This document shows positions 1 through 36,974 of a DNA stretch of 36,974 nucleotides, piece after piece. Position numbers and translations under genes: made by a program. How positions within the stretch are numbered: the first letter of the stretch is position 1; every line of letters begins with the position of its first letter. A model generated the notes under the pieces. It saw only the letters and a list, made by a program, of their open reading frames with translations. It made no database searches and had not been told where the DNA came from. Source of the stretch: Blautia sp. (GTDB lineage Bacteria; Bacillota; Clostridia; Lachnospirales; Lachnospiraceae); the NCBI GenBank assembly GCA_017515325.1, contig JAFWGA010000067.1, forward strand, positions 1 through 36,974, in the 5' to 3' direction.

Positions 1-137
1 CCGACTCGGTCGGCGCTAAACGAGTGCCACCGGCACTCAGCGCCGTCAGTTGGCGATGCCCGCATCGCCGCCTTCCTCCGCCTTGCATATGCTCACGAAT
101 ACTGCGTCATATGGCTAAGTTATTTAATTACAGTGCC
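1..137. mobile_element. MITE-like repeat, copy 1 (left part cut off by window edge)
   Basis: This is the right-hand part of a ~206-bp non-coding repeat that recurs at 28628-28781 and 36830-36974. It consists of successive hairpins: CCGAC/GTCGG (1-13), a nested GGCGCT..AGCGCC and GAGTGCC/GGCACTC stem (12-44), and GGCGATG/CATCGCC (from 52). It ends in TAATTACAGTGCC, the inverted complement of the left end seen in the other copies (GGCCCTGTAATTAAAT). The element stops at 137 and the next three bases, TTA, are the stop codon of the neighbouring kinase gene read on the minus strand. No open reading frame of its own is credible. The terminal inverted repeats plus a 3-bp duplication at copy 2 point to a non-autonomous mobile element; a REP-like structural repeat is the alternative. 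Confidence 0.8.
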
Positions 138-983
138 TTAGCTTTGCTTCGCTTTTTCCAGTTCTTTAACAAGCCAGGGCATCGTTGCTTCAAAATCAAC
201 ACCATACCAGGGCTTTTTCTCGTTATGCAAGGTTACATCAATCGTATAGGCGGTATAATCCGCTGCCAGCTTCAGAGCCTGAGTCCAGGACAGACCATTC
301 ATAACACCACCGATGGTAACGCTGGAAAAAATGTCACCGGTTCCATGGTAGGCAGCCGGAATCCTGTCATTCTGATAAACAAAGTATTCCCCCCTGTCCT
401 TGTGGTATCCCATCGCACCTGTTTTGCCCTCGCTCAGGGAAACACCGGTAAGGATCGGCGTAGGGGTACCAAGCTCTGCCAGCTTCTTCAGAAGATCGCG
501 GATATAATCTTCCTCGTATTCTTCCCGGTAGGGAGCCTGAGTCATAAAGGAAGCCTCCGTAATATTCGGCACGATGACATCCGCAATCCGGCACAGCCCG
601 GCATTTTTGAGGGCGTAAGCCTCATCAAAGGCAGGATAGAGCTTTCCGTTATCTCCCATAGCCGGATCGACAAATACGATGGTCTCCGGCGTCCGGAACA
701 TTCCGATCACGGTCTTTACCGTCTCTATTTCCTCCTCTGTCCCCAGATATCCCGTATAGATGGCGTCAAACCCGACCCCTTCCATTTTCCAATGTTCCGC
801 AATCGGCAGAATCTGGTCAGAAAGATCCTTGACGGTAAAGCCTGTAAACATGGTATGGGTGCTCAGTACGGCCGTCGGAAGGATCACCGTCTCCACGCCC
901 ATGGCTGAAATCAGGGGCAGCGCCACTGTCAGTGAGCATTTTCCCAGGCATGATATATCCTGGATCGTCAAAATCCTTTTCAT
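138..983 (-). CDS. pdxY: Pyridoxal/pyridoxamine kinase, PfkB/ribokinase superfamily
   Basis: This gene encodes a 281-residue cytosolic kinase that phosphorylates pyridoxal or pyridoxamine (vitamin B6 salvage) with ATP, giving the PLP cofactor or its precursor. Visible signs are the N-terminal SCLGKCSLTVALPLISAMG stretch typical of the family, DPAMGDNGKLY near residues 106-116, and the anion-hole and catalytic motif GTGD at 214-217 with Asp217 as catalytic base. The length is normal for the family (about 280-290). I chose the ATG at 983 because a GAGGAGG ribosome site lies 8 bases upstream; the ATG six bases earlier would be too close to it. The stop codon TAA directly abuts repeat copy 1, so the repeat appears to have inserted at the 3' end without truncating the enzyme. 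The gene is divergent from mtnA. The precise substrate preference (PdxK-like or PdxY-like) cannot be read from sequence. Confidence 0.9.
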   Translation of the reverse strand: MKRILTIQDISCLGKCSLTVALPLISAMGVETVILPTAVLSTHTMFTGFTVKDLSDQILPIAEHWKMEGVGFDAIYTGYLGTEEEIETVKTVIGMFRTPETIVFVDPAMGDNGKLYPAFDEAYALKNAGLCRIADVIVPNITEASFMTQAPYREEYEEDYIRDLLKKLAELGTPTPILTGVSLSEGKTGAMGYHKDRGEYFVYQNDRIPAAYHGTGDIFSSVTIGGVMNGLSWTQALKLAADYTAYTIDVTLHNEKKPWYGVDFEATMPWLVKELEKAKQS

Positions 984-1028
984 CCTCATTACCTCCTCAA
1001 TAGAACACATGTTTCAATTTGGCAAGCC

Positions 1029-1051
1029 GTCATCGGATGACGTTTTTGTTG
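1029..1051 (+). terminator. Small hairpin with U-run in the pdxY-mtnA intergenic region
   Basis: CGTCAT-cgg-ATGACG is followed by TTTTTG on the plus strand. It sits in the 5' leader of the minus-strand kinase gene, with no plus-strand gene upstream of it inside the window. It may stop antisense transcription or may simply be a leader hairpin. The support is weak. Confidence 0.3.
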
Positions 1052-1191
1052 CTTCATAGTTACGGCTGTCAAACTTATCCCTTTTGCTTCGCGCCTATCC
1101 TACCACATATTTCGGTGTAATGATATCCCCCATTTATATATTTTTTCGATGAATTCTTTACGATTATCATAGTCTTGTCACGACAGATTCC

Positions 1192-1220
1192 TTGCTTTTT
1201 GGCAAAAAACATGTTATAAT
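1192..1220 (+). promoter_or_regulatory. Sigma-70-type promoter of mtnA
   Basis: The -35 is TTGCTT (1192-1197), then a 17-base spacer, then a perfect TATAAT (1215-1220). The predicted start is near 1227, which leaves a leader of about 170 bases before the mtnA ATG. Confidence 0.75.
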
Positions 1221-1231
1221 TTACTAAGTAT

Positions 1232-1360
1232 AAAAGGATAACTCTTTTGCGGCAATGCCTCCTTTCTTTTGCTGTCCTGATATCCGGACATTACCCGCCT
1301 GCGAACAGAGTTATCCTTTTATCTGTTATCGCCCCGCCACCGCAAAAGCAGTGGCTTTTT
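1232..1360 (+). promoter_or_regulatory. Structured mtnA leader, candidate riboswitch or attenuator
   Basis: A 14-bp perfect stem P1 (AAAAGGATAACTCT at 1232-1245 with AGAGTTATCCTTTT at 1307-1320) encloses two more stems. These are GCGG-c-AATG with CATT-ac-CCGC (1249-1257/1289-1298) and TGTCC/GGACA around 1274-1290. An intrinsic terminator follows (1336-1360). Two mutually exclusive pairings are visible. CTTTTGCGG (1244-1252) is a 9-nt perfect complement of CCGCAAAAG (1340-1348) in the terminator. GATAAC (1237-1242) can pair with GTTATC at 1310-1315 or with a second copy at 1325-1330. This is the architecture of a transcription-attenuating switch. I do not recognise S-box (SAM-I) conserved segments or a T-box sequence, and the ligand is unknown. 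The structure is read by eye, not computed. Confidence 0.6.
1336..1360 (+). terminator. Intrinsic terminator in the mtnA leader
   Basis: GCCAC-c-GC, loop AAAA, GC-a-GTGGC, then TTTTTG, ending 36 bases before the mtnA ATG and downstream of its only visible promoter. A terminator placed here implies conditional read-through. Confidence 0.65.
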
Positions 1361-1396
1361 GTGATTGTACCGCTTTTACCGAGAAAGGAAAAAGCC

Positions 1397-2497
1397 ATGC
1401 ATAAGGAATTAGATGATTTTTTTGAAGATGTCATTACCGTGAGACTGACGCCGGAAAGAGACGGCCTGGACATCATAGACCAGACTCTGCTGCCAGGCAT
1501 ACGCAAAAGGATATGCCTTCGCACAAAGGAAGAGATCTGGAACGCCATCCGGGAGCTTAAGGTAAGAGGGGCTCCTGCCATCGGCGTGGCAGCCGCCTAT
1601 GGTATGGCTGTAACAGCAGATCATATCCAGGCAGAAGACTTTTCTGCCTTCTACCACGCCCTGGTGGAAATCAAGAATTACCTGGCTTCCTCCCGTCCCA
1701 CAGCCGTCAATCTCTTCTGGGCACTGAACCGGATGGAGCAGCGGGCTCTCGCCGAAAAGGAAAAAAGCCTCGACACGGTCAAGGCTGCTTTATTTGAGGA
1801 GGCCGACCGGATCCGCGAAGAGGATGTGGCGATCAGCCGCAATATCGGAGAGCTTGGTTTTGGCCTGCTGAAGAAGCTGAAAAAAGAAGGAGAGCCGATA
1901 GGTATCCTGACCCACTGCAACGCAGGGACACTGGCCACAGCCAAGTACGGCACCGCCACCGCCCCCATGTATCTGGCTCTGGAGCACGGATGGGAGGGGA
2001 CGGATATGCATGTGTACTGCGATGAGACCCGCCCGCTCCTTCAGGGAGCAAGGCTGACCGCCTATGAGCTCTGCCATGCCGGCATAACCACAACCCTGCA
2101 GTGCGACAACATGGCTTCTGTTCTGATGAAATCCGGAAAGATCCATATCGTTTTTACCGGCTGCGACCGTGTTGCCATAAATGGGGATTCCGCCAACAAG
2201 ATAGGGACAAACCAGGTTGCGATTCTGGCCAGGCACTATGGGATTCCCTTCTACATCTGTGCCCCCAGCTCCACCATTGACAAAAGCTGCCCCGACGGGG
2301 ATCATATTCCCATCGAACAAAGGAGTCCGGACGAGGTTACCCAGATGTGGTATAAGGAGAGGATGGCGCCGGAGGGTGTGGATGTCTTCAATCCTGCCTT
2401 TGATGTGACAGATCATGACCTGATCACGGGTATCATCACGGAAAAAGGAGTCTGTCACGCCCCCTTTGCAGAAGATTTTGCCAGGCTGAAGATTTAA
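1397..2497 (+). CDS. mtnA: S-methyl-5-thioribose-1-phosphate isomerase
   Basis: This 366-residue cytosolic isomerase of the MtnA/eIF2B-alpha family converts 5-methylthioribose-1-phosphate to methylthioribulose-1-phosphate in methionine salvage, or acts on 5-deoxyribose-1-phosphate in related salvage routes. Family motifs are RGAPAIG (58-64), HCNAGTLATA with catalytic Cys174, and GCDRVAINGDSANKIGT with catalytic Asp257. The length is normal. The ATG at 1397 follows an AAAGGA ribosome site; earlier in-frame ATGs lie inside the leader structure. No mtnK, dehydratase or aldolase partner is nearby, so it may act in a dispersed pathway. The unlinked APH-fold kinase at 27866 is not MtnK-like enough to claim as partner. 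It is preceded by a structured leader with a terminator, and probably co-transcribed with the acyltransferase 60 bases downstream. Confidence 0.92.
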   Translation: MHKELDDFFEDVITVRLTPERDGLDIIDQTLLPGIRKRICLRTKEEIWNAIRELKVRGAPAIGVAAAYGMAVTADHIQAEDFSAFYHALVEIKNYLASSRPTAVNLFWALNRMEQRALAEKEKSLDTVKAALFEEADRIREEDVAISRNIGELGFGLLKKLKKEGEPIGILTHCNAGTLATAKYGTATAPMYLALEHGWEGTDMHVYCDETRPLLQGARLTAYELCHAGITTTLQCDNMASVLMKSGKIHIVFTGCDRVAINGDSANKIGTNQVAILARHYGIPFYICAPSSTIDKSCPDGDHIPIEQRSPDEVTQMWYKERMAPEGVDVFNPAFDVTDHDLITGIITEKGVCHAPFAEDFARLKI

Positions 2498-2557
2498 GAA
2501 TCTGCAGATAACCAAATGCCTGCATTCTGACTCGTTTACCGGAAAGGATCAAAATCA

Positions 2558-3655
2558 GTGAAGTACAGCAATGAACCCGGAAAACCGCGTGACACGGGTG
2601 TCGAAGCGTTAAAGGGAAAAGAACGGATTTTCTATCTCGATGTCCTGCGTGTCCTTGCCTGCTTCCTTGTCCTCGTCAACCATACCAACAGCAGTATATT
2701 CAAGGGCAGAGGGCCGTCCGCCACCTGGTATCTTTCCCTGGCCTATTTTTTTGTCAGCAAATCAGCCGTTCCGCTTTTTCTGATGATCATGGGCGCTGTC
2801 CAGCTCAGCCGGACAGAATCAAAGACAAAATACCATGCCCGGATCAGAAAAACCCTGGTTGTTATTCTTTCCTTCACCATCTTTTACCTGGCGGACGCTG
2901 TCCTTAGAAAGGGAGCAACGGTTACTCCGGCAATAGCGGTTCAAAAGCTTATGAATTCCCCTTCGCGGGCCTTGTGGTACCTGTATCTGTATCTTGGCCT
3001 GAGCCTTTTTATCCCCTTCTTTCAGAAGCTGGCCGGAGCCTTGAGCCGGGAAGAGGAAAAATGGCTATGTCTCCTTTCGGCAGGCCTGAACGGCCTGCTC
3101 CCGATGCTCCCTGTTTTTACCGGCATCGGGTTAAACGGCATATTCTATTCCGGCACATTAAGTGTCTATATCGGCCTGGTTTTTCTGGGACATTACCTTC
3201 ATACCTATGTCTCTCCCAGGAAAAGTCAGGCTTTGGCGGCCACTGCTCTTTATCTCCTGCTGGTCACAGGGCAGGTTATCCTTACCGCTTACCTGTATAC
3301 CCTGGATCATAAGGATTATCTCAAGCTGGACAACAGGATTTTCCTTCCCATTACGGCAGGGGCAGCCTGTTTCTTTCTGCTGGTCAAATTCCTTTGCGCA
3401 AACACTGTCAGGCCTGAATCTCCTGTTCTCAAAGGGATTCAGGCTGGTGTGTCCTCTATCGCCGGACTGACCTTTGGCATCTATCTCTTCGGAGACTGGC
3501 TGATCGATCTGTTCAGACCGCTCTTCCGGAGCCTTGAGGGTATTCTTCATCCTCTGCCTGCCGTATTGATTTATGAAACAGCCGTGTTCACTGCCGGGGC
3601 TCTGCTCACAGCAATCCTGCAAAAACTTCCGGCGACAGGCAAATACCTAAGATAA
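2558..3655 (+). CDS. Acyltransferase 3 family membrane protein
   Basis: This 365-residue integral membrane protein belongs to the acyltransferase-3 (OafA/WecH-like) family, which moves acyl groups, often acetyl, onto surface sugars or cell-wall polymers across the membrane. The N-terminal signature FYLDVLRVLACFLVLVNHTN carries the family His (near residue 42). About ten hydrophobic segments follow, and there is no C-terminal SGNH domain. The only good start is the GTG at 2558, with GGAAAGGA ten bases upstream; the next Met is far inside the second membrane segment. It follows mtnA by 60 bases on the same strand. Its last 9 bases overlap the 3' end of the convergent GNAT gene. The acceptor substrate cannot be told from sequence. 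Confidence 0.8.
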   Translation: MKYSNEPGKPRDTGVEALKGKERIFYLDVLRVLACFLVLVNHTNSSIFKGRGPSATWYLSLAYFFVSKSAVPLFLMIMGAVQLSRTESKTKYHARIRKTLVVILSFTIFYLADAVLRKGATVTPAIAVQKLMNSPSRALWYLYLYLGLSLFIPFFQKLAGALSREEEKWLCLLSAGLNGLLPMLPVFTGIGLNGIFYSGTLSVYIGLVFLGHYLHTYVSPRKSQALAATALYLLLVTGQVILTAYLYTLDHKDYLKLDNRIFLPITAGAACFFLLVKFLCANTVRPESPVLKGIQAGVSSIAGLTFGIYLFGDWLIDLFRPLFRSLEGILHPLPAVLIYETAVFTAGALLTAILQKLPATGKYLR

Positions 3656-4120
3656 AACCGTTTCCATGCCAGTCCGGAAGGGCTTCATTCCGCAGGCATC
3701 GTAAAAGGCCCTGGCGCTGGGATTACACTCCCAGACATTCAGCGTCACATTGTAGCATCCCTTTTCCCGGGCGAAGCCAAGCACATACTCGTAGATCTGA
3801 CGGCCGATATGCTGCCCCCGAAGGGTCTCGTCTACGCACAGGTCATCAATATAAAGGCTGAGGATATCTGTCATGGCGTGATCCTTCGTATGGTCTACCA
3901 GCAGGCAGAAGGCATAGCCCATCACATAATCATTTTCGTCTACTCCCACAAAGACAGGGCGCATATCGTCGTCCAGGATGGCCAGGAGCTCCTCATCGGT
4001 ATATTTTTTTGCTTCGGTCTTGAACAGATCCGGTCTTCCCTTTTGATGGACACCGGCCACCTGATACAGCAGACGGTCCAGGCCATCGATGTCTTTGGGC
4101 TCAGCTCTTCGGATGATCAT
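3647..4120 (-). CDS. GNAT family N-acetyltransferase
   Basis: This 157-residue protein starts MIIRRAEPKDIDGL, the usual first strand and helix of a GNAT fold. The acetyl-CoA pyrophosphate-binding motif A, RGQHIGRQIYEYVLGFA, lies near residues 105-121, followed by NVTLNVWECNPSARAFYDACGM (motif B, given here as two short parts: NVTLNVWE and NPSARAFYDACGM). It would transfer acetyl from acetyl-CoA to an amine of an unknown substrate in the cytosol. The ATG at 4120 has an exact AAGGAGG site upstream and is preferred to the ATG 11 codons earlier. The gene is convergent with, and overlaps by 9 bases, the acyltransferase gene. Substrate unknown. Confidence 0.85.
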   Translation of the reverse strand: MIIRRAEPKDIDGLDRLLYQVAGVHQKGRPDLFKTEAKKYTDEELLAILDDDMRPVFVGVDENDYVMGYAFCLLVDHTKDHAMTDILSLYIDDLCVDETLRGQHIGRQIYEYVLGFAREKGCYNVTLNVWECNPSARAFYDACGMKPFRTGMETVLS

Positions 4121-4430
4121 TTTCTTTCCTCCTTTTTTCAGAGAACAAAGCATTTTCGTTTTGATTCCCTGACTGCTTATTATCTGACTCGTAAGGGCAG
4201 GCCTCCTGTCATTCGGAGTCCACGCCTACGGCACTTGCCTGAGTATAAGCTGAAAAAACAACCTTCGTCAATCTATTTTTGCCTGACGACTCAGCACTAT
4301 TGTTGGTAGGGGCAACAAAATTTGTTAAAAAATCACTGGACAATCATAAAAAAATAGTGCAAAATAGGGAAAGCTAATGTAACTGAATGGTTACAAGCAA
4401 ACTCTTTAACCTAAGAAAGGAGAAAAAGAT
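4121..4430 (+). promoter_or_regulatory. Aquaporin upstream region with promoter
   Basis: A plausible promoter is TGGACA (4337-4342), a 17-base spacer and CAAAAT (4360-4365). A GTAAC/GTTAC dyad lies downstream of it at 4379-4394, between the likely start point and the ribosome site, where an operator could sit. TTGTTG/CAACAA just upstream (about 4299-4318) is another short dyad. The rest of this 310-base stretch holds no credible gene; a GGCCTCC/GGAGTCC stem near 4200 is noted but unexplained. Confidence 0.45.
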
Positions 4431-5078
4431 ATGAAAAAGTATTTAGCAGAATTTATCGGTACCGCCTGCCTGGTTTTCATCGGCTGTGGTACTGCCTGCG
4501 CAGTTGGCTGTGACGCTGCGAACGGATCCGGCTACATCCTTACCGCCTTCGCCTTTGGTCTTACCGTTATGGCTATGGCTTACGCAATCGGACCGGTTTC
4601 CGGCTGCCATGTCAACCCGGCTGTCTCCATCGCCATGCTCATCAGCGGCAAACTCGGCTTCGGCGACTTCATCGGCTATATCATTGCACAGTGCCTCGGC
4701 GCCTATGCCGGCGGCTGGCTCATGGTTCCCTTCTGGGGCAAGGAAAGCGGCCTGGGGACAAACGGTCTCTATAACGGTGACATTATGCTGTCCCTTCTTG
4801 CTGAAGCAGTGCTGACCTTCGTCTTTGTCTTCCTGATCATCATGGTCACCAGCAAAGAAGAAAACGGCGCAATCGCCGGCCTGATTATCGGTCTTACCCT
4901 GTTCCTGGTTCATATTATCGGCATCGCCATCACCGGCACCTCCGTGAACCCTGCCCGTTCTCTTGGCCCGGCCCTCATCGTGGGCGGCGACGCTCTGAAG
5001 AACGTTTGGGTCTTCATCGCAGGCCCCTTCATCGGCGGTATCGTTGCAGCTATCTTTGGGAAGATCTTTGCTGAATAA
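4431..5078 (+). CDS. aqpZ: Aquaporin of the MIP family, AqpZ-like water channel
   Basis: This 215-residue, six-span membrane channel has both half-helix signatures: HVNPAVS (NPA at 62-64) and SVNPARS (NPA at 173-175). The selectivity filter can be read by alignment to E. coli AqpZ: Phe42, His161, Thr170 and Arg176, the same F-H-T-R set. The bulky His predicts water rather than glycerol conduction. No glycerol kinase or glycerol dehydrogenase lies nearby, which agrees with this. The ribosome site AAAGGAG precedes the ATG by 9 bases. The gene stands alone between its own promoter and a strong terminator. A role in osmotic adjustment is an inference. Confidence 0.88.
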   Translation: MKKYLAEFIGTACLVFIGCGTACAVGCDAANGSGYILTAFAFGLTVMAMAYAIGPVSGCHVNPAVSIAMLISGKLGFGDFIGYIIAQCLGAYAGGWLMVPFWGKESGLGTNGLYNGDIMLSLLAEAVLTFVFVFLIIMVTSKEENGAIAGLIIGLTLFLVHIIGIAITGTSVNPARSLGPALIVGGDALKNVWVFIAGPFIGGIVAAIFGKIFAE

Positions 5079-5115
5079 AAATTACGCTTTGTTGTGGTTT
5101 GGAATGCAGCAAGAT

Positions 5116-5155
5116 AAAAACCGTGCCATCGGATCATCGATGGCACGGTTTTTTT
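5116..5155 (+). terminator. Strong bidirectional intrinsic terminator
   Basis: A 16-bp perfect stem (AAAAACCGTGCCATCG at 5116-5131 with its complement from 5138) is followed by a T-run, with an A-run on the other side. It ends the aquaporin transcript and can also end the minus-strand ABC permease operon, whose last codon is at 5232. Confidence 0.9.
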
Positions 5156-5231
5156 ATGGCAGGGGCGCCCTCTACCCTATTGAAAGGGGCTTCCGCAAGC
5201 CTGTTTTCTATACACTTGTCGTTGATTATAA

Positions 5232-6422
5232 TCACCCTCCGAAATGCAGGGCATCTATCGGTTTTTTCCTTGCCGCCTTGCGGGCCGGATATAGCCCGAA
5301 GATCAAGCCGATACAGATGGAAAAAACGGAAGCGACCAAAACGACGGAAGGATCCATGGAAAAGTTATGATTCGAAATATGATTGATCGCCCGGATCAGC
5401 CCCCAGGACACACAGATTCCCAGAAAGCAGCCCAAAAGAGAGAGCATAAGGGCTTCGATCAGGAACTGGATCAGGATACTTCCCTCATCGGCGCCGATCG
5501 CTTTGCGTATGCCGATCTCCCGGGTTCTCTCTGTGACGGAAACCAGCATGATATTCATTATGCCGATGCCGCCTACCAGCAGAGAGATAGCTGCAATGCC
5601 GCCTACCATAACCGCCATGGATTGCATAACCTGATCCAGGGCGTTCATGATCGTGGACAGGTTGATGACAAGATAGGCCTCTTCATCCTCTCCCAGCCTT
5701 TTATAAAGCCAGTTTGTGACCTCCTGCTCCAGCAGATCCAGGGACTCGGCATCGATGGCATTGCAGTAGAAAGTGGAAATACTGGCGACTGAATCTGACA
5801 GCCGCATCAGACAGGTATAAGGGATATAGGCCTGATAAGGGGAGAAGGAAAACATTGTACTCATATCATTCTCGTCCTTCTCCAGCACCCCAATCACAGT
5901 AAAGGGCACCCCTCCTATATCCAGCTTTTGAGACAAGGCCTGCCAGTTTTCCTCTGCCTTGAGCATATCGGAAGCGATATCCTCATTGATGATGGCGACA
6001 TTCACATGATTATCCACATCTGCCGCATGAAAATAGCGGCCACAGTTCAGCTTCAATCCCTCAATATTAAAAAATGCCCCTGTCGTACCTGTAATAGAGC
6101 AGGTATCGGATTTCCCATAAGCACTGATGCTCTGCATATCTATGGCTGATGGGGAGATTTCCCCCATGTGAGGCAGAGCCTTCAGCTCGTTCAGCTCGGA
6201 AAAGCGAATGGGCCGTTCTTTATCGTCCAGGATGGTCACGGTAAGAAGATCCGTTCCCAGAGAGGAAACCACATCTGTCACCTCCGAGGTGGCACCACTG
6301 GCAATTGAGACAAGAACCACCAGAGCCAGGACACCAATGATAATCCCCAGCATGGTCAGAAAAGAACGCAGCTTATTGGAAATCACAGAATTCCAGGCCA
6401 TCTTAAGAGATTGCCAGAGCAT
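5232..6422 (-). CDS. ABC transporter permease, MacB/FtsX type (YknZ-like)
   Basis: This ~396-residue permease has one N-terminal span (SFLTMLGIIIGVLALVVLVS), a ~220-residue extracytoplasmic MacB_PCD domain, and three C-terminal spans of the FtsX domain. These contain MNIMLVSVTERTREIGIRKA, the conserved coupling region, and end in LYPARKAARKKPIDAL. It is a mechanotransmission type permease: ATP hydrolysis inside drives conformational work outside rather than simple translocation. The stop of the ATPase gene (TGA) shares one base with the ATG chosen here at 6422; a GTG three bases earlier is an alternative. The order adaptor-ATPase-permease matches the Bacillus subtilis yknXYZ arrangement (known family context). 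Likely exports or excludes an amphiphilic or peptide substrate; the substrate is unknown. Confidence 0.88.
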   Translation of the reverse strand: MLWQSLKMAWNSVISNKLRSFLTMLGIIIGVLALVVLVSIASGATSEVTDVVSSLGTDLLTVTILDDKERPIRFSELNELKALPHMGEISPSAIDMQSISAYGKSDTCSITGTTGAFFNIEGLKLNCGRYFHAADVDNHVNVAIINEDIASDMLKAEENWQALSQKLDIGGVPFTVIGVLEKDENDMSTMFSFSPYQAYIPYTCLMRLSDSVASISTFYCNAIDAESLDLLEQEVTNWLYKRLGEDEEAYLVINLSTIMNALDQVMQSMAVMVGGIAAISLLVGGIGIMNIMLVSVTERTREIGIRKAIGADEGSILIQFLIEALMLSLLGCFLGICVSWGLIRAINHISNHNFSMDPSVVLVASVFSICIGLIFGLYPARKAARKKPIDALHFGG

Positions 6423-7117
6423 CACACCACCTCCTCAATCTCCGCCTTATCTTCAATATCGGTGACATGACCGTCCAGTATCTTGATACTCCGGGGCGCT
6501 TCTCTGGCCACATTTCCATCGTGAGTGATCAGGACGATGGTATTTCCCTGATCATGGAGCTGGTGAAACAGATTGATCAGATCCCGCCCGGTCCGCTGAT
6601 CCAGGTTTCCCGTCGGTTCATCTGCCAGGAAAAGAGAGGGATGGGTTGCCAGAGCGCGGGCAATCGCCACACGCTGCTGCTGCCCCCCTGAAAGCTCCGT
6701 CGGCTTGTGATCCCGCCGTTCCCAGAGTCCGACCTGATTCATGGCTTCCTCCACCTGCTCCCTCCTTGCCCTTAGCGAAGCCCGCTGATAGATCAGGGGA
6801 AGCTCCACATTCTCATAAGCCGTGAGCTTGGGAAGAAGGTTAAAATCCTGAAAAATGAACCCGATTTTCCGGTTTCGGATCCTGGCCAGCTCCTTCTCGG
6901 AATAGTCCCGGATCTCCTGACCGTCCAGGAGGTATTCTCCCTCGTCGGCCTGGTCCAGACAGCCGATAATATTCATCAACGTACTCTTTCCGGAGCCGGA
7001 GGGTCCGATAATACTGACAAATTCACCCTTGTGGATATGCATATTGGCGTGATCGAGCGCACGTACCTCGGAGTCACCGATATGATAGATTTTGCTGACG
7101 TCTCGAAAAATAATCAT
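6422..7117 (-). CDS. ABC transporter ATP-binding protein (MacB/LolD/YknY type)
   Basis: This 231-residue nucleotide-binding subunit is complete. It has Walker [10 protein letters not shown] (38-46), Q-loop Gln90 in FIFQDFNLL, signature [15 protein letters not shown] (142-156), Walker [12 protein letters not shown] with Glu167, and H-loop His199 in LITHDG. The sequence between Walker A and signature is of the LolD/MacB subfamily. The ATG at 7117 has GGAG 6 bases upstream; the longer upstream reading lacks a ribosome site. It is translationally coupled to the permease (1-base stop/start overlap) and follows the adaptor by about 100 bases. Confidence 0.93.
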
Positions 7118-7219
7118 TGCGGCTCCTATCGTTGCATGGGAAGTGAGTCTTCTGCCCGCTTCCTTTACTGTCACCTTTACGACTCTCGGCAGCTGCGGAC
7201 TGCTGTTTGCTTTCTGCCT

Positions 7220-10200
7220 TTATACAGCCTCATCCGTATCGCTTTCCTCGCTGTCTTCATTATTATTCTGTCTGAACATATTTCCGTTTGCGAATCTGCT
7301 GTTCTGGAAGGGGTAGAGACCGGTGGGGACAGCGGACTGATAATAAACCGTCTGTCCATCGCTGATCCCCGAAACAATCTCCACATGATCACTGTCGGAG
7401 ATCCCGGTTGTCACCTGAACCTCACCGCTTAGTTTTCCTTCCTCTGTCTTCTCGGTATAGACATAGGTCCCGCCCAATTTCTCATGGATCGCATCGGCAG
7501 GAATGACACAGACGTTCTCGCTTTCATCTATGGTAATGGCAACCGTAACGCTCATCCCTGACATCATGCGTTCATCTCTGAGCAGGGAGAGAGTAACCGG
7601 ATATTTTGTCACGCCGCCGCTGTTTTTCCCGCTGGAGGCGATCTTTGTCACAATACCGGCAAAGGATTCCTCGGGGAGAGCGTCAAGGGTCAGTTCCGCA
7701 AGCTGTCCCGCCTCTATGGAGCGGATATCAAGCTCGCTGACCTGAATGGTAACCTTCATCAACTGATTGTTGGCCACAGTAAAGCCTGTCGTATCCGGAT
7801 AAGAGCTTGTGCTTCCCCAGTAAGAGGAGCCACCGGACGTTAAGCCGGAAATCCCACTGCCGCTTCCCAGGGCATTGGCAAGAGACTGATAATCTGCAGC
7901 TCCCCCCTCCAGGGATTTGACAAGGGATGAATAGTCCGTATTCCCGGCACCGCCAAGCAGACTGGCCAGATCACCGGATCCACCGGCAGAGCTGCCCAGC
8001 AGACTGGACAAGCCGGAATTTCCGCTTCCGGAGCTGCCAAGAAGACTCGACAGACCGTTGCTTCCATTGCCTGAACCTCCCAGAAGACTCGACAGACCGG
8101 AGCTTCCGCTGCCCGCGCCCCCCAGAAGACTCGACAGACCGGAGCTTCCGCTGCCCGCGCCTCCCAAAAGACTCGATAGACCAGAGCCCGATCCCCCCAG
8201 AAGACTGGACAAGCCGGATCCCGATCCGCCAAGAAGACTGGGCAGACCGGAGCCTCCCAAACTGCCAAGAAGACTCGATAAGCCAGAACCTCCCAGCAGG
8301 CTCGAAAGACCTGATGATCCCAGACTGCTAAAAAGTTTTGACAATCCTGATCCTGAACCTCCTATCAGGCCAGACAAACCTGAACTACCAATGCCGGCCA
8401 GCAGACTGGACAAACCGTTTCCGTCAAACAGACCGGGCAGTCCGCCCATAGCTCCCGCTGCCCTGGCCAAATGGTTAATCAATGCCGTGAAATCGAGTTT
8501 TGGAATACTTCCCGGGCTTGTTGTCGGTGTAGGGGTTATCGTCTGTGTAGGAGTAACAGTAACCGGATAGAATGGGATACGGGTGGGTGTCGGCGTCGGC
8601 GGCTCCACCGGCTCCTGGGTGGGTGTAGCAGTCGGCTGCTCTGCCGGCTCCTGGGTGGGCGTTGGCGTAGCCGGCTCCATCGGCTCCTGGGTGGGCGTTG
8701 GCGTAGCCGGCTCTGTCGGCTCCTGGGTGGGCGTTGGCGTAGCCGGCTCTGTCGGCTCCTGGGTGGGCGTAGCCGTTGGCGGTTCTGTCGGCTCCTGGGT
8801 GGGCGTTGGCGTAGCCGGCTCTGTCGGCTCCTGGGTGGGCGTAGCCGTTGGATATTCTATCGGTTCCTCGGCAGGCATCGGTGTAGGCGGCTCTCCCCCT
8901 TCTTCTGTATTCCTCATCGTTAATGGCGGCACTTCAGTCGGTGTTACCGATAAGGGCAAAACCACAATCACCGTAGAAGCAGCTTCCGTGTCAGCCTCAC
9001 TGCCTGAAGCAGCGGGTTCTTTATCGTCGATTGCGACGGCTGTCGCAGCTGTATCCGGGATCTCCTGGTTTTTCTTTGCATCAAGGGATTCCTGAGCAGC
9101 CAGAAGCCTTTGAACCAGATCTTTCTCCTCCCAGTCGGAAGGACTCTCTCCGAAAGGGTTCTCCCCCTGATCAGATACAGCACTTTCCTTTGAAAATTCC
9201 TCTGCCCCATCGGCAGAAAAGCTCTCCTCAAAGACAAGCTCTTCCCCGATGAAAGTATCCGTCTGTTCTGTGGCACTTTCAGTTTCGCCGGCAGCATCGC
9301 TTCCTTCCGGGTAAAGCTCCGACCCGCCGACAGTATCTCCGGGATCCGGGGAAGTCTTGGCTTCCTGGGCAAGCTCCTGCAGGCGTGCAAGAGCCTGGGC
9401 ATCATTCAGATAATACTCAGAAGCCTGATTTCCCCAGTCCGCAGACTCGGCAGCAAATTCTCCCTTTGAACCATTTTCATAACCTGTGCCGACTTCCCGG
9501 TCATACCCGCTTTCAGACTCTGTCATCTGTCCTTCGTCAGCAGCCACGTCAGCTTCCCGGTCATACCCGCTTTCAGACTCTGCCATCTGTACTTCGTCAG
9601 CAGCCATGCCGGCTTCCCGGTCATACCCACTTCCAGACTCTGCCATCTGTCCTTCGTCAGCAGCCATGCCGGCTTCCCAGCCGGATTCATCGGCTGGCGC
9701 CTCCTCGAAGGCTGCCAGATCTCCTCCGACAAATAGATCTTCCAGATCTTCATATTCCTCTGTTTCCGCTCTTTCAGCCCCGGCAACCATGTAGGCGATC
9801 CCCACAATGATTTCATCGTAGCGACCGTCAGCATCGGTATCCTGTATTAAAAATTCATAGCCATCATTCTCCGGAGCACGGATCACAAAACGATCCGAGG
9901 CCGGATAGAAGTAAACCCGATCAGCCGTATCCGCCTTCAGGCTGACGACAGCGATCGCGCGGCTCCCTGCCTGCAGGTTTCCGGCGGGAATCCAATCTAA
10001 GGTCACAGCATGATAGCAGCCTTCCTGTCCTGTCTCCTCCAGCAGCAGCTGGATCAGGGAATCAAGCTCATCTGCAGCCATAAGGAGGCTGCCGGTTGCC
10101 GGCCTTCGGATCGGAAGATCAACCACCCCTTCCAGGTATCTCTCCTGAATGCCTGCGCTGAAAACGGGCGCTGTCTGTCCTGAATCCGCTCCATAATCCT

Positions 10201-11581
10201 CCTCACCGACTATCGGATCAGGTGCTGTCTCCTCTCCACCGATAAAGATGTCCTGCCAGGCTCCACTGTCCCTGTCAATAGAACCGGCAGCCACCGTACC
10301 CTGTCCGGCAGCGCCATATACCCCATCGTCTGTTCCTTCATGGAAAAGATCGGCAGCAGCATCCCTGCCGTCGCCGGCATCCCCGGCAACAAAAATATCA
10401 TCCGCATAGGAAAGACGGACTGCCCCCGTCTGTCCTTTCAGTCTTCCCAGGGGAACCACTCCTCCGTCTAGGCTTTGGGCAGAGTAGCTCACCCCCATGG
10501 CCGCAAGTGAGGGCAAACCGGAAAGAGCGGAAAGCCCCAGGGAGCTCTGAACAGAGCCGGAACCGGATACAGCCGTCACCTCTGTGTCATCGCTGAGATT
10601 CACATCCTGAACGACTCCGCCGACACTGGCTATAATGACACCATTATTTTCATAGCTGCGAAGCCTTCCCAGCGTTTTAACCAGATCTTCTCGTTCTGCG
10701 ATCAGTTCTTCCCGACGGTAATCATCATTCACACCATCCAGCAACAATAAGCGGTCGTCCCGATCCACCAGCGTATTCTCGCTGACATATACCTGATCCA
10801 CGGTCCCTGTAGAGGCCGTGATCTGATAGGGCTGGTGAATATAGAGACTGCCCTCTCCATAGGTACGGGAGCCATTGACATCCTGAACGCTGGCGCGCAC
10901 TCCGACTCTTTTTCCGCTGTCCGATATCGTAACAGTGGCAGAACCGTTCTGTACAGTATCCACCGTACCGCTGCTGCGGCTGCCATCAGACAGCAGGACA
11001 CTGACACGCTGGTTGGCAGAAAGACTACCGTCATCGGCAATGTCCAACGCCATCCTCCCGTCAGTAGACATGACCATCAGCATGCCATGCTCATCCATCA
11101 CATCAGATACCTTGTCCCCGCCATGGGCAAAAATCTGCTTGATGCGCCCCGGCACAGAAGCTTTTACCATTCTCTCATCCGATGCGGTATCCAGATCCTC
11201 CAGTTCGTCATCTATGTCCTCGAGGGCGGACTGTACTTCCCGGATGGCCTTAGTCACAGACCGGTGATTCACCGTGGCCAGGGTCTGCCCTTCTTCCACG
11301 ACATCTCCGCTTTCCACCAATACCTTGTCGATTTTAATGCCCGCAGGAACCAGAATCTTTTCCGCTTCCCCGTCTGAAAGAGTCCCCGTCCCTATGACCG
11401 TACTGCGGATCGTGCTCCGGGTGGCCTGTGCACTGAGGATACTCTGATTTGCCTCATCAATCTGACGCTGTTTCCTTACCTGGGAGAAGCGGGTATAAGC
11501 GCCAAGAGAAACTAGTGCGACACACACAGCCGTTATTCCCGCAATAATTCGTTTTTTCTTTCTGGACTTTCTTCCCGCCAT
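7220..11581 (-). CDS. Giant HlyD/MacA/YknX-like adaptor with a ~930-residue insertion
   Basis: This 1453-residue protein is several times longer than usual adaptors (about 350-550). It begins GRKSRKKKRIIAGITAV: basic residues then one membrane span (about 10-28). Next come a biotinyl-lipoyl half-motif (ILVPAGIKIDKVLVESGDVV, about 76-95), an acidic coiled-coil-like hairpin, further beta-barrel modules, and a second lipoyl half near 310-335. The barrel resumes only at about 1265 (VTIQVSELDIRSIEAGQLAE) and runs to the C terminus. Between these lie linker with D[IL]Fx[AG]G[DEN] motifs, a folded-looking beta module (about 466-606), three 20-residue acidic repeats (638-697), an acidic stretch, PTQEP/TPT repeats (908-1005) and SGLSSLLGG repeats (1055-1211). 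The ATG at 11581 has GGGAG upstream. It precedes the ABC ATPase and permease genes. The insertion is in frame and free of stops over 2.8 kb, so it is translated. Role inferred: extracellular linker of the ABC pump with a surface-exposed extension. Confidence 0.88.
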   Translation of the reverse strand: MAGRKSRKKKRIIAGITAVCVALVSLGAYTRFSQVRKQRQIDEANQSILSAQATRSTIRSTVIGTGTLSDGEAEKILVPAGIKIDKVLVESGDVVEEGQTLATVNHRSVTKAIREVQSALEDIDDELEDLDTASDERMVKASVPGRIKQIFAHGGDKVSDVMDEHGMLMVMSTDGRMALDIADDGSLSANQRVSVLLSDGSRSSGTVDTVQNGSATVTISDSGKRVGVRASVQDVNGSRTYGEGSLYIHQPYQITASTGTVDQVYVSENTLVDRDDRLLLLDGVNDDYRREELIAEREDLVKTLGRLRSYENNGVIIASVGGVVQDVNLSDDTEVTAVSGSGSVQSSLGLSALSGLPSLAAMGVSYSAQSLDGGVVPLGRLKGQTGAVRLSYADDIFVAGDAGDGRDAAADLFHEGTDDGVYGAAGQGTVAAGSIDRDSGAWQDIFIGGEETAPDPIVGEEDYGADSGQTAPVFSAGIQERYLEGVVDLPIRRPATGSLLMAADELDSLIQLLLEETGQEGCYHAVTLDWIPAGNLQAGSRAIAVVSLKADTADRVYFYPASDRFVIRAPENDGYEFLIQDTDADGRYDEIIVGIAYMVAGAERAETEEYEDLEDLFVGGDLAAFEEAPADESGWEAGMAADEGQMAESGSGYDREAGMAADEVQMAESESGYDREADVAADEGQMTESESGYDREVGTGYENGSKGEFAAESADWGNQASEYYLNDAQALARLQELAQEAKTSPDPGDTVGGSELYPEGSDAAGETESATEQTDTFIGEELVFEESFSADGAEEFSKESAVSDQGENPFGESPSDWEEKDLVQRLLAAQESLDAKKNQEIPDTAATAVAIDDKEPAASGSEADTEAASTVIVVLPLSVTPTEVPPLTMRNTEEGGEPPTPMPAEEPIEYPTATPTQEPTEPATPTPTQEPTEPPTATPTQEPTEPATPTPTQEPTEPATPTPTQEPMEPATPTPTQEPAEQPTATPTQEPVEPPTPTPTRIPFYPVTVTPTQTITPTPTTSPGSIPKLDFTALINHLARAAGAMGGLPGLFDGNGLSSLLAGIGSSGLSGLIGGSGSGLSKLFSSLGSSGLSSLLGGSGLSSLLGSLGGSGLPSLLGGSGSGLSSLLGGSGSGLSSLLGGAGSGSSGLSSLLGGAGSGSSGLSSLLGGSGNGSNGLSSLLGSSGSGNSGLSSLLGSSAGGSGDLASLLGGAGNTDYSSLVKSLEGGAADYQSLANALGSGSGISGLTSGGSSYWGSTSSYPDTTGFTVANNQLMKVTIQVSELDIRSIEAGQLAELTLDALPEESFAGIVTKIASSGKNSGGVTKYPVTLSLLRDERMMSGMSVTVAITIDESENVCVIPADAIHEKLGGTYVYTEKTEEGKLSGEVQVTTGISDSDHVEIVSGISDGQTVYYQSAVPTGLYPFQNSRFANGNMFRQNNNEDSEESDTDEAV
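7949..8419 (-). repeat. Coding tandem repeat, SGLSSLLGG units
   Basis: About a dozen units of the form (G/S)SGLSSLLGG, most about 10-14 residues, encode a Gly/Ser/Leu-rich stretch of the adaptor. DNA units are near-identical in places (8060-8280). Amphipathic Leu spacing suggests adhesive or assembling behaviour rather than an inert linker. Confidence 0.85.
8567..8860 (-). repeat. Coding tandem repeat, Pro/Thr (PTQEP) stalk
   Basis: Eight or so 12-residue units of the form TPTQEPTEPATP (36 bp each) make an extended Pro/Thr stalk in the adaptor, of the kind used by Gram-positive surface proteins to span the cell wall. Copy-number variation between strains would be expected. Confidence 0.85.
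9491..9670 (-). repeat. Three 60-bp coding repeats in the adaptor
   Basis: Three direct 20-residue units of the form GMAADEGQMAESESGYDREA encode a strongly acidic stretch. The DNA units differ at only a few bases, so the array arose by recent duplication. Confidence 0.85.
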
Positions 11582-11598
11582 AAAGCTCCCTTCTTTAC

Positions 11599-11669
11599 AA
11601 AAAAAGTGTGCTGAGGGGAAAATTCCCGACCATGTATGAAACATAGCCGGGAATTTTCCTCTGGCACAC
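11599..11669 (-). terminator. Intrinsic terminator just upstream of the adaptor gene
   Basis: On the minus strand, a ~22-bp near-perfect stem (arms at 11648-11669 and 11606-11628, with core GGAAAATTCCCG and its complement) is followed by seven T residues (11599-11605) and then by the adaptor ribosome site. It separates the xxxLxxG gene from the adaptor-ABC genes. It lies downstream of a possible promoter at 11705-11733, so it may act as an attenuator as well as an end signal. Confidence 0.75.
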
Positions 11670-11704
11670 CGAGAACCATTCCCTGATACACCATTCATAT
11701 ATCA

Positions 11705-11733
11705 ATGATATGTTATTTTCAATATAAAATCAA
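11705..11733 (-). promoter_or_regulatory. Possible promoter for adaptor-ABC genes
   Basis: On the minus strand: TTGATT (11728-11733), a 17-base spacer, TATCAT (11705-11710). Predicted start near 11698 gives a ~117-base leader that contains the terminator at 11599-11669. The AT-rich setting makes chance matches easier. Confidence 0.45.
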
Positions 11734-11773
11734 GAATCACTTTATGGTGTTATGTCTCTTTGCCGGCAGATAT

Positions 11774-14700
11774 TCAGGCTTCATCCCCTTCCTTTTCCAC
11801 TGCTCCGGTCTGAATGATAAATTTCACACTGCTGGGCATATCGTCAGCCTTTCCACTGAAGCTTGAATACATCATATCCTCGGACTGGAGTGCCTTCAGC
11901 CGATCCATCATGCTTCCCATCTCTCCTCCGGAGAAGATGTCCGTGAGCTGGCTGATCCCCTCATCGTAGAATGTCTTTTCTCCCTCTGCCAATTGAGAGG
12001 CACCGTCGTCGAGCTTACCGATTCCTTCCGACAGCTGGCCGCTGCCGTCCATGATCTTCGATGCGCCGTCGTCAAGCTTCTTTACCCCGTCAAAGAGCTG
12101 TGCGGCTCCATCATTCAGCTTGTCACTGTTGCCGGCCAGCTGGCTTGCCCCGCTGTTCAGCTTGGCATTGTTGGAGGTAAGGGTATCGACCCCGTTATTC
12201 AGCGTTGCGCTTGAAGAGGTCAGCTGTGACATACCGTTTGTCAGCTGAGGAGAAGCATTGATCAGCTGATCTGCGCCACTGTTCAGCTGTCCGGAGGAGC
12301 CTGTCAGCTTCTGTACCCCACTGTTCAGCTGTCCGGAGGAATCCATCAGCTTGTCTGCCCCACTGTTCAGCTGATCAGAAGAACCCATCAGCTGATCTGC
12401 TCCGGCATTCAGCTTCTCGCTGTTTGCCATCAGCTGATCCGCTCCGCCACTGAGCTGTTCCGAAGAACCCATCAGCTGATCCGCCCCGGCGTTCAGCTTG
12501 CCTGATGAATCCATCAGCGTTTCCGCGCCTGTTTTCAGAGTATCGCCGTTGGTGATCAAGGCAGAGGCACCATCCTTCAGCTGTGCTCCTGCTGTCATTA
12601 ACTGATCAACCCCATCCTGAAGGCTGTCATTATTCGACTGCAGGGTCTGTACTCCCTGCTGAAGCAGAGTTGTGGCCTGGCTGAACTGAGCCAGTCCGTC
12701 CGCAAGGCTTGCACCTCCCGCCATCAGTGCATCCGCTCCCTCCGAAAGAGCCTGAGTGTTGGCGTTATTCTCGCCCTGCAGGGTGACAATACCGGCAGCC
12801 AGCTCGGCGCCGCCCTCTTGCAGTTGGCCGGCCCCTGACCTGAGGCTTTCCTGGGCCTGCTGTAAGGTCTCCCCATCATAGGCAGCCTGAAGCTGGGCGT
12901 TTCCTTCCGTCAGGGCATCTGCTCCCTCCTGAAGCTGAGCAAATTCTGCTTTCATTGTCTCAAGATCCATGCCGGACAGATCCGAAGCCAGTCCGGAGAT
13001 AGTATCCAGAATCGTCAGCATTTTTTCCAGCTTCTCCTGGATCTGTCCTGCCTTCTGTTCCAGCACCTTCGAAAGGGAATCATAACCTGTCCCATCCCCC
13101 AGAGAATCAAGGATATCCGAGAGGCTGTTCCATCCCGACAGCTGATCGGCCAGCCCGGAAAGATCTGTCTCAGAAAGCTTTCCGGACACTGTCTGAACTG
13201 CCGAATCCGCCTTGGCCAGACTGTCGCTGACACTGTCAAACCCTGCGCCGATCTGGCCTTCCAGGCTGTCAAGAGCATCTGCCAGAGCCAGAAGTCCAAC
13301 TGCTGCGCTGCCGCCTGACTGAACCTCCGGATCAGAAAGCCCTACAGCTGCCGGATCCGCCGTAAACAGCTCCTCCAGCTCCGCAGCCGATACATCCACG
13401 GTAAAGAGATCGTCAAGGGAAAGGCCTCCCTCAAAGAAATCGCCCAGTGACAGATCACCCAAAGAATCGCTGTCTGCCTGGGTATCATTTCCTGCCTCAA
13501 ACTCCATGGGACCTATGTCAACCGAATCAACAGCAATGTCGATGGGCTCAATGGCAACAGATCCGATTCCACCTGAGACTGAGCCATCTGTCTGATCTGC
13601 AGCAGCCTCATCTCCTGCCATAAACAGATCCGTCTGCCCGTCCCCGGTTCCGATGGGATCGATGGTCTGAATGCCTGACAGATCCAACCCGGACATGTCC
13701 AGGCCGGAATCGTTACCGGCAGCGAAAATATCCCCGGAAAGAGCTCCTCCCTCCTGCAGCCTGGCCTGGGCATCAGAAAGCTCCTGCGTCTGCTGCTGCA
13801 TCCTCGCCTGCACCTGAGAAAGCTCCTGGGCCTGCTGCTCTACCCTTGCCTGAGCATCAGAAAGCTCCTGGGCCTGCCGGTCAGCCCTGGCCTGAGCATC
13901 GGAAAGCTCCTGAGCCTGCTGCTGAGTCGTCGTCTGGGCCTGGGCAAGCTCCTGGGCCTGCTGCCGCAGCAAATCCTCCTGAGCCTGTACCTGAGCCGCC
14001 AGGACTCTGAGCTGTCCGGACAGGGAAGAGATAGATCCGACTGCTGTCTCCTTTGTCTTCTGCACATCAGCCTGAGCAGTCTGAATGTATCCGCTGATTT
14101 CAGCCAGAGCCGTTCCCGCTGTTTCCAGTGCCTTAGTGTCAAGATCAAGCTGCTTCAAAGCCGATCCTAAGGTTTCCGACAGTTTTCCTGACATCTGGGG
14201 AAGCTGTCCCAGCGCATCCAGGATTTCCCTGATACTGTTGGCGTAATCCAGGATTCCCTGGACCAGCTCCCGTGCCCCGTCGATATTCTCCTTAAAGGTT
14301 TCGGCTGTCCCTTCCGGAAGATCCAGCCCTTCCAGCTTTTGCGCCAGACCGTTCATGGCATCCACTGCAGTTGAAATTCCCTTCACCGCCGCGTCAATGC
14401 CGGGAACCAGCTTTCCGATCCCATCCACCAGAGCCGTTTCCCCGTCCAGGTACCGGATGATGCCGTCTGCCAGAGCCGAGCCTCCGTCAATATAGGCTTT
14501 TGTGCCATCCGTCACCTGCAGGGAGCCGTTGACATAGTTCCTGACCCCGCCGGCCAGGGTATCCGCACCGGCTTTGTAGGTAAGGACTCCCTCTGACAGA
14601 CTCTCAAAACCGCTTCCGTAGTCCCCCATTTTATCGTTTAGTGTCGCCACACCATCGGTATATTGTCTCACACCGTTTCCCAGCTTTTCCATGCCTGCCG

Positions 14701-16294
14701 TATAGGCAAGCACTCCCTGGCTCAGGGTTCCGGTGCCATCGGCATATTTCTTTACGCCCTCTCCCAGCTGATCCGCTCCGGCCGTATAAGCCTTCACCCC
14801 TTCTCCCAGCTGGTCAGTACCGGCAGTATAGGCCTTCACGCCCTCTCCCAGCTGATCCGCTCCGGCCGTGTAAGCCTTTACTCCCTCTCCTAAAGTATCC
14901 ACACCGGCCGTGTACTGCTTCACTCCGTTCCCGAGGGTATCCACACCGGCCGTATACTGTTTCACTCCTGCCCCTAAGGTATCCACACCGGCTGTATACT
15001 GCTTCACTCCTGCCCCCAGGGTATCCACACCGGCCGTATACTGCTTCACCCCGTTCCCCAGAGTTGTCACTCCCTGGGTATAGGTATTCAGGCCGTCGGC
15101 CAGGGTTCCCACTCCCTGGGTATACTTCTTCACCCCACTGCCAAGGGTCTCCACGCCGGCGGTATATTCCTTCACCCCGGCAGCCAGGGTATCCACACCG
15201 TCCGTATAAGTCTTCAGACCGCTTTTGAGCGTATCGCCACCCTCCGAGAGCTGTCCGATCCCTTCGGTCAGCTGTGTCAGTCCGTCAGCAAACTCCTGGT
15301 ACTTCTCATTGAGCTGGTGCGTCCCACTGTAAAGATCTCCGGCGCCGTTGAGCAGCTTCATCGCTGCATCATCCAGCTGGGACAAGGACTTCTCCAGGTC
15401 ATCCAGGCTGTCTATGTTTTTCGGATCCATATCCTGGAAAAGATCCGTCAAAGCCGCCGTATAGGTGCCTGCCAGTTCAAAATCATGGACATCCGCTTCT
15501 ACGGCGAAGCCTTCACCGACCGGGAGCATATCAGCCAGCTTGTCTTCCAGGCCAAGGCTTTCCTTCAGGCCAGGCATGGCGTAGCCAAGAACCAGATTTC
15601 TGCTGCCATCGGAGATACACTTCCCGTTATCCACCGTAATATTGGTAAAGTTCTCCACCGGGAGAACCATACCTGTCACTGTGACAAAGGGAGAATAAAG
15701 GGACTGCATTTTCCCGTTGATCTTCTTTTTTACCTCGGCATGATTCGTGAAGGCTACCTCTATCCTGACATGGCCGTTCTGCCCGGCCAGGGCAGCAGGA
15801 GCTATTTTCTCTCCGTTCAGGTAATAGGTGACCTGCATGTCAACAGGCAGCCTCTGTGTCGTGCTGCCCTGGTAATAGATATCTTCATCGTCCATATTCC
15901 AGACCAGGGTTCTGCCGTCCTTCAGGAAGGTCTCATCCCCTTTGACGTTTTCTATGTCTGTCAGATCCGTCTTGTCCAGCAAAGCCCCAACCGTATTACC
16001 GGAGTTCTTCAGCCAGTCTGAAACAGAGACCTGACTGACGGATCCGTCCGGATTGGCCGTGGCAAAAACGGTCTCCTCCTTGGAAACGGTAAAATCCGTG
16101 GCATTCATTTTCTTCTCTTTTTTCACGGACTCATTCCCGGAGGCAGTCTCGTCTTCTGTCTGCAGGACTTCGGCAGCTGCTTCCTCCATTTCGGCTTTTG
16201 AGAGTATCGTCCTTGTCGCGATACCGCCGGCTCCGACGATCACGGCCAGAATAACAGCCAAAACCCTTCCATATTTCCTATGCTTTACTTTCAT
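11774..16294 (-). CDS. xxxLxxG heptad-repeat surface protein, YhgE/Pip-like
   Basis: This ~1506-residue protein has one N-terminal membrane span (RVLAVILAVIVGAGGIATRT, about 10-29) and a ~260-residue extracytoplasmic head. Next come a first block of xxxLxxG heptads (about 318-600, many as 14-residue GVKQYTAGVDTLG units), a helical linker and a QQAQELSDAQAR coiled-coil repeat (776-848). A Gly/Asp-rich insertion with two D[IL]Fx[AG]G[DEN] motifs follows, then a second heptad block (about 1223-1438, GADQLMGSSEQLSG units) and a short tail ending FIIQTGAVEKEGDEA. Classical YhgE/Pip proteins end in several membrane spans; this one does not, so it is a long rod anchored only at its N terminus. I set the start at the ATG of MKVKHRKYG; an ATG 4 codons and a GTG 7 codons earlier are possible. 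The heptad family is known to accompany MMPL transporters, as here. Partner role in the efflux complex is inferred. Confidence 0.85.
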   Translation of the reverse strand: MKVKHRKYGRVLAVILAVIVGAGGIATRTILSKAEMEEAAAEVLQTEDETASGNESVKKEKKMNATDFTVSKEETVFATANPDGSVSQVSVSDWLKNSGNTVGALLDKTDLTDIENVKGDETFLKDGRTLVWNMDDEDIYYQGSTTQRLPVDMQVTYYLNGEKIAPAALAGQNGHVRIEVAFTNHAEVKKKINGKMQSLYSPFVTVTGMVLPVENFTNITVDNGKCISDGSRNLVLGYAMPGLKESLGLEDKLADMLPVGEGFAVEADVHDFELAGTYTAALTDLFQDMDPKNIDSLDDLEKSLSQLDDAAMKLLNGAGDLYSGTHQLNEKYQEFADGLTQLTEGIGQLSEGGDTLKSGLKTYTDGVDTLAAGVKEYTAGVETLGSGVKKYTQGVGTLADGLNTYTQGVTTLGNGVKQYTAGVDTLGAGVKQYTAGVDTLGAGVKQYTAGVDTLGNGVKQYTAGVDTLGEGVKAYTAGADQLGEGVKAYTAGTDQLGEGVKAYTAGADQLGEGVKKYADGTGTLSQGVLAYTAGMEKLGNGVRQYTDGVATLNDKMGDYGSGFESLSEGVLTYKAGADTLAGGVRNYVNGSLQVTDGTKAYIDGGSALADGIIRYLDGETALVDGIGKLVPGIDAAVKGISTAVDAMNGLAQKLEGLDLPEGTAETFKENIDGARELVQGILDYANSIREILDALGQLPQMSGKLSETLGSALKQLDLDTKALETAGTALAEISGYIQTAQADVQKTKETAVGSISSLSGQLRVLAAQVQAQEDLLRQQAQELAQAQTTTQQQAQELSDAQARADRQAQELSDAQARVEQQAQELSQVQARMQQQTQELSDAQARLQEGGALSGDIFAAGNDSGLDMSGLDLSGIQTIDPIGTGDGQTDLFMAGDEAAADQTDGSVSGGIGSVAIEPIDIAVDSVDIGPMEFEAGNDTQADSDSLGDLSLGDFFEGGLSLDDLFTVDVSAAELEELFTADPAAVGLSDPEVQSGGSAAVGLLALADALDSLEGQIGAGFDSVSDSLAKADSAVQTVSGKLSETDLSGLADQLSGWNSLSDILDSLGDGTGYDSLSKVLEQKAGQIQEKLEKMLTILDTISGLASDLSGMDLETMKAEFAQLQEGADALTEGNAQLQAAYDGETLQQAQESLRSGAGQLQEGGAELAAGIVTLQGENNANTQALSEGADALMAGGASLADGLAQFSQATTLLQQGVQTLQSNNDSLQDGVDQLMTAGAQLKDGASALITNGDTLKTGAETLMDSSGKLNAGADQLMGSSEQLSGGADQLMANSEKLNAGADQLMGSSDQLNSGADKLMDSSGQLNSGVQKLTGSSGQLNSGADQLINASPQLTNGMSQLTSSSATLNNGVDTLTSNNAKLNSGASQLAGNSDKLNDGAAQLFDGVKKLDDGASKIMDGSGQLSEGIGKLDDGASQLAEGEKTFYDEGISQLTDIFSGGEMGSMMDRLKALQSEDMMYSSFSGKADDMPSSVKFIIQTGAVEKEGDEA
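11981..12628 (-). repeat. Second block of coding heptad repeats
   Basis: About 30 heptads, arranged mostly as 42-bp double units encoding GADQLMGSSEQLSG-like peptides. Conserved Leu at position 4 and Gly at position 7 fit the xxxLxxG class. Confidence 0.85.
13751..13969 (-). repeat. Coding coiled-coil repeat (QQAQELSDAQAR)
   Basis: Five 14-residue units, 42 bp each, encode Gln/Ala-rich helix between the two heptad blocks. Predicted parallel coiled coil by heptad spacing of Leu and Ala. Confidence 0.75.
14756..15049 (-). repeat. Near-identical 42-bp repeats in first heptad block
   Basis: Seven consecutive 42-bp units encode GVKQYTAGVDTLGA or GVKAYTAGADQLGE. Adjacent units differ by only one to a few bases, which marks recent unequal exchange or slippage. 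Confidence 0.85.
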
Positions 16295-16483
16295 GGTATG
16301 ATTCATCTCCTCCACTCAGGATGGGCTGCAAACCCGAACCCTCCCCAAAAGACCTGTCCATCCGCTGCGATACTCTGGCAGTGCTCCTGTCTCAGCAGGG
16401 CAAACGCACCTGTCCTCGGCTTTTCGACTTTTGCGGGTTACGCCCTTCAGTGTAATACAAAGGCTGACCAAAGCTCCCAAAAA

Positions 16484-16496
16484 TGAACCTTGGTCA
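16484..16496. promoter_or_regulatory. Candidate TetR operator, box A
   Basis: TGAACCTTGGTCA, an imperfect dyad that shares 10 of 13 bases with box B at 16529-16541. It lies just downstream of the predicted start point of the xxxLxxG gene. The 45-bp distance between boxes is close to whole helical turns. Confidence 0.5.
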
Positions 16497-16513
16497 TTTT
16501 TTATTTCAAGAAG

Positions 16514-16542
16514 ACTCTATCACAAAAATGACTTTTGGTCAA
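16514..16542 (-). promoter_or_regulatory. Promoter of the xxxLxxG gene
   Basis: On the minus strand: TTGACC (16537-16542), 17-base spacer, TAGAGT (16514-16519). Box B overlaps its -35, so a repressor bound there would block it. Confidence 0.55.
16529..16541. promoter_or_regulatory. Candidate TetR operator, box B
   Basis: TGACTTTTGGTCA, an inverted repeat TGAC/GTCA over the -35 of the minus-strand promoter. A third half-site, TGACCAAAG, lies at 16465-16473 in the opposite orientation. The adjacent divergent TetR gene is the obvious candidate binder (inference). Confidence 0.55.
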
Positions 16543-16608
16543 TATTTTTCGCCAAAATTATTGACTTTTTTATTTTTTCCTGCTAACGTCATAATCTGAT
16601 CTTGCATG

Positions 16609-16689
16609 GTAACTACTCAGCACTTTGCGCCTGGTAGTTACGGCAAAAGGCGCTTCTTTTGCTGCCGCAATAAAAGCGCGCCTTCTGCC
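16609..16689 (+). promoter_or_regulatory. Two stem-loops in the tetR leader
   Basis: The first dyad is GTAACTAC (16609-16616) with GTAGTTAC (16634-16641). The second is a long imperfect hairpin, with arms 16642-16662 and 16667-16689 that are almost fully complementary (core GGCAAAAGGCGC against GCGCCTTCTGCC) around a TGCC loop. No U-run follows. They lie about 80-150 bases upstream of the tetR ATG. Either a folded leader or a small palindromic repeat remnant; I cannot tell which. Confidence 0.4.
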
Positions 16690-16765
16690 ACGACACATAC
16701 TGTCAGATCCGCAGCTCGCAGCAAGTGCCGGCTGCCGGCCTGAGTCACTACAGGGAGGCTTTCAT

Positions 16766-17377
16766 ATGGGAAAACTGGAGCTGAACAAGCAGAAGAAACA
16801 GAATGCGCTGTACAATACCGCCTTTTCCCTCTTTACCACCAAAGGCATTTCCAAGACCACGATATCTGATATTGTAGAAGCAGCGGGAGTAGCTAAGGGA
16901 ACCTTTTATCTCTATTTCAAGGATAAATATGATATCCGCAACAAACTGATCGCCCATAAGGCGGCAGAGCTACTCAGGGAAGCCCATTTGCAGATGCGCA
17001 AAAAAGGAATCGCCGGCTTTGTCTCCCAGATCCATTTTCTGGTAGATTTTATGCTGGATTATCTGCAGGAGAACCCTGCCCTGTTGAGCTTCCTGTATAA
17101 AAATCTGACATGGGGAATTTTCAGGAATCTGTATGAAGAAAAGCTTACCGAAGATGATTATGATTTTTCCCTCGAATATATGGGATTTCTCCTCCAGGAT
17201 GATTCCGTTTCTTATGATAAGCCCGAGCTTCTGCTTTTCACCATCCTTGAACTGGTCAGCGGCACCTGTTACAGCTGTATTGTCCACAGACAGCCGGTTT
17301 CCATGGCGGAATATCGACCCTATCTTCACAAGTCCATTGACGGAATACTGGAAAGCTTTTCCTGCAAAGACGGGTAA
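16766..17377 (+). CDS. TetR family transcriptional regulator
   Basis: This 203-residue regulator has the standard TetR DNA-binding domain: KGISKTTISDIVEAAGV, then KGTFYLYFKDKYDIRNKL (helix-turn-helix about 29-53). The C-terminal ligand-binding domain is unassigned. The ATG at 16766 has GGGAGG 8 bases upstream; the 47 extra upstream codons run through hairpins and are rejected. It lies divergent from the xxxLxxG gene and 111 bases upstream of the MMPL transporter, as expected for a local repressor of the efflux locus induced by the pump's substrate. The 13-bp boxes at 16484 and 16529 are its likely targets. Confidence 0.92.
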   Translation: MGKLELNKQKKQNALYNTAFSLFTTKGISKTTISDIVEAAGVAKGTFYLYFKDKYDIRNKLIAHKAAELLREAHLQMRKKGIAGFVSQIHFLVDFMLDYLQENPALLSFLYKNLTWGIFRNLYEEKLTEDDYDFSLEYMGFLLQDDSVSYDKPELLLFTILELVSGTCYSCIVHRQPVSMAEYRPYLHKSIDGILESFSCKDG

Positions 17378-17449
17378 AAGGCAGAGGCTTTTCCTGCCTT
17401 GACCTCGTCCCGCGAATCGCGGAACAATCCGTAGGAATCATTTTTGCAG

Positions 17450-17455
17450 TATAAT
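17450..17455 (+). promoter_or_regulatory. Possible -10 of the MMPL transporter gene
   Basis: A perfect TATAAT lies 34 bases before the MMPL ATG, but no clear -35 is seen. Upstream, CCGCG-aat-CGCGG (about 17410-17422) and AAGGCAG/CTGCCTT (from 17379) form small hairpins between tetR and this gene. Confidence 0.3.
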
Positions 17456-17488
17456 CATTTTTTCTTACTTGAAAGGAGCCGACCCAAG

Positions 17489-19558
17489 ATGAATATTGGC
17501 AAATGGATTGCTAAAAATCGCTTCCTTATCCTTGTCATCGGAGCAGCGCTGCTTTTCCCTTCCGTCATTGGCATCGCCACCACCAGGGTAAATTACGACC
17601 TGCTCAGCTATCTTCCCGAAACCCTTGAAACCGTAAACGGCCAGAATATTATGGTAGACGAATACGGGATGGGTGCCTTTGCTATGATTGTGGTGAAGGG
17701 AATGCCTCTGAAGGAGGTAGCGGATATAGAACAGACACTGAAGAATATAGACCACGTCAAGGAGGTACTCTGGTATGGCAGTGTGGTGGACATCCAGATT
17801 CCGGTAGAAATGCTGCCGCCAAGGCTGCAAAAGGCTTTATTTAACGGAGACTCAACCCTGATCATTGCCTTTCTGGATGACACAACCTCTTCCGACGCCT
17901 CCATGGAGGCCGTCCGCGATATGCGAAGACAATTGGGCAAGGAATGCTTTATCAGCGGTATGACAGGCATCGTTACCGATATTGCCGATCTGTGTATGCA
18001 GGAGCTCCCCATTTACGTCGTCATCGCTGCCATCCTCAGCTTTCTGGTTCTGGAGCTGACCACTGAGTCCTTCCTGGTACCCATCTTTTTCCTGCTCAGC
18101 ATCGGGCTTTCCATCCTTTACAACCTGGGCAGTAATTTCTTTCTGGGAGAAATCTCCTACATCACCCAGGCCCTGACTGCCGTACTCCAGCTGGCTGTAA
18201 CGATGGACTACTCCATTTTCCTCCTGGAAACCTTCGAGGAATGCAAGCTGAAATACCCCGACGACAGAAACGAGGCCATGGGGCTGGCCATCTCCAATAC
18301 CTTCCGCTCTGTCATCTCCAGCTCTGTCACCACGGTAGCAGGCTTCCTGGCCTTGTGCGTCATGACCTTTGCCCTTGGCCGGGATATCGGTATTGTCATG
18401 TCCAAGGGCGTCCTCATCGGGGTTTTATGCTGTGTGACCATCCTGCCTGCCATGATCCTGGTCTTTGACGGAGCCATACAAAAGACCAAGCACAAACCCC
18501 TGATTCCAAGCATGGATAAGATATCCGCCTTTGTGACAAAGCATTACCGGCTCTGGCTGCTGATCTTCGCGATCCTGCTGTTTCCTTCCCTGTATGGAAA
18601 CAACCATACCAGAATATATTACAACATTGCCGATTCCCTGCCGGACACCATTCTGAGCAATCAGGCAAACCATCTTCTCGAGGATGAGTTCGGTTTAAAC
18701 TGCATGCATATCATCATGATGGATAAGGAAGCAGACACAAAGGAAAAGCGGAAAATGCTGGAGGAGGTTCAGGAGGTGGATGGCGTCAAATGGGCATTGG
18801 GTCTGTCCACTGTCCTCGGCCCTACTATCCCGGAACATATGATCCCCAAACGCCTGACTCAAATGCTCCAGAGCGACTCCCACGATCTGGCCTTTGTCTG
18901 CTCGGAATACAGCTCCGCTACCGATGAGGTCAACGCTCAGCTGGCCCAGATCCAACAGATCGTCAAATCCCATGACGCGACCGCCACTGTCATCGGCGAG
19001 GCTCCCATGATGAAGGATCTGCAGGACACCACAGATGTGGACCTGAAACGGGTCAACTTTCTCTCGATTGCCGCTATCTTCGTCATCATCATGCTGACCT
19101 TTAAGTCCCTTTCCCTGCCTGTCATCCTGGTCGCCGTCATCGAATTTGCCATCAACGTCAATATGGCAGTGCCCTATTACCAGGGGGTCAGCCTTCCTTT
19201 TGTCGCCAGCATTGTCATCGGCACAATACAGCTGGGCGCCACTGTGGATTATGCCATCCTGATGACCAACCGATATATTACCGAACGTCAGAGCGGCAAT
19301 TCCAAAAAGGCTTCCATCCAAACCGCCCACAAGACCTGCATGCTCTCCATCCTTACCAGCGGCTTCAGCTTTTTTGTCGCCACCTTCGGCGTCTCTGTCT
19401 ACTCGAAGGTAGACATGATCGGTTCCATCTGCACTCTCCTCTCCCGAGGAGCGCTGATCAGCATGGTCTCGGTCCTCTTTTTGCTGCCGTCCATGTTTTA
19501 CCTGCTCGACGGCATCATCGTCCGCACCAGCGGTGGCTTTAAAAAAAATTCAAATTAA
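17489..19558 (+). CDS. MMPL/RND family transporter
   Basis: This 689-residue, 12-span membrane protein has the internal duplication of the RND superfamily. Each half has one span (RFLILVIGAALLFPSVIG; LWLLIFAILLFPSLYGN), an extracytoplasmic domain, and five more spans. The proton-relay type motif occurs twice: VTMDYSIFLLETFEE and ATVDYAILMTNRYITE. Members of this group export lipids, glycolipids or drugs using the proton gradient. The ATG at 17489 has AAAGGAG 10 bases upstream. It is coded with tetR and divergent to the xxxLxxG rod protein. MMPL and xxxLxxG/YhgE proteins are often neighbours, suggesting one machine. The substrate is unknown. Confidence 0.92.
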   Translation: MNIGKWIAKNRFLILVIGAALLFPSVIGIATTRVNYDLLSYLPETLETVNGQNIMVDEYGMGAFAMIVVKGMPLKEVADIEQTLKNIDHVKEVLWYGSVVDIQIPVEMLPPRLQKALFNGDSTLIIAFLDDTTSSDASMEAVRDMRRQLGKECFISGMTGIVTDIADLCMQELPIYVVIAAILSFLVLELTTESFLVPIFFLLSIGLSILYNLGSNFFLGEISYITQALTAVLQLAVTMDYSIFLLETFEECKLKYPDDRNEAMGLAISNTFRSVISSSVTTVAGFLALCVMTFALGRDIGIVMSKGVLIGVLCCVTILPAMILVFDGAIQKTKHKPLIPSMDKISAFVTKHYRLWLLIFAILLFPSLYGNNHTRIYYNIADSLPDTILSNQANHLLEDEFGLNCMHIIMMDKEADTKEKRKMLEEVQEVDGVKWALGLSTVLGPTIPEHMIPKRLTQMLQSDSHDLAFVCSEYSSATDEVNAQLAQIQQIVKSHDATATVIGEAPMMKDLQDTTDVDLKRVNFLSIAAIFVIIMLTFKSLSLPVILVAVIEFAINVNMAVPYYQGVSLPFVASIVIGTIQLGATVDYAILMTNRYITERQSGNSKKASIQTAHKTCMLSILTSGFSFFVATFGVSVYSKVDMIGSICTLLSRGALISMVSVLFLLPSMFYLLDGIIVRTSGGFKKNSN

Positions 19559-19595
19559 CACGAAGACCTTTTCCAACCTCTCCTTAACCTACAAA

Positions 19596-19643
19596 CTGCC
19601 CCAAAGAAGTGGTCACCGAAAGATGACAGCCTCCTTGGGGCAG
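19596..19643. terminator. Convergent stem-loop between MMPL and GGDEF genes
   Basis: CTGCCCCAAAGAAG (19596) pairs with CTCCTTGGGGCAG (ending 19643), with a smaller GTCA/TGAC pairing inside. U-runs are weak on both sides (TTTGTAGG on the minus strand). It lies between convergent genes, so it probably serves as a shared terminator. Confidence 0.6.
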
Positions 19644-19687
19644 CTCTGCAAAAACACTCAGTTTGCGCACGAATTTACGATAAAAAC

Positions 19688-21457
19688 TCATCCCCGACGT
19701 TTTTTCCCTGTCGCGGAGTAATACCTCTCTTTATCCTCATACATCCTCTGATCCGCTGTTTTCCGCAGCCTTTCGATGTTCCCTTTAAAGCTTTCGCTGA
19801 AGGCCAGTCCCATGGAGACAAATACATCTATGGCAGCCAGCTGCTCCTTGACCTGTATCATCCTGTCCTCAATTTCTTCCCTTTCAAAGCCGTGAAGGAT
19901 GACCAGGAACTCGTCCCCGCCCACGCGAAACACTCTTTCCCTGCCGAAATTATGGGCCAGGGCATTGGCCGTTTCCACAATCAGCCTGTCCCCCGCGTCA
20001 TGTCCCAGCGTATCATTTACCGCCTTCAGTCCGTTGACATCCACCGCAATCACCCCCACCATGTCCTTAAATGCCCGTGTCAGGTCCAGCCTGCCCTCCA
20101 GGGCATTCCGGTTCATCACATTGGTCAGATGGTCGCTGTAGGACATTTTCATCAGGAAGAGTGCCTCCTCTTTTTCATAGTAAACGCAGTTTTCCCTGAT
20201 ATTGAACCCATTATGGATGGCAATCATCATCTCCCGGCAGGTAGAATAGCCGCAGGCCGAACAATTGATCTGTCTGTCCTCAGGCTTTTCCTTATGCATG
20301 GAGCAGTAAATCTCCTCTGCTTCCTCCTCGCTGGGATAGTGAACCGTGCAGGCTTCGTTCTGCGACCGGAAGGTCGTCAGATAGTCCTCCAGCTTCAGTC
20401 CCTCAAACTGGGTGCAAAGATTCTGCCATCTCTCTTCGCTTGACAGAAGTGGATTCCACGGGGACGAAGGAGACATATTCTTGCTTCTGGCCCGAATCCG
20501 GTTCATCTCCCATAATCCCCGGTCCTCCCCATCCTCTGTTTCCAGTCTGGCCGTCCCCTCCATACAGCCTTCCCGACAGTTCAGGGCGTCTATGAGTGTA
20601 TAGGGCGCTTCACTGGTAAAAATATTGCTGCGGTTCACCACCAGGCGTTGGTACAGATACGTTTTTCCCGAAAGAACCCGGACGGGAAGGTCGTCTCCCA
20701 TCAGCCAGCGCAGATTGTCTGCCAGACCGCCCGGTGCCGGATAGAAGTTTCCCAGGCCGGCCTTAAGCTCCTCGATCGGCGCGTCCTCTACATCCGGCAT
20801 TTTCCTCAATGCCCCGATCAATTTGGGGAAAGTGACATTGTACTGGATCAGCTCAGGATATTTGTCCACCTCGATCTTCTTGCCGATACAGGGGCCGATA
20901 AAAGCCATCTTGTCTGTGATGCCCAGCTCCTTTCGGAAATAGACCGCCGCGCACATCATCGGGCTCTTTACCGGCATCAGCCGGGGGATCATCTCCGGCA
21001 TCCAGTGCTCCACAAAGGATACCACCACAGGGCAGGTGGTGGATATCCTCCTGCCGTCTTTCTCCTCCATGAGCAGCCTGGCGTAAGCCCAGGTGCAGAT
21101 ATCTGCTCCGATGGACACAGGAAGGATCCGGCAGACACCTAAAGCCTTCAGCTTGCCCAGGATCATTTTGTATTCTTCAGGATACTTCGCAGCAAAGGAC
21201 GGTGCGATCAATACACTGATCTTTTCCTTGTGTTCCAGATCCTGAAGGAACTGCTCTGTGTCATCATGATAGTCTCTGGCATGATGGCGGCATACATCGA
21301 TACAGGCCCCGCAATTTATACAACGGTCCGAATTGATGGTGACAACGCTTTTGTCAAGCTGCATCCGGGAAATGCTGGCACCGAAGGACCGGCAGATCCG
21401 CACACACTGATTGCAGCCGATACAATTGTCATTGGTAAATATTAACTCTCTGCTCAC
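19688..21457 (-). CDS. Ferredoxin-[FeFe]-hydrogenase-like sensor fused to GGDEF diguanylate cyclase
   Basis: This 589-residue cytosolic protein has four parts. Two 4Fe-4S motifs come first (Cys12/15/18/22 and Cys46/49/52/56). An H-cluster-like hydrogenase domain (about 80-300) follows. A third Fe-S motif, CSACGYSTC plus Cys424, lies at 399-424. A complete GGDEF domain ends the protein (DHLTNVMNRNALEGRL, DVNGLKAVNDTLGHDAGD, GGDEF at 513-517). All four H-cluster ligands are present: Cys142 (TTCP), Cys190 (GPCIGKKIE), Cys294 and Cys298 (NCREGC). The proton-transfer Cys of catalytic enzymes (first Cys of TSCCP) is Thr here, as in sensory hydrogenases. No RxxD inhibitory site is visible before GGDEF. 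It should make c-di-GMP in response to H2, CO or redox state (inference). The GTG start has AAGGAGG 6 bases upstream. It is last in an operon after GH94 and the amidohydrolase. Confidence 0.88.
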   Translation of the reverse strand: MSRELIFTNDNCIGCNQCVRICRSFGASISRMQLDKSVVTINSDRCINCGACIDVCRHHARDYHDDTEQFLQDLEHKEKISVLIAPSFAAKYPEEYKMILGKLKALGVCRILPVSIGADICTWAYARLLMEEKDGRRISTTCPVVVSFVEHWMPEMIPRLMPVKSPMMCAAVYFRKELGITDKMAFIGPCIGKKIEVDKYPELIQYNVTFPKLIGALRKMPDVEDAPIEELKAGLGNFYPAPGGLADNLRWLMGDDLPVRVLSGKTYLYQRLVVNRSNIFTSEAPYTLIDALNCREGCMEGTARLETEDGEDRGLWEMNRIRARSKNMSPSSPWNPLLSSEERWQNLCTQFEGLKLEDYLTTFRSQNEACTVHYPSEEEAEEIYCSMHKEKPEDRQINCSACGYSTCREMMIAIHNGFNIRENCVYYEKEEALFLMKMSYSDHLTNVMNRNALEGRLDLTRAFKDMVGVIAVDVNGLKAVNDTLGHDAGDRLIVETANALAHNFGRERVFRVGGDEFLVILHGFEREEIEDRMIQVKEQLAAIDVFVSMGLAFSESFKGNIERLRKTADQRMYEDKERYYSATGKKRRG

Positions 21458-21479
21458 ACGCAGCCTCCTTCAGACGGCT

Positions 21480-22361
21480 TCATCCTCTCCTCTTAAAGCG
21501 CTCCTGGATCCGATTCTCGCCCGCTTTCAGCCAACGCTCGGTTTCCGGCCTGTCCCCGAGGATCCCTGCGATGGTTTCAACCTCGTCCATGATTCCCTGA
21601 CCATGCAGGACGCGGTAGGCACCCGCGTCGCTCCCTGGTGCCACACAGGCTCCCAGCTCATATGCCCTTCTGACATTTGCCGCCACATGAGCGGCGATCT
21701 TTTGTACTTCCTCTTCCGGGAACCTTCCGTCCCCCAGAAGATTATAGACCGTTGATACCGTAGGAACCCACACCGTTCCCGACCGGCTCAGCATCCGGAT
21801 GGTCTCATCATCCATGTAATTCCCGTGCTCAAGGGAGTCAACGCCCGCAGCCAGAGCTGCCTGAACCCCCTGTATGCCATTGGTATGGCTCATGACGGCG
21901 AACCCCTCCTCGTGGGCAATGTGTACCATTTCCCTGACAGTTTCCTCCCTGAGAGGAGTTCCCGTGATCACACCGAAGTGATGAAAATCCAGAATCCCGG
22001 TGGTCATAATCTTGATAAAATCCGCTCCGGCCTTCTTTGCCTGAAGTACCCTGGCATGGTATTCCTTCATGTTTGAGAAAGGAAAACCCACGATGCTCCC
22101 ATAGCGGTGCTCCAGGTGGATGGCAAAAATGGGGGAACGATAATCGATCCCATATTCCTCCGCCAGCTCCTTCGCCCTGCGGGAGACATTACAGGCGTCT
22201 CCCCCATCCCGGACAAAGGTGATTCCTCTCTTTTGATACTCCCTTAACTGCAGGCGAAGGTTTTCTTCATCTACACCGGCAAAGTGTCTGGCCTTCGCTG
22301 CCCGATAATCAATCCCGTCCATAAACAGATGGGCGTGACATTCTCCAAATATCTGCTCCAA
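21480..22361 (-). CDS. Metal-dependent amidohydrolase, short form
   Basis: This 293-residue TIM-barrel hydrolase has a full binuclear metal set: His9 and His11 (CHAHL), Lys117 (FIKIMTTG, likely carboxylated), His159 (SHTNG), His179 (LEHGN) and Asp245 (GSDAG). This is the subtype-I pattern of prolidase, imidazolonepropionase and related enzymes. It begins only eight residues before HAH and so lacks the N-terminal part of the usual beta-sandwich; its C terminus is short too. The best start is a TTG at 22361 behind a GAGG site; starting at Met14 would delete the metal ligands. It lies 13 bases after the GH94 stop and 22 bases before the GGDEF gene. Substrate unknown; cyclic amide or dipeptide hydrolysis is typical of the family. 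Confidence 0.82.
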   Translation of the reverse strand: MEQIFGECHAHLFMDGIDYRAAKARHFAGVDEENLRLQLREYQKRGITFVRDGGDACNVSRRAKELAEEYGIDYRSPIFAIHLEHRYGSIVGFPFSNMKEYHARVLQAKKAGADFIKIMTTGILDFHHFGVITGTPLREETVREMVHIAHEEGFAVMSHTNGIQGVQAALAAGVDSLEHGNYMDDETIRMLSRSGTVWVPTVSTVYNLLGDGRFPEEEVQKIAAHVAANVRRAYELGACVAPGSDAGAYRVLHGQGIMDEVETIAGILGDRPETERWLKAGENRIQERFKRRG

Positions 22362-22374
22362 TTCTTCCTCACCC

Positions 22375-24789
22375 TCATGAGATTCTCAGGATAACCTCAT
22401 TTTCCTCTGCCAGCTCATCAGCCGGAATATAGTTTTCCTTCATTTCCTTTCCGTTGACGGTAAGAAGACTGCAGCCGGCCTCTTTATGTCCTTCATTGTA
22501 AACCTTGATATGCAGGCGGCTTCCTCTGAAGTCCTTTTCTATCTCAAAATACCCCCATTCCTTCGGCACCGCAGGAGAAATTCTCAGGCCGTAAAAATCC
22601 GGCCGCATGCCCAGGATTCCCTCCACGCAGCCAACCATGACGGTGGATGCGGTTCCTGTCAGCCAGTGGACATGGGAGCGGCCAAAATGGGGGCTGGCCT
22701 TCCCCTCTGTAAACTGGCCATAGCAATAGGGCTCCATCCTGCGGATCTCAGCCCGGTCGTTCTGCGCTGAGGGCGCGTTTTCCATAAAATAGGCAAAAGC
22801 TCTCTCCCCGTGTCCTCTGAGCGCCTCAGCCAGGATGATCCACCCCTGGGTCTGGGAGAATATGCCGGCATTCTCCTTGACGCCCGCATTGTAAATCACA
22901 GCCAAAGCCCCTTCAAAGGCGTGGGCATGATAAGGGGGATCCATCAGAATCGCTCCGTAGGCGGTATTCAGCCTTTCATAGACCGTTTCCAGCGCCTTGT
23001 CTGCCTTCTCCCCGTCTGCCAGAGAGCTGATGACCGCCCAGCTCTGAGGATTCAGCCACAGATTCGCTTCCGGATCCAGACGGTTCCCGATCACCTGCCC
23101 GGCTTCGGTAAACCCGCGGATATAGCGGTCCTCGTTCCAGCACAACTGATCAAGGATCTCCCCCAGCTTCTGCTTTTGCTCCTCCAGGAAGGAAATATAA
23201 GCAGTGTCCTGCCTGTATGCGGCAAACCGCTTCATCAGCCCCAGGGCATAATAAAACTGGAAGGCAACGAAGGTTGACTCTCCTGCCTTGCCAAGACGCA
23301 GGCAATCGTTCCAGTCGGCATGCAGCCCGGCCGGAAGTCCATGAGGGCCCATCCGTTCCAGCGAAAATCCGATGGCGCGTTTCAGATGGTCATAGACTGT
23401 CCCTTCTCCCCGGTTGGCAAAGGGAATCATTTCATCCATAAAGGCCAGATCTCCGGTCTCTGCCACATATTTATAAACTGTCGGGAAGAGCCAGAGGGCA
23501 TCGTCCGCCCGGTAGGCCGGATGACCAGTAGCCTTGACATAGGAGGGATCATCCGGCGTGTCCTCGCATCCCGCGTTATGGGTAAACTTGACCAGGGGAA
23601 GACCTCCCCCATTGTCCACCTGAGCAGAAAGCATGAAGCGGATCTTGTCCCGTGCCATCTCCGGCGCCAGATGAATGATACCCTGAATATCCTGTACGGT
23701 GTCCCTGTATCCGTAGCCGTTGCGAAGGCCGCAGTAGATCAGGGAGGCTGCCCGGGACCAGATAAAGGTCATAAAACAGTTGTAGGCATTCCAGGTATTG
23801 ATCATGGTGTCAAACTCCGGGCTGGGCGTCATTACCTGGAAATGGGACAACCGGCCATGCCAGCAGGATATCAGTTCATCCTTCTCCCTCTGACAGACCT
23901 CCTGTGTATTTTCATAGCTTTTCAGTATGCCGACCGCCTCGTCCCGGTGTTTCATGCCCAGGACAAAGGCAATCACCTTACGTTCCCTGGGCTTGAGCGA
24001 GAGCCTGGTCATCAGGGCTCCGCAGCTGTTCTCATTATAGCCCAGGATATTTCCCAGGTCATTGTTCTCTACGCCGACAGGGTTGCCATAGCCGTGATAC
24101 CTGCCCAGAAAGCCTTCCCTGTCCCCGCACCAGGAGGATACGCTCTGACCTGCCAGGCCAAAGAAGCGTTCTGCCATCTCCTGATCCTCGGCGTTCTTTT
24201 CCCCCTCTGTCCCGTCCAGGTTTCCATGAATCTGCTGACGGATCAGACCTTCCTCATAGAGAGTCCTGCTGATAAAAAGGGAATACTGCAGATTGACCTG
24301 GTCCTGCTCATAATTGCTGTGGCTGGTAAATTCCGCATAGCCGGTCACGCTCAGCTTACGTACCGTATCCGAACGGTTCTCCACTGTCAGGCACCAGACC
24401 TCGTGCTCCCGGTCCATGGGAACATAAAACAAAGCCTCCGAATGGATCCCCTCATAGTCTGCGCTGATCGTGGTATATCCTGTTCCATGACGGCATTCAC
24501 TCTTATAACGCCCCGGATCCTTTCCTACCGGCTGCCAGGAAGCAGACCAGTAATCCTTCCTGTCCTCGTCATACATGTAAATATATCGTCCGGGCTGGTC
24601 AGCACCGTTAAAAATATAGCGCAAAATTCTGCCGTTGGCTCCGGACCGGGCAAAGCTGTAGCCTCCGGCATTGTTGGAAATGATCGCCCCATATCGGGGT
24701 GAGCCCAGGTAATTGGCCCAGGGAGCCGGCGTATCCGGCCTCGTAATCACATATTCTCTTCTCTCGTTGTCAAAATAGCCATACTTCAT
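22375..24789 (-). CDS. GH94 glycoside phosphorylase (cellobiose/chitobiose phosphorylase family)
   Basis: This 804-residue cytosolic enzyme cleaves a beta-linked disaccharide or oligosaccharide with phosphate, giving a sugar-1-phosphate and saving one ATP. It has the family layout: N-terminal beta-sandwich (about 1-270), helical linker, (alpha/alpha)6 barrel and C-terminal beta domain. The general acid is Asp492 in LHADWNDCLRLG. GRSHVHWLTGTAST (about 707-720) forms the phosphate-binding side, and GLRISPAVPKEW is the typical C-terminal motif. Length is normal. The ATG at 24789 has an AAGGTGGG site upstream. First gene of an apparent operon with the amidohydrolase and GGDEF genes. Cellobiose, chitobiose or a beta-1,2/1,3 oligoglucan are all possible; motif reading does not decide. 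Confidence 0.88.
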   Translation of the reverse strand: MKYGYFDNERREYVITRPDTPAPWANYLGSPRYGAIISNNAGGYSFARSGANGRILRYIFNGADQPGRYIYMYDEDRKDYWSASWQPVGKDPGRYKSECRHGTGYTTISADYEGIHSEALFYVPMDREHEVWCLTVENRSDTVRKLSVTGYAEFTSHSNYEQDQVNLQYSLFISRTLYEEGLIRQQIHGNLDGTEGEKNAEDQEMAERFFGLAGQSVSSWCGDREGFLGRYHGYGNPVGVENNDLGNILGYNENSCGALMTRLSLKPRERKVIAFVLGMKHRDEAVGILKSYENTQEVCQREKDELISCWHGRLSHFQVMTPSPEFDTMINTWNAYNCFMTFIWSRAASLIYCGLRNGYGYRDTVQDIQGIIHLAPEMARDKIRFMLSAQVDNGGGLPLVKFTHNAGCEDTPDDPSYVKATGHPAYRADDALWLFPTVYKYVAETGDLAFMDEMIPFANRGEGTVYDHLKRAIGFSLERMGPHGLPAGLHADWNDCLRLGKAGESTFVAFQFYYALGLMKRFAAYRQDTAYISFLEEQKQKLGEILDQLCWNEDRYIRGFTEAGQVIGNRLDPEANLWLNPQSWAVISSLADGEKADKALETVYERLNTAYGAILMDPPYHAHAFEGALAVIYNAGVKENAGIFSQTQGWIILAEALRGHGERAFAYFMENAPSAQNDRAEIRRMEPYCYGQFTEGKASPHFGRSHVHWLTGTASTVMVGCVEGILGMRPDFYGLRISPAVPKEWGYFEIEKDFRGSRLHIKVYNEGHKEAGCSLLTVNGKEMKENYIPADELAEENEVILRIS

Positions 24790-24888
24790 TATTATGCCCA
24801 CCTTTACAAATAGGACCTGTTTTTGAATCCTGACGACCAGGACCACAGCCTGCTCAAGACAGGAGACAAGGCTGATTTCTCAATTTCT

Positions 24889-24917
24889 ATACTATCACAT
24901 GCGTTTTCTTCTTACAA
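24889..24917 (-). promoter_or_regulatory. Promoter of the GH94 operon
   Basis: On the minus strand: TTGTAA (24912-24917), 17-base spacer, TAGTAT (24889-24894) with an extended TGA just before it. Start near 24882, about 90 bases before the ATG. The stretch 24918-25023 between this and the adhE promoter holds only a short TCTGT/ACAGA dyad (24941-24956). Confidence 0.5.
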
Positions 24918-25023
24918 TGTTAATTTAAAGCGGAACTTATTCTGTGTTATTACAGATTAAACCGCTTATTCTGCAATATCCTGGAACTCATGTGCGTTTT
25001 GTATGGCAAACTCGAAAGCGGTA

Positions 25024-25032
25024 TGCTATAAT
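25024..25032 (+). promoter_or_regulatory. Extended -10 promoter of adhE
   Basis: TGC-TATAAT (TATAAT at 25027-25032) is an extended -10 with a poor -35 (TGGCAA). A small GGGA/TCCC dyad (25036-25054) lies in the short leader. I see no full Rex operator here. Confidence 0.6.
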
Positions 25033-25081
25033 GTGCGGGACGGATGTCGTTCCCATTACCATATAAATGAAAGGAGACCCG

Positions 25082-27694
25082 ATGGAAAAGATTACCAACG
25101 TAGAAGAACTGGAAAACGCTCTTGCCCTGATGCGAAAAGCCCAGGAAAAGTTCGCGACGTATTCCCAGGAGCAGGTGGATGAAATCTTCAAGGCAGCCGC
25201 CATGGCAGCCAACAAGGCTCGTATTCCTCTGGCCAAAATGGCGGTGGCGGAAACCGGCATGGGTGTGGCCGAGGACAAAATCATCAAGAACCATTATGCT
25301 GCAGAATACATTTATAACAAGTACCGCTACACAAAGACCTGCGGTGTCCTGGAGGAGGATCCCGCCTTCGGCATCAAGACCATCGCCGCGCCCATCGGTC
25401 TGATCGCGGCTGTCATTCCTACCACCAATCCCACCTCGACGGCTATCTTCAAGACCCTGCTCTGCCTGAAGACAAGGAACGCCATCATTATCAGCCCCCA
25501 TCCCAGAGCAAAGGGATGCACCATCGAGGCAGCCAGGATTGTGTATGAAGCGGCCGTTGCAGCCGGAGCTCCCGAAGACATCATCGGCTGGATCGATGAG
25601 CCCTCCCTGGAGATGACCAACCTGGTCATGAAAGAGAGTGACTGTATCCTTGCCACTGGCGGACCCGGCATGGTTCGCGCTGCCTATTCCTCCGGAAAAC
25701 CGGCTTTGGGCGTCGGAGCAGGCAATACCCCTGTCATCATCGACAGCACAGCCGACATCAAGATGGCTGTCAACTCTGTGATCCATTCCAAAACCTTTGA
25801 CAATGGTATGATCTGTGCGTCGGAACAGTCTGTCACTGTTCTTGCCGATATCTACGACGCGGTAAAAGCAGAATTTGCTGCCCGCGGCTGCTATTTCCTG
25901 CAGGGTGACGAAATCGCGAAGGTCGGCCAGACCGTGATCATCAATGGCGGCGTCAATGCCAGGATCGTCGGCCAGAGCGCCTACACCATCGCCAAGATGG
26001 CCGGCGTCGATGTTCCGGAAAAGACAAAGATCCTCATCGGCGAGGTGGAATCCACAGACATTTCCGAGCCTTTTGCCCATGAGAAGCTTTCCCCCGTCCT
26101 TGCCATGTACAAGGCAGAAACCTTCGAGGAAGCCCTTTGCAAAGCGGAGCAGCTTGTCATGGACGGTGGTCCCGGTCATACCGCTTCCCTGTTTATCAAT
26201 ACAAACGAAAAAGAAAAAATGGCAGAACACGCCAGCCGCATGCATACCTGCCGTATCGTCGTGAATATGCCCTCAGCTCAGGGCGGCATCGGCGATATCT
26301 ACAACTTCAAGCTGGTACCGTCCCTTACCCTCGGCTGCGGATCCTGGGGTGGAAACTCCATTTCCCACAATGTAGGCGTGATGGATCTTCTGAATATCAA
26401 GACGGTTGCGGAGAGGAGAGAAAATATGTTGTGGCTGCGCCTTCCTGAAAAAGTATATTTTAAGAGAGGCTGCATGCCGGTGGCTCTGGATGAGCTGGGA
26501 ACCGTCATGCATAAAAAGAGATGCTTCATCGTGACGGATACCTTCCTCTACAAGAACGGTTATGTCAAACCAATCGAGGATAAGCTGGATGAGATGGGCA
26601 TCGTCCACGCCTGCTTCTATGATGTGGCCCCGGATCCCACTCTGCAGTGTGCCCTGGAAGGAACCAAGCAGATGGCTGCCTTTGAGCCGGACTGCATTAT
26701 CGCGCTTGGCGGCGGTTCCGCCATGGATGCCGGCAAGATTATGTGGGTCATGTATGAGCATCCGGACGTAAACTTCGATGACATGGCCATGGATTTCATG
26801 GATATCCGTAAGAGAGTCTATACCTTCCCGGAGATGGGCAAAAAAGCCTATTTTGTCGCTATCCCCACCTCTTCCGGAACGGGCTCCGAGGTGACTCCTT
26901 TCGCCATCATCACAGATGCGACGACAGGTACCAAGTGGCCCTTGGCTGACTATGAGCTGATGCCCAACATGGCCATCGTTGATGTTGACAATATGATGAA
27001 CCAGCCCAAGGGGCTTACCAGTGCTTCCGGTATCGATGTCATGACCCATGCTCTGGAAGCCTATGTCTCCGTCATGGCCTCCGACATGACCGACGGCATT
27101 GCCCTGAAGGCTACCAAGCTGGTGTTTGATTACCTTCCCTCCGCTTATATCAACGGTGCCAAGGATCCCACTGCCAGAGAGCATATGGCCATGGCCTCTA
27201 CCCTGGCCGGCGAAGCCTTCGCCAATGCCTTCCTGGGCATCAACCACAGCCTGGCCCATAAGCTGGGGGCATACCACCATATCCCCCACGGTGTAGCCAA
27301 CGCCCTTGTCCTTACCTATGTCATGCGCTACAACGCCAATCCGGTTCCCACCAAGATGGGCACCTTCCCGCAATACGAATATCCCCATACGCTGGAGCGT
27401 TACTGCGATATCGCCCGTTACAATGGTCTGGTCGGCAAGGATGACCAGGAGACCTTCGATCTGTTGATCGCAAAGCTCGAGGAGCTGAAAAAGACCATCG
27501 GCATCCCTGCTTCCATCAAGGAATGGGGCATCAAGGAGGAGGATTTCCTGGCAACGCTCGACGAAATGACAGAGAACGCCTTCAACGATCAGTGTACGGG
27601 CGCCAACCCGCGCTATCCGCTGATGAGCGAGCTCAAGGAGCTGTATCTGATGGCATATTACGGAAAGGACACCAGGGAGGCAGCCCTGATCTGA
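25082..27694 (+). CDS. adhE: Bifunctional acetaldehyde-CoA / alcohol dehydrogenase
   Basis: This 870-residue fusion enzyme reduces acetyl-CoA to acetaldehyde and then to ethanol with two NADH, the main NADH sink of mixed fermentation. The N-terminal aldehyde dehydrogenase half has catalytic Cys245 in GMICASEQS and cofactor loop GAGNTPV. The C-terminal iron alcohol dehydrogenase half starts near 450, with GGGSAMDAGK (543-552) and iron ligands Asp652, His656, His722 and His736. AdhE proteins assemble into helical spirosomes (family knowledge). Length is normal. The ATG at 25082 has AAAGGAG upstream. Codon use shows strong bias to C/G-ending codons, as expected for high expression. It is transcribed alone or with the kinase 171 bases downstream. 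Confidence 0.97.
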   Translation: MEKITNVEELENALALMRKAQEKFATYSQEQVDEIFKAAAMAANKARIPLAKMAVAETGMGVAEDKIIKNHYAAEYIYNKYRYTKTCGVLEEDPAFGIKTIAAPIGLIAAVIPTTNPTSTAIFKTLLCLKTRNAIIISPHPRAKGCTIEAARIVYEAAVAAGAPEDIIGWIDEPSLEMTNLVMKESDCILATGGPGMVRAAYSSGKPALGVGAGNTPVIIDSTADIKMAVNSVIHSKTFDNGMICASEQSVTVLADIYDAVKAEFAARGCYFLQGDEIAKVGQTVIINGGVNARIVGQSAYTIAKMAGVDVPEKTKILIGEVESTDISEPFAHEKLSPVLAMYKAETFEEALCKAEQLVMDGGPGHTASLFINTNEKEKMAEHASRMHTCRIVVNMPSAQGGIGDIYNFKLVPSLTLGCGSWGGNSISHNVGVMDLLNIKTVAERRENMLWLRLPEKVYFKRGCMPVALDELGTVMHKKRCFIVTDTFLYKNGYVKPIEDKLDEMGIVHACFYDVAPDPTLQCALEGTKQMAAFEPDCIIALGGGSAMDAGKIMWVMYEHPDVNFDDMAMDFMDIRKRVYTFPEMGKKAYFVAIPTSSGTGSEVTPFAIITDATTGTKWPLADYELMPNMAIVDVDNMMNQPKGLTSASGIDVMTHALEAYVSVMASDMTDGIALKATKLVFDYLPSAYINGAKDPTAREHMAMASTLAGEAFANAFLGINHSLAHKLGAYHHIPHGVANALVLTYVMRYNANPVPTKMGTFPQYEYPHTLERYCDIARYNGLVGKDDQETFDLLIAKLEELKKTIGIPASIKEWGIKEEDFLATLDEMTENAFNDQCTGANPRYPLMSELKELYLMAYYGKDTREAALI

Positions 27695-27734
27695 GGTCTT
27701 TCCTCTTGTCAGCATAAGGCTCATAAAAAGCGCC

Positions 27735-27771
27735 GGCGACTCTCTCCCCTCTCCCCTGGCTGGGTGTCGCC
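27735..27771 (+). terminator. Stem-loop after adhE
   Basis: GGCGAC (27735-27740) pairs with GTCGCC (27766-27771) around a C/T-rich loop. There is no U-run. It may be an mRNA 3' end or a leader element of the next gene. Confidence 0.3.
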
Positions 27772-27865
27772 GCAGCGGCAGCATCTGTGAATGGCCCGGG
27801 GACAGCTTCGGACTGAGTACCGCCTGATTGCACTATCGTCATGGCTTATTGTAAAGGAGGAACCC

Positions 27866-28615
27866 ATGGCAAACAGAGAGATCATCGAGGAGAAATCCTA
27901 TAAAACCGTATACCGGGAGGGGAATGTGATCGTAAAGGAGTTTACGCCTTCCCATCCCAAGTCAGACGTTTTTAATGAAGCCTACATTCATACCTGTGTG
28001 GAAGAGGCAGGTGTTCCTGTGCCAAGGATCATCTCCGTGGAGCCCGCCAACGGGGGCTGGGCACTTTCCATGGAATATGTTCCCGGCAAGACCCTGGAGC
28101 AGCTGATGAAGGAAAACCCGGACAAGTGCGGGGAGTACATCGAGAAGCTGGTGGAAATCCAGCTGGAGGTTGCTCAGCACAGGGTCCCCAAGCTGCGCAA
28201 TACCAGGTATAAACTGGAGGATGTCATCAATGGCATGACAGAGATCGATGCCAGCACCCGCTATGAACTGCTGCAGCGCATCCATGGCATGAAGCGTCAC
28301 ACCAGGCTCTGCCACGGTGATTTTGTCCCCTCCAATGTTCTGCTCCGGGAAGACGGCAGCTATTGTATCCTCGACTGGGCTCATGCCAGCTCCGGCAACG
28401 CGGGTGCCGACGCGGCCATCACCTATCTGCGCTTTTGTCTGGATGATCCGCAGCTGGCGGATACCTATCTGAAGTGCTACTGCCAGAAGGCCGATATGGC
28501 TATCCAGTATGTTCAGACCTGGATGCCTATTGTGGCTGCCGCCCAGCTTGCCAAGCATAAGGAGAATGAGCGGGAGCTTCTGGAGAAGTGGATCAGCGTT
28601 GCTGAGTATCAATAA
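27866..28615 (+). CDS. APH/choline-kinase-fold phosphotransferase
   Basis: This 249-residue protein has the aminoglycoside phosphotransferase-type kinase fold. Lys24 (NVIVKEF) is the ATP-anchoring lysine. The catalytic loop HGDFVPSNVLL has Asp152 and Asn157, and the metal Asp170 lies in ILDWAHASSGNAGAD. It phosphorylates a small hydroxyl substrate in the cytosol. Family members act on choline, homoserine, methylthioribose, fructosamine or aminoglycosides, and the sequence does not say which. Resistance is not implied. The ATG at 27866 has AAAGGAGG 5 bases upstream; the longer reading lacks this. It follows adhE and is itself followed after 12 bases by repeat copy 2. Confidence 0.85.
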   Translation: MANREIIEEKSYKTVYREGNVIVKEFTPSHPKSDVFNEAYIHTCVEEAGVPVPRIISVEPANGGWALSMEYVPGKTLEQLMKENPDKCGEYIEKLVEIQLEVAQHRVPKLRNTRYKLEDVINGMTEIDASTRYELLQRIHGMKRHTRLCHGDFVPSNVLLREDGSYCILDWAHASSGNAGADAAITYLRFCLDDPQLADTYLKCYCQKADMAIQYVQTWMPIVAAAQLAKHKENERELLEKWISVAEYQ

Positions 28616-28627
28616 TATTTCAGGTAA

Positions 28628-28781
28628 GGCCCTGTAATTAAATTCCTCTGCCCTCTGACTTGTCTTCGCAAGCATCTGCCGCGTTGTCGTCAGTTGGCGA
28701 TGCCCGCATCGCCGCCTTCCTCCGCCTTGCATATGCTCACGAATACTGCGTCATATGGCTAAGTTATTTAATTACAGTGCC
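28628..28781. mobile_element. MITE-like repeat, copy 2 (complete, internally shortened)
   Basis: The left end GGCCCTGTAATTAAAT and right end ATTTAATTACAGTGCC are inverted repeats with 15 of 16 matches. TAA at 28625-28627 and TAA at 28782-28784 flank it as a 3-bp target duplication. Compared with copies 1 and 3 it lacks about 52 bases in the middle, including the GGCGCT and GAGTGCC stems, but keeps the GGCGATG/CATCGCC hairpin. No coding capacity. It lies just after the kinase stop codon. Confidence 0.85.
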
Positions 28782-28832
28782 TAATGATTTCAGTTAGTCC
28801 TCGGCTTCCAGGGTGTTGAGCCGGACAGTTGG

Positions 28833-28868
28833 CAGGGGCTCACCGGCAAGAAAAACGGTGAGCCCCTG
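28833..28868 (+). terminator. 13-bp perfect stem-loop, likely terminator
   Basis: CAGGGGCTCACCG (28833-28845), a 10-base loop, then CGGTGAGCCCCTG (28856-28868), followed by the pyrimidine run CTCTTCTTCTCTC. It likely ends the adhE/kinase transcript despite the imperfect U-run. Confidence 0.55.
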
Positions 28869-29066
28869 CTCTTCTTCTCTCCCTTCCGGTCTGGCCGCGC
28901 CTTTTTGCCGATGTGGAGATGGTTCGCCTCTGCCGTCTGTCCGCCAGTCCTGGCGCGAAAGACTAAGCTATCCGGGACAATGCCTCTTTGTTTTTAAGTT
29001 TGATTGGAACTACGAAGCATAAAGTGCCGGGTCGTTACCTATGGTTCTGAACAGGAATGGGGTGTT
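28869..29066 (+). promoter_or_regulatory. GH42 upstream region
   Basis: A perfect dyad CGCCAG-tc-CTGGCG at 28942-28955 could be an operator. A weak promoter-like pair, TTGTTT with TACGAA 17 bases later (about 28989-29017), lies before the gene. Nothing else is recognisable and no small gene is supported. Confidence 0.3.
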
Positions 29067-31127
29067 ATGAGAAAAAAACAGAATTTTGTCTGGAGTGAGT
29101 TGAATCTTGGGGTTTGTTATTATCCGGAGCACTGGAGTGAATCTCTCTGGGAGGAGGATCTTGTCCGGATGAAGGAGGCAGGGATCGGAACGGTCCGGGT
29201 TGCGGAGTTTGCCTGGAGTAAGACGGAGCCGCGGGAGGGCGAGTTCTCCTTTGATTTTTGGGACCGTTTTCTTGACACGGCTGAAAAGGCAGATATGAAG
29301 GTTATCTTCTGTACTCCCTCTGCCACTCCCCCTGCCTGGCTGACCGAAAAGTATCCGGAGGTGCTGAATGCCCGCAAGGATGGCGCCCTCTATCGTCATG
29401 GTATGCGGCGGCATTACAATTATAATTCTCCCAGATATCAGGAGCTGGTTGCCCGGATCGTAGACCGGCTGGGGCGGCATTTTGGGAAACGGTCCTGTAT
29501 TATCGGCTGGCAGATTGACAATGAGATCAATTGTGAGACCGCCGAGTTTTACTCAGAGAGTGACACCCTTGCCTTCCGCCGGTTTCTGAGGGACAGATAT
29601 GGCAGTCTGGATGCCTTAAACAAGGCCTGGGGAACAGTTTTCTGGAATCAGACCTATACGGATTGGGATGAGGTTCATGTCCCTCGTCTGACCATCCATG
29701 ACAGTACCAATCCCCATGAATGCCTGGACTATATCCGTTTTGTCTCCGAAAGTGCCAATCACTGGTGCAAAATGCAAAGTGATATCCTGCGGAAATATAT
29801 CAAGACGGAGGATTTTATCACCACCAATGGAATGTTCGGCAGCCTGGACAATCACCGGATGACGGATGAAGCTCTTGATGTCTATACCTACGATTCTTAT
29901 CCTGATTTTGCCTTCTGTCTGTGTGAGGATCCCAGGCACAGCAGAAACCTTAACGACCGGAAGTGGAGCGAACGTCTTTCCCAGGTCCGCTCCATCTGTC
30001 CTCACTTTGGGATCATGGAGCAGCAGTCCGGCGCCATCGGCTGGAATACACGGATGGAAGCGCCTGCGCCTAAACCTGGTCAGATGATGCTCTGGGCTAT
30101 GCAGAGCATTGCTCACGGAGCGGACTATGTCAGCTTTTTCCGCTGGCGCACGGCAACCATGGGAACGGAAATCTACTGGCATGGAATTCTGGACTATGAC
30201 AATAGAGATAACCGGAAGCTTTCTGAAGTGAAAGAGATTGGCAAACGGATTCGGGCAATAGCCGAGACAACCGGAGCCAGGTATCTGGCTCGTGTAGGTA
30301 TTCTGCGGGATTATGACAATCTGTGGGATTGTGATGTGGATGTCTGGCACAGCCGCCTTACCTGGCCCAGCGAGGAGGAAATCTATATCGCGGGTCAGAT
30401 CAGTCATACTCCCATGGACTATGTACAGCTTCTTGACAGTACTCAGATCTGCGAGCTGGCATCCTATGACCTTCTTTTCTATCCGCATCCGGAAATCCTG
30501 ACGCAGGAGCGGGCAGACCTTCTCAAGGCTTATGTTGAACAGGGTGGGACTTTGATCCTTGGGGCCAGAACCGGACAGAAGGACATAAACGGCCAATGCG
30601 TGATGCAGCCCATGCCTGGTCTTCTATCTCCTGTTACCGGAAGTGATGTGGAGGAATACACCTTTGTGGGTCCCGCTGACGAGCCTCAGTCCATGCTGTG
30701 GAACGGGCAGTCCATCCCAACCGGTATTTTCAGTGATATATTATCTTTAAGGGAGTCCGGAGATCATGCAAAGATTCTGGCCGTTTATGAGAAGGATTAT
30801 TACAAGGGTAAGGGAGCTCTGATCGAGAAAGCCCTGGGAAATGGCCGGGTACTTCATTTTGGTGGCAGCTTTACCCGGGAAAATGTCCTTGCCTTCCTTC
30901 GTTATACCGCTGCTGCCGCTCCCTTTGCTGACCTGATTTCTCTTCCTTCGGACTGCGAGCTGGCCGTTAAGGAAAAAGATGGGACGCAATGGCTGTTCGC
31001 ATTGAACTATAGCCGCATGCCGCAGGATATAGACGTTAGGCAGCCTCTCCTGGATCTGGATGCAGGGAAACAGGTGCAGGGAAGCATTCGGCTTGAGGCC
31101 TTCGAGACTAAGGTATTCCGGAAATAA
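29067..31127 (+). CDS. GH42 beta-galactosidase
   Basis: This 686-residue enzyme hydrolyses terminal beta-galactosides; some GH42 members act on alpha-L-arabinopyranosides. It has the GH42 three-domain layout: TIM barrel (LNLGVCYYPEHW near residue 12 onward), trimerisation domain (about 390-600, with YDLLFYPHPEIL and GGTLILGART) and a small C-terminal beta domain. Catalytic residues are Glu153 (GWQIDNE, acid/base) and Glu318 (FGIMEQQSG, nucleophile). There is no signal peptide, so it acts in the cytosol on imported oligosaccharides. The ATG at 29067 is chosen by homology to the usual N terminus; its ribosome site (AGGA..GGTG) is modest. It is followed by the oxidoreductase 72 bases downstream. 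Confidence 0.92.
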   Translation: MRKKQNFVWSELNLGVCYYPEHWSESLWEEDLVRMKEAGIGTVRVAEFAWSKTEPREGEFSFDFWDRFLDTAEKADMKVIFCTPSATPPAWLTEKYPEVLNARKDGALYRHGMRRHYNYNSPRYQELVARIVDRLGRHFGKRSCIIGWQIDNEINCETAEFYSESDTLAFRRFLRDRYGSLDALNKAWGTVFWNQTYTDWDEVHVPRLTIHDSTNPHECLDYIRFVSESANHWCKMQSDILRKYIKTEDFITTNGMFGSLDNHRMTDEALDVYTYDSYPDFAFCLCEDPRHSRNLNDRKWSERLSQVRSICPHFGIMEQQSGAIGWNTRMEAPAPKPGQMMLWAMQSIAHGADYVSFFRWRTATMGTEIYWHGILDYDNRDNRKLSEVKEIGKRIRAIAETTGARYLARVGILRDYDNLWDCDVDVWHSRLTWPSEEEIYIAGQISHTPMDYVQLLDSTQICELASYDLLFYPHPEILTQERADLLKAYVEQGGTLILGARTGQKDINGQCVMQPMPGLLSPVTGSDVEEYTFVGPADEPQSMLWNGQSIPTGIFSDILSLRESGDHAKILAVYEKDYYKGKGALIEKALGNGRVLHFGGSFTRENVLAFLRYTAAAAPFADLISLPSDCELAVKEKDGTQWLFALNYSRMPQDIDVRQPLLDLDAGKQVQGSIRLEAFETKVFRK

Positions 31128-31199
31128 ATGAGGCGGGAGCCTGCCAGCTATTGTCGTTGACGATAAAACACATTTTTTAAAAACAGGAGAAACAAACCA

Positions 31200-32180
31200 A
31201 TGAAATGGGGAATTTTAGCCACGGGAAGCATTGCGAAAAAATTCGCCTCCACCATCCTTGCCATGAAGGATGAGGGGGAAGCCCTTGTCGCTGTTGGCTC
31301 ACGCAGCCTTGAGAAAGCTAAGGCCTTTGCCGAGGAACACCGGATTCCCACCTGTTATGGCTCCTACCAGGAGCTGGCCCAGGCGCCGGATGTGGAAGCC
31401 GTCTATGTCGCTACCCCCAATAACCTTCACTATGAAAACTGTAGAATGTGTCTGCTTGCCGGAAAACATGTGCTTTGTGAGAAGCCCTTTACCCTCCGGC
31501 CTGAACAGGCCGAAGAGCTCTATTCTCTGGCAAAGGAAAAAGGCCTCTTTCTGATGGAGGCTTTCTGGATCCGTCTTCTCCCTCTATACGATGCGCTGAT
31601 CCCCATGCTCAGAGACGGTCGTATCGGAGAGATCCGGGAAATCAGGGTACAGTATGGCTTTACCTCCCAGGGTGCCCGCAGGGAGAGAAAGTTCCGTTCC
31701 GAGCTGGGCGGGGGTGCTCTTCTGGATATCGGGATCTATAATCTGGGCTTTCTTCAGATGGTCACAGGCACAGCCCCTCTCTCCTTTTCCACCCAGACGC
31801 TTCGCCTGAATGAATTCAGGACCGACGCCTACAGCGATATCACCCTCGTCTATGCCAATGGATGCACCGCTCACTCCATTCAGACCATCGGACAGGAACT
31901 GGAAAGAAACGCGCTTATCACCGGAACCTTAGGCACGGTTTTCCTGGAGGATTTCCAACATGCCGTACAGATGACCATAAAGGTACAGGGGCAGGAGGAA
32001 GAAACCCTTACCTACCCCATGGATATCAACGGCTTTGAGTATGAGATCCGGGAAGCCTCCCGCTGCGCTGCCATGGGAAAGTTTTGCAGCGATATCTATC
32101 CCCCCAAGGACAGCATCGCCCTCTCGCAGCTTCTCTTTGATATCCGTCAGAGTTGGAATATGCAGTTTGACGGAGAATAA
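31200..32180 (+). CDS. Gfo/Idh/MocA family oxidoreductase
   Basis: This 326-residue NAD(P)-dependent sugar or polyol dehydrogenase has an N-terminal Rossmann fold (WGILATGSIAKKFA), the signature EKPF near residue 98, and the catalytic-site motif GGGALLDIGIYNL (about 176-188). The lack of the usual His in the DxGxxH-like motif (Tyr here) is common in the dihydrodiol dehydrogenase-like subgroup. It probably oxidises a sugar released by neighbouring glycosidases (inference). AGGAG lies 10 bases before the ATG. It is co-directional with GH42 and 23 bases before the HD gene. Confidence 0.88.
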   Translation: MKWGILATGSIAKKFASTILAMKDEGEALVAVGSRSLEKAKAFAEEHRIPTCYGSYQELAQAPDVEAVYVATPNNLHYENCRMCLLAGKHVLCEKPFTLRPEQAEELYSLAKEKGLFLMEAFWIRLLPLYDALIPMLRDGRIGEIREIRVQYGFTSQGARRERKFRSELGGGALLDIGIYNLGFLQMVTGTAPLSFSTQTLRLNEFRTDAYSDITLVYANGCTAHSIQTIGQELERNALITGTLGTVFLEDFQHAVQMTIKVQGQEEETLTYPMDINGFEYEIREASRCAAMGKFCSDIYPPKDSIALSQLLFDIRQSWNMQFDGE

Positions 32181-32203
32181 GGCGAATCATGAGGTGACAG
32201 ACC

Positions 32204-32686
32204 ATGAAAGACATTTCCATGAAAACAGCTACCGAAAAAGAACTTGGCCAATATATCGTTTCCTCCCCCCTGTTTCGGCGCTCCTTAAAGCAGGAGCACC
32301 ATTTCGACACAACACTGGGAAGACATTCCATAGAGGTGACAAAAGCCGCCATGCGCCTGTGCTCTAAGCTGGATCAGTTGGGAATACAGACAGACCATAA
32401 TTGTATGATGGTTGCATCCCTCTGCCACGACCTGGGAATGGTCGACCGAAACGACCGCTATCAGAATAATATGGAATGCTGTCAGAAGCATCCCGGCAAT
32501 TCCGTGAAGGAGGCTCTGAAGCTGCTGCCGGATCTGGATCAAAAGACCCAGGACGCTATCCTCAGCCATATGTGGCCTCTCTCGCGCCACATGCCTTCCT
32601 CGAAAGAGGGATGGATCCTCCTGGCTGCGGACAAATATGTGTCTTCCGCCGGCACTATCCGGCACCTGCTGGAGAAAATCAAATAG
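32204..32686 (+). CDS. HD-domain protein (predicted metal-dependent phosphohydrolase)
   Basis: This 160-residue protein has an HD-type metal site: His41 (GRHSIEVT), His75-Asp76 (CHDLGMVDR), His96, His122/His129 and Asp143 (AADKYVS). The set with extra His resembles HDIG/YfbR-like hydrolases that act on nucleotides or phosphosugars; the substrate is unknown. The ribosome site GAGGTGA precedes the ATG. It is the last gene of the GH42 group, before a strong terminator. Confidence 0.82.
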   Translation: MKDISMKTATEKELGQYIVSSPLFRRSLKQEHHFDTTLGRHSIEVTKAAMRLCSKLDQLGIQTDHNCMMVASLCHDLGMVDRNDRYQNNMECCQKHPGNSVKEALKLLPDLDQKTQDAILSHMWPLSRHMPSSKEGWILLAADKYVSSAGTIRHLLEKIK

Positions 32687-32718
32687 GATAGAGGGAGGAG
32701 GCTCTGGGATGAAACAGA

Positions 32719-32755
32719 AAAAGGCACAGGTCTGACCTGTGCCTTTTGTTTTTCT
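32719..32755. terminator. Bidirectional intrinsic terminator
   Basis: AAAAGGCACAGGT-ctg-ACCTGTGCCTTTT followed by GTTTTT on the plus strand, with TTTTTCTG when read on the minus strand. It serves both the HD gene and the convergent GH120 gene. Confidence 0.9.
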
Positions 32756-32790
32756 CTGTAGTCTCTATAGAAGGTTGTCACCAGGCTCGT

Positions 32791-34824
32791 TCATTCCGCC
32801 ACTTTGATCTTATCCTGCCATTGGGCAAAGGGGCCTGCCGTGACCGCTTCCTGGGACCTGCCAAAATAATCCTCGTTAAAGACGATATCTGTTCCGTCGG
32901 GATTTTCATACCTCTGCTCCGGTTCAAAAGCCATACCCAGAGTCTCACTGTTGATCATGTCAGCCTGACCTTCTTCAATATAGTCCTTCAGGTTCGTGCA
33001 CAGCTTCCATACCCCGTTTTCCTCTGTCAGCTTCAGCTCGATGGCGTGCTGCCTGTCCTCCGTGTATGCCTCTTCCTGATCACAGGGAAGCGCCCCATTG
33101 AAATAGTAATTTCCACCGGTCCATACCGGCAGGGTTCTGTAATACCTGTCGCTGGGCTTTGACCCCATGCCACAGTAACCGTCAAATTCCTTTACCCATT
33201 CTTCATAAGTGGGAAAACCGTCATAAGGCTTTGTCCCCACTGTTATATTATTATCGTCCCACTGACTCACAGCCGGATCTCTGCTCTCCTCCGCGAACCT
33301 GTAAAGGATCGGATTCACCTTTTGCTGGACAAAAATATTGTTGTAAAAGCGCATATCCCCATGCAGAATCGTCATAAATCCGGAAATTTCTGTCCTGTGG
33401 GGTACATGGTAGGGCGTATAGCGGGGAGAAGTCAAGGTCTTGGCTCCATTGTTGGTACCGCGCATCACAGCGGTGAGGGATCCACCGATCAGGTTATGTA
33501 CCACAGCCACACCCTGGGTTGCCAGTTTCAGAGAACGGGTGGAGAGAAGGATATTATGGTCTACCAGTGTCGGGCCATGAGAAACCTCTATGAAAATGTC
33601 TTCCCCCATTCCCTGGTCTCTGATCACCTGCTCCTTCATCAGATGGTCAAAGGGAAGGGTATTGTCGTGGAAGAGGTTCTGTGTCACACGGGTTCCCTGG
33701 GCCTGCCAATCCAGCCACAATCCTCTGGTGCAGTTGTGGATATGGTTCCTGCGGATGATCACGTCGATGGCGGCGTGCATCTTTATCCCGCCGATTTCCG
33801 CTCCGGCCAGGTTCTGCCGATTGTTGATGTGATGAATATGATTATCCTCTATGACGGAAAAGACGCCGCCCAGATGGCCGACGATACCGGTCTGTCCGCA
33901 GTCATGAATATCGCACCTGCGGACGATGTGAGAACCGATCCGTTCCTTGGTCCACCCCTCAGTCTGGGCCAGACAGATGCATTCCCTCTCCGTCTGGGTT
34001 CCGTCCTTGAATTTCCATTTCAGCCACTTGTTGTCATTCCTGGGCTGGAGGTATTTTCCCAGAGAGATGCCGCTGCACTTGGAATGGGAGATCTCGCAGT
34101 CCTCGATAATCCATCCCTTTGACCAATGGGGACCGATCATCCCCTCCTGATAAGCAGTGGGAGGCGCCCATTGGGTGGCAGCCTTTGTCACGGTAAAGCC
34201 GGAGAGGGTGATAAAGCCGATTCCCTCCTGATCCGGATAGAAGCAGTGACGGCGCACGTTGATCTCCACACACTCCCTGCATGGATCAGATCCCTGGAAG
34301 TTGGCGTAGATTACGGTAGCATCGCCATCTTTATCCTGCTCGGTATACCAGGTATACATCGAAAAATCCGGATCCCAGGAAAGCTCCGACCTGACAGGCT
34401 GCTTTACCAGATCAAGGGAAGTCACCTCATACATAGCCTTGTCGTTCAGATAGACCTCTCCGGTATGGGCGATAAAGGAAGCGATAAACCAGTCACCGGA
34501 GACCAATGTCGTGTAGGGATTGTAGTCTCCAAAGAGAGAATTGGGAATCACACATTTCCAGACATTTCCTTCCACCCGTTTCCAATCCCTCACAGGCTCC
34601 GCGCCTGTGATCACAGCCTTGCCCTTTTCAGCTGAACGATAGGTAATCCGGGCTTCCTCTGTTCCGGCTGTCGCGGGGATTACTTCTTCCCTGTAAATTC
34701 CGGGAAACACAAGCACTTCATCTCCGGGCCGGGCCAGACGGGCAGCCTCTGAGATCGTCGAAAAGGGATGATCGGCGGTACCGCTGCCGGCTGAACCGGC
34801 GTCCGCATTAACATATAGTGTCAC
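32791..34824 (-). CDS. GH120 beta-xylosidase
   Basis: This 677-residue right-handed beta-helix enzyme removes xylose from xylo-oligosaccharides with retention. It matches, from memory, Thermoanaerobacterium saccharolyticum XylC motif by motif: ATQWAPPTAYQEGMIGPHW, GWIIEDCEISHSKCSGIS, GIVGHLGGVFSVIEDNHI, GLWLDWQAQGTRVTQNLF and DIFIEVSHGPTLVDHNIL. The catalytic residues are Asp372 (nucleophile, GLWLDWQ) and Glu413 (acid/base, FIEVSHG). About 20 extra residues lie between them (near 388-407), next to the active site. There is no signal peptide, so it is cytosolic. The GTG start at 34824 has GGAGGAGG 7 bases upstream. It is the last gene after aldo/keto reductase and nitroreductase, with a possible separate control dyad at 34857. 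Confidence 0.92.
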   Translation of the reverse strand: MTLYVNADAGSAGSGTADHPFSTISEAARLARPGDEVLVFPGIYREEVIPATAGTEEARITYRSAEKGKAVITGAEPVRDWKRVEGNVWKCVIPNSLFGDYNPYTTLVSGDWFIASFIAHTGEVYLNDKAMYEVTSLDLVKQPVRSELSWDPDFSMYTWYTEQDKDGDATVIYANFQGSDPCRECVEINVRRHCFYPDQEGIGFITLSGFTVTKAATQWAPPTAYQEGMIGPHWSKGWIIEDCEISHSKCSGISLGKYLQPRNDNKWLKWKFKDGTQTERECICLAQTEGWTKERIGSHIVRRCDIHDCGQTGIVGHLGGVFSVIEDNHIHHINNRQNLAGAEIGGIKMHAAIDVIIRRNHIHNCTRGLWLDWQAQGTRVTQNLFHDNTLPFDHLMKEQVIRDQGMGEDIFIEVSHGPTLVDHNILLSTRSLKLATQGVAVVHNLIGGSLTAVMRGTNNGAKTLTSPRYTPYHVPHRTEISGFMTILHGDMRFYNNIFVQQKVNPILYRFAEESRDPAVSQWDDNNITVGTKPYDGFPTYEEWVKEFDGYCGMGSKPSDRYYRTLPVWTGGNYYFNGALPCDQEEAYTEDRQHAIELKLTEENGVWKLCTNLKDYIEEGQADMINSETLGMAFEPEQRYENPDGTDIVFNEDYFGRSQEAVTAGPFAQWQDKIKVAE

Positions 34825-34856
34825 AATAAAGCCTCCTCCTAATACACGGTTTTACA

Positions 34857-34886
34857 CTTTGCTAATGTCTTAGCAGAGCGTTTTTT
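34857..34886. promoter_or_regulatory. Dyad upstream of GH120 with plus-strand U-run
   Basis: CTTTGCTAA-tgtc-TTAGCAGAG is a 9-bp inverted repeat with one mismatch, followed on the plus strand by CGTTTTTTC. As a terminator it would point against GH120; as a dyad it could be an operator for a xylan-responsive regulator. Undecided. Confidence 0.35.
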
Positions 34887-34918
34887 CTTGCTTCGCAGTT
34901 ATGATATTTCATTCTGAA

Positions 34919-35440
34919 TTACTGTATTCTGTACACATAATCGGACTTTCTTGCCGCAGGAGCAGAAACGGGCGCCGCTTCATAACCAAGGACAAGATGG
35001 CCGATGCCTTCATAATCCCCTTCAATCCCCAGGGATCTGAGGATTTCCTTCCCCTCCGGGCTGTCAAATTCTTCCTTCGCCCTGTGAATCCAGCAGCTTG
35101 CCACTCCCAGATCTGCGGCAGCGTTCATCATGTTTCCCATCACCAGGCTGCCATCATAGATATATGTCGGGACCGATTTATCGGCCAGCACAATCAGAAG
35201 CTCTGGTGCGCCATAAAAGGGATCGATACTTGTGCCCATCACAGCGGCATTCATCCTGGACAGCTTGTCCCTCATTTCTTTGTTTGTCACGGCGATGATA
35301 ATCGGGGACTGCTTTCCCATGCCAGTTGCAGCGTAGGTGCCCGCCTCTATGATCAGATTCAGCTTCTCTTCCTCAATCAGCTCCGGCTTATAAGCCCGGC
35401 AGCTCCGTCTGGTTTTCAGGGTCGTCAATGTTTCAGCCAT
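34919..35440 (-). CDS. Nitroreductase family flavoprotein
   Basis: This 173-residue FMN-dependent oxidoreductase starts with the family FMN-contact segment KTRRSCRAYKPELIEEEKL. It continues with MGNMMNAAADLGVASCWIHRAKEEF and ends with the GIGHLVLGYEAA strand. Small single-domain members use NAD(P)H to reduce nitro compounds, quinones or flavins; the natural substrate is unknown. An exact AGGAGG site lies before the ATG at 35440. It lies 60 bases after the aldo/keto reductase gene, suggesting a joint redox or detoxification role. Confidence 0.88.
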   Translation of the reverse strand: MAETLTTLKTRRSCRAYKPELIEEEKLNLIIEAGTYAATGMGKQSPIIIAVTNKEMRDKLSRMNAAVMGTSIDPFYGAPELLIVLADKSVPTYIYDGSLVMGNMMNAAADLGVASCWIHRAKEEFDSPEGKEILRSLGIEGDYEGIGHLVLGYEAAPVSAPAARKSDYVYRIQ

Positions 35441-35500
35441 CAGAATACCTCCTTACTCTGTTTGACTATAAGTTTTCCGGCAGGATGTGTATGTCCAAAA

Positions 35501-36637
35501 TCACGGACATCCAAGTTCTGCCCGAGCCTGCTTCAAGCCCTCGATAATCTCTAAGTGCTGGGGACATGCCGCTTCACAGGCACCACAAGCCACACAGTTA
35601 TCCGCCCCCTCCTTATTATTCAGGATCTGGTTCAGATGAAAGTGGGTTTTAGGGTCACGTTCATAAAGAGAGACATCATTCCATACGGAAAAGATGCCGG
35701 GAGTGTTCACCCCGTTGGGACAAGGCATACAGTAGCGGCAGCCGGTACAGCCGATCTTTCTCCGATCCAGATAGGCAGCCCGCACATTGTCCATCAGCTT
35801 CAGCTCATCCTCTGACATGATACCCGGCTCCACGGAATCAAAAATCCGCAGATTCTCTTCGATCTGGCTTGCCTCATTGCAGCCGGAAAGCACGGTAGCG
35901 ATCTGGGGATGATGACACAGCCAGCGGAAGGCCCATTCCACTGGTGAACGCTTTACCGGGAAGGCATCGTACAAGGCCTGTACATTGGCAGGTGCCTTGG
36001 CCAGGCCGCCCCCCAGAAGACCTTCCATGATCACCACCGGAATCCCCAATCTGCCGGCCAGTTCCAGGCCTTTGGTGCCTGCCTGGTTTTCCACGTCCAT
36101 AAAATTGTACTGAATCTGAACCATATCCCAGTCAGAGTCTTTGATAATGTACTCGAACTCCTCATAGGGTCCATGGAAGGAGAAGCATTTATAACGTATC
36201 TTGCCTTCTTTTTTCATATCGTCAAAAAACTGTGGTGCACCAATGGACTTGAAGTATTCCCATTTCTCCTTATTGATGCCATGCATCAGATAAAAGTCCA
36301 CATGATCGGTCTGCAGCTTTTTCAGCTCTTCCGCCAGCAAAGCCTCCATCTCCGCACGGTTGTGGACATACTCTGACGGCATCTTGGTAGCGATGGTCAC
36401 CTTATCCCGATAACCGTCCTGTAATGCCTTTCCCAGCACGATCTCTGAGGTCTTTTCCAGGTACACATAAGCAGTGTCGAGGTAGGTCACGCCTCCGTCT
36501 ATGGCCTGACGAATCAGTCCAATGGCTTTTGCCTCATCGATAATGCTGTCTCCTGACGCTGCGCCGTTAAAGCGCATACAGCCAAGGCCAAAAGCCGAGC
36601 CCTGAATGCCAAGTTTTCCAAAGTTACGGTATTTCAT
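35501..36637 (-). CDS. Aldo/keto reductase with C-terminal 2x[4Fe-4S] ferredoxin domain
   Basis: This 378-residue protein has an NADPH-dependent AKR barrel with the catalytic tetrad visible: Asp54 and Tyr59 (or Tyr57) in TYLDTAYVYLEK, Lys85 in IATKMP, His119 in YLMHGIN. The C-terminal domain carries CTGCRYCMPCPNG and NCVACGACEAACPQ, two clusters that could pass electrons to or from ferredoxin, a form common in anaerobic Clostridia. The ATG at 36637 has GAGGAGG upstream. It leads the minus-strand group with nitroreductase and GH120. The substrate is unknown. Confidence 0.9.
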   Translation of the reverse strand: MKYRNFGKLGIQGSAFGLGCMRFNGAASGDSIIDEAKAIGLIRQAIDGGVTYLDTAYVYLEKTSEIVLGKALQDGYRDKVTIATKMPSEYVHNRAEMEALLAEELKKLQTDHVDFYLMHGINKEKWEYFKSIGAPQFFDDMKKEGKIRYKCFSFHGPYEEFEYIIKDSDWDMVQIQYNFMDVENQAGTKGLELAGRLGIPVVIMEGLLGGGLAKAPANVQALYDAFPVKRSPVEWAFRWLCHHPQIATVLSGCNEASQIEENLRIFDSVEPGIMSEDELKLMDNVRAAYLDRRKIGCTGCRYCMPCPNGVNTPGIFSVWNDVSLYERDPKTHFHLNQILNNKEGADNCVACGACEAACPQHLEIIEGLKQARAELGCP

Positions 36638-36829
36638 TTTTCCCTCCTCATCTAAGATGTCGCTTGCCGGCATCTTTCCTTTCTGTGTCCTTAGCCCGCT
36701 ATGCACGCGTCAGCCAGGATAACCCTTGGCGATTCGCCTTTGCAAAGAAGCTCATCATGCTTCTCTTTTTTCGTCAGAATAACACAAGTGCCTAAGTACA
36801 GCAAGCGCAATTACTCACACCAGCAGTTA
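36638..36829 (-). promoter_or_regulatory. Upstream region of the aldo/keto reductase gene
   Basis: An AAGATG/CATCTT dyad (about 36654-36676) lies just upstream of the ribosome site, and GGCGA-a-TCGCC near 36727-36738 is a second short dyad. No convincing promoter pair is seen. AAGTGCCTAA at 36786-36795 resembles the right tip of the repeat family and may be a remnant or chance. Confidence 0.3.
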
Positions 36830-36974
36830 GGCCCTGTAATTAAATTCCTCCGCCCTCTGACTTGTCTTCGCAAGCATCTGCCGCGTTGGTCTCGTCTTCC
36901 GACTCGGTCGGCGCTAAACGAGTGCCACAGGCACTCAGCGCCGTCAGTTGGCGATGCCCGCATCGCCGCCTTCC
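36830..36974. mobile_element. MITE-like repeat, copy 3 (right part cut off by window edge)
   Basis: It starts with GGCCCTGTAATTAAAT directly after TTA (36827-36829) and includes CTTG-tcttcg-CAAG, CCGAC/GTCGG, the nested GGCGCT and GAGTGCC stems, and GGCGATG/CATCGCC. Its last 76 bases match bases 1-76 of the window with one mismatch (a at 36929, c at 31). Joined with copy 1 it gives a full element of about 206 bases. Confidence 0.85.

What the first reader, a model, noticed from the sequence alone, without database searches (positions are those of the whole stretch)
1227..1396. Possible new riboswitch or attenuator controlling mtnA
Seen: a near-consensus promoter, a 14-bp perfect stem enclosing two further stems, then an intrinsic terminator 36 bases before mtnA. 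CTTTTGCGG in the aptamer-like part is an exact complement of CCGCAAAAG in the terminator, and GATAAC has two alternative GTTATC partners, so two exclusive folds exist. Known: mtnA in Bacillota is often under S-box control, but S-box conserved segments are absent here. Inferred: a distinct metabolite- or protein-sensing element, perhaps for a methionine-salvage or 5-deoxysugar intermediate.
Basis: partly seen in the sequence, partly recalled or inferred. Interest (0 to 1): 0.75.

Follow-up and report, generated by a model that had tools for sequence, protein, structure and literature searches.

The report
Lone attenuator-like hairpin before mtnA
The start of this bacterial gene's message carries a real, unusually long RNA hairpin followed by a stop-transcription signal, built so that two folds can exclude each other, but no relative was found to share it, so calling it a new metabolite sensor is not justified.

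Summary
The features are real. A perfect extended -10 box (weak -35) precedes a hairpin at 1227-1324 (16-bp perfect arms, 26 outer pairs, z -6.5) and a terminator-like hairpin 36 bases before mtnA. Unmasked, that fold is 12 kcal/mol worse, and a 16-bp closing stem looks too stable for ligand gating. GATAAC's second partner is unsupported.

No Rfam family matches. No homolog was found by blastn (145 relatives, 392 order genomes) or a one-sequence covariance model (64 genus and 348 family genomes, 80 mtnA loci), though the wide searches scored only some candidates. Covariation is therefore untestable.

Best reading: a lineage-specific, default-off transcription attenuator of mtnA with unknown input. 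The riboswitch claim is unsupported.

The parts
1192..1220 (+). promoter-like: weak -35 TTGCTT (1192-1197), 17-nt spacer, extended -10 TGTTATAAT (1212-1220); start site expected near 1227
   Evidence: sequence; not listed by the scan, -35 matches 3 of 6; start site inferred
1229..1253 (+). segment 1: 5' arm, pairs either with segment 2 (hairpin) or, if that is masked, with segment 3 (terminator)
1273..1290 (+). inner 5-bp hairpin, kept in both folds
1297..1322 (+). segment 2: 3' arm of the long hairpin
1336..1360 (+). segment 3: terminator-like hairpin GCCACCGCAAAAGCAGTGGC and T5
1381..1389 (+). ribosome-binding site GAGAAAGGA of mtnA
   Evidence: sequence
1397..2497 (+). mtnA, S-methyl-5-thioribose-1-phosphate isomerase (366 aa)
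   Evidence: NCBIfam NF004326 and TIGR00512 above cut-off

Best explanation
A lineage-specific, cis-acting transcription attenuator of mtnA. The message starts at the foot of a long hairpin (segment 1 with segment 2), which forms as soon as segment 2 is made; the terminator hairpin (segment 3) then forms and most transcripts end before mtnA. If segment 2 is occupied or delayed (by a protein, an antisense RNA, a ribosome or polymerase pausing; which one is not known), segment 1 pairs with segment 3 instead, the terminator cannot form, and mtnA is transcribed. Shown: the features and the computed folds. Inferred: that the promoter is used, that termination happens, and that the switch is regulated.
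For: Hairpin z about -6.5, unique for its long-spacer shape in 437 kb of the genome. Terminator-like site between promoter and gene; 5 of 124 relatives' mtnA upstream regions have any terminator-like site within 200 nt by the same scan. With 1308-1324 masked, 21 pairs form between 1229-1252 and 1340-1363 and terminator probability falls from 0.999 to 0.049; 4 of 2000 shuffles of 1227-1253 and 30 of 2000 shuffles of 1227-1307 reach this. Longest exact complement to the terminator is 9 nt, reached in 48 of 5000 shuffles.
Against: No second example, so no covariation. Unmasked, the best fold with the antiterminator is -36.1 against -48.5 kcal/mol and its pairing probability is about 1e-7 to 1e-8, so something must actively block the hairpin. 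The masks were chosen after seeing the folds. With 1227-1243 masked the terminator stays (0.73) and with 1297-1324 masked it is 0.64, so the switch depends on exactly what is blocked. The T tract (TTTTTGTG) is short. Nine of the 21 pairs use bases 1355-1363, at and beyond the termination point. The frame of mtnA is open up to a TTG at 1247 that has an AAAGGA 8 bases before it: if that start were used, ribosomes would run through the hairpin and the model would change.
Confidence: 0.4

Rival explanations
1. No switch: a 5'-terminal stabilising hairpin plus a leaky terminator that sets a fixed, low mtnA level. The second pairing of the 5' arm is chance.
For: The hairpin starts at the expected start site and is by far the most stable fold; the antiterminator is 12 kcal/mol worse; no homologs found.
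Against: The alternative helix is uncommon in shuffles (4 of 2000 and 30 of 2000), though tested after the fact.
Confidence: 0.3
2. An independent small RNA of about 135 nt (1227 to about 1361) that happens to lie before mtnA.
For: Promoter-like site, two stable hairpins and a T tract would make a complete small-RNA gene.
Against: No other + strand promoter was seen between the terminator and mtnA (by eye; none listed), so mtnA would depend on read-through anyway; no sRNA family reaches its threshold.
Confidence: 0.13
3. A remnant of an insertion (MITE-like) or an invertible DNA segment with 16-bp inverted repeats.
For: Perfect 16-bp inverted repeats around 61 bp, found only here.
Against: No second copy found in its genome; no flanking direct repeat seen by eye and none of 12 nt or more listed beside it; no recombinase among the ten window proteins scanned with Pfam (other window frames were not scanned).
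Confidence: 0.1
4. A ligand-sensing riboswitch.
For: Hairpin with a loop region of about 43 nt (1254-1296) and a terminator in the usual order; mtnA works in a pathway that could be sensed.
Against: 16-bp perfect closing stem that needs no ligand; no conserved aptamer core could be defined because no homolog was found; no Rfam match.
Confidence: 0.07

Closest known systems
Transcription attenuators of Bacillota with competing folds, e.g. the TRAP-controlled trp leader (PMC3913778, start of abstract seen in the search listing)
   Same: two competing RNA structures, one of them ending transcription before the gene
   Different: no known regulator or binding motif here; the terminator-permitting hairpin has 16 perfect pairs; single example
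S-box (SAM-I) riboswitch, RF00162
   Same: recalled as a leader of methionine-salvage genes in Bacillota
   Different: no match in the leader and none over the cut-off in the genome
5'-terminal stabilising hairpins of bacterial mRNAs (recalled)
   Same: stable stem at the extreme 5' end
   Different: here followed by a terminator-like site; stability effect untested

Membership tests
SAM-I riboswitch (RF00162) | covariance-model match above gathering score | tested here: not met
   leader; own genome: best 19.3 bits, cut-off 44.4; 150 of 234 candidates scored
Any Rfam 15 family | match above gathering score, either strand | tested here: not met
   0 matches in the window; three hits of 9.5-12.4 bits in 1150-1450, E 2.5-9, chance level
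Riboswitch | conserved aptamer with covarying pairs across species | tested here: inconclusive
   no homolog found in capped searches; covariation could not be computed
Riboswitch | ligand binding changes the fold | not testable with these tools
   needs in-line probing
Transcription attenuator | intrinsic terminator between promoter and gene | tested here: met
   by sequence only: terminator with one mismatch, -10 perfect, -35 weak; neither was listed by the strict scan
Transcription attenuator | mutually exclusive antiterminator | tested here: inconclusive
   forms when 1308-1324 is masked; 12 kcal/mol worse when free
Transcription attenuator | regulated read-through | not testable with these tools
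   needs a transcription assay
MITE / repeat element | further copies in the genome | tested here: not met
   no second copy; other own-genome blastn hits are 14-29 nt, E 0.16 or more, two of them its own arms

The most novel reading that the evidence does not exclude
A new class of regulatory leader that couples a 5-deoxysugar or methylthioribose signal to mtnA through an unusually long switching hairpin, so far seen in one species.
Probability: 0.06. Interest if true: 0.7.

Novelty: new member of a known kind. Interest (0 to 1): 0.25.

Why it matters
If the attenuator is real it would show RNA-level control of an isolated mtnA gene in a genome where no mtnK scores over the cut-off and no SAM riboswitch does. 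In E. coli the DHAP-shunt genes, mtnA among them, are controlled by a repressor, MtnR, and by CRP (PMC12632272, title and passages). As a single example without relatives it opens no general question yet.

Tried and rejected
Homolog searches. Leader blastn in 145 relatives: 7 genomes match at E <= 0.01 including its own (up to 5 candidates scored per genome). The other six genomes give seven short places of 19-36 nt; I read three (L009, L015, L012) and not the other four. With L005 from the own-genome search these show, by eye, no hairpin-terminator leader; Rfam finds nothing in six such loci. In 392 order genomes 10 match including its own (2 candidates scored per genome in the rows shown); the nine others are 26-35 nt within query positions 1-52 (1190-1241, promoter and start of the 5' arm) and were not read. 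Single-sequence covariance model R1 (one sequence given twice with different ends): 5 of 64 genus genomes at E <= 1 including its own, the others E 0.165-0.594, not read; 2 of 348 family genomes at E <= 0.05 including its own, the other 43 nt at E 0.029, not read (at most 11 candidates scored per genome in the rows shown). Both runs used stricter filters. In 80 mtnA loci four weak hits (best 21.7 bits, E 0.07), none just upstream of mtnA. In 451,341 bases of the window and own-genome stretches the best other hit is 24.4 bits, E 0.007: an unrelated perfect hairpin, read. Plasmid and phage records: the 20 listed of 24 and of 86 records cover 9-24% of the query. Viral contigs: 21 stretches hold one arm exactly, each once, so none holds both.

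Rejected ideas: SAM riboswitch; leader peptide from the ATG at 1255 (49 codons, no ribosome-binding site). Not excluded: a TTG start at 1247 in the mtnA frame with AAAGGA 8 bases before it, which would give MtnA a 50-residue extension; relatives' matches do not extend there (the query began at 1397, so this was not tested). MITE. Minus strand: the hairpin folds equally well (-35.8 kcal/mol) and a 9-of-12 promoter-like site overlaps it, so an element for the divergent pyridoxamine kinase gene is not excluded.

Limits of counts: the first terminator scan (103 leaders, 2 hits) missed the window's own terminator, covered plus-strand loci only, and was replaced by the one-mismatch version (124 leaders, 5 hits). 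In one search the output was cut and 21 minus-strand loci were printed from the wrong side, so these were not read by eye; one search turned them.

Full report
What is there. The window is one whole contig (C15, 36,974 bases) of a 3.31-Mb genome in 68 contigs, 87.7% complete. mtnA (1397-2497, +) scores well above the cut-offs of NF004326 and TIGR00512; a pyridoxamine kinase gene (138-1010, -; NF005491, above cut-off) lies divergently. From 5' to 3' the leader has an extended -10 box TGTTATAAT with a poor -35; a hairpin at 1227-1324; a terminator-like hairpin at 1336-1355 with five T; and, 36 bases further on, the ATG with a ribosome-binding site.

Is it more than chance? Yes for the hairpin: z about -6.5 with 0 of 200 shuffles as stable. 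In 437 kb of this genome it is the only perfect inverted repeat of 14 bp or more with a spacer over 20 nt, although perfect hairpins with short loops are common; 1.2 Mb of Markov sequence gave no arm above 14 bp. The 9-nt complement to the terminator is modestly unusual (48 of 5000 shuffles). Its GATAAC companion is not supported.

Do two exclusive folds exist? In the free RNA, no: the long hairpin and the terminator both have pair probabilities above 0.99, and the best fold with the 9-nt antiterminator is -36.1 against -48.5 kcal/mol. Minimum-energy folds of growing prefixes (not a kinetic simulation) give the hairpin from about 1311-1316 on, before the terminator exists. If 1308-1324 is blocked the picture turns over: 1229-1237 pair with 1355-1363 and 1241-1252 with 1340-1352, and terminator probability is 0.049. 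Four of 2000 shuffles of 1227-1253 and 30 of 2000 shuffles of 1227-1307 do this. Blocking 1227-1243 leaves the terminator at 0.73; blocking 1297-1324 leaves it at 0.64. So the anatomy of a three-segment attenuator is present, default off, needing an unknown agent that keeps segment 2 busy. The mask was chosen after the fact, so the shuffle counts overstate the case somewhat.

Is it conserved? mtnA at E <= 1e-60 is in 82 of 299 family genomes and 16 of 64 genus genomes, each count including its own. No close relative is held: with window 3000-7000 the best genus match is 73% over 665 bases, and the best MtnA among the relatives found is 76% identical. I used 44 mtnA loci (29 and 15; loci were capped) and the best 80 of 146 related stretches from named genomes. 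Among those read, mtnA often follows closely after another open frame (by eye, not counted). In L072 that gene is S-methyl-5-thioribose kinase, mtnK, above its cut-off; in L112 an aldolase-like and a dihydroxyacetone-kinase-like gene follow, both below their curated cut-offs; in L109 the two upstream frames tested match no family. Five of 124 upstream regions have any terminator-like site within 200 nt. No leader homolog was found by blastn (145 relatives; 392 order genomes) or by a single-sequence covariance model (64 genus genomes; 348 family genomes; 80 mtnA loci). These wide searches score only some first-look candidates per genome, so a diverged copy could be missed. The window's own genome has no mtnK above the cut-off (best 22.9 of 275 bits), one class II aldolase-family match and three PNP/UDP phosphorylase-family matches. 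A route by phosphorolysis to 5-deoxyribose-1-phosphate or MTR-1-phosphate, then MtnA and an aldolase, is possible but not shown.

Known regulators. No Rfam family, either strand, reaches its threshold in the window, and three sub-threshold hits around the leader are chance-level. No SAM riboswitch over the cut-off exists in the genome as held. Paper searches: mtnA + riboswitch + methylthioribose (2 papers, both listed); 5-deoxyribose + salvage + mtnA (4, all listed); at least three of S-box, mtnA, Firmicutes, riboswitch (27, 12 listed); an attenuation search (49, 10 listed). Among the listed titles and starts of abstracts none is about an mtnA-specific leader RNA. In E. coli the DHAP-shunt genes are under MtnR and CRP (PMC12632272, passages). 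PMC10986504 and PMC6302742 (passages) give the pathway, and the word riboswitch does not occur in the main text of these three.

Verdict. Real structure, plausible attenuator, unsupported riboswitch. Without a second example or an experiment, the choice between a regulated switch (0.4) and a fixed leaky terminator behind a stabilising hairpin (0.3) is open.

Noticed in passing
window 19688-21457 (-): One open frame joins 4Fe-4S and iron-only hydrogenase C-terminal domains to a GGDEF diguanylate cyclase domain: a possible redox- or hydrogen-sensing cyclic-di-GMP enzyme.
   Followed up: no
window 1247-1396 (+): The mtnA frame is open back to a TTG at 1247 with AAAGGA 8 bases before it, inside the 5' arm of the hairpin: a possible longer MtnA or a chance frame.
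   Followed up: no
window 1220-1325 (-): On the minus strand the same hairpin carries a strong ribosome-binding-site-like AAAGAAAGGAGG before a 13-codon frame from TTG at 1255, and a 9-of-12 promoter-like site pointing to the pyridoxamine kinase gene.
   Followed up: partly
window 7220-11698 (-): A 1492-aa open frame, by eye of a membrane-fusion-protein type, holds long threonine/proline-rich and glycine/serine-rich repeats (translation).
   Followed up: no
L177 2431-2474: A perfect 21-bp palindrome AGGGGGACGGTTCTTTTGTCT with a 2-base loop; recalled as similar to repeats linked to REP-type transposases in Bacillota, not tested.
   Followed up: no
L072 2108-8036: In a relative, mtnK and mtnA follow sugar-ABC-transporter-like genes and precede a transketolase-like gene (only mtnK is above its curated cut-off), suggesting uptake and use of 5-deoxysugars or methylthioribose.
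   Followed up: partly
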